From the IMG/VR virus record IMGVR_UViG_3300005613_000128, positions 1-43,494 of that record: DNA of 43,494 nucleotides, one strand, 5' to 3'. The notes beneath the pieces were generated by a model. The model worked only from the letters and a program-made list of their open reading frames with translations, was not told the DNA's origin and ran no database searches. Below, one piece after another: positions 1 through 43,494 of the stretch; the first letter of the stretch is position 1; each line of letters begins with the position of its first letter. Source of the stretch: a virus. The position numbers were made by a program, and so were the translations under genes.

Positions 1-1354
1 CTGGAGTCCACGGGGCTTTATACTTCTTACCTTCAATCCTCGCTTGGACAGGTTCAACCACCTCCTCCTCAAAAACCTCACCGATGATACCGTGCCACCC
101 CAACCTTTTGGCGACCTCTCCTAACTTCTTAGAAGTTGTGATTCCTGTTTTTGTGGCCAATCCCCCCAAAAGACCCTTCTTTAGAAAACCAAGTGGCTTC
201 TCTATAAGAACACCCATCCGTTCTGACGCGATTTCGGTGGCGTGCATTGCAAATGCTTTGGTGAACGCTTTGTCAAAATCATCTACTTCATCTACGACTT
301 TTACAACCGCATCCCCTTTTTCCCCAGCCACAAGTCTATGGCTCGGTAAAGCATATTCAGCAGTTTTGTTGGATAATGCAGAAAGAGTAACAAGGTTCGA
401 TCCGCCCGCTTGAGATAGAGACCCTACTCCCCAAGCGATAATGTCTGATGCGACCTGTGGTAGATTAGTAGATGCGAGAGCGTTTATCGTTGTTGATTTC
501 CCAGCTATGTAGTCAGGAGTTGTTGCCATAAAACCCAATGCAAATGCAGGTATATGCTTAACTACCTCACCAGCGGCATAGCCAACACCACGATCAATAA
601 TCTCATTAATTGCTCTAGCCCTGTTCCGCTCGTATAGCGCTCGTTCTAAGGGGGAAATGTCCCCTCCTGTCTTGATTTTTTCCTCTACCCGTTTTACCGC
701 TCGCAATTCTTTCTGAAGCTCCGCACTAATAGCAGTTGGCACCAGCACCTCTCCGAGGCGCTCTGAAAATAACGATTGGAAGAATCCCCGTCTTGTTTGC
801 TCAAGCCCTAGAAACTCTCGGTAGATTGTGGCCGATTCCTCAAGTTCTCTAATAGCGTCTCTCCGTATCATAGGGTCGGTGGCTTCCTCCGTTACTGGAA
901 GGACACCAAGCGCTCTGGGAATGTCAGCTATTTCTTCAAGGATGTTTCTTACAGGGGAGCGCCCTTGCTCAATGTCCGCCTGTTCCTTTCTGTATTGCTC
1001 TATCAATCCCTCTGTTCTTGTGAGGGATTGTTGGACATTTCCTACCAAGTTAGCGTGGGCATCACCAGCCGAAGGTTTCCTTATCTCTTTTTTTGCCTCT
1101 TCCCGTTCACCAAACAGGAATCTGCGGGCGGGTTCTAACCGTTGTTTGATTTGTGCCACCAATGAGGGTTTGGTTGGTTCTATTGTGGGAGTAGCCGGCT
1201 TCGGAGCTTTTCGAGGTTGATAATCAGAAAAGTCAAAAATAGTGCCAGTAGTCTTTTTTTTTTCCACCTCCCCACTGACCATTGTTTTGGCTACTTGAGA
1301 GGGTTTCTTTTTCTTTTTTCTTTCCTCATAGTCGGAAAAATCAAAAATTGCCAT
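1..1354 (-). CDS. Giant polyvalent virion protein, N-terminal part (gene continues at 43494)
   Basis: This is the 5' end of the giant gene whose remainder lies at 34424-43494. Reading the minus strand from the ATG at 1354 gives an open frame to base 1, and the frame continues exactly across the 123-bp terminal overlap. Start at 1354 and stop at 34424 on a 43,371-bp circle give 10,302 nt, or 3433 residues. The start follows GGAG and lies 1 nt after the stop of the LysM gene. The N-terminus begins MAIFDFSDYEERKKKKK, and the motif IFDFSDY recurs at about residue 40, separated by a Lys-rich linker. The rest (about residues 60-417) is charged and helical with an Ala/Gly-rich stretch near residues 250-320. 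No enzyme domain is recognised here. The role of the motif (for example capsid loading) is inference. Confidence 0.9.
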   Translation of the reverse strand, partial: MAIFDFSDYEERKKKKKPSQVAKTMVSGEVEKKKTTGTIFDFSDYQPRKAPKPATPTIEPTKPSLVAQIKQRLEPARRFLFGEREEAKKEIRKPSAGDAHANLVGNVQQSLTRTEGLIEQYRKEQADIEQGRSPVRNILEEIADIPRALGVLPVTEEATDPMIRRDAIRELEESATIYREFLGLEQTRRGFFQSLFSERLGEVLVPTAISAELQKELRAVKRVEEKIKTGGDISPLERALYERNRARAINEIIDRGVGYAAGEVVKHIPAFALGFMATTPDYIAGKSTTINALASTNLPQVASDIIAWGVGSLSQAGGSNLVTLSALSNKTAEYALPSHRLVAGEKGDAVVKVVDEVDDFDKAFTKAFAMHATEIASERMGVLIEKPLGFLKKGLLGGLATKTGITTSKKLGEVAKRLGWHGIIGEVFEEEVVEPVQARIEGKKYKAPWTP

Positions 1355-1355
1355 T

Positions 1356-2684
1356 CTATTCTCCAGTTTCAAGGTCTAACCGTTGTTGGACTGTTAGCCC
1401 GTATTGTCCTAAACTATATGGATCGCGGTAACCCCTAAACTGCCTGTCAAATTCGTCAATATCCCCCCCGTTAGCTACCCACTTATTTCTGGCGTAGGTG
1501 TAAACATCCCCAGTAACGTGGCCGTAATCGTTCGCTTGAGACGAAAGCCAACTACTCATTTCCTCATACGCTTGACGGGAAAGTTCGGTTTCGCTTGGCT
1601 CCTTCTCAGCCGTTGGTGTAGGAGTCATTCCAGTCTGCCTCATTTCAAACCCACCATCTTTACCAAACATTAACGCCTCACCAGTCTTTTCGTTAAAGGC
1701 CGCCAAACGGTCTGACGGACTCATTTTGAGATTGCTGATAAACCCTAGTGGCATTCCCGATTGTGCCTCTAATTTAGAAACTAACACCTTCTGGTTATCA
1801 TCCATATCATCCCAGCTAATATTCCCTGCTGTTACTGCATTAGCAAAGACAGTTAAGTTGGCCTTAGCCCGATCTATTGACAGTTCATAATCGGAAAGAG
1901 CATCTCGTTCCTCACCACGAATAATGTCATACATTTGAATATTGCGATTAAACTCACTTTCATACCGCTCTACCGTATCTTCGTAGGTCATCCTTTCAAA
2001 ACTCATCAATTGATTGATCAAGCTGTATTTGGTATTCAATTCATCTACTGCCCGTTTCTTCTGTCTGCCAAGATAATCCGCCCGTTCAAGATAAGCCCTC
2101 TCCTCCTCGCCGATCCTTCCCTCAATAACATTCAAGGCGACCGGTTTACCTCTCTCTGTCGTCCTTTGTTGCCTAAATCCCGCATATAAATCTTCCTCCT
2201 GCGCGCTTATATCTGTAACGAACTGCTCCAACTCGGAGACGCCTTGCTCCTCCCTATAACCACCATACATCTTTGCCCAATCAACCGGTTTCGGCAAGCC
2301 CACACTTGGTTCTACCAGTGCCTTTATCTCCTCTGCACTTCTCTGGCGAACCTCTGGTTTTTGTTGGACAGAGGCCATTATCTCATCTTGATATTTACTA
2401 AGGAATTGGTTTATATCCCTAGCAGGTTGGGGAGCGGGAGCAGTGGTTGGCGTTCCAGAAGTAGCGGCAGGAGCGGCAGGAGCGGCAGGAGCGGCACCAC
2501 CACCAATAGTGAGAACCTCACCGGGGTAGATCAGATTAGGGTCTCCCGATTTGAAGCCCGTAATTTTACGCCAATCAACACCATACTTAGCGCCAATGCC
2601 GGAGAGGGTTTCTCCTGATTTGACGGTGTGGGTTGTGCCACCTTGGGCTTTTGCCTTTTCGAGTAATCCAGCGATATAGACCAT
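1356..2684 (-). CDS. LysM-domain virion protein
   Basis: The 442-residue product carries one LysM peptidoglycan-binding domain at about residues 17-62 (HTVKSGETLSGIGAKYGVDW, then NLIYPGEVLTI). An Ala/Pro/Thr-rich linker (about 65-88) and a long charged, mostly helical region follow. LysM binds N-acetylglucosamine polymers, so the protein probably touches the cell wall during entry, as a tail-tip or ejected protein. No catalytic domain is visible. Its ATG overlaps the preceding stop as TAATG, implying translational coupling to the coiled-coil gene, and its stop is 1 nt from the start of the giant polyvalent gene. The domain is certain; the position in the virion is inferred. Confidence 0.85.
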   Translation of the reverse strand: MVYIAGLLEKAKAQGGTTHTVKSGETLSGIGAKYGVDWRKITGFKSGDPNLIYPGEVLTIGGGAAPAAPAAPAATSGTPTTAPAPQPARDINQFLSKYQDEIMASVQQKPEVRQRSAEEIKALVEPSVGLPKPVDWAKMYGGYREEQGVSELEQFVTDISAQEEDLYAGFRQQRTTERGKPVALNVIEGRIGEEERAYLERADYLGRQKKRAVDELNTKYSLINQLMSFERMTYEDTVERYESEFNRNIQMYDIIRGEERDALSDYELSIDRAKANLTVFANAVTAGNISWDDMDDNQKVLVSKLEAQSGMPLGFISNLKMSPSDRLAAFNEKTGEALMFGKDGGFEMRQTGMTPTPTAEKEPSETELSRQAYEEMSSWLSSQANDYGHVTGDVYTYARNKWVANGGDIDEFDRQFRGYRDPYSLGQYGLTVQQRLDLETGE

Positions 2685-2881
2685 TATTTATCCTTTGTTG
2701 GTTTTTCACTTTCCAACTTTTCAATCACTTCTTGCAATGCCTTACGCTGACCACGGAGATCAACCAACTTTGTTGACAGAACTGATCTGGCTTCCTCAAT
2801 ACCCGCCAACTTTGTCTTAGTCTTTTCAAACTCTGCCTCTATAAAAGCAATTTGTTTTTCAAGGTCTTTAGTTAAATCCAT
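2684..2881 (-). CDS. Small coiled-coil protein
   Basis: This 65-residue protein is almost entirely heptad-like (LEKQIAFIEAEFEKTKTKL, then LVDLRGQRKALQEVIEKLE) with a charged tail. It has no signal peptide or membrane segment. The ATG follows GAGGTGGTGAT, a good ribosome site, and the stop overlaps the next ATG as TAATG. Its place between the fibre gene and the LysM gene suggests a structural linker or oligomerisation role. No family is recognised. Confidence 0.75.
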   Translation of the reverse strand: MDLTKDLEKQIAFIEAEFEKTKTKLAGIEEARSVLSTKLVDLRGQRKALQEVIEKLESEKPTKDK

Positions 2882-2904
2882 TGATTATCACCACCTCTAT
2901 TTTA

Positions 2905-4374
2905 TCACTTTTTTGGCTTTTTCTCTACACCGCTTTTAATAGCCCGCGCGCTCATTATCCCAGCAACCCTCTCTTTGCCCTTTTTACCCTTCTTTCTTAT
3001 ATGTTCAAACATCTCCTTATCCCTTTTCTCCTTACGTTTTATCGCTTTTTTACTTGTTGGGTTATCGAAGTCCTCCTTAGCAGGTTCGGTTATCAAGTTG
3101 CCATTATCGTCGAAGGTGGGACTTTCCATAACGAAGCGGTCGCCCCTTTTAGCCTTTACCTCCCAGAAGAACTCCTGTCCTACTTTTTCTCCCTTCACAA
3201 CGAACTCACCACCCGAAACGTCTCCATCAATATAAACCCCCGAAAACCCGTTCTTACAGGTTAACTGAACCGTGCGCTCATCTTTTTGTGTTAATGCTTC
3301 AAAATAGTCAGGTAGTTTAATAGTAACTTTACGACCCTTGCCGATCTTTGCTTCACCTCTGTAAAAAACGCCCGCTTCCGGACCCTCACAAAAGGAATGG
3401 ATAAGGTAGTGGGTCTCTGGCTTTAGAGGATGGTCTATCTTAAAAGCGCCTGCGCCTTTGGTTAAAGTTCCGTCAATCTCTAAATCATCGTGGATCGTTA
3501 CGCTTGCAAATCTAATATCACAATTATCACTATCACTGTGTTCAAACATCACTGTTTCTGTTTCATCGGGGCTTTCGATCCAAAACTCCCCACCATTCTG
3601 ACAAACAATCTGGTAATTACCGTCATCTCCTTTCAGAAAGAAATCGTTGTAGCAAGTAACATTTCCATCAGGATCCAACTTAATATCATCACCACCTGTC
3701 GTATAAAGCCGTAAAGCGCCGCCTATTACTTCTATTTGCGCCGTAGTTTCGAATTGTAAATAACCGTTGGTAATGGTGATATTATCATTGACAGTGAGAT
3801 TGGAACCTATGTAGCCCGTGCTGGTCGTGGTAATAGTAGTGGCACTAAGTCCCCCACAATCAATATCATCAACCCAGAGATCGTCGGCATAAATATCATT
3901 GGTAACTCTAAGATTTGCATCAGTAATCCGAACACTCGATCCTCCAGTTATTCTTAAATCATTAGCATAACCAGTTTCTCCCCAATTTAACTGTGGTGGG
4001 CCAGCAGCTGTTCCAATATGCATTTGCCCACAACCAGAGTAAATATAAAGTCCACCACTGCCAGCGCCCAAATACTCCAAATAAGCATCTTTTCCGGAAT
4101 TAAAGTATATTTTTTGTGAATCGCCAAGTAAAACAATCGAACCTACAACCACATCTCCGTCCATATTTACTCGAAATGGAGCATCGTCCCACAACTTAGC
4201 CCCCAACCAAATACCGCTCTTATCACCCCTAAAAACATTAGAACCCTGACCAATTTGCATTGCGCCAACATTGTCAAGGTTACTCACTCCGTAAATTTTA
4301 CCGGTGGGGTCTTCAAGCGGGGTATCGGAGATTATATTAAAAATGTTTTCTGCTTTTATCCGGCCTTCCAACAT
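2905..4374 (-). CDS. Tail fibre/spike-like protein with conserved C-terminal domain
   Basis: In this 489-residue protein the first about 300 residues are beta-rich, Gly/Asp/Asn-rich repeats of the fibre or beta-helix type (for example DANLRVTNDIYADDLWVDD). From about residue 305 comes a domain beginning GTLTKGAGAFKIDHPLKPE and continuing HYLIHSFCEGPEAGVFYRG, a conserved module I associate with phage fibres and bacterial surface proteins. The last about 80 residues are Lys-rich and disordered, ending KSGVEKKPKK. The ATG overlaps the upstream stop as TAATG. It is probably a receptor-binding or appendage protein; the exact role is inferred from composition, the C-terminal module and tail-gene neighbours. 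Confidence 0.75.
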   Translation of the reverse strand: MLEGRIKAENIFNIISDTPLEDPTGKIYGVSNLDNVGAMQIGQGSNVFRGDKSGIWLGAKLWDDAPFRVNMDGDVVVGSIVLLGDSQKIYFNSGKDAYLEYLGAGSGGLYIYSGCGQMHIGTAAGPPQLNWGETGYANDLRITGGSSVRITDANLRVTNDIYADDLWVDDIDCGGLSATTITTTSTGYIGSNLTVNDNITITNGYLQFETTAQIEVIGGALRLYTTGGDDIKLDPDGNVTCYNDFFLKGDDGNYQIVCQNGGEFWIESPDETETVMFEHSDSDNCDIRFASVTIHDDLEIDGTLTKGAGAFKIDHPLKPETHYLIHSFCEGPEAGVFYRGEAKIGKGRKVTIKLPDYFEALTQKDERTVQLTCKNGFSGVYIDGDVSGGEFVVKGEKVGQEFFWEVKAKRGDRFVMESPTFDDNGNLITEPAKEDFDNPTSKKAIKRKEKRDKEMFEHIRKKGKKGKERVAGIMSARAIKSGVEKKPKK

Positions 4375-4958
4375 TATGCAAATCCTCTTTCAAGAGGGTT
4401 AGTTGGCACCTGTCCTCGAAATATCCTGTCCCGCGCTTCCTGCACGGGCTGGGAGACCTCACCAGATAACCTCTCCAACGGCTGGTCAGGAATATCCCTT
4501 ACAACGGCCTTAGATGGGGTTTTTACAGAGGTGTCGGTATCCTTGCCAACCCTCTCTGGTGGTCGATCGGTTACATCTCTCGATACCAACATAGGTGTGT
4601 CCGGAGCAGTTGGGGGGGTGCTAGAAGGATCTGGTCGGACTTTCTCTGGTGATTGATCTGTTATATCTCTTGACACCAACGGGGGCGATTCTGGAAGCGC
4701 TGGAGGAGAGTCAGGTGTGTCCAACTGGGCTTTTTCAACTGGTTGGTCAACTATATCTCTTGACACCAACGGGGGCGATTCTGGAAGCGCTGGAGGTACA
4801 TCAGGAGCAGTTGGTTGGACTCTTTCTGGTGGTTTTTCTGGAGCGGTCTGTTTGAAGACGGGTCTTTCGGCAACTGATTCAATACTCTCTGGTTGGACAG
4901 GAGGAATAATCTCTACCGGTTTTTCCTTGACATCTTGGTACGCTTCGATCTTAGCCAT
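4374..4958 (-). CDS. Proline-rich tandem-repeat protein
   Basis: This 194-residue protein is built from about four 30-residue units containing PPALPESPPLVSRDI and DQPxEK variants. The units correspond to 90-bp DNA repeats; 45 bp are identical between 4662-4706 and 4752-4796, and a third, diverged copy begins near 4572. It is Pro/Glu/Asp-rich and probably extended or disordered. It lies between the propeller-like gene and the fibre gene, with a 4-nt gap upstream and a TAATG overlap downstream. A linker or spacer in the tail is plausible. No family is recognised. Confidence 0.75.
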   Translation of the reverse strand: MAKIEAYQDVKEKPVEIIPPVQPESIESVAERPVFKQTAPEKPPERVQPTAPDVPPALPESPPLVSRDIVDQPVEKAQLDTPDSPPALPESPPLVSRDITDQSPEKVRPDPSSTPPTAPDTPMLVSRDVTDRPPERVGKDTDTSVKTPSKAVVRDIPDQPLERLSGEVSQPVQEARDRIFRGQVPTNPLERGFA

Positions 4959-4962
4959 TTCA

Positions 4963-6405
4963 TCATCTCAAAAACACCGCGCCACGCTCAATTGTTGGAG
5001 CGTCGTTGGAGTTGGTTGTCATTAACAACTTCAACTGTAGCGTGTTGGCCTCCACACCTTCCTCAGCGTAAACGAGCTTTCTGGTAGTATCCTTAATTTC
5101 GGTCGTTGCTGTATAAGAACCAGTGTAGTTTTTATCGTACTGAATCTCAATTACACAACTAGCCGGAACTGTCTCATAGGCTACCAAAAACTTTGAGAAG
5201 GTTGAGAACGGCTCTCTGGTCGCGCTCATCACCCGCGTTTCGATGTAAGCCCCATTTAGCTTGTTCGAGGCATCAATCTTATCAACTCCGTAGTTAGTGC
5301 TTTCCTTCCACGCCACATAAAGATCGTGGCCGTCAACAAGAACCGCGCCAATGGTAGTACCAGTTAGGATAAAGGCGGCACCACTTCTTTGTGAGGTGGG
5401 ATAAGGAAAATCCAAAATATAGGGGTAACTTCGACCTGCCCGACCTAATCTATACACCCCCTCGTCAGCGGGGTCCCCAGAGCCGTTAGAGAACCCAAAA
5501 AGAATGTTACCGCCAATGTTGGCAACCGATCCGGGCTTGACACTCCCATACTTAGCGGCAGTAAAGTCTCCGGGGATTTTCTTAAATAATTCCAATGCTT
5601 GTCCGTTGTAGGTGTAAATGTTACCTCGTAACCCCGCTTGAACGAATACCATACTATCCGCAGGCATAAAGGCGTTAATCCCTTCCTCATCTACCGGATC
5701 GGAAACGGCGAAGTTGACACTAACTGTATTCCAGCGAATAACCTCGGTTGTGGCAATATCCGCTCCGCGATAGGTGCCGATTAAAACATCGGTTCCGATC
5801 TTCCCCAAAGCACTAACCCGACGTGGTGTTTTAATATCAAGAGCCAATCCACTAAATACTCCCGCATCTACTGTGGCCATATACTTCCCATCTCCGATGT
5901 AGAGGATATTATTTTGCTCAATCATCGGGTGGTAGGCCGCATCAGTAACTAGAAACTTTGCCCAGTTCTGCCCTGTAAGACCTGACCAGTCATCGTCCGC
6001 ACTGGCAACAGCGATCCTGTGTAAGTAACTCTCCGTCGCCCAGTAAACATAACCTTGATACTCAAAAGCACCCAGACAGGCGGCACCACCAGCAGTTGGG
6101 ACAGTTGTGTGACACAGAGTCCAAGTACCAGCGGCGGCGCGGTGCCAAATCTTGCCAGAGTCGCCACTAAACCAGAGTGTATCTCCAGTAGTTAAAGTAA
6201 GAGCGTGGGTGCAAAGTTCGGTTACGGTTGCCGCGCTATTCTTGGTTAATTTCTGTTCAACTTTGAGCAGGCCGGGGGTGGAGTGGGGATCAAATCCAAT
6301 CATTTTGTAAACAGAGTTTTTAACGCCCGACCATTTGGAATCGGCTAGACCGCCTGTGTTAAAACCCTCGATTGGTATGACCTGCTCAGCTCTTTGGTTT
6401 GGCAT
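4963..6405 (-). CDS. Beta-propeller-like tail protein, short paralogue
   Basis: The 480-residue protein opens MPNQRAEQVIPIEGFNTGG and has repeated beta segments typical of a propeller (LWFSGDSGKIWHR, ILYIGDGKYMATVDAG, NIYTYNGQALELFKKIPGD). It aligns along its whole length with the product of 6438-8075 but lacks that protein's Ser-Pro insertion. In short-tailed phages similar proteins form the tail nozzle or stopper; that assignment is inference. The start has no Shine-Dalgarno; an extended -10 box (6415-6423) lies 9 nt upstream. Confidence 0.75.
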   Translation of the reverse strand: MPNQRAEQVIPIEGFNTGGLADSKWSGVKNSVYKMIGFDPHSTPGLLKVEQKLTKNSAATVTELCTHALTLTTGDTLWFSGDSGKIWHRAAAGTWTLCHTTVPTAGGAACLGAFEYQGYVYWATESYLHRIAVASADDDWSGLTGQNWAKFLVTDAAYHPMIEQNNILYIGDGKYMATVDAGVFSGLALDIKTPRRVSALGKIGTDVLIGTYRGADIATTEVIRWNTVSVNFAVSDPVDEEGINAFMPADSMVFVQAGLRGNIYTYNGQALELFKKIPGDFTAAKYGSVKPGSVANIGGNILFGFSNGSGDPADEGVYRLGRAGRSYPYILDFPYPTSQRSGAAFILTGTTIGAVLVDGHDLYVAWKESTNYGVDKIDASNKLNGAYIETRVMSATREPFSTFSKFLVAYETVPASCVIEIQYDKNYTGSYTATTEIKDTTRKLVYAEEGVEANTLQLKLLMTTNSNDAPTIERGAVFLR

Positions 6406-6414
6406 TTCAGTTCA

Positions 6415-6441
6415 ATTATACCACAAAAAAATAAATGTCAA
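6415..6441 (-). promoter_or_regulatory. Promoter immediately upstream of the 4963-6405 gene
   Basis: On the minus strand TTGACA (6436-6441), a 15-nt spacer and TGGTATAAT (6415-6423) precede the ATG at 6405 by only 9 nt. A transcript from this box would begin at or beside the start codon. The spacer is shorter than the optimal 17, but the extended -10 (TGG) compensates. Confidence 0.6.
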
Positions 6442-8075
6442 CGAATGAATACCGCCGCACCTCTGATAGTTGGTGCGTAGTTAGCATTCGCCGTAAATAC
6501 AAGTTTTATCTGTAAAGTTGTTGCCTCCACGCTCTGCTCCGCGAAAATTACCCGTCGGGCAGTATCAGTAACCTCCGTCAACCCCGCATAATCGGCATGG
6601 TTCTTGCTGTATTGTATATCAATATCTGTATGTGTTGGTAAATCAACATAAGCCACTAAAAACTTGGAAAAGTCTGAGAACGGCTCTCTTTGAGCGGCCA
6701 TCACCATTGTTTCTAGGTACGCCCCATCGAGTTTATTGTTTGGATCCAACCTATCAACCCCGCTCGCTCCAGAGTACTTCCACGAAGCGAAAAGTTGCTG
6801 ACCAACCACCAAAAGCGCCCCAAACTCAACTCCGGATAGTATAAACCCTTCTTCCTCCTCCAGTGGTTCTGGAGAAGGAGAGACGCTAACACTAGGTGAT
6901 TCAGAAGGTGACTCAGATGGCGATTCGCTGGCACTTGGAGAGACTGAGCCAGACTCACTAGGACTTGAAGAATGGCTAGGGCTTGGGGACTCACTGGCAC
7001 TCTCTGATGGCGAATTAGAAGGCGACTCTGATAGGCTTTCTGACTCCTCTACACGCTCCGAAATTGGGTACGGCAGATCCAAAATATAGGGATAGTTTCT
7101 GGAGTGCCTGCCAAGACGGTAGATCCCGTCATCAATGGGATTCCCAGAGGAACCAAAGACACCAAATAAAACCTCTCCCGCAAGATTGGCAACAGCGTTC
7201 GGATTGACGAGACATTCGGTACTTATGGTGTGATCACCGGGGATTTTCTTGTAAAGCTCTAGTTCTTCGCCGTTGTAGACGTAAAGGTTCCCCGCCACAC
7301 CAGCAGAAACGAAAATGAGGTTGTCTCCGGGCAGGAAGGCGTTGATGGTGCTTTCCTCAATCGTATCAGAAGTGGTAAAGCTATCACTCCAAGTGTTCCA
7401 GCGGAAAACCTCCGCCCTGTTGTAGGCATTACCTTCGGTTCCGATGAGGATGTCCGTTCCTATCTTTCCTAAACACTTAACTATAATGGGGTCTTTAATA
7501 TCCAAAGCCGAAGCGGTAAAGACCCCAGCATCAACTTGAGCCACATCGTGACCATCCCCAATGTAGAGGACTAAGTGTTGCTCGATCATTGGGTGGTAAT
7601 CAGCATTAGCATTATCAAAATCGTCCCAGTCCTCAACAGCATTAGCTGTCCACTCCGCGGCCCCTTCCGCATCTGTGGCAAGGATTCTGTGGAGACGGCT
7701 CTGTGTCGCCCAGTAGATATAACCCTGATACTCGGCCGCCCCTAAGCACGCCGCCGCGCCCGCCTCTGGTGTAGTTGTGTGAACTAAGCTCCACCAGCCG
7801 TTCGCTCTCCGTTCCCAAATCTTCCCGCTCTCAGAACTAAACCAGTAGGTACGACCGTTAGTAGAAGCGACGGCTACCTTTACAAACTCGTCAACGGTGG
7901 CACCACTATCTTTAGTCATCTTCTGGGCAACTTTCAAGAGGCCGGGGGTGGTATGGAGGTCGAAACCGATCAGTTTATAGAACGAATTTTCAACACCGCT
8001 GAATTTGCTATCAGCTAGTCCACCAAGATTAAATTTTTCTATTGGTATAACTTGTTCTGATCGTTGATTTGGCAT
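6438..8075 (-). CDS. Beta-propeller-like tail protein with SPSES insertion, long paralogue
   Basis: This 545-residue paralogue of the 4963-6405 product opens MPNQRSEQVIPIEKFNLGG. The same beta segments occur in the same order (YWFSSESGKIWERR, VLYIGDGHDVAQVDAG, NLYVYNGEELELYKKIPGD). Between RLGRHSRNYPYILDLPYP and GFILSGVEFGALLV it carries about 68 extra residues of Ser-Pro-Glu repeats (about residues 340-408), where the short paralogue has only a turn. The insertion probably exits a surface loop without disturbing the fold. There is no Shine-Dalgarno; TGATATAAT lies 6 nt before the ATG. Tail nozzle or adhesin support is an inferred role. Confidence 0.75.
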   Translation of the reverse strand: MPNQRSEQVIPIEKFNLGGLADSKFSGVENSFYKLIGFDLHTTPGLLKVAQKMTKDSGATVDEFVKVAVASTNGRTYWFSSESGKIWERRANGWWSLVHTTTPEAGAAACLGAAEYQGYIYWATQSRLHRILATDAEGAAEWTANAVEDWDDFDNANADYHPMIEQHLVLYIGDGHDVAQVDAGVFTASALDIKDPIIVKCLGKIGTDILIGTEGNAYNRAEVFRWNTWSDSFTTSDTIEESTINAFLPGDNLIFVSAGVAGNLYVYNGEELELYKKIPGDHTISTECLVNPNAVANLAGEVLFGVFGSSGNPIDDGIYRLGRHSRNYPYILDLPYPISERVEESESLSESPSNSPSESASESPSPSHSSSPSESGSVSPSASESPSESPSESPSVSVSPSPEPLEEEEGFILSGVEFGALLVVGQQLFASWKYSGASGVDRLDPNNKLDGAYLETMVMAAQREPFSDFSKFLVAYVDLPTHTDIDIQYSKNHADYAGLTEVTDTARRVIFAEQSVEATTLQIKLVFTANANYAPTIRGAAVFIR

Positions 8076-8081
8076 AATTAG

Positions 8082-8090
8082 ATTATATCA
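8082..8090 (-). promoter_or_regulatory. Extended -10 box before the 6438-8075 gene
   Basis: TGATATAAT on the minus strand ends 6 nt before the ATG at 8075. Initiation 6-7 nt downstream would start the message on the start codon. The box overlaps the first bases of the preceding intergenic gap. No clear -35 is seen because that position lies in the SPSES gene. Confidence 0.55.
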
Positions 8091-10541
8091 CTACTCCCAA
8101 GAATGTTCCCACTCCGGCTGTATTGTCCAACCATCTGTGGCGGGTTTGGCTTCCACTGTCCAATCTGCCGGTGATGGTGACGGTGAAGCCGAAGCACTCG
8201 GACTTACAGATGGGCTTTCGCTGGGGCTTTCTGATGCCGATGGGGACACACTAGCACTCTCTGACGGACTTTCTGATGGAGACTCCGATGGGGACTCTGA
8301 CGCTGACGGACTTACAGAAGCTGATTCAGAGGCAGATTCGGAGGGACTCTCACTAGGACTTTCCGATGGGGATTCAGAAGGACTTTCCGACGGGGACTCA
8401 CTGGCAGACGGTGATATTGAAGCACTCTCTGACGGAGACTCGCTCGGGGACTCTGATGGCGAAACGCTCGGACTTTCTGAAGCGCTCTCACTGGGACTCT
8501 CCGACGGAGACTCCGATGGGCTTTCACTTGGAGACTCCGATGGCGACTCGGACGGTGATTCGCTAGGGCTCTCGCTCGGAGACTCCGAGGCACTATCTGA
8601 CGGACTTTCACTCGGCGATTCCGAAGCACTAGGAGAAAGAGAAGCGCTCTCGCTTGGACTCTCCGAGGGTGATTCGCTGGCAGAGGGGGACACTGACTTA
8701 CTCTCTGATGAGCTTTCACTCGCGGATTCAGAAGGAGACTCACTCGGACTTTCTGACGGACTTTCACTCGGCGATTCCGAAGCACTCTCACTCGGTGACT
8801 CACTGTGGGAAGGGGACACCGATCTGCTCTCCGATGAAGACTCTGATGGGCTCTCCGATGGTGATTCTGATGGAGATTCAGAGGGGCTTTCACTCGCGCT
8901 AGGGCTTATAGAAGCGCTCTCACTCGGAGACTCCGAGGGACTTTCACTCGGACTTTCAGACGGTGATTCAGATGGAGACTCCGATGGACTCTCGCTTGGT
9001 GATTCAGAGGGACTCTCTGATGGCGACGCAGAGGCTGAAGGGGAAACACTCGGACTTTCAGACGGTGACTCCGACGGCGATTCCGACGGACTTTCACTAG
9101 GTGAGGCGCTGGCACTAGGCGAGATTGATGGACTTTCTGACGGACTTTCACTCGGAGATTCACTCGGTGACTCTGAGGGACTTTCAGAAGCGCTAGGACT
9201 GACACTCGGCGATTCTGATGGCGACTCAGACGGAGACTCCGAAGGACTCTCACTAGGTGACTCAGAGGGCGATTCAGAGGGCGATTCAGATGCGCTGGGG
9301 CTGACGCTCGGACTCTCTGACGGACTCTCACTAGGTGATTCTGATGGCGACTCAGACGGAGACTCTGACGCTGACGGACTTACCGATGGGGACTCAGATG
9401 GAGACTCCGAAGGACTCTCCGATGGGGACTCACTAGGCGATTCAGACGCACTCGGCGATACGCTGGCCGATTCAGAGGGAGACTCCGAAGGACTCTCCGA
9501 TGGGCTTTCAGAGGGGCTTTCACTGGCACTTGGACTTACTGACGGAGACTCCGAAGGAGACTCCGATGGAGATTCTGATGCGCTAGGACTAACCGATGGT
9601 GATTCGCTAGGTGATTCTGAGGGACTTTCACTCGGACTCTCACTTGGTGACTCAGAAGCAGACGGAGAAACACTCGGTGATTCAGACGGGGATTCGGACG
9701 GGCTTTCCGATGGAGACTCGGATGGCGACTCAGACGGTGATTCAGACGGTGACTCAGATGCTGATGGACTTACAGACGGGCTCTCAGAAGGACTCTCTGA
9801 TGGAGACTCTGAAGGTGATTCAGAAGGACTCTCACTAGCAGAGGGACTAACGCTCGGTGATTCACTTGGAGACTCCGATGGACTCTCTGACGGACTTTCA
9901 GAGGGTGATTCACTCGCTGACGGGCTTACTGAAGGAGACTCTGATGGCGACTCGCTCGGACTTTCTGAGGGTGATTCAGAGGGAGACTCTGACGGACTCT
10001 CAGATGGAGATTCTGAAGCACTAGGTGATACAGAGGGACTCTCCGACGGAGATTCTGATGGACTTTCAGATGGAGATTCTGAAGGTGATTCAGAAGCGCT
10101 CGGACTCACTGAAGGACTTTCTGACGGAGATTCTGATGGGGACTCGCTGGCGGACGGAGACACACTAGGCGATTCTGATGGGCTTTCGGAGGGACTCTCT
10201 GAAGGTGATTCACTAGGCGACTCGCTAGCTGACGGACTTACCGACGGACTTTCTGACGGACTATCGCTCGGAGACTCTGAAGGACTTTCAGAGGGTGATT
10301 CAGAAGCGCTAGGTGATACTGAAGGACTCTCACTCGGTGACTCTGACGGACTCTCAGAGGGTGATTCTGACGGAGACTCTGATGCACTCGGAGAAACTGA
10401 TGGACTCTCCGAAGGACTCTCACTCGGAGATTCGGATGGTGATTCACTTGCAGAAGGACTTGATACCTCCTGCTCCAAAAGGATTTTATCCCCATCTTCT
10501 TTTAGAATAAGATCGCCATCTTCTTTTGCCAAAAAGGCCAT
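8091..10541 (-). CDS. SPSES-repeat giant linker/fibre protein
   Basis: In this 816-residue protein, residues about 28-790 are almost pure [18 protein letters not shown] repeats, with rare Asn-free variants such as SVSPSHSE and SISPSASA. The N-terminus [18 protein letters not shown] is a short phage structural motif, and the C-terminus [19 protein letters not shown] is Trp-rich and folded-looking, so the repeat links two anchors. Serine and proline codons vary synonymously along the repeat. The start follows a strong GGGAGG. The opposite strand is also open but only as a mirror of this codon pattern. Likely an extended, possibly glycosylated stalk; the glycosyltransferases at 12469-17926 are candidate modifiers (inference). 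Confidence 0.85.
8165..10460. repeat. Low-complexity Ser-Pro-Glu-Ser coding repeat
   Basis: About 2.3 kb of imperfect 6-, 12- and 54-60-bp periodic sequence encodes SPSE, SPSV and SPSA units. The protein repeat is nearly perfect while the DNA mixes many serine and proline codons. A shorter copy of the same pattern is at 18697-19310, and a 0.2-kb copy is at 6850-7056. Confidence 0.85.
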
Positions 10542-10560
10542 TATTCCTCCCTAAAACACA

Positions 10561-10628
10561 AACAAGCGGGATAGCAATAACTCAATTCGGCTGGCCAGCC
10601 ATTTTGAACTATTACCATCCCGCTTGTT
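10561..10628 (-). other. Long intergenic RNA hairpin with palindromic loop
   Basis: In the minus-strand transcript 19 nt (10610-10628) pair fully with 19 nt (10561-10579): a 12-bp Watson-Crick block AACAAGCGGGAT, then seven more pairs, two of them G-U. On the plus strand those two positions are mismatches, so the pairing is specific to minus-strand RNA. The 30-nt loop holds the perfect palindrome GGCTGGCCAGCC (10589-10600). A T-rich stretch (TTGTTTGTGTTTTAG) follows, so partial termination is possible. It separates the zinc-ribbon gene from the SPSES gene. Confidence 0.75.
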
Positions 10629-10636
10629 CACAAGGG

Positions 10637-11113
10637 TTACTTGTCTTCTAACGCTCTTGACCTAACAATTGCCTCTCGGATTTCCACTTTCTTAGCATCC
10701 TTTTCTTCTTTGGTTAGTTTCCTCTTAATCGGTTTGCCTTCGGTATCTAGTTCTCCAGTATTAACCTCAAGAGTTTCTACTTCTTCCTCGCCCATAATCG
10801 TGTGGGTAGTTTTCTTCGCTGAGTCGGTTTCTTTGACCATCTTTGTTTTCTTTCTCTTTCTATCAGGGCATTGACCAAGGAAGCAAGCGGGACAAAACCC
10901 AACCTCTTTCCTATAAGAAATTGGGGTTTTCATAATCGGCTTTCCGTCCTTGTCGAAAGTTCCAGTCTCTACTGGTTCGCCTTCAATTTCGTATAAGGCG
11001 AATACCCTAGGAAAATGTTTCGCCATCAATTCGGCATTATCAGGGTCGAAATCCTGATGGTATCCACAAGATGGGCAAGTCCAAGTTTTGATTTTAATTA
11101 TTGTTTTAGGCAT
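10637..11113 (-). CDS. Zinc-ribbon protein
   Basis: The 158-residue product has two CxxC knuckles, CPSCGYH (about residues 13-19) and CPACFLGQC (about 74-82), probably one zinc ribbon split by a beta-rich insert. A highly charged Lys/Glu tail follows. It sits 2 nt after the LamG-like gene and before the long intergenic hairpin. Such proteins can bind nucleic acid or stabilise structural assemblies. No specific family is recognised. Confidence 0.75.
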   Translation of the reverse strand: MPKTIIKIKTWTCPSCGYHQDFDPDNAELMAKHFPRVFALYEIEGEPVETGTFDKDGKPIMKTPISYRKEVGFCPACFLGQCPDRKRKKTKMVKETDSAKKTTHTIMGEEEVETLEVNTGELDTEGKPIKRKLTKEEKDAKKVEIREAIVRSRALEDK

Positions 11114-11115
11114 GT

Positions 11116-11850
11116 TTACCGCTCGTATTCCACAAAAGCATTAGATAGGTATAAACTCCCAGTTCCAGATACATTTCTATGCCCCATTTTCAAATACCAA
11201 TCCGTGGCACTAGGTAGGTTAGTAGTATGGGTTGCTTCCAAGATATTATTACAATAAAACTTTATATCAGTTCCTTGAGTCCACACGGCGTGTAAATAAT
11301 TCATTTCCGCACTTGTGGATATGGTTACATCAGTATCTGTAGAAGTTTGACTTGAGCCATTACCATTTGTTGCATATAAGTCTTGACCATCTATAAAGAA
11401 ACCATAGTGGTTATCAGTAGTTCCAAAGGGGACACCACCGTCATCTTCAAGTCCCAAAAACGCATCTGTATTTGCGCTGGTTTTACGCCATAAATTAAAC
11501 CCACAGATTAGCGTTTTCCCACTGTCAGGTAAGGATGGTATGTGTTTTGAGGAACAAATGTATGTATCATCATCTTGGGCTGCACCCATATCTAACTGTG
11601 CATAAGGTAAGTAATAATCTATACTGGCCAAATTATCTTTAGTTTCAGTCCAGCCGTTTGAACTATTTGTAGGGAATATCAGTTTACCCTTATCAAAAAA
11701 CCCCTCACCACCAGCCCCAGCCAAGAGGTTAGCAACAGTTACTTTCTTTGTAGTGGGAGTTCCTGCAACATCATCCACCATAGGGAGGATGTCCGCATCG
11801 TCTGGGGTAGCACCGAGGGCTGTGAGTTCTGTAATTTTTTGGTCGCTAAT
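11116..11850 (-). CDS. LamG-like tail/fibre protein starting at an AUU codon
   Basis: The first in-frame ATG is at 11781, but the frame extends upstream and encodes SDQKITELTALGATPDDADI followed by LPMVDDVAGTPTTKKVTVAN. This N-terminal module is very common in phage structural proteins, where it normally begins MSDxKITELT. The codon in the methionine position is ATT (11848-11850), 8 nt after a perfect AAGGAGG and 4 nt after the upstream stop. I therefore place the start at AUU, giving 244 residues. The remainder is a LamG/concanavalin-like beta sandwich (GFNLWRKTSANTDAFLGLED, then FYCNNILEATHTT). It probably binds sugar or decorates a fibre. Confidence 0.75.
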   Translation of the reverse strand: MSDQKITELTALGATPDDADILPMVDDVAGTPTTKKVTVANLLAGAGGEGFFDKGKLIFPTNSSNGWTETKDNLASIDYYLPYAQLDMGAAQDDDTYICSSKHIPSLPDSGKTLICGFNLWRKTSANTDAFLGLEDDGGVPFGTTDNHYGFFIDGQDLYATNGNGSSQTSTDTDVTISTSAEMNYLHAVWTQGTDIKFYCNNILEATHTTNLPSATDWYLKMGHRNVSGTGSLYLSNAFVEYER

Positions 11851-11854
11851 TTTC

Positions 11855-12439
11855 CTATCCTCCTTTCAGAACATTTACTATCTTCTCTTTTGTTAACCCC
11901 GTCCCCTCAAGAAATAGTGGTTGCCAACCATACCTTTCGAAAACTCTTACTCTTTCGTTTTTCCATCCCTCTAAACCGCCTTTTGCAAACTGCTGTTTAT
12001 GTCTGTTCCAATAGACTTCTACCGCCTTTTTCTCATTAGTGTTGATAAAGTCAGGGTTTTTCCTTCCAATGAAAAATCCCCCGTTTCCTACAAATTTATA
12101 TGGCAATCTATACTCGTCAATTACTCTTTTAACCCGCGTTTCTAGCCCAGACATTGGTCTCTTCTTAAGACACGCCCTAATTTGTTCCTTCGTTGGTATC
12201 CTTCCTTTCTTAAAAGCGGTTCTAGGAACAAAACCAGTTGGGACACCCGTCTTTGCTTTACTAATATTCGCTCTATGCTGTGGGGATTTCTTGACACCAA
12301 GAGAGGACAAACTCATCTTCCGTCTTGTTTCGGCGGAGTGCTTAGTTCCAAGACGACGTTTATTTCCCATTAGGGACATACTTATTTTATCCCTTGTTTC
12401 TTTGGAGAGTGTCCACCCTCCTCGTTTTTGGTCTGCCAT
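11855..12439 (-). CDS. NUMOD3 homing-type endonuclease
   Basis: This 194-residue protein has three NUMOD3-like helical DNA-binding repeats at the N-terminus (SKETRDKISMSLMG, SAETRRKMSLSSLG, SPQHRANISKAKTG). A compact nuclease domain resembling Vsr/DUF559 follows (PYKFVGNGGFFIGRKNPDF, EVYWNRHKQQF, FERYGWQPLFLEG), where the Asp of NPDF and the Glu of AVEVYW are likely catalytic. It is a free-standing mobile endonuclease inserted between the sugar cassette and the tail genes. An extended -10 box lies 10 nt before the ATG, so it may be expressed independently. Confidence 0.8.
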   Translation of the reverse strand: MADQKRGGWTLSKETRDKISMSLMGNKRRLGTKHSAETRRKMSLSSLGVKKSPQHRANISKAKTGVPTGFVPRTAFKKGRIPTKEQIRACLKKRPMSGLETRVKRVIDEYRLPYKFVGNGGFFIGRKNPDFINTNEKKAVEVYWNRHKQQFAKGGLEGWKNERVRVFERYGWQPLFLEGTGLTKEKIVNVLKGG

Positions 12440-12449
12440 AGTTACCTAG

Positions 12450-12458
12450 ATTATATCA
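12450..12458 (-). promoter_or_regulatory. Extended -10 box before the NUMOD3 endonuclease
   Basis: TGATATAAT on the minus strand ends 10 nt before the ATG at 12439. The context TATAATC matches the boxes at 8082 and 18664. A -35 hexamer is not obvious. Confidence 0.5.
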
Positions 12459-12468
12459 TAATCAATCA

Positions 12469-14181
12469 TTAAAAGAAATCCTTAAACCTTCCCCAACTCG
12501 GAATATCCTTTGTTTCTTGCCAACCTTTAGCAAACCTCTTATTACGGTAATCTTCTGGCCTCCACTTACTTCTAGTTACCGCGCCGCCTCTGCGAATATC
12601 AACATTCGGATGTTCTGACTCCCACCGATCGGATTTGAGATTGGCAAATTCCTTTATCCGCCCGTGCGTTCCCGGCTCAAATCCCAACCTGCGAATAAAC
12701 CGATTAAACTTCTTCTCGTCCAACTCCTTAGCCATTTTCTCTACCATTTCCACCCGCTTGCGGTAATGGTCAAGCAATAAATCTCGATAGGCACACAAAC
12801 CCGACGCTTGACGGCAATCATCTGTTCTGACTGCAAACCCATCGTTTTCACGAACCCGCCAAACATTAGTATTGTAGTAAAACCTGTCCCTTTTCGGTGG
12901 CACAAAGTCAAAGTGCGACGGATGATACAAAACATCGTGTTCAGCAAAAAAGATAATATCTGTATCCGCCACCTCGATCCCCGCTAGAATCTGTCTAAAC
13001 ATTGCCAAATAACCCCGCTTCAGTGGTAAATGAACATTCTTACCAAAATGCGGCATCGGCTTCAGAGAGGCACTAAAGATAGGCAGTTTCATCTTCAATA
13101 GGTTCTTTTGGCAACGACGGGCAATCCGAAGGGGTAGTTGGTTATCAGTGTAGTAAACAATCCCCTTAGTCAACTCCTTTTTCTTTTTCTTTGGCGGCCA
13201 ATTCTCCTTTTCCCGCTCCTTTTGCTTCTGCAAATCTTCTTCTGTCCAAAACGGTATCTTTGTCTTTCCATCCCCCCCCTTTCTAAACCCAGAAACTGGC
13301 CAGAAATGCTCTAGCAACCACGAAAATGGTTTTACTTGGGTTTCCAACCGATTATTAAAGATTATCTCTCTCGACAGCTTCCGTGTTTTCTTAGTATGCT
13401 TTCCCCGTAGTTTGTAGGGAAATGAAAAATCCCCGCCCTGCGTTCGGAATAGGTGCGCGTACCAAGTGTTTTTATTACACATCAACTTTCCACCCGAAAG
13501 CCACGTCTTGCAAGCTACCTCTACCCCTTGTTGCCCCCACGTTCCCCACGTCTCATCACAAAGATTTAACTCAAAGTACTTATCACGAGTAGCCATAAAG
13601 CAGGAACCTTGGATAGACAGTGTTTCGTTGGGATTTACCTTAGACTCCGGCCGCTTCTTAAAATCACCAAAGTATTGAAATTTCAGTGTGTTATCAAAAC
13701 AGAAAGACATACTGTTAGGACTTGACCGGGGCTTCCAGATTATATCTCTCTTAACCTTGTTGCCACAGTGGGGACATTTCTTTGGTGTCGGGCGCTGATA
13801 CGTTCTCCAATTACAGAAGGTGCAAATCCAATCAAAAGCGTGCAGATTCCTCATCAAAGGAACCATCGTCCAATCATCCTTCATCTCCTCCATCATCTTG
13901 ACATCAAACCCCTCACCAACTGCGCAATGAGCGTCAATCTTTAGCACATATTCGGCCTGAGAGATTCTGGCACCGATGTTGGTGGCCTCTCGATGACCGA
14001 CCGACTCCGGCAGGTATACGACCGTAACCTTCTCGTGTACGGGAATGGGTGGATCCGCCCACTTGCCGTCCAACACGACAATAATCTCGGTTTTATCACC
14101 CTCTATATTCTCCAAGATATTTTCAACTGTCTTAGCGAGGAACATTTCATTCCGCGCCGGAATGATAATACTTAAATCCAT
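12469..14181 (-). CDS. Two-domain glycosyltransferase (GT2 plus second GT-like domain)
   Basis: The 570-residue protein is read from the ATG at 14181, which follows GAGGTG. Residues about 1-300 are a GT-A fold GT2 transferase (LSIIIPARNE, EIIVVLDGKW, VLKIDAHC as the DxH/DxD equivalent). A CxxC...CxxC zinc knuckle (CTFC, CPHC) is inserted near 120-142. A Lys-rich linker leads to a second domain (about 335-570) resembling the neighbour at 14184-14921: both have a (E)(H/D)DVLY motif, a following HF box and a HPxxD plus WG ending. It probably adds sugars to phage DNA, tail protein or host glycan. Substrate is unknown. Confidence 0.82.
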   Translation of the reverse strand: MDLSIIIPARNEMFLAKTVENILENIEGDKTEIIVVLDGKWADPPIPVHEKVTVVYLPESVGHREATNIGARISQAEYVLKIDAHCAVGEGFDVKMMEEMKDDWTMVPLMRNLHAFDWICTFCNWRTYQRPTPKKCPHCGNKVKRDIIWKPRSSPNSMSFCFDNTLKFQYFGDFKKRPESKVNPNETLSIQGSCFMATRDKYFELNLCDETWGTWGQQGVEVACKTWLSGGKLMCNKNTWYAHLFRTQGGDFSFPYKLRGKHTKKTRKLSREIIFNNRLETQVKPFSWLLEHFWPVSGFRKGGDGKTKIPFWTEEDLQKQKEREKENWPPKKKKKELTKGIVYYTDNQLPLRIARRCQKNLLKMKLPIFSASLKPMPHFGKNVHLPLKRGYLAMFRQILAGIEVADTDIIFFAEHDVLYHPSHFDFVPPKRDRFYYNTNVWRVRENDGFAVRTDDCRQASGLCAYRDLLLDHYRKRVEMVEKMAKELDEKKFNRFIRRLGFEPGTHGRIKEFANLKSDRWESEHPNVDIRRGGAVTRSKWRPEDYRNKRFAKGWQETKDIPSWGRFKDFF

Positions 14182-14183
14182 AA

Positions 14184-14921
14184 TCACCTCGGTTTATACA
14201 TCTCCACAATACGCGACGCCTTCCCCCAATACGGTAATTCCTCCAATCTCGGAAACCCCCGTGCTTTCTTTTTACCTAAGTGGCCGTAACCAACAGCATC
14301 TGGGTGGGAAAAGACAATGTTAGGTACTTTCGAGTGGAAAATCTCACTATCCCAAACCTTCAGCTTTAATGCCGCCTCGTGCCTTCCCGGTTCCCCCCAC
14401 GATATTTTACCAACCATTTCGTTATCGGGGTACTTCTCCAGTCGTTCCTCAATCGCCTCTATAAACGCTTCCCGATCAGCTATCAAACTGTTGATAACCT
14501 TCCGATTTTTATAGGAAAAGACCGGAGGATCCGACCAAGTAAAAATAGACCATTTGTGGACATTGTATGCAAAAGGCGTTTTCACTGGCCGATAGGTAAA
14601 ATGCTCTCCCGAATACAAAACATCATCTTCAGCAAGGGCAATATATTTGGTTTCGGCCGCCTTAGCGCCCCTTAGCGCCTGTTTGTAAATGTTAATATGC
14701 GATCGGCCAATGTCACCGACGCAAATGTTCTCTCCAAACTCCATCGGCTTCTGTGAAACACTGATTAACTCAATTTGAATCCCAGCTTTAGCATTGAAAG
14801 GGTCAACCGACGCAAGCGCCATAGCATCTATCAACTGATCCCTTGTCTTTTCGGCAAACTCCTCGTTAATAAAATTCGCCGTATAGTAGATAACCGTTAG
14901 GTCGCTAATTCCCGTGTTCAT
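14184..14921 (-). CDS. Glycosyltransferase-like protein (single domain)
   Basis: The 245-residue protein matches the second domain of the 12469-14181 product: LTVIYYTANFINEEF, ALAEDDVLYSGEHFTYRP, then FSHPDAVGYGHLGKKK and ELPYWGKAS. The EDDVLY motif is a plausible metal/nucleotide-sugar site. It ends 2 nt before the ATG of the two-domain enzyme, so the pair are co-translated. Either the fusion arose by joining a GT2 gene to a copy of this gene, or the reverse. Assigned from the shared motif and context, not a named family. Confidence 0.7.
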   Translation of the reverse strand: MNTGISDLTVIYYTANFINEEFAEKTRDQLIDAMALASVDPFNAKAGIQIELISVSQKPMEFGENICVGDIGRSHINIYKQALRGAKAAETKYIALAEDDVLYSGEHFTYRPVKTPFAYNVHKWSIFTWSDPPVFSYKNRKVINSLIADREAFIEAIEERLEKYPDNEMVGKISWGEPGRHEAALKLKVWDSEIFHSKVPNIVFSHPDAVGYGHLGKKKARGFPRLEELPYWGKASRIVEMYKPR

Positions 14922-14927
14922 AATTTT

Positions 14928-15566
14928 CTATCCTTCCTTTACCCAAAACCACGACCTTGAAAAGTCCCGTACCTCACCTTCTTCGGGATACCTACTGCCA
15001 AGCACGAACCACGGCCTTATCTTGTAAGCAATAGTGTAACCCATTACGGCCTCAACAACGTGCATCTGAAGATCGGCGCGCAAAAACCGTCGAAAGTCGT
15101 GTCCACTCACAATCCCGCCGGGGCGAACCATCTTACTCCACGCGTAAATATCACTCGCGGCGTGGGAAAATTCGTGGTTGCCATCAATATAGACAAAATC
15201 TAGTGACCCCGGCTCAAACTCCTTGACCGCTTCCAGACTCAACTTCCTAATAATCCTCACATCGTAAGGAGCCAACCGCTTCTTCGTAGCTTCATAACCA
15301 TCATCAAACTTTCTCTGTTCCGCTGGGTATACATACTCATCGTGTTTTTTCCAAGGATCAACGCAATACAGTCGCAAATCAGGAATACGCCGACAAAGCG
15401 ATTTAGCGTATCTTCCCCTTGCTGTTCCAATCTCCACACCAACCTTAAAACCCAACTCGTTAAATAAAGAAGCCAAATTCATTCGGTCTTTATCTGGTAT
15501 CTCAATCGGCATCTTCCCGGAAAAAGTCAGACCGTATTTCTTTTTAATGTACCTAAGCGTGTTCAT
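14928..15566 (-). CDS. Class I SAM-dependent methyltransferase, paralogue A
   Basis: The 212-residue protein has motif I VGVEIGTARGRYAKSL (about residues 38-53), the acidic ribose-binding strand LYCVDPW, motif IV LDFVYIDGNHEF and GGIVSGHDF, the Methyltransf_24 pattern often found beside glycosyltransferases. It overlaps the start of its upstream paralogue's end by 14 nt (15553-15566) and shares its layout. A sugar O-methyltransferase is likely, judging by the flanking glycosyltransferases; the acceptor is not known. Confidence 0.82.
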   Translation of the reverse strand: MNTLRYIKKKYGLTFSGKMPIEIPDKDRMNLASLFNELGFKVGVEIGTARGRYAKSLCRRIPDLRLYCVDPWKKHDEYVYPAEQRKFDDGYEATKKRLAPYDVRIIRKLSLEAVKEFEPGSLDFVYIDGNHEFSHAASDIYAWSKMVRPGGIVSGHDFRRFLRADLQMHVVEAVMGYTIAYKIRPWFVLGSRYPEEGEVRDFSRSWFWVKEG

Positions 15567-16146
15567 CTCTCTTAACGAACCACCAACAAGGTTGCCGGTC
15601 GTCCTTAAAGTTCTCTTGATTGCGTTGTATAAGGTTCAACTCAATTCTGTGTATTTGAGTGTAAATGTTGACCGCCTCGACTATTCCAGAGTTGGTAAAA
15701 TGGCAATAATCGTGTCCCGACACTATCCCCCTGTTTCTCACCTTGCGACTCCAGATGACAACATCGGTAATAACGTGGTCGAAGGTATGCGCCCCATCAA
15801 TGAAAACAAAGTCCAGAGACTTATCGGGAATCTCCAACGACCCCTCAATACTGGTCATCTTCATTAGTTCTGCATTGTAGCCGCTTAGTTTCTCTTTGGC
15901 CTGTTCGTAAGCATTCTTTTGATAATCCTTCCCTCGCCAGCACTTCTCGTACGGCTCCCAAGGATCAATGCAATACAGCTCCAGATTGGGGATAGTCTCA
16001 CAGAGAATCTTCGAGTACCTACCATCGGCAACGCCGACCTCGGCACCCTTTTTGAATCCCCGCGCCTTGAAATACTCAGCAAGATCAATCCTGCTTTTCA
16101 TTTTGTGGGGAAAATCCCTAATCTCTTTTGGGCTTCTATTATCCAT
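15553..16146 (-). CDS. Class I SAM-dependent methyltransferase, paralogue B
   Basis: The 197-residue protein is read from the ATG at 16146, which overlaps the upstream stop as TGATG. Motif I GAEVGVADGRYSKIL, LYCIDPWEPYEKCW, LDFVFIDGAHTFDHV and GIVSGHDY match paralogue A almost position for position, so the two arose by tandem duplication. The sequences have diverged strongly, which suggests different acceptors. Probably a glycan methyltransferase of the sugar cassette. Confidence 0.82.
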   Translation of the reverse strand: MDNRSPKEIRDFPHKMKSRIDLAEYFKARGFKKGAEVGVADGRYSKILCETIPNLELYCIDPWEPYEKCWRGKDYQKNAYEQAKEKLSGYNAELMKMTSIEGSLEIPDKSLDFVFIDGAHTFDHVITDVVIWSRKVRNRGIVSGHDYCHFTNSGIVEAVNIYTQIHRIELNLIQRNQENFKDDRQPCWWFVKRDEHA

Positions 16147-16970
16147 CAAACTAGCCTCACAACCGCTCGCTTACGTCCAAGCGCCATTAACACATTAAGA
16201 CGGCTCCTGCCATCAAGAAGCTGGCCGGACGGCTTAATCAGTAGCGGCTCCCTTAACCCATTTTTCTCAATATCGGCCATCAATTTCTTATCCACCCTGT
16301 CCGAGACCAGCCCCCCGACCCTCTCGTTTATACTGTATAGGTACTTCAGTTCCACCTTACCAAGCCCGCTCTTAAACAGCATACTCCACAAAGGCCGCGG
16401 GCTGGGATCGCCCTCCTGTGACACATCATCAATCCCCCCTACTTCCTCCCAACCCCTAAAGTAGTGACGAACATCCGCAAGCGCCCCACTAGCCATCCAG
16501 TGCTTATCCTTTTTATCGTGCCGCGAAACTACCAAACAGTAGCGGGTTTTGTACTGAAGCCGATCCAGAAAGGCCAGCCACTCGTCTATACGGAGGTAGT
16601 AGTGAGTGTTTGATAGTAGGGTAACATCAGCTACCGGCAGGGCATCGAAATCAAAATCTCTTCCAACGGCACGATTCAAAATTTTGTAATCCAGCCTAAG
16701 ACTATCCCTATATTTTCTGGCATAGCTACAATTAACTAAACTTTTCTCAACACCAATAACATCCCGGAAACCACGCCTTTTAGCCTCTGCCAGAAACACC
16801 CCAGCGTTACAGCCAATCTCAACAAAGGTTGAACAATCCCTCGGTAAGATCGGTAAAATGAAATTATCCCACTTTCCCTTGTTGTAGAACCGGCTGTGTT
16901 TCCGTTCAGGTTTTAGACCTAACTCAACACCATCTATTTCAATGTTTTGGTTTTCAGTAAACGGCTTCAT
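16146..16970 (-). CDS. Methyltransferase fused to ParB-like domain
   Basis: In this 274-residue protein, residues about 20-200 form a class I methyltransferase with motif I FVEIGCNAGVFLAEAKRRG and a VIGVEKS acidic strand. Residues about 225-274 form a ParB/sulfiredoxin-like module: LMADIEKNGLREPLLIKPSG then LLDGRSRLNVLMALG, the typical GxxxPxxI...DGxxRL pattern. ParB-fold domains bind CTP or act as nucleases or kinases. The stop overlaps the start of paralogue B, and its ATG overlaps the stop of the upstream GT2 gene as ATGA. Function of the fusion is unknown. Confidence 0.78.
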   Translation of the reverse strand: MKPFTENQNIEIDGVELGLKPERKHSRFYNKGKWDNFILPILPRDCSTFVEIGCNAGVFLAEAKRRGFRDVIGVEKSLVNCSYARKYRDSLRLDYKILNRAVGRDFDFDALPVADVTLLSNTHYYLRIDEWLAFLDRLQYKTRYCLVVSRHDKKDKHWMASGALADVRHYFRGWEEVGGIDDVSQEGDPSPRPLWSMLFKSGLGKVELKYLYSINERVGGLVSDRVDKKLMADIEKNGLREPLLIKPSGQLLDGRSRLNVLMALGRKRAVVRLV

Positions 16971-17926
16971 TCTGCACCATCCCCCTCATAATCAATCTCG
17001 TTGGTTGGTTTGAGACCCTTTTTGATCCTGTCCCTCTCTTTTTCGGCCTTCATCTTCACCTGCCAAATATCCTGCTCTTTCCAGTCTTCCGGCCAACCGG
17101 GAACCGGCCAGAAGTGGTCAATCAACCACTCAAAATCCTTAGTTTGCTTGTGCCAAGCCCTCTCAATCAGCCACCGATTGATATAGGAGGTCGCCTTTAT
17201 CATCACCTTACTGTTAAGACGATAACCACGACCATATTTCTTACCTTTGTGAAGGTGGGCGTACCACGTTTTCTTATTCCGAATCATCCGACCACCGGAT
17301 AACCAGCACTTCAGCCCTATTTCCTGCATTTCCTTCCAAAACCCCCCGTAATTTTCAGTGTCCATTAACTCCAGATAATTAAAATAGTCACGAGGCATAA
17401 ACCAAGACGATCCCTGACCGGACATTGCATCATCTATCAACACCTTCTTTAGTTCGGGGTCTTTGTTTTTCTCGTTCCACAACCTACCGTGCAGTCCCGG
17501 CCCACCCCAGTCACCGGGGTCGTCGGGATAGGAGAGGTACATATAGTCAATGTCCGGCTTGCCTACATCCTGAATAGCCCAATTTTCAGCGTCCAATCTC
17601 TTGCGCCGGGGCATCACCACCCAGTCGTCATCACAATCAGCCGCCAACTTCAGATCAAAACCCTCATCAACCATACAATGAGCATCAATCTTCATCACAT
17701 ACTTACCCTTAGCAATAGCGGCGGCAGCATTGATCCCCGGCCGCATACCGTGTGGCTTACCTCGGTGGATTATCCTAACGCGGGGATCGTCTTTTAGTGG
17801 GGGATCGGGCCAGTAGCCGTCAAGGTGGACAATTATCTCAATCTCGCCCTTAGCTTTCTTTAGAAGCTCCTCGACGGTCTCTGGTAAAAACAGTTCGTTT
17901 CTGGATGGAATTAAAATACTAAGCAT
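16967..17926 (-). CDS. GT2 family glycosyltransferase
   Basis: The 319-residue protein is read from the ATG at 17926, just after the upstream stop. The GT-A fold is clear: LSILIPSRNELFLPETVEEL, EIIVHLDGYWPDPPL, VMKIDAHCMVDEGFD. It is a paralogue of the first domain of the 12469-14181 enzyme, sharing the acceptor-side block (GxxCWLSGGRM, NKKTWYAHLHKG) and the FEWLIDHFWPVPG ending. It lacks that enzyme's zinc knuckle and second domain. It opens the sugar/methyl cassette. Donor and acceptor cannot be told from sequence. Confidence 0.85.
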   Translation of the reverse strand: MLSILIPSRNELFLPETVEELLKKAKGEIEIIVHLDGYWPDPPLKDDPRVRIIHRGKPHGMRPGINAAAAIAKGKYVMKIDAHCMVDEGFDLKLAADCDDDWVVMPRRKRLDAENWAIQDVGKPDIDYMYLSYPDDPGDWGGPGLHGRLWNEKNKDPELKKVLIDDAMSGQGSSWFMPRDYFNYLELMDTENYGGFWKEMQEIGLKCWLSGGRMIRNKKTWYAHLHKGKKYGRGYRLNSKVMIKATSYINRWLIERAWHKQTKDFEWLIDHFWPVPGWPEDWKEQDIWQVKMKAEKERDRIKKGLKPTNEIDYEGDGAE

Positions 17927-17928
17927 TT

Positions 17929-18654
17929 TCAAAGATTGTAACCATCATCCCACACTTTGCCAGAACCCGGCAAGTGGCCGATCACCTCCCGATCGAGGTT
18001 CCCACGCCGCAGGGTGTCGATCGCCTGACGCACACGCAATTCATAAGCTAACTCACGCTCACTCAAAGGGATTGGCTTCTCCCGACTTTCTTTCCAATCA
18101 ATCACAACACCGTCAGCTAACAACTGGTGGCAGGCACGAGGGATTCCGTGGGTAGTGGTAGAGGGATCCGCGCTCATATCAGTTGTGGAGCTTAGATCAG
18201 AAATATGGGCAGGCCAAGTTTTACACCATATTTTCAGGCCATCCGTCACATCCGTAATCGTTCCAGAGTAAATGATAATACTCTTTCGCATAATCTTGAA
18301 AAAGCACTCCCCCTCAAGATTCGCAAATTCGTTAGTTATATTCGATTCGTCCGTTGGCTTCCTGTAGGTGGGGTAGTCAAATTCGCCTAAAACAAGGAAG
18401 TTGGTCTCATCCAGCTTGGCCTCAACACGCTTTATTCTCGACAAAACATCACTGGGGAAGGAATACTCTCGTTGGCCTGCCTTCAGATTAGTAGTCTGGG
18501 GAACCAGAAAAATATCCTCATCGGCCTCTAAAATCCGTTGAGCAATGAAATCAATCCGCGCATCCAAGAGAGTGATTATATTAGCATCAGTCAAAGTGTC
18601 AGAATTAGTACGAGTCTTTAACCGCACATAAGAGGCAAGTTCTGCTGGAGTCAT
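17929..18654 (-). CDS. Head-tail adaptor/neck-like protein
   Basis: Read from the ATG at 18654, the product is 241 residues and begins MTPAELASYVRLKTRTNSDT. The N-terminal helices, a beta-rich middle (REYSFPSDVLSRIKRVEAKL) and a helical C-terminal DWKESREKPIPLSERE resemble neck/adaptor proteins that follow capsid genes in short-tailed phages. An in-frame TTG seven codons upstream is less likely because an extended -10 box overlaps that segment. Assignment rests on position and general pattern. Confidence 0.65.
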   Translation of the reverse strand: MTPAELASYVRLKTRTNSDTLTDANIITLLDARIDFIAQRILEADEDIFLVPQTTNLKAGQREYSFPSDVLSRIKRVEAKLDETNFLVLGEFDYPTYRKPTDESNITNEFANLEGECFFKIMRKSIIIYSGTITDVTDGLKIWCKTWPAHISDLSSTTDMSADPSTTTHGIPRACHQLLADGVVIDWKESREKPIPLSERELAYELRVRQAIDTLRRGNLDREVIGHLPGSGKVWDDGYNL

Positions 18655-18663
18655 CGCAACCAG

Positions 18664-18672
18664 ATTATACCA
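18664..18672 (-). promoter_or_regulatory. Extended -10 box before the adaptor-like gene
   Basis: TGGTATAAT on the minus strand ends 9 nt before the ATG at 18654, and no Shine-Dalgarno is present. It fits the same leaderless arrangement as the boxes at 6415, 8082 and 12450. Confidence 0.55.
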
Positions 18673-18693
18673 CAAGGAGTTTCAGGATAGAAA

Positions 18694-19794
18694 CTAGGCA
18701 CTAGGAGACGGAGACACCGAGGAACTTTCAGAAGGTGACTCTGAGGCGCTAGGACTTTCGCTGGCGCTCTCTGATGGGGATTCTGACGCGCTGGGGCTTA
18801 CACTCCCACTCTCACTCGGTGATACTGAAGCACTCGGACTGACTGACGGCGACTCTGAAGGACTCTCTGATGGAGATTCAGACGGTGATTCACTAGATGA
18901 TGGGCTTTCCGAAGCCGATTCTGATGGAGATTCCGATAGAGACTCACTAGCTGACGGACTGACTGAGGCGGATTCGCTAGGACTCTCTGATGGGGACTCA
19001 CTTGGTGACTCGCTAGGACTCTCTGATGGGGACTCACTTGGTGATTCTGACGCACTCTCTGATGGGGACTCACTTGCACTCGGACTTACCGAGGCCGATT
19101 CACTCGGAGACTCTGATGGCGATTCAGAAGGTGACTCAGACGGACTCTCTGAGGGGCTTTCTGATGGTGAGACAGACGCGCTCGGACTCACCGATGCTGA
19201 CTCACTAGGACTCTCGGAGGCACTCTCTGACGGAGACTCTGAAGGACTCTCCGATGGAGATTCCGAAGGAGACTCACTCGGAGACTCTGATGGTGATTCT
19301 GAGGCACTCTCATCCGTAGAAGTTACTAGGCCATCATCAGACAGCGGCCTCCAGAAACAGTAAAAATCAATTTCCCCAGCGGTTACATCCGCACCGGCGA
19401 TCAGTTTGTAAATGTCGAGGCCCCCACCAATGACGTGGATTTGAGGTGTTCGGGCCTCCCCCAAAGAAGGGGTAGCATCAAACCAACCCTCATTAACAGC
19501 TAATGTGGTCGCATCGGCAATTTGTGGTAGTAAAGAGGCCGTTCCTCCTACCACCCCGACCTCCAAAGTCGCCGCCCCAACTAGAGTCTCTTTACAAACG
19601 GCGACGAGCATAACCAGAACGTCCCCGGTGACCTTAAAAAGTTTGGAAAAAGCGTTAGCGCCGTCCTTATCCCCAACATCCTGAGCAGTACCCCCATCAA
19701 AAGTTAGGGTTTTGGTGGCCTTGAAGGGAAGCCAACCATACATTGGCCTTCCGTTAGCATCTAAATCTATTGTGTCGTAAGGATAATCACTCAT
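18694..19794 (-). CDS. Structural protein with C-terminal SPSES tail
   Basis: In this 366-residue protein residues 1-165 form a beta-rich structural domain (PYDTIDLDANGRPMYGWLPF, ATLEVGVVGGTASLLPQI). Residues about 165-366 are [16 protein letters not shown] repeats like those of the 816-residue protein. The start follows GGGAG. It lies among small head genes, so it may be a capsid decoration or head-fibre protein with an extended Ser/Pro tail. The tail may be exposed on the virion surface (inference). Confidence 0.75.
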   Translation of the reverse strand: MSDYPYDTIDLDANGRPMYGWLPFKATKTLTFDGGTAQDVGDKDGANAFSKLFKVTGDVLVMLVAVCKETLVGAATLEVGVVGGTASLLPQIADATTLAVNEGWFDATPSLGEARTPQIHVIGGGLDIYKLIAGADVTAGEIDFYCFWRPLSDDGLVTSTDESASESPSESPSESPSESPSESPSESPSESASESPSESASVSPSASVSPSESPSESPSESPSESPSESPSESASVSPSASESPSESASESPSESPSESPSESPSESPSESPSESASVSPSASESLSESPSESASESPSSSESPSESPSESPSESPSVSPSASVSPSESGSVSPSASESPSESASESPSASESPSESSSVSPSPSA

Positions 19795-19827
19795 CTAAAA
19801 CTCCCTAGCGATCGAGTCGCCCTCGAA

Positions 19828-20028
19828 CTAGGTAGTCTCAAGAGCGGCGGGGTCGCAAGTAGAAGCGTAATTCGTCTCGCTGGCACCGCCATCGGCGATG
19901 TCGGCGTCTAACTTAGCAGTAACAGCCACAAGTGCCGTCCTAATGTTAGTAAGGTCGGTCAGCATATCACGGAGAACCTGCTCCAGTGCTGTTGGATTGT
20001 GGGTAACACCTTCTATAATTTTAGCCAT
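19828..20028 (-). CDS. Small head-region protein
   Basis: The 66-residue product begins MAKIIEGVTHNPTALEQVL. A helical segment (VLRDMLTDLTNIRTALVAVT) is followed by an acidic tail. No Shine-Dalgarno is clear; TATAAT overlaps the ATG itself. It sits between two structural genes in the head cluster. No family is recognised. Confidence 0.6.
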   Translation of the reverse strand: MAKIIEGVTHNPTALEQVLRDMLTDLTNIRTALVAVTAKLDADIADGGASETNYASTCDPAALETT

Positions 20029-20040
20029 TATAATTTACAG

Positions 20041-20355
20041 TTAGGCGGCGGAGATCTTGACCAAGAGGTATTGGAAGGTCGTAGCGCCCCCAGTAACTGC
20101 TGCTTCAGTTGTGTTCTGGATATTAACCGTAACCTCAGCTGCTCCAGTAACCGACGCGCCAGCAACAACCAGACCGGCATCAATATCCACGGCGCTAACA
20201 AAAACCAAATCCCCAGAAGCAGCACCGGCTACGGTGACCGCCTCATCAAGTTGTGTATCGGCGGCAAGTTCAGCAAGAGTGGCAGTAAAAGTGCCAATCT
20301 CAATGTTTCCCCCTTGTACCCCATCATAAAGTAATGCGTATTTTGTCACAGCCAT
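20041..20355 (-). CDS. Small head protein, possible decoration protein
   Basis: This 104-residue Ala/Val/Thr-rich beta protein (FTATLAELAADTQLDEAVTV, TGAAEVTVNIQNTTEAAV) is preceded by AAGGAGG and placed 13 nt after the capsid gene. Its size, composition and position match capsid decoration or head-completion proteins, but no family motif is recognised. Confidence 0.65.
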   Translation of the reverse strand: MAVTKYALLYDGVQGGNIEIGTFTATLAELAADTQLDEAVTVAGAASGDLVFVSAVDIDAGLVVAGASVTGAAEVTVNIQNTTEAAVTGGATTFQYLLVKISAA

Positions 20356-20368
20356 TTTCTATACCTCC

Positions 20369-21346
20369 TTACGCGGTCACTCCGTGTTCAATACGACCCA
20401 TAAATGCTTGCTGAAGAATCCTTGTTACAAAGAGAGCCTTCCAACCGCTAGTCGTGCGCTGATCGAGCGGGTCGGCAGTTCCGGCGGAACCGAGCGGCTT
20501 AACGATTGTCCTCATTGCCTCACCAGAGATTCGGGAGATACCGTAGGCGTTCTTGCCTAGAATAACTGTACCGTAGACGTCTGCCGCACCGGAACCCTCG
20601 CCAGAGAACACCTTAGCATTGGTCGTCTCGACGAATCGAACCTCATCCAGCGCCCCAACCTCACCGGGCATAAGATCGCCCTTGTTGGGGTACTTCTCAA
20701 CTGGAATCCATCCAGAAGCATCTTTAAGATCAAATGTGGTGTTCGGGTGAATAATACCGACGAAGCAGCGATTGAGCGGAACCGTGTTGTAGCCGGTGTT
20801 GGGATCAATTCGGCTGGTGAGGGGCTTGGCGTTGTTGCCCTTCAGAGTCCTAATCATCTCCTTAACCTCGGCACGAGTCATCTTCATTGCCGCGGTAACT
20901 TCGTTTCGGGCGGTAGCGGTGGATGCATACTGTGCGGTAGTACCGGCAACCACAATATCTCGGCAAAGTTGATCGAGAGAATCCCCGGCCTGCTCACCAA
21001 GAACCTCGGCGGCTTCAGTGAGAATCGGGTCTGGGGTTTCGATCAGAACCTTGTCAGTGATGGTGACATAATCACCGTAGTAGAGAACTGTGGCGGTGAT
21101 GTCAGAGACGGAAAGCTGCTTACCGGCTGGGGTTACACCCTCGGTCAAAGCAGTAGTTTGGGCGGTTAGTGACCCATACTTGCGGAACTTAATAACATTT
21201 GTACCTGAATTACGAGGAATGTCTCGAACCTGAGCGAAGCTAGTGTGGACAAAAAGCGGGACTGCGCGCTCTAAAAGCGCTCGACTATAAAAGTTGTTTA
21301 CTTCTGCGGCTATTTCTGTTCTTGTTGTAAGATCGCCTGCGGCCAT
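20369..21346 (-). CDS. Major capsid protein, N4-gp56 family
   Basis: The 325-residue protein has hallmarks of the N4-gp56 capsid family: an N-terminal arm ending NNFYSRALLERAVPLFVHT, FAQVRDIPRNSGTNVIKFRK near residue 60, and LTEGVTPAGKQLSVSDITAT, then a P/A-domain region with CFVGIIHPNTTFDLKD. It forms the HK97-fold icosahedral shell. It has its own promoter candidate (21433-21462) and a leader hairpin, suited to high expression. The start follows AAGGAAAA. Confidence 0.9.
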   Translation of the reverse strand: MAAGDLTTRTEIAAEVNNFYSRALLERAVPLFVHTSFAQVRDIPRNSGTNVIKFRKYGSLTAQTTALTEGVTPAGKQLSVSDITATVLYYGDYVTITDKVLIETPDPILTEAAEVLGEQAGDSLDQLCRDIVVAGTTAQYASTATARNEVTAAMKMTRAEVKEMIRTLKGNNAKPLTSRIDPNTGYNTVPLNRCFVGIIHPNTTFDLKDASGWIPVEKYPNKGDLMPGEVGALDEVRFVETTNAKVFSGEGSGAADVYGTVILGKNAYGISRISGEAMRTIVKPLGSAGTADPLDQRTTSGWKALFVTRILQQAFMGRIEHGVTA

Positions 21347-21364
21347 ATTTTTTCCTTAAAAATT

Positions 21365-21390
21365 AAGCACCTGTTTCTCAACAGGCGCTT
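21365..21390 (-). other. Leader hairpin upstream of the capsid gene
   Basis: In minus-strand RNA, AAGCGCCTGTT pairs with AACAGGTGCTT through 11 pairs including one G-U, closed by a GAGA (GNRA) loop. AATTTTTAAGG follows, so it could stabilise the message, serve as a processing site or act as a leaky terminator. On the plus strand one pair is lost. Confidence 0.65.
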
Positions 21391-21432
21391 GGTTTTTCCA
21401 ATACGCTATTAGGTTTCCAGTGATCTGCGACT

Positions 21433-21462
21433 AATCTACCATAAAAAAAACCCCGTTGTCAA
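21433..21462 (-). promoter_or_regulatory. Candidate capsid-gene promoter
   Basis: TTGACA (21457-21462), an 18-nt spacer and TAGATT (21433-21438) lie on the minus strand between the 21472 gene and the capsid gene. This predicts a leader of about 80 nt that contains the GAGA hairpin. Confidence 0.55.
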
Positions 21463-21471
21463 GTACCAGTT

Positions 21472-21939
21472 TTATGGAGTAAGTGCGCCTTCAACTTCCG
21501 GACTACGATCCGCTAGAAACTCTTGTCCTGCCTCAGAGGTTTGCCGATGGGCATCAGCGAGAATCTCGGAAATCTGTTCGGGAACAAAGATGTACTTACC
21601 TTTAGGCCAATCAGTACGGTAGCCGTTCAAGATAACCGTCTCAAACGCCTGCCCCAACTTCTCCGGAGGAACCAGCGGTATCAACATCTTAATCTTCGGC
21701 TGGGCATCCAACTTCTTCTTCATCGTTGCGGCTTTGCTCGCGTGGTGACGCTTATCTGCGGCTGTGTCACCAACAACTGTAACCTTACCCTTCATCTCTT
21801 GATGCTTAATAACAGCCAACGCCTGCTTTTTACTGGTAAACATCTCAGGATTCTCAAACTGATACTTCTCACGAAGTATCTTATGAAGCTCTGATAGTGG
21901 CCTTTCGGCCTTTGCCTTTACTGCTTTTGCTTCTGCCAT
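21472..21939 (-). CDS. Conserved-type head-cluster protein of unknown role
   Basis: The 155-residue product begins MAEAKAVKAKAERPLSELHK and has a Lys-rich middle (SKAATMKKKLDAQPKIKM) and the segment VILNGYRTDWPKGKYIFVPE, which looks like a small folded domain binding to the capsid or its scaffold. It sits between the scaffold-like gene and the capsid. No family is recognised. Confidence 0.65.
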   Translation of the reverse strand: MAEAKAVKAKAERPLSELHKILREKYQFENPEMFTSKKQALAVIKHQEMKGKVTVVGDTAADKRHHASKAATMKKKLDAQPKIKMLIPLVPPEKLGQAFETVILNGYRTDWPKGKYIFVPEQISEILADAHRQTSEAGQEFLADRSPEVEGALTP

Positions 21940-21970
21940 AATCCTATTATCACCTACCTTTGAAAATAAA

Positions 21971-22624
21971 CTACCTGTCTTGCCCCATTACCCTTGCCCG
22001 CTCCGCTTGAAAATCCTCTTTAGACGCCTTCAACCAGTCCTTCCCCCCACCCTCTATCTTCCTTGCCGTCCCACCAACACCTTTTGTCTTGGCCACTTCT
22101 TCAGCCGCTTCCCGCTCCTTCTGCGCCCCCAGCTTCATCAGATCATCCCCCGCGACAATCCTCGCAATATTCTTAGCCGGGACATTGGAATAGGCTGGGT
22201 GCTTCATATAAGTAAGTATTTTACCGCGATACTGCTCAAACTCTGGCTTTTCGCGAATGAGGTCGTCAACTTCCGCCGCATCTGCCCGTTCTTGGATTGT
22301 AGCGTTTTGCTGTTCCAAACGCTCCTGAAGCGGCTTTAACCTTTTATCTACAACCTTTCCGATTGTAGCGGCATCTTCTGGGTCAACCTCATCATCCGGC
22401 GGAGTCGGAGGTTCCTCACCTTTCTTGGCGGGAGGTTTTGTGCGAACCTCCGGCTCCACCGGCGGTGGTGGGGTCTTCGTAAGACCAAAGGACTTAGCCT
22501 GCTCATCCGTCAGGTTATCAACATTAGATTCAAGGAATGTTTTTTGATCATCGGAAAGGTCGTCAGGAGCGACTTCGACAACTTCTTCGAGATTGAATTG
22601 TGGTTCGTTGTTATCTTCTGCCAT
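21971..22624 (-). CDS. Scaffolding-like protein
   Basis: In this 217-residue protein the first about 95 residues are acidic and Pro-rich (NLEEVVEVAPDDLSDDQK, PPPPVEPEVRT). A coiled segment follows (KRLKPLQERLEQQNATIQER), with a basic C-terminus ending DFQAERARVMGQDR. Acidic N-terminus, coil and basic end, placed two genes before the capsid, are typical of assembly scaffolds. Assigned from architecture and position. Confidence 0.65.
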   Translation of the reverse strand: MAEDNNEPQFNLEEVVEVAPDDLSDDQKTFLESNVDNLTDEQAKSFGLTKTPPPPVEPEVRTKPPAKKGEEPPTPPDDEVDPEDAATIGKVVDKRLKPLQERLEQQNATIQERADAAEVDDLIREKPEFEQYRGKILTYMKHPAYSNVPAKNIARIVAGDDLMKLGAQKEREAAEEVAKTKGVGGTARKIEGGGKDWLKASKEDFQAERARVMGQDR

Positions 22625-22676
22625 AGCTCGGTTCTTCCGATACTAACGCAGTTTGTCATTGGGGTAAGATTGAAGG

Positions 22677-23006
22677 TTATCTAAGGTTACCACCACCAGC
22701 GGTGCTTGTCAAGTCCTCTGCAGTGTCATACGGATCAGCCCGCGGTGGTTCATTATCCTCGTTTGTCAGCTGTCTAAGCAGGGTATCTGGGGTATCCCGA
22801 ACATCTTTATAGACCCTTAGACGGTCTCTAAGACGGTCAATTTCCTCTCTTTCGCCTTCCCCAACGATGATTTGTGTCTCTAACACCTCAATGTTGGCAT
22901 CTAGTACATCGGCCATTACCTTCCAATCCTCGCTCTCGCGCAACCTGCGGAGCTGTGCGATCGCTTTATTCCTCTTTTCTTCTGTATCGAAAAGGACATC
23001 ATCCAT
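22677..23006 (-). CDS. Small helical protein after portal
   Basis: The 109-residue product begins MDDVLFDTEEKRNKAIAQLR. Residues about 10-75 form a charged helical hairpin; the tail is Asp/Pro/Gly-rich (EPPRADPYDTAEDL). The start follows AGGATAAATT. A 163-bp leader with several hairpins separates it from the portal gene. No family is recognised. Confidence 0.65.
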   Translation of the reverse strand: MDDVLFDTEEKRNKAIAQLRRLRESEDWKVMADVLDANIEVLETQIIVGEGEREEIDRLRDRLRVYKDVRDTPDTLLRQLTNEDNEPPRADPYDTAEDLTSTAGGGNLR

Positions 23007-23030
23007 AATTTATCCTATTATTCTGGTGGC

Positions 23031-23062
23031 GCGAGAGGGGCGGAGACAGCTACCCCTCTCGC
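23031..23062 (-). other. Strong hairpin in the post-portal leader
   Basis: Ten bases GCGAGAGGGG pair perfectly with CCCCTCTCGC (23031-23040 and 23053-23062) around a 12-nt loop, about 25 nt before the next start codon. Confidence 0.65.
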
Positions 23063-23070
23063 TACGACGG

Positions 23071-23096
23071 TAAAAATGTCCGTCAGCTTAACGGAC
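23071..23096 (-). terminator. Terminator-like hairpin after the portal gene
   Basis: On the minus strand GTCCGT-taagctg-ACGGAC is followed by ATTTTTA. The stem is only 6 bp, so termination is probably partial, and the element could act as an attenuator for the downstream head genes. Confidence 0.5.
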
Positions 23097-23122
23097 TGGC
23101 CGACCATCTAAAAAAGCAGTCA

Positions 23123-23169
23123 GTTAAAATTTCACTACTATATATAGCTGTAATTTTAACCGTATTATA
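23123..23169 (-). promoter_or_regulatory. Promoter and AT-rich inverted repeat after the portal gene
   Basis: The portal stop codon begins TGATATAAT (23164-23172), an extended -10 box. Just downstream is a perfect 9-bp inverted repeat GTTAAAATT/AATTTTAAC (23123-23131 and 23152-23160) with a TATATATA-type centre, a possible operator. Together they would control the scaffold and capsid genes. Confidence 0.5.
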
Positions 23170-25125
23170 TCACTTCTTTACACCCGATGTCTGTGACGGC
23201 TTAATCGGGCGTGGTGCCGCCCCCTGCGTTGGCGGAGGCACTATTTGAGGAGTTCCCGGCGCTTGAAAATCCGTCTCCTCCGGCTCCTCTGGGAATAACT
23301 CTGGTCTTGTTTTCTTGACCGAAAGGGCTTTTTTGTGAGCTTCGATGTGGGCATAGGTAGCATTAGTATCCGCCGCCTTTGAGTGAATCTCTAGGTGGAC
23401 ATTGTGATCATCCTCAGCCAAAACCGGCACCGTCTCATTCTTACTCAACAACTCGTTCTGATCCTCGGCAATCCGCTCGTCAATAGTTGGAGGGAACAAA
23501 CGATCAATTTCGTCCTTTTCCAGCCCACTAAGTCTGGCCAACTTCTTCAACCCCCACCGACGGTTAGAGGTTGGCTCCTGCAGAGCTAAAGAGAAGTACT
23601 GCGTCAGCGTCTGTTGCTCCTCTAACTCTCGCGCCCGACTAACAACTTGGCTCTCAATGGTTACATCAGGATCGGTCTTGGTAATAATGTTTTCTCTTTT
23701 AAGGGGTCGCCACTTTGGCCCAAAAGCACCTACAACCCTTAGAACCTTCTCGTCAATGTCCTCCTTGAAGTGCCGCTTGTAGAGCTGATACCACTGCCTC
23801 CAAAACCGCTTTTCGCTCCATCCAAAAATCTTAGCTGACAGTGAGTAGCGAGTATCAACCCTTGAAGCAATAAGGTTAATCTCACCAAGCGTTCTCTGCT
23901 CCTGACTAACCCTCCCCTGCTGAAGCTCCGGGGTCGCAGTCGCCTTCTGTGCAGACACATCCAACGAATTACTGATCCAATCTAGTAGAGGAAGGTTCGG
24001 AAATGCCTTGCGTAGTGGGAGGATAGCGTTTTGTGCCTCCCCGTCCGCCGGGATGAATTTGTTGAAGTTAAAGTCCAAATCGGCCTTATTCTTGATTTTA
24101 TTCTGATCGTAAATGTACATCGGGTAGAGGTCGGCCTTCATTGCCTTAATACCCAAGTTTTGAGCCACTGCCCTCATACGCTGTTTATCTTCGATGAGAT
24201 CGGGGATAGAGGTACCATCCCAATCGTGGGCAGTTGGGTACAACGGACGATCAATCACTTCCCAATAATCGGCTTTTTCTTCCTTGAACCCAATAACTTT
24301 CCGACGTTGGTTTGCTAACCAGACTGTAACCTTCTCGCCTTTCCAATGGGTTGACCACTCGGTGACGTCATACTCGGCATTCTCACCCAAATTGGCCTCG
24401 GCCTTCATCTTTTGTTGCTGTCTCCCTTGCGCATCATCTCTGGCCTGCTCTGCGGTCTCTAAAAGTGATTTGAGCCCGCCTCCCAGCTTAATTGTCCTAA
24501 AGTCGGTAAAGAATATGTAGGGATGCTCTTGGATTTCCTGCTTGGTCATCTTTAATTCACGACCAAAGAAGCGGGCGGCGTTTCTGTTAGAAATACCACC
24601 GTTAATAGAGGTAGCCCGGGGATCTCTTAGGAAAGTGATCGGATCCCACACTTCGGGAACCGGCAGGAAGGTCTTTTTATCAGGGTCTCGCTTGTACTCC
24701 TTCAGCGCCATAATCCCCCGACCGAAAAAGAGGGTGTCCCAAATCCAAGTAAAGTCTAACTCATCCTTCCCCATCTGGTCATAATCGTATTTAGAGAGGG
24801 CGTTGAGGTTCTCGGCCACTTCTTCGTCCCCCTCCTCCCGACCACCCCACTCAACCATCAATCGGTCGTTGTAGAGAGACGCTAAAACCGTTTGGAAACC
24901 AGTAAAGAGGGTAGTATCACCAGTGGCGTCTTTGTCACGTTTCTGGTTATTGTAGAGACGGAGCCGCGCCTGCCACTCGGTAATCTTCGGGTTTTGGTGA
25001 TCCCACGCCAGAAAGTACTCGCTCCGAATCTGAGCGGCAAGCTGCTCAAACTGATCCTTGCCCACGTCCAGAACTTTGTCAATCTCTGGGCTTACCTTAG
25101 TTTGTTTTTCTATGTTTTCAGCCAT
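23170..25125 (-). CDS. Portal protein
   Basis: This 651-residue protein is the right size and position for a phage portal, between terminase and scaffold. Features include NQKRDKDATGDTTLFTGFQT near residue 60, WDTLFFGRGIMALKEYKRD, VWDPITFLRDPRATS (portal clip/stem lead), a long helical C-terminal half and a disordered tail with Pro runs (VPPPTQGAAPRPIKPS). Portals are dodecameric rings through which DNA is packaged and ejected. It overlaps the upstream gene by 8 nt. No single sequence motif proves it, but gene order and pattern do. Confidence 0.82.
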   Translation of the reverse strand: MAENIEKQTKVSPEIDKVLDVGKDQFEQLAAQIRSEYFLAWDHQNPKITEWQARLRLYNNQKRDKDATGDTTLFTGFQTVLASLYNDRLMVEWGGREEGDEEVAENLNALSKYDYDQMGKDELDFTWIWDTLFFGRGIMALKEYKRDPDKKTFLPVPEVWDPITFLRDPRATSINGGISNRNAARFFGRELKMTKQEIQEHPYIFFTDFRTIKLGGGLKSLLETAEQARDDAQGRQQQKMKAEANLGENAEYDVTEWSTHWKGEKVTVWLANQRRKVIGFKEEKADYWEVIDRPLYPTAHDWDGTSIPDLIEDKQRMRAVAQNLGIKAMKADLYPMYIYDQNKIKNKADLDFNFNKFIPADGEAQNAILPLRKAFPNLPLLDWISNSLDVSAQKATATPELQQGRVSQEQRTLGEINLIASRVDTRYSLSAKIFGWSEKRFWRQWYQLYKRHFKEDIDEKVLRVVGAFGPKWRPLKRENIITKTDPDVTIESQVVSRARELEEQQTLTQYFSLALQEPTSNRRWGLKKLARLSGLEKDEIDRLFPPTIDERIAEDQNELLSKNETVPVLAEDDHNVHLEIHSKAADTNATYAHIEAHKKALSVKKTRPELFPEEPEETDFQAPGTPQIVPPPTQGAAPRPIKPSQTSGVKK

Positions 25126-25438
25126 TTTTACCTTCTACGAATGCCTTATCAAAATTCTTCTTTGCATCCTCACCACTGATAAAATTATCAATCGTCGCCG
25201 TCGCACCGGCGAAGATGACCGCCGCCGACTTGTTGATTTGCGCCCCAGTCAGTTCGGACTTTCCCTTCTCAGGTGTGATAATCAGATAGCTCGAATAAAT
25301 CTGCCCCTTATAAGGGATAATGTACTCGAAAATCTCTTTATCAACCCGTCGGATGTAAACCATCACACCCTTGTACGGCATTGCCTTCAAGACCTCAATC
25401 CGACCTTCTACTTTTTTGACGTTCAACTTTTTTTTCAT
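25118..25438 (-). CDS. Small protein between terminase and portal
   Basis: The 106-residue product begins MKKKLNVKKVEGRIEVLKAM; the beta-rich core (GVMVYIRRVDKEIFEYIIPY, IYSSYLIITPEKGKSE) precedes an Ala-rich helix. The ATG overlaps the previous stop as TAATG, and its end overlaps the portal gene, so it is translated with the packaging genes. No family is recognised. Confidence 0.7.
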   Translation of the reverse strand: MKKKLNVKKVEGRIEVLKAMPYKGVMVYIRRVDKEIFEYIIPYKGQIYSSYLIITPEKGKSELTGAQINKSAAVIFAGATATIDNFISGEDAKKNFDKAFVEGKNG

Positions 25439-25662
25439 TATACCATTTCTCCCCTCCCCCCGATACCCATATCCAACCCCTCCTTTTCCTCAATAAGAAC
25501 AGTCTGATTTGGTTCCGCCCTTACCACCCGCCCATCGGTCTTGTGAACCAGAATCTTACCAAACGGGTATTTCCTCAATATCTTGATTAAATGCGCCTCC
25601 CGCGCTGTTACTACAATCGTTAGCTCTTTTTCTGGTAGTGGGGGATTGAATGGTTTAGGCAT
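25438..25662 (-). CDS. Small protein coupled to terminase
   Basis: The 74-residue product begins MPKPFNPPLPEKELTIVV. Its ATG lies within the last codons of the large terminase gene (8-nt overlap). A longer in-frame reading upstream to 25914 is only the shadow of terminase. The middle (LIKILRKYPFGKILVHKTDG) suggests a small beta fold. No family is recognised. Confidence 0.7.
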   Translation of the reverse strand: MPKPFNPPLPEKELTIVVTAREAHLIKILRKYPFGKILVHKTDGRVVRAEPNQTVLIEEKEGLDMGIGGRGEMV

Positions 25663-26971
25663 AAGGATCGTCTTTCGGCACCCGAACGGTCGCTCCGACA
25701 GGTGTAACCTTCTTCCTATATGATACCGCAAAAGTCCTAAAAGCGTCAGCACCGTGGGATGCCCAATCGTGATGGGGACGCAACTTGAATGTTTGGTTCT
25801 TCTCATCAAATTCCTTATGATAGCTCCTAAGCGCCGATAATCCCTTCTCACAATTTGTAGCATCAAACCAACACCGTGCCAGAACACTCCTAACCGCCTC
25901 AATACCATCCTCAACTCTCAGCATCGGTGCCACCGTAAAATCAATTCCCAGCCCCTTAGCAACCTCCAGACGAGACTTTCCTGTCCCAAGCTCCCTAACA
26001 GTTATGTCGTGTGGCGCAAAATGTTGGTCGTAAACATAGGGCTTATTCTGGAGATATTTGACGTAGTACGGTAGCCCCTCACCAGTAGTTTCGTAGTAGT
26101 CAATCACCCGTATCTCTTGGCCAATTATCTGAAGAAACCAAATTGCCATCTCATCCCCAATCCCCAAGTCCCAAGCAGTGCAAACCCGCGCCTGCGGCTC
26201 GTAAGGCACCTTCCCGATCCTCTTTTGTTCATCGGCCAACATTAACTGGGGGCCATAGTAGGAACCTTGGATCGGAACCTCAAAGGAACACATATACTCT
26301 TGTTGGTAGAGGGCATCGTTGCCATCCTTAGCAATAATCTCCTTTCGCTCCTGTTCTAGAATCTCTAACGGTATTGCTCCGGTATCCTTAACCGTCAGCA
26401 CCTCGGCAAACCAGACATCGGGATCGCTCTGTGCCATCTTGAACAAAGTGTAGCCGTGGTTCTTACCTCTAGGAGTAAAGTTGAAAATAGCCCAACCGTT
26501 GTTTTCGGCGAGGATAGGCCGTAGGTAATCCCACGCTACTGGGTTTTGGAGAGCGTATTCGGAAAAAACACAACCAATGGGGTTTGAACCAACAACTGCA
26601 TCAATCTTATCCGTCCCAATCACTTGAAAAAGCGAACCGTTTTTCATCTCAATCTTCATCTCGGAGTTATTAGTTCGCTCGCGCCACTCTAAAGGAAAAT
26701 GATCAGTAAATTTGAAGCCCGCCCGATCTCTGCCGTCCCACAAAATCTTCTTGCCCTGCGCATAGGTTGGGAACAGGTAAAAGTAAGCACCAATCCGTCG
26801 CGACATTTGGTCTGCCATATAGTTGACAAAGGTCTTGTCCTTCCCGCTCCGGCGGTGCCAAACACAAACCGCCCTCTTTCTCCCCTCCTCAAGCGCCTCA
26901 ATCACAGGAGCTTGGTAACTACGCAAAACAAACTCGTACGGCAATTTAATCTTAACCTCTGTCTCTGTCAC
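25655..26971 (-). CDS. terL: Terminase large subunit
   Basis: The 438-residue protein has the ATPase Walker A WHRRSGKDKTF (residues about 38-48), a Walker B-type strand GCVFSEYALQ near 135, and a C-terminal RNase H-like nuclease starting ARVCTAWDLGIGDEMAIWF with FAPHDITVREL later. It drives DNA packaging and cuts the concatemer. It overlaps the small subunit by 20 nt upstream. Confidence 0.92.
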   Translation of the reverse strand: MTETEVKIKLPYEFVLRSYQAPVIEALEEGRKRAVCVWHRRSGKDKTFVNYMADQMSRRIGAYFYLFPTYAQGKKILWDGRDRAGFKFTDHFPLEWRERTNNSEMKIEMKNGSLFQVIGTDKIDAVVGSNPIGCVFSEYALQNPVAWDYLRPILAENNGWAIFNFTPRGKNHGYTLFKMAQSDPDVWFAEVLTVKDTGAIPLEILEQERKEIIAKDGNDALYQQEYMCSFEVPIQGSYYGPQLMLADEQKRIGKVPYEPQARVCTAWDLGIGDEMAIWFLQIIGQEIRVIDYYETTGEGLPYYVKYLQNKPYVYDQHFAPHDITVRELGTGKSRLEVAKGLGIDFTVAPMLRVEDGIEAVRSVLARCWFDATNCEKGLSALRSYHKEFDEKNQTFKLRPHHDWASHGADAFRTFAVSYRKKVTPVGATVRVPKDDPYA

Positions 26972-27512
26972 CTTTTTCTACCCTCCACCCCCGCTCAATT
27001 ATTAAAACCCTATCCCCACTTCCCTCATCATCCTTCGTCGGATACTTCTTTTTGAGTTTGTAAATTCGGTCAAGGGATTTACCAACCGCCGCGTTGTCCG
27101 GAGCGTAAAAGTAGGCGCGCTTCCAACTATGTTGTAGCTTAATCTCCACCACCCTACAGTTGGGAAAACTCTCAATGGTTTTTCTGATAGATTTGTTGCT
27201 CTCGCTTGCGGGGAAAACATAGTGTTGAACGTGTGAGGCACGGAGTTGGCCCCCCTCCACGGCTGCTAAGGCATCATCCGGAAAATACTCCTCCATCAAT
27301 TTGTCCCAACCCTTCGATTTCGTTACCCTCGTCGGACTTTTCGAGACAGACTCCGAATAACCAGACTCTCTTAAAATCTTGCCGATTGTAACGCGCTTAC
27401 CCTTGGAATTTCTGACAATTTCTGCTAACTTTTTAACGGCGATTTGCTGTCTGAGAGTTGGGGTAATCTTCCTCTCTTTGGATTTCGCCTTACGGTTTTT
27501 CCGTTGAGGCAT
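26952..27512 (-). CDS. terS: Terminase small subunit
   Basis: Read from the ATG at 27512 the product is 186 residues, beginning MPQRKNRKAKSKERKITPTL. A basic arm is followed by an HTH-like block (VTIGKILRESGYSESVSKSP, then TRVTKSKGWDKLMEEYFPDD), the usual terminase small-subunit DNA-recognition pattern. The C-terminal half (SHVQHYVFPASESNKSIRKT) is an added beta domain. A GTG seven codons upstream lacks support. It overlaps TerL. Confidence 0.85.
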   Translation of the reverse strand: MPQRKNRKAKSKERKITPTLRQQIAVKKLAEIVRNSKGKRVTIGKILRESGYSESVSKSPTRVTKSKGWDKLMEEYFPDDALAAVEGGQLRASHVQHYVFPASESNKSIRKTIESFPNCRVVEIKLQHSWKRAYFYAPDNAAVGKSLDRIYKLKKKYPTKDDEGSGDRVLIIERGWRVEKGDRDRG

Positions 27513-27517
27513 AGTGC

Positions 27518-27631
27518 CTAGAGTATAGCACACATAAGTCCAAAGAGACGAAAGAGGGCAACACCTGTCAAACCAATAAGGAATAAGCCCGTCGCGAATG
27601 TCAGAACGATAACAACATCTTCAAATTTCAT
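27518..27631 (-). CDS. 37-residue membrane micro-protein
   Basis: MKFEDVVIVLTFATG continues as one hydrophobic helix (LFLIGLTGVALFRLF) with short charged ends, so it is a single-span membrane protein. The ATG follows GAGGAGGTGG and overlaps the previous stop as ATGA, which makes it a credible gene despite its size. It ends 5 nt before the TerS ATG, and its last codons contain TGCTATACT, a possible -10 for terminase. Confidence 0.7.
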   Translation of the reverse strand: MKFEDVVIVLTFATGLFLIGLTGVALFRLFGLMCAIL

Positions 27632-27888
27632 TTCCCCACCTCCTCAATTTTCTTTTTGATTTCACTAAACCACCAACTTTGGTGTCCCTCTGTACCTCTC
27701 AATTCATCACGGATATACTGCTCCCATTCCCCATCGAAGATGCCCAAAGCCCAAGAGCGGAAGAGTTTTTCCATATCCTCGACAAACAAATGTCTGTCCT
27801 GATTTAGTCGGTCAATCGGTCTTGGTTTATCACCTTCAACTAGGAAACTGTCCATTAGTTTGTAAATGTTTTCTCTAATCTTTGTCAT
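27628..27888 (-). CDS. Hypothetical early protein
   Basis: This 86-residue acidic helical protein (MTKIRENIYKLMDSFLVEGD, WWFSEIKKKIEEVGK) overlaps the upstream YopX gene and downstream micro-gene as ATGA. No family is recognised. The Trp pair and the DRHLFVEDMEKLFRSWALG segment look like a folded helix bundle. Confidence 0.7.
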   Translation of the reverse strand: MTKIRENIYKLMDSFLVEGDKPRPIDRLNQDRHLFVEDMEKLFRSWALGIFDGEWEQYIRDELRGTEGHQSWWFSEIKKKIEEVGK

Positions 27889-28229
27889 TGTTTCTCCAAA
27901 AGCTCTGGGTTCTCGTAAATGTTGCCGATTACTTCCACACCTTCAGGATTAAGTGGTATATGAACAGGACCCATCACAGTCTCACCGGAGATCCAACCAT
28001 CGTGGGGATCAATGTCCCTTACCCACCCCTTTCCACCATACCTTAATATAATATCCCCCTCATAAATCTCCTTCCCGTTTTTATCGCGGAGACCTGTGTA
28101 TTGCATCGCAAAATACTCCTCACCTCTGTTAGACATAACAAGCCTACTAAAATCATCTCCCACCTTTGGATAAATCATTGCAACCGATTCTGGATACCAA
28201 TATCTAAACTTAATTTCTCTCTTTGTCAT
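27885..28229 (-). CDS. YopX-like protein, copy 1
   Basis: The 114-residue protein has the YopX signature: N-terminal KREIKFRYWYP, central MQYTGLRDKNGKEIYEGDI and C-terminal VEVIGNIYENPELLEKQ. YopX proteins are common in phages; their function is not established. GGAGG precedes the ATG. It is paralogous to 30929-31438 but lacks that protein's zinc-ribbon extension. Confidence 0.88.
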   Translation of the reverse strand: MTKREIKFRYWYPESVAMIYPKVGDDFSRLVMSNRGEEYFAMQYTGLRDKNGKEIYEGDIILRYGGKGWVRDIDPHDGWISGETVMGPVHIPLNPEGVEVIGNIYENPELLEKQ

Positions 28230-28312
28230 TGTTTTTCCTCCAATGTGTCCAATCTTGTTCTCATTTTTCTAGCCAATGTTAATTTTTCTTTGTGAGATAA
28301 TTTTACTGACAT
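28226..28312 (-). CDS. 28-residue micro-ORF
   Basis: MSVKLSHKEKLTLARKMRTR with a short helical tail overlaps the transglycosylase stop by 10 nt and the YopX start by 4. No clear Shine-Dalgarno is present, so it depends on coupling. It is basic at first, then acidic. It may be a genuine small protein or chance. Confidence 0.4.
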   Translation of the reverse strand: MSVKLSHKEKLTLARKMRTRLDTLEEKQ

Positions 28313-28830
28313 TTTTTATCACAAACCGGCCATCGCCAACTTTGCTCACCTTTGTCGTAAAGTTTTTTTGCAATCCGGATCATCTCTCGCCAGTCCCAAA
28401 TATCCGTTCCACCGTTAGCATAATAAGTGCTAGTATCAAATTGAAAAAGTCCGTAATAACCAAGCGGGTTATAAGCATCAGTACTACCACCAGACTCACA
28501 AGAAACAACACAGTTAGCCCAATCCAATCCGGCAGGATCGTCAAAAACTTCCGCCAAATATAGAATAACCTCTTTCTCTTGGCGATCTCCCCCATCAACA
28601 CCCCCATTACCTCGAATACTGGCTCTAGGATCATATCTAACTGCTGTCGTTGTTGCTGTGATAGTATTTGCATATCTTACTTTCAACCCAGAACTTGCAA
28701 TATGGCTTTCCATATTGCTATTTTCTACTCTACAGTACTCCGTGATTGCCACCACCATCGCCACGGCTAAGACCCAAACTACGATTCCTAACAGGACTCC
28801 TATTAAGAAATTCCGTAAGTGGCTAGTCAT
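28303..28830 (-). CDS. Membrane-anchored lytic transglycosylase-like protein
   Basis: In this 175-residue protein residues 7-31 are a hydrophobic anchor (FLIGVLLGIVVWVLAVAMV). The C-terminal half has a lysozyme/SLT-like domain: WANCVVSCESGGSTDAYNPL with catalytic Glu in CESGG, then GYYGLFQFDTSTYYANGGTD and AKKLYDKGEQSWRWPVC. It would cut peptidoglycan from the outer face of the membrane. It is outside the lysis cassette and preceded by a structured 150-nt leader. No Shine-Dalgarno is seen. Confidence 0.78.
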   Translation of the reverse strand: MTSHLRNFLIGVLLGIVVWVLAVAMVVAITEYCRVENSNMESHIASSGLKVRYANTITATTTAVRYDPRASIRGNGGVDGGDRQEKEVILYLAEVFDDPAGLDWANCVVSCESGGSTDAYNPLGYYGLFQFDTSTYYANGGTDIWDWREMIRIAKKLYDKGEQSWRWPVCDKKCQ

Positions 28831-28834
28831 AAGA

Positions 28835-28975
28835 CTGCAGAGCGGAAGTGAATACTAACCTTCTTACCAACGACATAGGTACTGCTAAACCTATTAAATC
28901 CGCTCCGCAGAGGGCGCTGGGCGAGATGTAAAATAAAATAGTTTAGGGGCGTTCCGGCCCAAACCTCACCCAGCG
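28835..28975 (-). other. Structured leader before the transglycosylase gene
   Basis: The minus-strand RNA holds two long stems: CGCTGGGTGAG with CTCGCCCAGCG (28965-28975 and 28915-28925, 11 pairs, one U-G) and CTGCGGAGCGGA with TCCGCTCTGCAG (28899-28910 and 28835-28846, 12 pairs, one G-U). Inner hairpins include ATAGGT/ACCTAT. On the plus strand each long stem has a mismatch. The second stem ends 4 nt before the ATG at 28830, which has no Shine-Dalgarno. Confidence 0.7.
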
Positions 28976-28979
28976 ACCT

Positions 28980-29210
28980 CTACCGACCTCTCTCCCTCTC
29001 AAACTTTTTTTGCTCCTCCGGTGTCAAGACCGCTGATAAAATAATCCTAGACCCACTACGGCTCGCTTTGTGAATGATTATATCCTCTGGCACGAACCCA
29101 AAAGTGTCCAAGAGATTAACGCGCACCGCGTCCTTCCCCGGCTGGTTTTTGAGTTTGAACGGGGCCGTACTTTTAACCCCAAGCTGTTTCTGCTGTTCCT
29201 TTTTTGGCAT
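28980..29210 (-). CDS. Small basic early protein
   Basis: Read from the ATG at 29210 (TAATG overlap) the product is 76 residues, MPKKEQQKQLGVKSTAPFKL onward, with DTFGFVPEDIIIHKASRSGS and a charged end KKFERERGR. Size and charge fit a nucleic-acid-binding protein, but no family is recognised. Confidence 0.65.
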   Translation of the reverse strand: MPKKEQQKQLGVKSTAPFKLKNQPGKDAVRVNLLDTFGFVPEDIIIHKASRSGSRIILSAVLTPEEQKKFERERGR

Positions 29211-29398
29211 TACTTCCCTTTCTTTTCTAACGGCTTCCAAACAACAATAACCCGACCATCCTTAACCTCGGATACCTCAAACTTCACCAGAGTCCCGCTC
29301 TCGAACAGAGGAATAACCGTTGCTTCTAATTTACCTTTTTTAGTAACGATCCTAACTTGGCAGTCAAGAACCTTTACCTCATCTTTTCCTTTTGGCAC
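29210..29398 (-). CDS. Small beta-rich early protein, GTG start
   Basis: The 62-residue product starts at GTG (29398) after a near-perfect GGAGGTGAT. The sequence MPKGKDEVKVLDCQVRIVTK continues as alternating strands (LEATVIPLFESGTLVKFEV, GRVIVVWKPLEKKGK). It is coupled to the next gene by TAATG. No family is recognised. Confidence 0.7.
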   Translation of the reverse strand: MPKGKDEVKVLDCQVRIVTKKGKLEATVIPLFESGTLVKFEVSEVKDGRVIVVWKPLEKKGK

Positions 29399-29435
29399 CT
29401 AACATCACCTCCCGTTACAATTTTATCACACAACC

Positions 29436-29678
29436 TCAAGTTTCCGAGTAAATCCGTGTCTTCAACATCTTAGTCTGTCCAGCAAAGCGGAGCGGTTCGA
29501 CCGTTAGCTCCCCGCGCCAGAATTTATCAACACACTCCTGCAATGGCTCCGACCTCTCAAATTCAAACACAACCTTGCGCGGATTGGACTTGTCCATCGT
29601 AAAAGGAAAGGCCAACGACAACACCGTTGCTAGAGTAAGATCGTTAGTTTTATAAATATCATTCTCTACTTTTTTCAT
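29436..29678 (-). CDS. DUF5659-like protein
   Basis: The 80-residue protein matches the DUF5659 pattern: DIYKTNDLTLATVLSLAFPF, RKVVFEFERSEPLQECVDKF, WRGELTVEPL and a final LKTRIYSE. The family is common in phages and of unknown function. GGTGATAAGGT lies just before the ATG. Confidence 0.78.
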   Translation of the reverse strand: MKKVENDIYKTNDLTLATVLSLAFPFTMDKSNPRKVVFEFERSEPLQECVDKFWRGELTVEPLRFAGQTKMLKTRIYSET

Positions 29679-29713
29679 ACCTTATCACCCCCCACCCCTC
29701 GTCTGTTCATCAC

Positions 29714-29754
29714 AAGGGGAATCCCCGAAATTACCCCTAAAGGGGATTCCCCTT
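29714..29754. repeat. Perfect 13-bp inverted repeat in early operon
   Basis: AAGGGGAATCCCC (29714-29726) and GGGGATTCCCCTT (29742-29754) are perfect reverse complements around a 15-nt loop. Each arm is itself nearly palindromic. No U-run follows, so it is not a standard terminator; an operator, processing site or mRNA barrier is possible. Confidence 0.75.
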
Positions 29755-29761
29755 CTGACGA

Positions 29762-30385
29762 TCAAGCAGGCACATCCCCCGGGGGTACATCCTCTTTCCC
29801 AGCAACGTTTATAGCCGCGTCCTCACTTTTCAGTGCCACCACCTCCTTCTTTGTCGGAAGATTGGCACCCACATCACTTGGTTGCCCCTCAGCCCGTTTC
29901 TTGACTCGGCGCTCCTCCAAGTTGGCTACAAAGTCCTTGGCAAATTGCTTCTCCCCATCGTCTAACTTCTTAACCTTTGCCGGTGCCTCCGCTACCTTGA
30001 CAATGTTAGCCCACAAACCACCACGACTGCCCGTCTTATGCACCACCTTACCTCGAAAAACCCCACCGATTAAATCATTAATGATAAACGGTTCAGTATC
30101 TTCGAGAATATCTTTTACCACCGCGCAAGCCAAATCGTAAAGGTGTGAGGTGCTCCCACCCTCAAAACCCGCCGTGAAAGAGCGACTAATACGACGAATT
30201 ATCATTTGACCACGACTCTCACCATCTAACACAGCACAGTAGACTCGAAGCATATCCTTAATTCCAAAGTTTGTTTCCACATCAAGTAGCTCGCTGATGT
30301 CAACAATCTCGAAATTATGGAGACCTTCTGGCACCTTTGGTGCCGGAGGTTCATTTTTGATTGATGCTCTATTTTTCGGAATCAT
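29762..30385 (-). CDS. Putative OB-fold/ssDNA-binding-like early protein
   Basis: The 207-residue protein has a beta-rich core (EGLHNFEIVDISELLDVETN, DMLRVYCAVLDGESRGQMII), then helix SHLYDLACAVVKDILED and a strand pair INDLIGGVFRGKVVHKTG, a pattern like small phage OB-fold DNA-binding proteins. The last about 70 residues are charged and acidic-ended. It is the only early gene with a replication-like profile. Assignment is tentative; a homology search against SSB and DUF669 would settle it. Confidence 0.5.
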   Translation of the reverse strand: MIPKNRASIKNEPPAPKVPEGLHNFEIVDISELLDVETNFGIKDMLRVYCAVLDGESRGQMIIRRISRSFTAGFEGGSTSHLYDLACAVVKDILEDTEPFIINDLIGGVFRGKVVHKTGSRGGLWANIVKVAEAPAKVKKLDDGEKQFAKDFVANLEERRVKKRAEGQPSDVGANLPTKKEVVALKSEDAAINVAGKEDVPPGDVPA

Positions 30386-30433
30386 TTGTTATCACCTCCT
30401 CTACAAAATAATAAGTTAGTCTCTCTCCCTCTC

Positions 30434-30697
30434 CTAGAGAACCTTCCAGTCCTCGGCTTTAAGATCGCCCTCATTGATGGTCCAAGGATGATCCTTACCA
30501 TCCCCGGTAGGCCCGCCGTGAATCACCACCCGCCCATCTTTGAGGTACCCGTAGATCTCTGGATCTTCCCAATCATCCCTAGTGATCTTTTTTCCACCGA
30601 CCAGCTTTCGGAGCGCTGAGTAAAAACTCATCCCCGGCTGATCTTTAGCTTTTTTAACCACTGGGCTTGTTGGGCTTCCTGCTGCTTTTTCCCCCAT
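30434..30697 (-). CDS. Tad2/DUF2829-like candidate anti-Thoeris protein
   Basis: The 87-residue protein has the DUF2829 layout: MSFYSALRKLVGGKKITRDD with the W that follows, a central strand pair YGYLKDGRVVIHG, and the terminal WTINEGDLKAEDWKVL. Proteins of this family (Thoeris anti-defence 2, Tad2) sequester the cyclic ADP-ribose signal of Thoeris immunity. The family fit is by pattern only; ligand residues were not checked. A ~20-residue disordered N-terminus precedes the domain. GGAGGTGAT precedes the ATG. Confidence 0.55.
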   Translation of the reverse strand: MGEKAAGSPTSPVVKKAKDQPGMSFYSALRKLVGGKKITRDDWEDPEIYGYLKDGRVVIHGGPTGDGKDHPWTINEGDLKAEDWKVL

Positions 30698-30713
30698 CTG
30701 TAATCACCTCCAA

Positions 30714-30929
30714 TTAAAACGGTAAACCCGTTACCGATCGCATTTCGTCTCTCAAACCCTGCTCCACTTCCCCGCTCTTAACTAAACCTTTCTCAACCTT
30801 CTCAATCTCCTTATCAATTTTCCTTTTCTTCTGTTCGAGTTTTGATATTTTTATATGCAAGAGTTGCCGCTGACCTCTTAGACCCGAAATCGCCATCCGG
30901 TATTTCTTGCGATCTTCTTCAGTCAGCAT
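30714..30929 (-). CDS. Small coiled-coil early protein
   Basis: This 71-residue protein has a basic coiled helix (LRGQRQLLHIKISKLEQKKR, then KIDKEIEKVEKGLVKSG). The ATG overlaps the YopX/zinc-ribbon stop as TAATG. No family is recognised. Confidence 0.7.
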   Translation of the reverse strand: MLTEEDRKKYRMAISGLRGQRQLLHIKISKLEQKKRKIDKEIEKVEKGLVKSGEVEQGLRDEMRSVTGLPF

Positions 30930-31438
30930 TACGGGTGCGGCTCCTTTTTATTTCCATTCTTGTTTACCTCCCACTCCTCCTTAGTTATCCCACAATACTC
31001 ACAAACCCACTCACCACGACCCCACCTAACATTCCTTTCCACCCACCAGTGTTTACAATTTCTTTTGTTAACTTTATTTTTCTTTTCCTCCAAAAGTTCT
31101 GGGTTCTCATAAATGTTACCGATTACTTCCCAGTCCTTAGCGAGTAGTGACCACCAACTATTGCCGACCCCATACCCATCGGCAGGGTCGAATACCACAC
31201 TTCCAATATAACCATCCCCACCCCTCACAATATCCCCCTCATAAATCTCCTTGCCTTGCTTATCTTTGAAACCTGTATATTGCATCAAAACAACTTTTTT
31301 CGCTGTAGGATAAAAAACCCCCTTCCCGTTCTCAAGCAACTCACCAATAGCAACTACCAGCACATATTCCTTATCACTAGGGTCAGTAATCATCCTTTTG
31401 TGTTCCTTTGACCAAGCCCTAAACTTAATTTCCCTCAT
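30929..31438 (-). CDS. YopX-like protein fused to zinc ribbon, copy 2
   Basis: In this 169-residue protein residues 1-120 are a YopX domain (MREIKFRAWSKEHKRMI, VLMQYTGFKDKQGKEIYEGD, WEVIGNIYENPELLEEK). The C-terminal extension has a treble-clef-like zinc site: CKHWWVERNV, then WVCEYCGITKEEW. The fusion may give a nucleic-acid-binding function. It is paralogous to 27885-28229. It overlaps the upstream gene by 14 nt. Confidence 0.85.
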   Translation of the reverse strand: MREIKFRAWSKEHKRMITDPSDKEYVLVVAIGELLENGKGVFYPTAKKVVLMQYTGFKDKQGKEIYEGDIVRGGDGYIGSVVFDPADGYGVGNSWWSLLAKDWEVIGNIYENPELLEEKKNKVNKRNCKHWWVERNVRWGRGEWVCEYCGITKEEWEVNKNGNKKEPHP

Positions 31439-31613
31439 TTTCCATTTCCTCCTTCACTTTGTAGTAACTAAAATAATTGTCCGCAATGACTTTGCTGGCC
31501 TTTTCACTAAACCTGTTCCGCCCATCCCAATCCCAAATCTCGTTAAAATTGTAAACCCCACCTTTGTTTCTAAAAATTGTAGCAAGCGCTTCAGCTTGTC
31601 TCCGGGTCGCCAC
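31425..31613 (-). CDS. Small early protein with GTG start
   Basis: The ATG upstream at 31682 lies inside the previous gene; a GTG at 31613 follows a perfect AAGGAGG by 6 nt. From it the product is 62 residues, MATRRQAEALATIFRNKGGV, with NFNEIWDWDGRNRFSEKASK. No family is recognised. The stop overlaps the YopX gene. Confidence 0.65.
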   Translation of the reverse strand: MATRRQAEALATIFRNKGGVYNFNEIWDWDGRNRFSEKASKVIADNYFSYYKVKEEMENEGN

Positions 31614-31842
31614 TGTGAACCTCCTTAAACATTTTCGCAAGGGCCAGAAACTCCCTATAATCAAAACAGTAAATCTCATCACTACCTTTCTTCTTCATTG
31701 CAACTTCACCCGCTGTCTCGCTCAACCAAAACTCAAAACTTGGCCGCACTTTCCCTCTATCAAAACGTTCATTCCTTGCTTCAAGAAAAATATTCATTTT
31801 GTTTCCTCCATCCCAATCTTTTATTACTACATACTTAACCAT
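31591..31842 (-). CDS. Small early protein
   Basis: Read from the ATG at 31842 (8-nt overlap with the HNH-HTH stop), the product is 83 residues, MVKYVVIKDWDGGNKMNIFL with SFEFWLSETAGEVAMKKKG. It is translationally coupled to the HNH-HTH gene. No family is recognised. Confidence 0.65.
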   Translation of the reverse strand: MVKYVVIKDWDGGNKMNIFLEARNERFDRGKVRPSFEFWLSETAGEVAMKKKGSDEIYCFDYREFLALAKMFKEVHSGDPETS

Positions 31843-32458
31843 TATCCGACACCTCCTCCTCCAAAACCTTCCACCATCTTTTAAGTGTCGTTTGGGTAAC
31901 TCCAAAGTGATCCATCAACTTCCCCTCCGACCACCCCTCCTTTTTCAACCGGTAGGAGGCAATCGCTCGACTTATTTTTTCTTTGTGTAGTTTCTGATTC
32001 CACCGATTTGTTGTAACCATCGTATTCTTCTTTACCATACCATATTTTTCGTGGCTTGTCAATAGGCAGTTTGATACCCTCTTTTTCGGATTCAGAATTT
32101 GGTGAACCCGTTGACGACTTAGACCCACCTCACTACCAATTTGTTGGTATGTCAACCCATTATCCCGAAGCTCTCTCACCAATTTCTCCCTCCCCACCTT
32201 TCGAGATCCCTTAACCCCCGCCATCCGTTGATGTTCCCTAAAATGACATTTGGAACACAGGAGCTTTATATTAGACATCTTATGGTTAACACCTTTCCAC
32301 CCAACAGAGCTTACCCCCTTACCATCTATATGGTGAAAAATTAAATTATCGGGAGATCCACACACCTCACACTCGAAATTAGCCCGCTTCAGAACAGCTC
32401 TGTATGTAGGCCAAAGTTTGTCATTGCTCTTGTAAGTCCACCAACGCTCTTTTGCCAT
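31835..32458 (-). CDS. HNH endonuclease-HTH protein
   Basis: The true start is the ATG at 32458, giving 207 residues; the longer reading to 32698 crosses the non-coding control region. HNH zinc site: CEVCG (about 30-34), LIFHHIDGK (about 39-47), NIKLLCSKCHFREH (about 66-79). A helix-turn-helix follows (LRDNGLTYQQIGSEVGLSRQ) and a second HTH-like segment lies near the C-terminus (LMDHFGVTQTTLKRWW). A homing-type nuclease with DNA-binding domains; the HTHs could also make it a regulator of the divergent promoters. Its promoter gives a near-leaderless transcript. Confidence 0.8.
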   Translation of the reverse strand: MAKERWWTYKSNDKLWPTYRAVLKRANFECEVCGSPDNLIFHHIDGKGVSSVGWKGVNHKMSNIKLLCSKCHFREHQRMAGVKGSRKVGREKLVRELRDNGLTYQQIGSEVGLSRQRVHQILNPKKRVSNCLLTSHEKYGMVKKNTMVTTNRWNQKLHKEKISRAIASYRLKKEGWSEGKLMDHFGVTQTTLKRWWKVLEEEVSDNG

Positions 32459-32467
32459 AGCAAAATC

Positions 32468-32496
32468 AAAATACCATACTCTTGACAAGTTGTCAA
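32468..32496 (-). promoter_or_regulatory. Leftward promoter of early operon
   Basis: TTGACA (32491-32496) is separated by exactly 17 nt from TATTTT (32468-32473) on the minus strand. The -10 ends 9 nt before the ATG at 32458, with no Shine-Dalgarno. It overlaps the CTTGACAA palindrome. Confidence 0.6.
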
Positions 32497-32524
32497 GACT
32501 GAGATTAAAACTCGCTCTTGACAA
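32481..32524. promoter_or_regulatory. Operator-like CTTGACAA sites
   Basis: CTTGACAA (32481-32488) and its reverse complement (32490-32497) form a perfect 17-bp palindrome with a 1-nt centre. A third copy lies at 32517-32524. The copies overlap the -35 regions of both divergent promoters, a layout suited to one repressor controlling both. Confidence 0.65.
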
Positions 32525-32547
32525 AAGGAAAGCCGCCAGCGTATACT
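32518..32547 (+). promoter_or_regulatory. Rightward promoter of small RNA
   Basis: TTGACA (32518-32523), an 18-nt spacer and TATACT (32542-32547) on the plus strand. It is the only credible rightward promoter noticed and points to a predicted start near 32554. It overlaps the leftward terminator. Confidence 0.75.
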
Positions 32548-32553
32548 GGCGGC
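32522..32553 (-). terminator. Terminator of lysis/late transcription
   Basis: On the minus strand GCCGCCAG-tatacg-CTGGCGGC (8 bp, perfect) is followed by TTTCCTTTTGT. It would stop leftward transcription of the lysis operon before the HNH-HTH gene. Confidence 0.65.
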
Positions 32554-32633
32554 GGCTACCAATGACTATTCTAAACCTTCCCACAACTAAAAGCAAATCA
32601 CAAACCGCGCCGAATTGGTGCGGCGTTTTTTTT
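32554..32633 (+). ncRNA. Candidate small RNA with intrinsic terminator
   Basis: About 80 nt between the rightward promoter and its terminator, with no start codon plus Shine-Dalgarno. The first about 50 nt are A/C-rich and unstructured (ACCTTCCCACAACTAAAAGC), which would leave them free to pair with a target. This is the only transcription unit on the plus strand. Confidence 0.6.
32605..32633 (+). terminator. Rightward intrinsic terminator
   Basis: CCGCGCC-gaatt-GGTGCGG followed by CG and eight Ts (32626-32633). One of seven pairs is G-U in plus-strand RNA and would be a C-A mismatch in minus-strand RNA, which supports rightward use. Confidence 0.75.
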
Positions 32634-32636
32634 GTC

Positions 32637-32787
32637 GTGAGGGGTAGCTCGTTGGCGACGTAAAACCAGTGCAAATCTGGAAGCGTCGTCTTAGGCAAGG
32701 CGGCGCTGAAATCAGACGAGGTAAGGAATCGCCTCCTGTCCGGCGCAGGAACGACAGGGCCAACTCACTCATCACCGGCGTTTTTTT
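32637..32787 (+). ncRNA. Structured RNA with contiguous multi-helix junction
   Basis: GTTGGC (32651-32656) and GCCAAC (32759-32764) close a junction whose inner stems abut: GACG/CGTC with inner CCAG/CTGG (32657-32687), GTCT/AGAC (32688-32717), GAGG/CCTC (32718-32735) and CTGTC/GACAG (32736-32757), leaving one unpaired base. GTGA/TCAC extends the closing stem with a 10-nt bulge. Seven Ts follow at 32781-32787, without their own clear hairpin. Orientation is inferred from the T-runs. I do not recognise the class. Confidence 0.6.
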
Positions 32788-32823
32788 AACTACCTTTGGG
32801 GGTAGGGGGGAAAGAATGCCAAT

Positions 32824-33036
32824 CTACTCATCAACTTCCTTGTAAACATTTAATCTATCCTTTCTCAACTCATTCAAAAAGAATAAAACAATGTTAGCAA
32901 TACCGTAGTACTGGGAATACTCAGGCTTGTCTAAAACAAACGTGCAGATGGCAGTTACCGCCGCCGATCCCGCGACCCAACCCAAAACTTTTGCCGTTTT
33001 CTTTGTTGATTCGTTGATTCTGATTGCTAGGTTCAT
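32824..33036 (-). CDS. Small holin-like membrane protein
   Basis: Read from the ATG at 33036 (ATGA overlap with the peptidase gene) the product is 70 residues. Two hydrophobic segments (VLGWVAGSAAVTAICTFVL and YYGIANIVLFFLNEL) flank a short polar loop, and the end is charged (NVYKEVDE). Size, membrane topology and position after a lysin gene suit a holin. The lysis role is inferred. Confidence 0.65.
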   Translation of the reverse strand: MNLAIRINESTKKTAKVLGWVAGSAAVTAICTFVLDKPEYSQYYGIANIVLFFLNELRKDRLNVYKEVDE

Positions 33037-34142
33037 TCCGTACCACCCCCCGTCAAACGCTTCAATCCTTCGAGAATCCAATCCCAGCCAGAGTTTGTTA
33101 ACCACTCCTCTAGGAACCTTTCTGCTTCGAGGCAGTATCCGGTCTCCTCTTTTAATTCCTTTATCTCGTCGTCCTTGGTTACCAACTCCGTTATCAATTC
33201 CTCATTTTTCTTTCGCGCCAAAACGATCGCTTTTTGAGAAATCTTCAACTCTTTCTCAAGTTCTACAACCTTGTCCAAAGCACCCTCGGCGGATTGCTCT
33301 GCTCCCTCCAACTTTGCCTTTTCTTCCTTAATCTGCCTCTCCAATTTTAGTCTTTTGTTTTCCAACTCGTTTATCTTGTCAAGATGACCACTAATAATTC
33401 CATCGGACTCGCTAGTTATCTTTTCTAGCCGCTCAATCTTCTCCCTCAACTCTGCAATCTTTTCCGGATACTCCAGAGAGGCCAACAGCTCTTTGATGCA
33501 AACATCAACACTCTTTTGAGACATATCCCAACGGTCAAGCTCGGATTTATTCGGCGCTCGCCCCAGCACTCCCTTATAAGCGGCGGCGATCGCCTCCCGT
33601 CGGGTTAGAGTCCCGCTAGTCGTGTTTAACGGGCGGGTAGGTACCAAGACCTGATTATCCCTATTCCCCCACTCTTGATTGGTTTGTTCCCACATCTTAG
33701 AAAACTCCGCATCTGTCAATTCAATGCTATCACCGTAAGTGTTTCCAGAGAGGCGGTTCGGATCGTGAACGATAACCTTTGTAGGTGTTTGGCCGAAAAC
33801 GACTACAAAATGAGCGCCGTTATATTTGTCTTGTTTGCCGGGGAAATAATGATAATTGACAAGGGCAATCACAGGAAGTTTGTTTTCTATTCTCTGCTTC
33901 AGCGCCTCAAGGGAAATGTTTTGGTAGGACAGCTCCAGTCCGCACTTTTTACCGGCGCGAACCATCTGATCAAAGTTGATAAGGGCATCAGGAGCGGCTC
34001 CGGTGGCTCGGAATACTTCGTCAACAGTTTTGTGAATATCGTAAGCCGCTAAGATCATTGCCAAGCAAGCCGGGCCACAATCGTTACGGCTTTCGTTCGC
34101 TCCGACACCCCACTGTTTCTTATAGGGAACGTTTAGTTTCAT
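33033..34142 (-). CDS. C39-like cysteine peptidase with DUF4214 and coiled coil, candidate lysin
   Basis: In this 369-residue protein residues about 1-165 are a C39-type papain-fold domain: NDCGPACLAMIL (catalytic Cys), GAHFVVVFG (His) and VHDPN (Asp/Asn). Residues about 175-225 resemble DUF4214 (AAAYKGVLGRAPNKSELDRW). The C-terminal about 140 residues are a long coiled coil ending in LEEWLTNSGWDWILE. It may cut peptidoglycan cross-bridges as an endolysin; C39 domains more often process peptides, so a different target is possible. It is coupled to the upstream holin-like gene (ATGA). Confidence 0.7.
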   Translation of the reverse strand: MKLNVPYKKQWGVGANESRNDCGPACLAMILAAYDIHKTVDEVFRATGAAPDALINFDQMVRAGKKCGLELSYQNISLEALKQRIENKLPVIALVNYHYFPGKQDKYNGAHFVVVFGQTPTKVIVHDPNRLSGNTYGDSIELTDAEFSKMWEQTNQEWGNRDNQVLVPTRPLNTTSGTLTRREAIAAAYKGVLGRAPNKSELDRWDMSQKSVDVCIKELLASLEYPEKIAELREKIERLEKITSESDGIISGHLDKINELENKRLKLERQIKEEKAKLEGAEQSAEGALDKVVELEKELKISQKAIVLARKKNEELITELVTKDDEIKELKEETGYCLEAERFLEEWLTNSGWDWILEGLKRLTGGGTE

Positions 34143-34393
34143 TTGTTATGCCCGTTCAACCTTCTCAAAACTTCCGTGTTTTGATCGACCGACTCTTTTA
34201 ATCCATTCGTTGAACCCTTAAATGCTACAAACGCCTCCGTATTTTTAGTAACTACCTCCTTCATTTCTTCCTTGCCTTCTCGCATATCGCCGTGCCACAA
34301 CTTGATAATATAGTAGATAACGCCGGTAAGGAGGAAAGCGAAGCCGGCAAAGCCGAACTGGACTAAATCGCTACCGATGAAAGTTTCAGACAT
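34139..34393 (-). CDS. Single-span holin-like protein
   Basis: The 84-residue product begins MSETFIGSDLVQFGFAGFAF; one membrane helix spans about residues 10-32 (LLTGVIYYIIKLWHGDM), with a charged helical C-terminal tail. The start follows AAAGG, and TGGTAGAAT lies about 20 nt upstream, so the lysis genes may have their own promoter. Likely holin or pinholin-type protein by position; no family is proven. Confidence 0.65.
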   Translation of the reverse strand: MSETFIGSDLVQFGFAGFAFLLTGVIYYIIKLWHGDMREGKEEMKEVVTKNTEAFVAFKGSTNGLKESVDQNTEVLRRLNGHNK

Positions 34394-34411
34394 TGCTACC
34401 TTTCAAGATCA

Positions 34412-34420
34412 ATTCTACCA
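34412..34420 (-). promoter_or_regulatory. Candidate promoter of lysis cassette
   Basis: TGGTAGAAT, an extended -10 variant, is on the minus strand 18 nt before the holin-like ATG and just after the end of the giant gene. No -35 is clear. Confidence 0.45.
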
Positions 34421-34423
34421 TAA

Positions 34424-37400
34424 TCATTGCTCCTTGAGTATCCTCTTTCTAAGTGCCTCTCTTTCTTCTGCCTCTTTTCTTTCCTTTTCGAGTTTCTCCT
34501 CACGGAGTATAAACGCTTCCGCTTCTTTCGGATCAATTCTGGTGATGTAGAGACCAGAGAGCATACCAATTAGAGTGTCCTGCCAGTAGTTCTTCAATGT
34601 AACGTCGGTGGTCGTCCGCCCTTTGCTTTCCCCAAACTTAGGCCGAACCTCCCCCTCAACAGGCACCCGCACCACCCTCTTTTCCCCGTGCAGTTTCTTT
34701 TGCAAATCTGCGGATGTCGTTGGAATAAGTTGAGTAAATGCCTGCTTAAAGGTTAGTTGCTTTCTCCTGTATGGATCAAACATCTGAGAAATATCAGTAA
34801 GGACTCTATACAACGGCATATAGGTAGCAAGACTTTCCCCCAGCACCACTGGAACCGGGGTGTATCTATCATATTTGCTTCGGTAGTCTTTAGCGAGTAG
34901 AACCATCTCGGCGACTGGTCCAATACTGCCAAGCGTATCATCGAGAATGTCTTTAGCACTTTCCCACTCCTTATTGACTAGGTGCATTCCCGCTTCTGTC
35001 AAGTTAATGAATGGATACTTGGAAACCCGCAGGAATAACTCCTTTCCCTCAACCGCTTTGATAAACAACCTACCTCTTGTTGAAACCCTTGCTGGCATTT
35101 CTGGTGTGCCTTCTGGGGTCTCCTGCTTCTTCTTTCTTCTATCGCTGTAAGCGGCGTAGAGAGCCATCACCGTCGCCAGAGCGAGCAGTTTAGCTGTTCT
35201 CTCCTGCCACGGGAGACTTTGATCGAAGATAGCACCAGCGAGGCCGGTGATGTGCTTGGCGTATTTGTAGGGGTATTTAGCAAAGGGTTTGAATATCTGT
35301 CCGACGGCGCTCCGTTGGTGGGCTTCCAACCAGACGGGGACATTGTCGTAATCGTAAGCATACAGGTCTATCTCTCGGTTAATATCCGCAATCAAATTCC
35401 TCTCTGCCTTTGTTGGAAGTCGCAATCCCTCCATCGTCATCTTCTCAAGTCCTCTTAAATCCCGTGCGTTTTCTGATAACGAAATAACCTTCTTCCAATA
35501 TCTTTCATAGGTGCCAAAGACCTTTAATGCTTTATCTCCGTAGGCGCTAATGGCTTTACTCGCGGTCGGCTGATCAGTAAATTGACCATACCAATTAGAC
35601 TGATCACTTCCGTAAATCCAATCGGGGGCATCATACCAACCCTTCGGTAGAAGCACCTTCAACATTGCCGACACATTCTTCTTTGTCTTTTCGTATCCAA
35701 CATTCCCCGTTAGCGTCTCGGTGTAGAAGTCAGTTAGCACTTTGGTCGAATACTGAATCCCCCCACTAAGAAAGTTGGTTCCCGCCGTCCCCAAGTGAGC
35801 GAGGATGTTCACTCTCCAATATCTGTTTATATCGTTGACTACTTTAACAGCAGTGGATGCCTCTTTAACCAAACCTCTCCACAGTTTGTATCTCTCATAA
35901 ATCTCTCTTGGCATTTGGTATCTGGCTCGCTTGGGGATAAACTTCTTACCATCTTTAACAATCAAAATTTTCTTCTCTCGCCTCAATCCCACTCCCTTTC
36001 TAACATCCCCCACAACTTCAACCCAACCAGCGTCGGGACTCTTTCCGTTCGGGATCGGTTTGGTTACTCTGGCAAACTGTCGGGTAATAAAATCGTTGTA
36101 GACCTTCTCTCCCTCAAGGTCAACCATTGCTTTAACCATTGCCTTCTGGAAATCCTCAACATACCCTTCTTTACCCTTTCGACGCATCCGCGCTCCCGCC
36201 CGCTTCTCTCTAAATTTGAGTCGCTTTCCAACGGTGGTTGGCTTCTTCTCAAAATAGTGATGCACCCAACCCTCTATTCGGCTCTCTATTTTGGCTACAT
36301 CTTTGATTATCTCTCGGTTGAAGTAGTCTTTGGCCTCTGCTCGTTGGGCAGTAAAATCCTTAATCAATTTCTTCCCCTTGGGGGATAGCGATTCAAACAT
36401 TGCCTGCCCCTCTTCTTCAGAGTATCTTTGGCGAGCATAAACGGGGTAGGCGGTGCCGTTCTCTACTTGCATCTCCACTTCTTCCCAACCTTCCTCCTTT
36501 AATTTGGTAGCTTCTTCCTCTGTTTTAACCAAGACAAAATCTCTGGTGCCAAATTCTGGCTCCCCACCTTTGGTGATCATAACGGATTCGGCGGTTCGGA
36601 ATAATAATGCGGGATCGTCTTTAACTCCCTCAAATCTTTTTTTGACGAAGTTCTCAATCACATATTTAGCTCGCTCCTGCATCGCCCTGTGAGCTACCTC
36701 CTCGTCGTAAGCGATGCTCCCCACCCGTTTACCCAAGTGCTTCTGATAGGTTTGTCTCAGGTCACCTAAGAAGGTGAATTTAGGATGGCCTTTGTCGATC
36801 TCCCCCATCGCCGCTTCTAAAAACTCTCGGATAATGGGGTGCCTGACCGATTGGGCTTCAAACAATCTGGCCGCTGTCGGTGCTATCTCCCCAATATCTC
36901 CGGGGCTGACAAACCGTTTCTCAACAAAACGGGCAAACAGTTCAGAGGGCTTCTTGTAGTAACTCTGCCTTTGGTTAAACTCGGTTTCGCCTACAATCTG
37001 TTTGGTGATTGCCAGCAACTCATTTCCGATTGTAGCGAGTGTCTTACTGTCTAGTTTACGACCAAACACTTGTTGAGTCTTTTCATTAGTCGTTCCCGTA
37101 ATGTGGTATTCAATAGCGTGTCCTAACTCGTGTGCCAAGACTCCAACATAGTCTTGCTCATTGGCGATGTATTTTCCTCGAAGCCGAACCTCTCCTTCTT
37201 TCGGAACACCCCTCTGATACTTAAACTCCCCCGGATGGACAAATTCCCCCGCCGCTTTCTTGCGCCTGATTTTACCAATACGTCGGAGAATTGCGTGCGA
37301 TTGAGCAAACTTATTCAGTTGGGTTAATCTCTCTTGCAATTCTTCTGGACTTTTAGCAGGAGTAATCTTATCCGTGATTTCTGCACTTTCGGGTATCCTC

Positions 37401-40400
37401 GCCATATAGAAGTTGGCCGCACCTTTCGGTGTAGGAACGATCGCTTTTACGGGCTTACCTTTGAAGATTTTACGCTTGACGAAAAAGGTTTTATCCTCCT
37501 CTGCTATGTCCGCTACCATCTTTGCGTAGTTGTTTGGCTTGGTGATAACAGAAATGCGCTCTTTCTTCGCTTTCTCGATCTTTACTCTATATTTTTCCTT
37601 TAGACCCTCAAGTTTTTCTTCTTGCGCCTTTATATTCTCCTCAAACTCGGTAGTTCTAGCCCTAAATGCTTCGACATCAATCCCTTTCTTTTTGTAAGTC
37701 GCTTGCAATTTTGCAAGTTTCTTCTCGTTCTTTTTGATTTGGCTGGTGTAGTATTCAATATCCTCCGAGGGCGCTCCTCTCTCCATCGCACCTTTCTTGC
37801 CAATGACAAAACTTTCTATATCTGACTGTATATCCTCTAACGCCCCGATCTTTCTACCCGCAAACGCCTTTTCAACTTTCAGTGTCTCTAACTTCCTAGT
37901 CGTTCTAGCCGTCTCAAAAGTCTGTTCTGCCCGTGCCTTGATCACAGGATCGGTAATCAGGTCTAACTTCATATCCTCAAAATCGAGGTCTCCAACGGGG
38001 ATACTATCCCCCTTGTAGCTCCAGAGGTTCTTGATTCGTTTTTCTTTAGTTTCTAGTTTTTGGAAGATAAAACTGTCAACTGAGTTTTCAACCAGCGGAT
38101 AGGTAATACGAACATTCTTCCAATCGTTTCCTTGCCGCCAGATTCGACCCTCAACCTGCAACATATCCGTCGGGTTCCACGGTAGGTGCAGGTGATACAT
38201 ATCGGTAGCCTTCTCCTGAAGGTTTACTCCTTCTTTAATTGCCTCCGTGCCAATTAAAACTTTAACCTTGCCCTCGTTAAATCTCTTTTGGACAGATGCC
38301 TTTTGGTCAATACTCATTCCCCCCTTGATAATTCCTATTTGGTTGCGGTCAAACCCCTTTTCTTTAACTAGGTATTCTTTAAGCAGGGCAAAATGCTCTA
38401 CACCTCTTGGCATATAAATTATTTGCCCTACCTCTTTATTGTCTTTTCTTACCTGTGATACCGCCTCGACCGCAAACTTAATCTTAGGACTACTCTCAAC
38501 AAAACTCTTGTATGTCGGTATTGCCTCATTGAAACGAGAAAGGTAGGGACTCAAGGTGATATTCTGCAGTTCAGTAATAGCGACGATTGGACCACCATTT
38601 CTTGGTTTGAATAGCAACTGCGCTTTTGAAATAAAGTCTGCCTGAGTCCGAGTGGGGGAAAGGAATAGGGTCTTTTTGGTTCGATTTGGTCGGGGGATAC
38701 CTACTTCTTCGCCAGTTCTGAAGTCAACAAACTCCGTAACCAGCTTTTGCAATTGTTGAAGGTTGTTAAATCTTTCAATTTCATCTTGCTCTCGAACGGT
38801 CTGGTCGGCCTTGACAACGAACCTCGCTTTCATATCCATAAACATAGACATAAAGTCGTTGACATTCTTCAAACCGAGTCCCTCAAGGCGCTTCTTGGCC
38901 ATTAAGGAAAGAATAGAGTAGATTTCCATTGGACTGTTGGTAAATGGGGTAGCCGAGAGAAGGAAAACATTCCTATTGTTATTATTTTCCAGAATGTATT
39001 GAGCCATTAGATACGCCTTGACCCCTCTGGCCGAAGTTGACCCCCTCACGTTTCGGTATTCGTTACCTTCGCCACGCTCAGCTACTGCCCGCGCAAAGAT
39101 GTTTTTGAAATTATGCACCTCATCAATGGTTAGGTGGTCGAATCCCAAATCCTCAAAGAACCTTTCACCAGTTGTACCTTTGATTGCTGTCCCCACCATT
39201 TCTCCAACCATTTCCCCCTCTTTTACTATGGCTCGCTTAGTTCGTTTAGTCTTTGATACGCCTGCCATCACATCTCTCAAATCACGAGTTAGCTGATCGT
39301 AGGTTTCCATTCGGAATCCGAGCTTTGTCAAACCTTCGTAGGTCATTAACGAAACCGTGCCATCCTCAATCTCCAAAGTTGACAAATCCCCTTTGAACTT
39401 CCCCCCCAAGTTGTAGAGAGAATTTATCGTTACATCAGGCATTATCTCAGTGATTTCCTGCACCCACTGTTTGTAAGTAGCGTTGGGAACAACAATCAAC
39501 GGTTTCCTTGTCCAACCTCTCCCCATTGTTTCATTCAGAGCTATGATCGAGGTCATTGTCTTACCAAGACCAACCTCGTGTCCCAACAGCCCCACTCCTT
39601 TGGAGGCCAGAAAAGCCGCGCCCTCTCTCTGTAAATCTGTTACTTTCAAAGGTTTCTTCTTAAAGGTGCCGTTTATCTTTTCCAACACGGGAATTTGTTT
39701 ATAATCCGGTCGGTGGTAGGCGTTAAAAGTGCGGTTGTAGGCATTCTCTATTTGACTCACCTCTGCCGAACTGACCCCCTCCCGCAGATACCTATTGAAT
39801 AATCTGTCCCCCACCTCTCGGCGCCTCTTTCTAACCAATATGTTTCTTAACTTGTCGCCGGTGTTGACAATAGAACCAGAAATGTAACCTTTGATTTCCC
39901 ACAAGCTAGAACCACCAAAGGCGTCGGGGGGAAGCTGACCGAGCCAATCCTCAAATTCTGCTATAAGAGATTTTCCCTCTGTAGTAGTAAGCTCTTTAAC
40001 AAAATGGTCATTTGGTTTGAGGTTGATATTGGAGACTGGTTGCAGTTTTGGTAACACTTTTTCCAAATTGCTCTTTTGCCATTCGTATTGTTCGGGGTTA
40101 AGATCGTCTCTGCGATGTTCCAAAGCATCTAGCTTCTCGTAGATATTGCCCTGATAATATAGAACATTAGGGAAGAAACGATTGGTAGAACCTACCTCAA
40201 CCGCAACATCTTTACTCTTAAAATCCTTGAGGTCTACATCTCCAAATCTCTTTTTGATGTATTCGATATTTAGCTCACCCGTAACTTCGACATTAGACCA
40301 CATCCCCTTATCTTCGGCGCTGACTTTGCTAAGGGAAATTTGCTTATCCTTCTTCTCGGAAGTAATAACCACCTTCTTTTTCAATGCTTTTTCTATCCCC

Positions 40401-43400
40401 TTTGGTGCCTTGACTCGTGCCGTGTCCTTTTTTGCTAACTTGGGAACGGCTCCTTTAGGAACGGCGGGCGGCTTCTCGGCTATCTTTACTTCTTTCTTCC
40501 TAACACCACCTTCGGCAAGTTCCAGCGCCTTGTCTAGCGTCCCCTCAACCACATCAGCGCCCCAACGACCCTCACCTTTACGCACCTTCCCTAAGATTCT
40601 TGAGGGATACTGTTCAAAGTAGCGATCATCGGAGATGAAGCGAGGATCGGTCAAACCTCCCTTTCTAAAGAAAACAACATCGGTACCAATATCAGTCGTT
40701 CCGAACACGCCGTTGGGGAAACGGTAGGCCGCTTCTAACCTTCCCAGTTTGCCTATTTCCTCTTTTGCGTAGCTGGTAGCACTTCGTAAGAACGAGGACG
40801 GCATAACATAAGCCAGCATCCCGTTTTTATCAAGAGTATCCAGCCCACGCTTGAGAAAGTATTCCTCATATTTCTTAATTTTTGATTCTTCGCCTAAACC
40901 TAAATACCTACCTCTGTGCTCACCGTAGGGGGGATTGCCGATGACTAAATCATACTTTCTTTTCCAATCAGATGCTAACCGCTCATTCCCCCGATCATCT
41001 ATAAACATACTCTCGAACGATGCTTTCTTTATAGTAGCTTTAGGGAATAAAATTTGGGAAATGGTAGCGCTCGTCGGATTTATTTCGTAACCAACTTTAA
41101 GACCAATATCGGTTACCGGTTCAAAAAATCTACCGATCCCCACCGCCGGTTCTAACACCTCACCAACTATTGCCCCACCCTCTGCTAAATGTGATTTAGG
41201 TAGATATTCCTCTCTTAACTGTTTCCAAACAAAATCAACTAACTTTTTGGGAGTGTAATACTCATCGAGAAGGCCACGACCCTCGCCACCGCCTTTTTCA
41301 AGCCCGCCAACGCCCGTGTATTGTCGTAGTAAATCTTTTTCTTCTTTGGAGTATTTATTAGAGGCGTCGCCTTTTTCAGCAACGAGTTTCTCTACTTCCT
41401 TATTAACTGCTATCTGATCCTTAGCGGTTACCCGTGTTGGAGGTCGCTCTCTAGGTTCTGCATCGCGTTTGCCACGCTCCCGCCGGGCAATCTTGACAGC
41501 CCCAGCAGGTCTCTTTTCAGGGACTCTGGGTGGTTCTTCGCCTTCTGGTATAGGATGGGGTAATTCTCCGGGTCGAGCTTCTCCCCCAGAAATACGATCG
41601 GCTTTTTCTTCAGGTTCACGTTTTACCTCCTCTTTTACTTTAGCACCTTTTTCCTTTTCTGTCAACTCCCCGTAGCTTTCTGTTGCTTCAAAATCTGCCT
41701 CATCCATTCTTATGGGCATAGTCAGACCAACTAATTCACCCCCTTCGTAAAAAGCGATTGGATTGGTTGGTCCGGATATTTGGATAGTCGTATCGGGGTA
41801 GTATTTACGAACAGCACCTATATACGGCCTCCTTGCAATTACCGTTGTTTCTCCTGCGTAGAAAGCAATTAAATCCTCAAATCCGCTCGACGTGCCTAGC
41901 GCAAACCCCTCCACCGGAACTAATTTTTCTTTGGTTTCTGCAATAATATCCTCTAGCACCTTATCCTTACCCCTGTCAGCGGTTTTCATACCCTTTAACT
42001 TGAGAGCCTTTGGGTCTGGTTCACCTTTGACTTGCCAATGGTCACTCCCCCAGCTATCTTTCGTTTGCAATATCTTTTTTTCATCGATCGCTTTTGCAAA
42101 GGATATTCTGGTCGGAGCTTTGATTCCCTCTGGAAAGACCCCCGGAGCGGCAGGAGCAACCCCTTTTACCACCTTCGTTACCCCCTCAACTTCTTTCTTT
42201 GGAGAATAAATGGCCTCCATCCTAAGACCACTCGATCTGACGATATCAGAAATAGGAACAACCTTTGCAAAAACTTGCCCACCACGTTGCTTTTGCCAAT
42301 AATCCGCACGTTTGAATCCTTGGTCACCAACCGTCACATACTGACCAACCTCTATATCAGAGGTTCCCGCACGATAGATATTAACCTTACTTTCCGGTGT
42401 AGTCCCCTCTGGGAAAACTCCAGCAAGATTGATATTCCCTTGAACATCGTATCTAAATTTCTCACGATTACCCGCGACTGTTTCCTCAATTTCCTTTTTG
42501 GCAAGTTTTTGGTTAAGCGGTTTGTTGAGGTCTCTAATATCTTTTTCCAATTCCACCTCAATCGGGGGGGCTTTCGTTACTACTTCCTTTGTAGGTTCTT
42601 TTACTTCTCCCTTAATCTCGTCGTAAATCTCTTTAACACTAAATAATTCCTTTACCTCTTTACCAGCAACCTCGGTAACTTGGATTTTCTTTGTAGTAAT
42701 GCTCTTACCGTCTAAATGACCACCAACAGAGGCAATATACTCATCGCTTGAAGCGCCCATATACGATTGTAACTGTTCGAGGGTGTCCCCCCGCTCTACA
42801 TACGCCCTAATTAGGTCTTTCGCCGCCTCTCTAGCCGTTGTAATTTCCCCCTCCTCTTTCGCAACGGTCGGTGCCGCAACTTCTGGTGCCTTCTCTGGTT
42901 CCTCTAGCTCCTTTTCCATCTTGATCATCCCGAACACCTCTTTGGCTCCCTCAGAGACCTTGTAACCCTGCTTCTGCCAAAAACCCCGCGCTTCGGTAAA
43001 AGCGTCAATGTCTACTTTCCTTACACCCTTCTCGGTTAACTGCTTTTCTAGCACCTTCGCCGCTTCTGTGCCAACACCTTTTCCTCTGGCTTCTTCCTCT
43101 ACCTCTACTGACAGCCCTGCCGTCTTATCTCGTCTTATAACAGCACTCGCAGTTTTGACTCCCTCAACTTCTTCCTCTAACTTGACGACCTCCCTCTTTG
43201 GCAATTCTTCTTCTGGTTTGCTAACTTCTTCCTTAACAGGAATGTCAATCGGCTTGAATTGATAGCGTTCCTTAGCTTTCTGTGCCGTTCCGATGGTTAC
43301 ATTAGCAATACCGCCAATCCCTCCGAAAGCGGCTATTCCCAATGATTCAACCAACAGACGCTCCAAACCTTCTGGAGTCCACGGGGCTTTATACTTCTTA

Positions 43401-43494
43401 CCTTCAATCCTCGCTTGGACAGGTTCAACCACCTCCTCCTCAAAAACCTCACCGATGATACCGTGCCACCCCAACCTTTTGGCGACCTCTCCTA
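34424..43494 (-). CDS. Giant polyvalent protein (GNAT-MTase-SNF2 helicase-metallopeptidase), main part
   Basis: Residue numbers refer to the full 3433-residue protein starting at 1354. Visible modules are: a GNAT acetyltransferase-like segment near 520-590 (ARGKGVGTEAAKVL then GFWQKQGYKV); a region near 780-830 (VNIYRAGTSDIEVGQYVT) faintly like phage ADP-ribosyltransferases; an N6-adenine methyltransferase with motif I LEPAVGIGRF (about 1190) and NPPYG (about 1263); an SNF2-type helicase with HEVGLGKTMTS (about 1712), DEVHN (about 1865) and GRIWRQGN (about 2200); a coiled coil near 2290-2370; a zinc peptidase motif HELGHAIEYH (about 2532); and a long C-terminus with one hydrophobic helix near 3178. 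This architecture matches phage polyvalent proteins such as P1 DarB, which are packaged in the virion and protect incoming DNA from restriction. It is the last gene of the structural operon, just before lysis. Antirestriction function is inferred; the domains are seen. Confidence 0.9.
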   Translation of the reverse strand, partial: GEVAKRLGWHGIIGEVFEEEVVEPVQARIEGKKYKAPWTPEGLERLLVESLGIAAFGGIGGIANVTIGTAQKAKERYQFKPIDIPVKEEVSKPEEELPKREVVKLEEEVEGVKTASAVIRRDKTAGLSVEVEEEARGKGVGTEAAKVLEKQLTEKGVRKVDIDAFTEARGFWQKQGYKVSEGAKEVFGMIKMEKELEEPEKAPEVAAPTVAKEEGEITTAREAAKDLIRAYVERGDTLEQLQSYMGASSDEYIASVGGHLDGKSITTKKIQVTEVAGKEVKELFSVKEIYDEIKGEVKEPTKEVVTKAPPIEVELEKDIRDLNKPLNQKLAKKEIEETVAGNREKFRYDVQGNINLAGVFPEGTTPESKVNIYRAGTSDIEVGQYVTVGDQGFKRADYWQKQRGGQVFAKVVPISDIVRSSGLRMEAIYSPKKEVEGVTKVVKGVAPAAPGVFPEGIKAPTRISFAKAIDEKKILQTKDSWGSDHWQVKGEPDPKALKLKGMKTADRGKDKVLEDIIAETKEKLVPVEGFALGTSSGFEDLIAFYAGETTVIARRPYIGAVRKYYPDTTIQISGPTNPIAFYEGGELVGLTMPIRMDEADFEATESYGELTEKEKGAKVKEEVKREPEEKADRISGGEARPGELPHPIPEGEEPPRVPEKRPAGAVKIARRERGKRDAEPRERPPTRVTAKDQIAVNKEVEKLVAEKGDASNKYSKEEKDLLRQYTGVGGLEKGGGEGRGLLDEYYTPKKLVDFVWKQLREEYLPKSHLAEGGAIVGEVLEPAVGIGRFFEPVTDIGLKVGYEINPTSATISQILFPKATIKKASFESMFIDDRGNERLASDWKRKYDLVIGNPPYGEHRGRYLGLGEESKIKKYEEYFLKRGLDTLDKNGMLAYVMPSSFLRSATSYAKEEIGKLGRLEAAYRFPNGVFGTTDIGTDVVFFRKGGLTDPRFISDDRYFEQYPSRILGKVRKGEGRWGADVVEGTLDKALELAEGGVRKKEVKIAEKPPAVPKGAVPKLAKKDTARVKAPKGIEKALKKKVVITSEKKDKQISLSKVSAEDKGMWSNVEVTGELNIEYIKKRFGDVDLKDFKSKDVAVEVGSTNRFFPNVLYYQGNIYEKLDALEHRRDDLNPEQYEWQKSNLEKVLPKLQPVSNINLKPNDHFVKELTTTEGKSLIAEFEDWLGQLPPDAFGGSSLWEIKGYISGSIVNTGDKLRNILVRKRRREVGDRLFNRYLREGVSSAEVSQIENAYNRTFNAYHRPDYKQIPVLEKINGTFKKKPLKVTDLQREGAAFLASKGVGLLGHEVGLGKTMTSIIALNETMGRGWTRKPLIVVPNATYKQWVQEITEIMPDVTINSLYNLGGKFKGDLSTLEIEDGTVSLMTYEGLTKLGFRMETYDQLTRDLRDVMAGVSKTKRTKRAIVKEGEMVGEMVGTAIKGTTGERFFEDLGFDHLTIDEVHNFKNIFARAVAERGEGNEYRNVRGSTSARGVKAYLMAQYILENNNNRNVFLLSATPFTNSPMEIYSILSLMAKKRLEGLGLKNVNDFMSMFMDMKARFVVKADQTVREQDEIERFNNLQQLQKLVTEFVDFRTGEEVGIPRPNRTKKTLFLSPTRTQADFISKAQLLFKPRNGGPIVAITELQNITLSPYLSRFNEAIPTYKSFVESSPKIKFAVEAVSQVRKDNKEVGQIIYMPRGVEHFALLKEYLVKEKGFDRNQIGIIKGGMSIDQKASVQKRFNEGKVKVLIGTEAIKEGVNLQEKATDMYHLHLPWNPTDMLQVEGRIWRQGNDWKNVRITYPLVENSVDSFIFQKLETKEKRIKNLWSYKGDSIPVGDLDFEDMKLDLITDPVIKARAEQTFETARTTRKLETLKVEKAFAGRKIGALEDIQSDIESFVIGKKGAMERGAPSEDIEYYTSQIKKNEKKLAKLQATYKKKGIDVEAFRARTTEFEENIKAQEEKLEGLKEKYRVKIEKAKKERISVITKPNNYAKMVADIAEEDKTFFVKRKIFKGKPVKAIVPTPKGAANFYMARIPESAEITDKITPAKSPEELQERLTQLNKFAQSHAILRRIGKIRRKKAAGEFVHPGEFKYQRGVPKEGEVRLRGKYIANEQDYVGVLAHELGHAIEYHITGTTNEKTQQVFGRKLDSKTLATIGNELLAITKQIVGETEFNQRQSYYKKPSELFARFVEKRFVSPGDIGEIAPTAARLFEAQSVRHPIIREFLEAAMGEIDKGHPKFTFLGDLRQTYQKHLGKRVGSIAYDEEVAHRAMQERAKYVIENFVKKRFEGVKDDPALLFRTAESVMITKGGEPEFGTRDFVLVKTEEEATKLKEEGWEEVEMQVENGTAYPVYARQRYSEEEGQAMFESLSPKGKKLIKDFTAQRAEAKDYFNREIIKDVAKIESRIEGWVHHYFEKKPTTVGKRLKFREKRAGARMRRKGKEGYVEDFQKAMVKAMVDLEGEKVYNDFITRQFARVTKPIPNGKSPDAGWVEVVGDVRKGVGLRREKKILIVKDGKKFIPKRARYQMPREIYERYKLWRGLVKEASTAVKVVNDINRYWRVNILAHLGTAGTNFLSGGIQYSTKVLTDFYTETLTGNVGYEKTKKNVSAMLKVLLPKGWYDAPDWIYGSDQSNWYGQFTDQPTASKAISAYGDKALKVFGTYERYWKKVISLSENARDLRGLEKMTMEGLRLPTKAERNLIADINREIDLYAYDYDNVPVWLEAHQRSAVGQIFKPFAKYPYKYAKHITGLAGAIFDQSLPWQERTAKLLALATVMALYAAYSDRRKKKQETPEGTPEMPARVSTRGRLFIKAVEGKELFLRVSKYPFINLTEAGMHLVNKEWESAKDILDDTLGSIGPVAEMVLLAKDYRSKYDRYTPVPVVLGESLATYMPLYRVLTDISQMFDPYRRKQLTFKQAFTQLIPTTSADLQKKLHGEKRVVRVPVEGEVRPKFGESKGRTTTDVTLKNYWQDTLIGMLSGLYITRIDPKEAEAFILREEKLEKERKEAEEREALRKRILKEQ
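43372..43494. repeat. Terminal direct repeat (identical to 1-123)
   Basis: The last 123 bases equal the first 123 bases. The repeat lies inside the giant coding frame, which is continuous across it, so it reflects circular closure of the assembly or a circularly permuted genome rather than a biological end. Confidence 0.9.

Follow-up and report, generated by a model that had tools for sequence, protein, structure and literature searches.

A perfect palindrome over the promoter of an HNH-HTH gene in an uncultured phage: a candidate operator

Genes, promoters and palindrome at the locus

We analyzed the entire IMG/VR virus record IMGVR_UViG_3300005613_000128 (43,494 bases; hereafter the window), in which the long open reading frames (ORFs) with recognisable products, namely those with terminase, capsid, lysis and HNH matches, run leftward. 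The gene of our interest encodes a protein with an HNH domain and two helix-turn-helix (HTH) domains, and the approximately 365 bp between this gene and the next leftward ORF, which ends at 32824, carry no leftward gene (Table 1). The operon genes behind the HNH-HTH gene include those of YopX-like, Tad2-like and DUF5659 proteins detected by Pfam, a repertory that would suit an early operon. The Tad2-like (Thoeris anti-defence) domain is encoded at 30434-30697 on the minus strand (Pfam E value of 1.2e-8).

The octamer CTTGACAA was found at 32481-32488 (+), 32490-32497 (-) and 32517-32524 (+), precisely the three sites claimed in the first-pass annotation. The first two copies comprise the arms of a perfect palindrome, which had been described as 17 bp long but in fact extends to 19 bp, with 9-bp arms around a central G at 32489. 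All three sites share the nonamer TCTTGACAA, of which three of the four copies in the window are confined to 32480-32524, while the fourth resides inside a C39 peptidase gene. The locus presents a single full palindrome and one half-site; the next-best 19-mer in the window bears 5 mismatches.

Both of the overlaps between octamers and promoters proposed in the first-pass annotation were confirmed. The leftward promoter comprises TTGACA at 32496-32491 and TATTTT at 32473-32468 separated by 17 bp; its -35 is embedded in the right arm of the palindrome, and the left arm falls within the spacer, half of which is covered. On the opposite strand, TTGACA at 32518-32523, which is supplied by the third octamer, and TATACT at 32542-32547 are separated by 18 bp, leaving 21 bp between the two divergent -35s.

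Judging from the position of the -10, leftward transcription is predicted to start approximately 3 nt before the ATG of the HNH-HTH gene, so that the mRNA would be almost leaderless; no ribosome-binding site was detected before this gene by the pattern used. Three start codons in 4963-8075 (-) and 11855-12439 (-) are also preceded by TATAAT at a distance of only approximately 8 to 12 nt, suggesting that this phage frequently makes near-leaderless mRNAs. Thus, a start of this kind is no marker of a repressor gene, and we dropped it as such. Separately, the promoter-like site within the HNH-HTH gene (32034-32062) shares the TATGGTAT core with the main leftward promoter; transcription of the downstream genes or of a C-terminal HTH fragment could begin from it.

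The rightward side appeared to lack an opposing regulator, as no rightward ORF of at least 60 aa starts between 32500 and 32830. The inverted repeat holding the rightward -10 looks like a terminator for the leftward transcription arriving from the lysis genes, and the rightward promoter may thus be in part a by-product of this terminator. The folding energy of the predicted short RNA was no better than those of shuffled sequences (z-score of -1.04; -0.66 for 32550-32800 and -0.34 for 32633-32800), and Rfam yielded no match at the gathering score and none above chance. With neither a rightward regulator ORF nor an Rfam match, and with ordinary folding energy, the small-RNA arm of the switch envisaged in the first-pass annotation was not supported. 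No viral contig matched a 20-base stretch taken from beyond the small RNA, and the noncoding stretch of the window matched the collected loci through the palindrome only. At approximately 32500-32900, the GC skew changes from clearly negative values to nearly zero, which is weakly compatible with a rightward RNA. We additionally noticed that the 12-mer CGGCGTTTTTTT occurs twice, at 32621-32632 and 32776-32787, each copy closing a noncoding block, and that the block of approximately 150 nt between the two copies is possibly a structured RNA.

Table 1. Features around the palindrome; promoters, palindrome and protein domains are read directly from the nucleotide and translated sequences.
Feature	Position	Strand	Basis or remark
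HNH + HTH + HTH gene, 207 aa	31835-32458	-	ORF, Pfam, PHROG
Second leftward promoter-like site TTGACA-17-TATGGT, within the HNH-HTH gene	32034-32062	-	sequence match
Leftward sigma70-type promoter TTGACA-17-TATTTT, TGG before -10	32468-32496	-	10/12, extended -10
Perfect palindrome TCTTGACAA-G-TTGTCAAGA, 19 bp, candidate operator	32480-32498		sequence; shuffles
Third TCTTGACAA copy; overlaps the rightward -35	32516-32524	+	sequence
Rightward sigma70-type promoter TTGACA-18-TATACT	32518-32547	+	11/12
Inverted repeat GCCGCCAG-CGTATA-CTGGCGGC	32532-32553		terminator-like leftward (tail TTTCCTTTTG); holds rightward -10
Predicted short rightward RNA, approximately 78 nt, no protein gene	32554-32632	+	promoter and terminator positions
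Rightward intrinsic terminator preceding a T run	32605-32631	+	sequence

Domains and distribution of the HNH-HTH protein

The assignment of the leftward gene to an HNH protein with HTH domains was backed by Pfam, in which residues 31-79 (HNH), 97-123 and 173-202 (HTH) matched above the cut-offs. Among the 17 distinct window proteins scanned with Pfam, no other protein matched an HTH family. By eye, the residues characteristic of a zinc-type HNH nuclease (Cys-Cys, His-His, Asn and His) appear to be retained in the protein, and its PHROG matches were mostly HNH endonucleases. In the structure predicted without relatives (mean pLDDT of 58), the two HTH regions were the best-modelled parts; a Foldseek search with this model retrieved nothing at an E value of 0.001, and none of the solved structures usefully matched the protein.

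We found no significant homolog of the HNH-HTH protein in viral contigs, GTDB genomes, phages (1e-5) or plasmids. Relaxing the E value up to 10 recovered only partial matches with <60% identity, and those among the matches listed were mostly annotated as HNH endonucleases. Likewise, the protein was absent from the 13 related records, several of which are fragments, and from the six-frame ORFs of the loci collected. A weak match spanning the HNH domain and the first HTH was seen in one of 379 genomes from the phylum to which G015 (L108) belongs (E value of 5.1e-6). Judged on these searches, so sporadic a gene is more readily understood as a mobile nuclease than as a core switch.

The first HTH may be speculatively read as being of the sigma70 region 4 type. 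If so, the protein would read the -35 hexamer and compete with sigma for CTTGACAA, repressing its own gene through the two inverted -35s, with other phage or host promoters as possible targets and with an HNH nuclease attached. It draws on a match of residues 100-123 to Sigma70_r4 with 23.9 bits, just under the cut-off of 24.1, and on a sigma70-ECF match (E value of 0.0013) far below the cut-off of that family; however, other HTH families outscored the sigma70 matches in this protein. We regard this reading as highly improbable.

Chance expectation and recurrence of the octamer and the palindrome

We generated 300 dinucleotide shuffles of the window. A palindrome (arms of at least 8, spacer of 0-1) on a promoter matching at least 10/12 positions was obtained in five of them. 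None contained three TCTTGACAA nonamers within 45 bp, albeit this figure overstates the case because the shuffles ignore that two promoters each need TTGACA. Palindromes of such size are not rare on their own: one with arms of at least 9 and a spacer of 0-1 was observed against a mean of 0.275 per shuffled window (40 shuffles), and those with arms of at least 8 and a spacer of up to 10 were no commoner than expected by chance (8 against a mean of 6.4; 30 shuffles). Promoter matches in the window amounted to 11 at the threshold of at least 10/12 and 2 at that of at least 11/12, against means of 6.2 and 0.5, respectively, in 60 shuffles.

The scan for further octamers proposed in the first-pass annotation yielded 9 copies of CTTGACAA in the whole window against 1.92 expected, an excess for which the use of the octamer as a -35 accounts in part. 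The copy at 21462 (-), for instance, serves as the -35 in a promoter-like site ahead of the major capsid gene of the window. The 13 related records contained 12 octamers. Six of the 12, in G007, G013 and G001, were inspected by eye; four of them were located at the -35 of a promoter-like site with no palindrome, while the remaining two, both in G013, were not at such a position. In both G001 and G007, the octamer lies upstream of the gene homologous to that at 21971-22624 of the window. The octamer is an ordinary -35 in this phage group. Thus, three copies do not imply three operator sites, and the third copy (32517) needs no operator role despite its 9-base match; a repeated -35 can mimic a set of operator sites, which calls for caution. 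Poor conservation of the octamers in relatives had been named in advance as an outcome that would speak against the switch, and the result is divided: the relatives do contain the octamer, in use as a -35, but lack any counterpart of the palindrome or of the HNH protein.

None of the relatives searched carried this palindrome or protein. One relative presented a similar arrangement. G007, of which TerL is 64% identical to that of the window, bears in order the lysis genes, an opposite-strand ORF, approximately 0.9 kb with no obvious gene, a palindrome and a 72-aa ORF. The palindrome is perfect, 20 bp long (L112, 18282-18301), and sits on a 10/12 promoter of the almost leaderless 72-aa ORF; a further copy with 3 mismatches was found at 17103. 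The two loci are alike in place and logic, but not in sequence and protein. The 72-aa ORF appeared by eye to encode an HTH protein, a candidate that was rejected as Pfam gave no match. In our scan of 95 sequences (the window and 94 loci, some overlapping one another), palindromes on promoters were also present at L112 9716, at one site shared by L038, L039 and L042, and in L052, L055 and L058, so that regulators are not the only genes with such an arrangement.

The exact 17-mer of the palindrome was found in 17 viral-contig stretches, several of which are near-identical. Stretches with a shorter palindrome followed by TAnnnT numbered 57 at promoter spacing and 33 when the spacing was shifted by 5; after near-duplicates were removed, the counts were 43 against 16, and a -10 with 5 or 6 matches to TATAAT was present in 29 against 2. 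Any TTGACA promoter would give such an excess, and therefore the counts show no more than a tendency of such sites to be promoters and are no proof of an operator. A scrambled arm serves as a better control than the shifted spacing: in the 379 genomes, TTGACAANTTGTCAA promoters gave 4 matches in 3 genomes and the scrambled arm 2 in 2 genomes, so that a general excess of palindromic promoters is not shown. In two viral contigs, L004 (10567-10819) and L013 (1008-1261), three TTGACAANTTGTCAA-type palindromes are clustered within approximately 250 bp in an operator-array-like manner. Queries with the lysis genes and the polyvalent protein retrieved no relatives. Terminase relatives were found in metagenome-assembled genomes (MAGs) labelled Methylococcaceae, Gottesmanbacteria, Nitrospirae and Staskawiczbacteria, a spread pointing to no single host.

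Possible roles of the palindrome

We tentatively favor, at somewhat less than even confidence, the palindrome as a single operator through which a leftward, probably early, operon is autorepressed in the manner of I-TevI. The palindrome would act over the -35 and the spacer of the leftward promoter, where a dimeric DNA-binding protein could occupy it and shut out RNA polymerase, so that the HNH-HTH gene and the following operon of small, probably early genes would be transcribed less. The likeliest binder would be the HNH-HTH protein itself, resulting in negative autoregulation; the third copy would chiefly serve as the -35 of the second promoter for a short terminated RNA, and a repressor could contact this copy too. 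We infer the operator role, the identity of the binder, the sign of the effect and the early timing of the operon. In favor of this reading, the perfect palindrome spans the -35 and half of the spacer, a comparable configuration arose in only five of the 300 shuffles and three nonamers within 45 bp in none, and G007 offers an analogous arrangement. Against it speak the lack of this palindrome and protein in the relatives searched, the scrambled-arm comparison in the 379 genomes and the missing Pfam match of the G007 ORF. Since the gene carries two HTH domains and has a palindromic candidate operator on its promoter, autoregulation is plausible; on the other hand, two unlike HTHs on one chain need not recognise a palindrome. 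Of the autoregulated divergent switch in the first-pass annotation, autoregulation via one palindromic operator stands as plausible, while the three-site divergent switch is not supported, the third octamer being explained as a -35.

I-TevI, an intron endonuclease of phage T4, represses its own promoter, with binding and repression shown experimentally, and its operator resembles the homing site and overlaps a late promoter (PMC2988022). I-TevI and the window's protein share a nuclease domain with a separate DNA-binding region, here an HNH followed by the HTHs, as well as an operator (a candidate one in the window) over their own promoter. They differ in that I-TevI is of the GIY-YIG family and intron-borne, whereas the window's protein is of the HNH family and its autorepression is a prediction. 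If true, an HNH-HTH nuclease of an uncultured phage joins the nucleases controlling their own promoters and offers a small, easily tested operator. In the telomere phage PY54, one palindromic operator of 16 bp, OR3, controls the leaderless cI, and the cI and cro mRNAs are both leaderless (PMC4488713). The likeness to the window lies in a single palindromic operator, a candidate one in the window, upstream of a leaderless regulator gene; in contrast to PY54, which has the opposing cI and cro, the window offers a single candidate regulator, and its rightward side has no protein gene.

A serious alternative, to which we give about one chance in three, is that the locus comprises two ordinary host-type promoters with the strong -35 CTTGACAA, and that the palindrome is a coincidence bound by RNA polymerase alone. 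The use of the octamer as the -35 of further promoters in the window and relatives, the chance-level number of palindromes with arms of at least 8 and a spacer of up to 10, and the lack of a clear over-representation of palindromic -35 promoters in the 379 genomes are consistent with this explanation. However, the 9-bp left arm lies outside both promoter hexamers, the three copies agree over 9 bases, past the -35, and the arrangement arose in so few shuffles.

We consider it rather unlikely that the palindrome is a real operator read by another protein, either a host regulator or another phage protein, with the HNH-HTH gene being an unrelated mobile nuclease riding as the first gene. The absence of the HNH-HTH homolog from the related records searched is as expected for a mobile gene, PHROG matched mainly HNH endonucleases, and the exact 17-mer is located on promoter-like sites of unrelated viral contigs with quite different genes downstream. 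Nevertheless, no alternative regulator candidate was found among the part of the window proteins scanned.

The HNH motif and the sporadic presence, noting that several of the 13 records are fragments, are those of free-standing HNH homing endonucleases; as in the mob genes of T4-like phages (PMC2988022), the HNH gene is positioned between phage genes, is missing in relatives and contains a promoter-like site within the coding region. No relative was near enough to reveal the corresponding empty allele.

A lambda-like two-way switch, in which one protein on the palindrome or the third site picks the early operon or the small RNA, is possible but highly improbable: the related nonamers on both of the divergent -35s 21 bp apart and the terminator that would end the rightward RNA at approximately 78 nt are set against no rightward protein gene, just one full palindrome, an RNA that folds like shuffles with no Rfam match, a third octamer accounted for as a -35, and an arrangement seen in no relative. 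Two opposing regulator genes flanking an operator, as in a lambda-type immunity switch, were not found between 32500 and 32830, and no integrase matched among the 17 distinct proteins scanned. Repression of a promoter through a palindrome is widespread in gene control, and a genuine two-way switch, which finds no support past the third nonamer, is not established here.

Two observations were made around the structural genes. Several related phages carry a short hairpin, GGAARAACC with 4-pair stems, that precedes structural or packaging genes or coincides with their start (22638, 21399 and 27502 of the window, all on the minus strand; L019 2896 and 7774; L021 8709; L033 9960). Its outer pairs vary among copies, for example CGG..CCG, TGG..CCA and AAGG..CCTT, and it is reminiscent of a boxB-type or translational signal. 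Beside the structural genes, 8091-10541 (-) of the window encodes an 816-aa protein consisting nearly entirely of Ser-Glu-Ser-Pro repeats.
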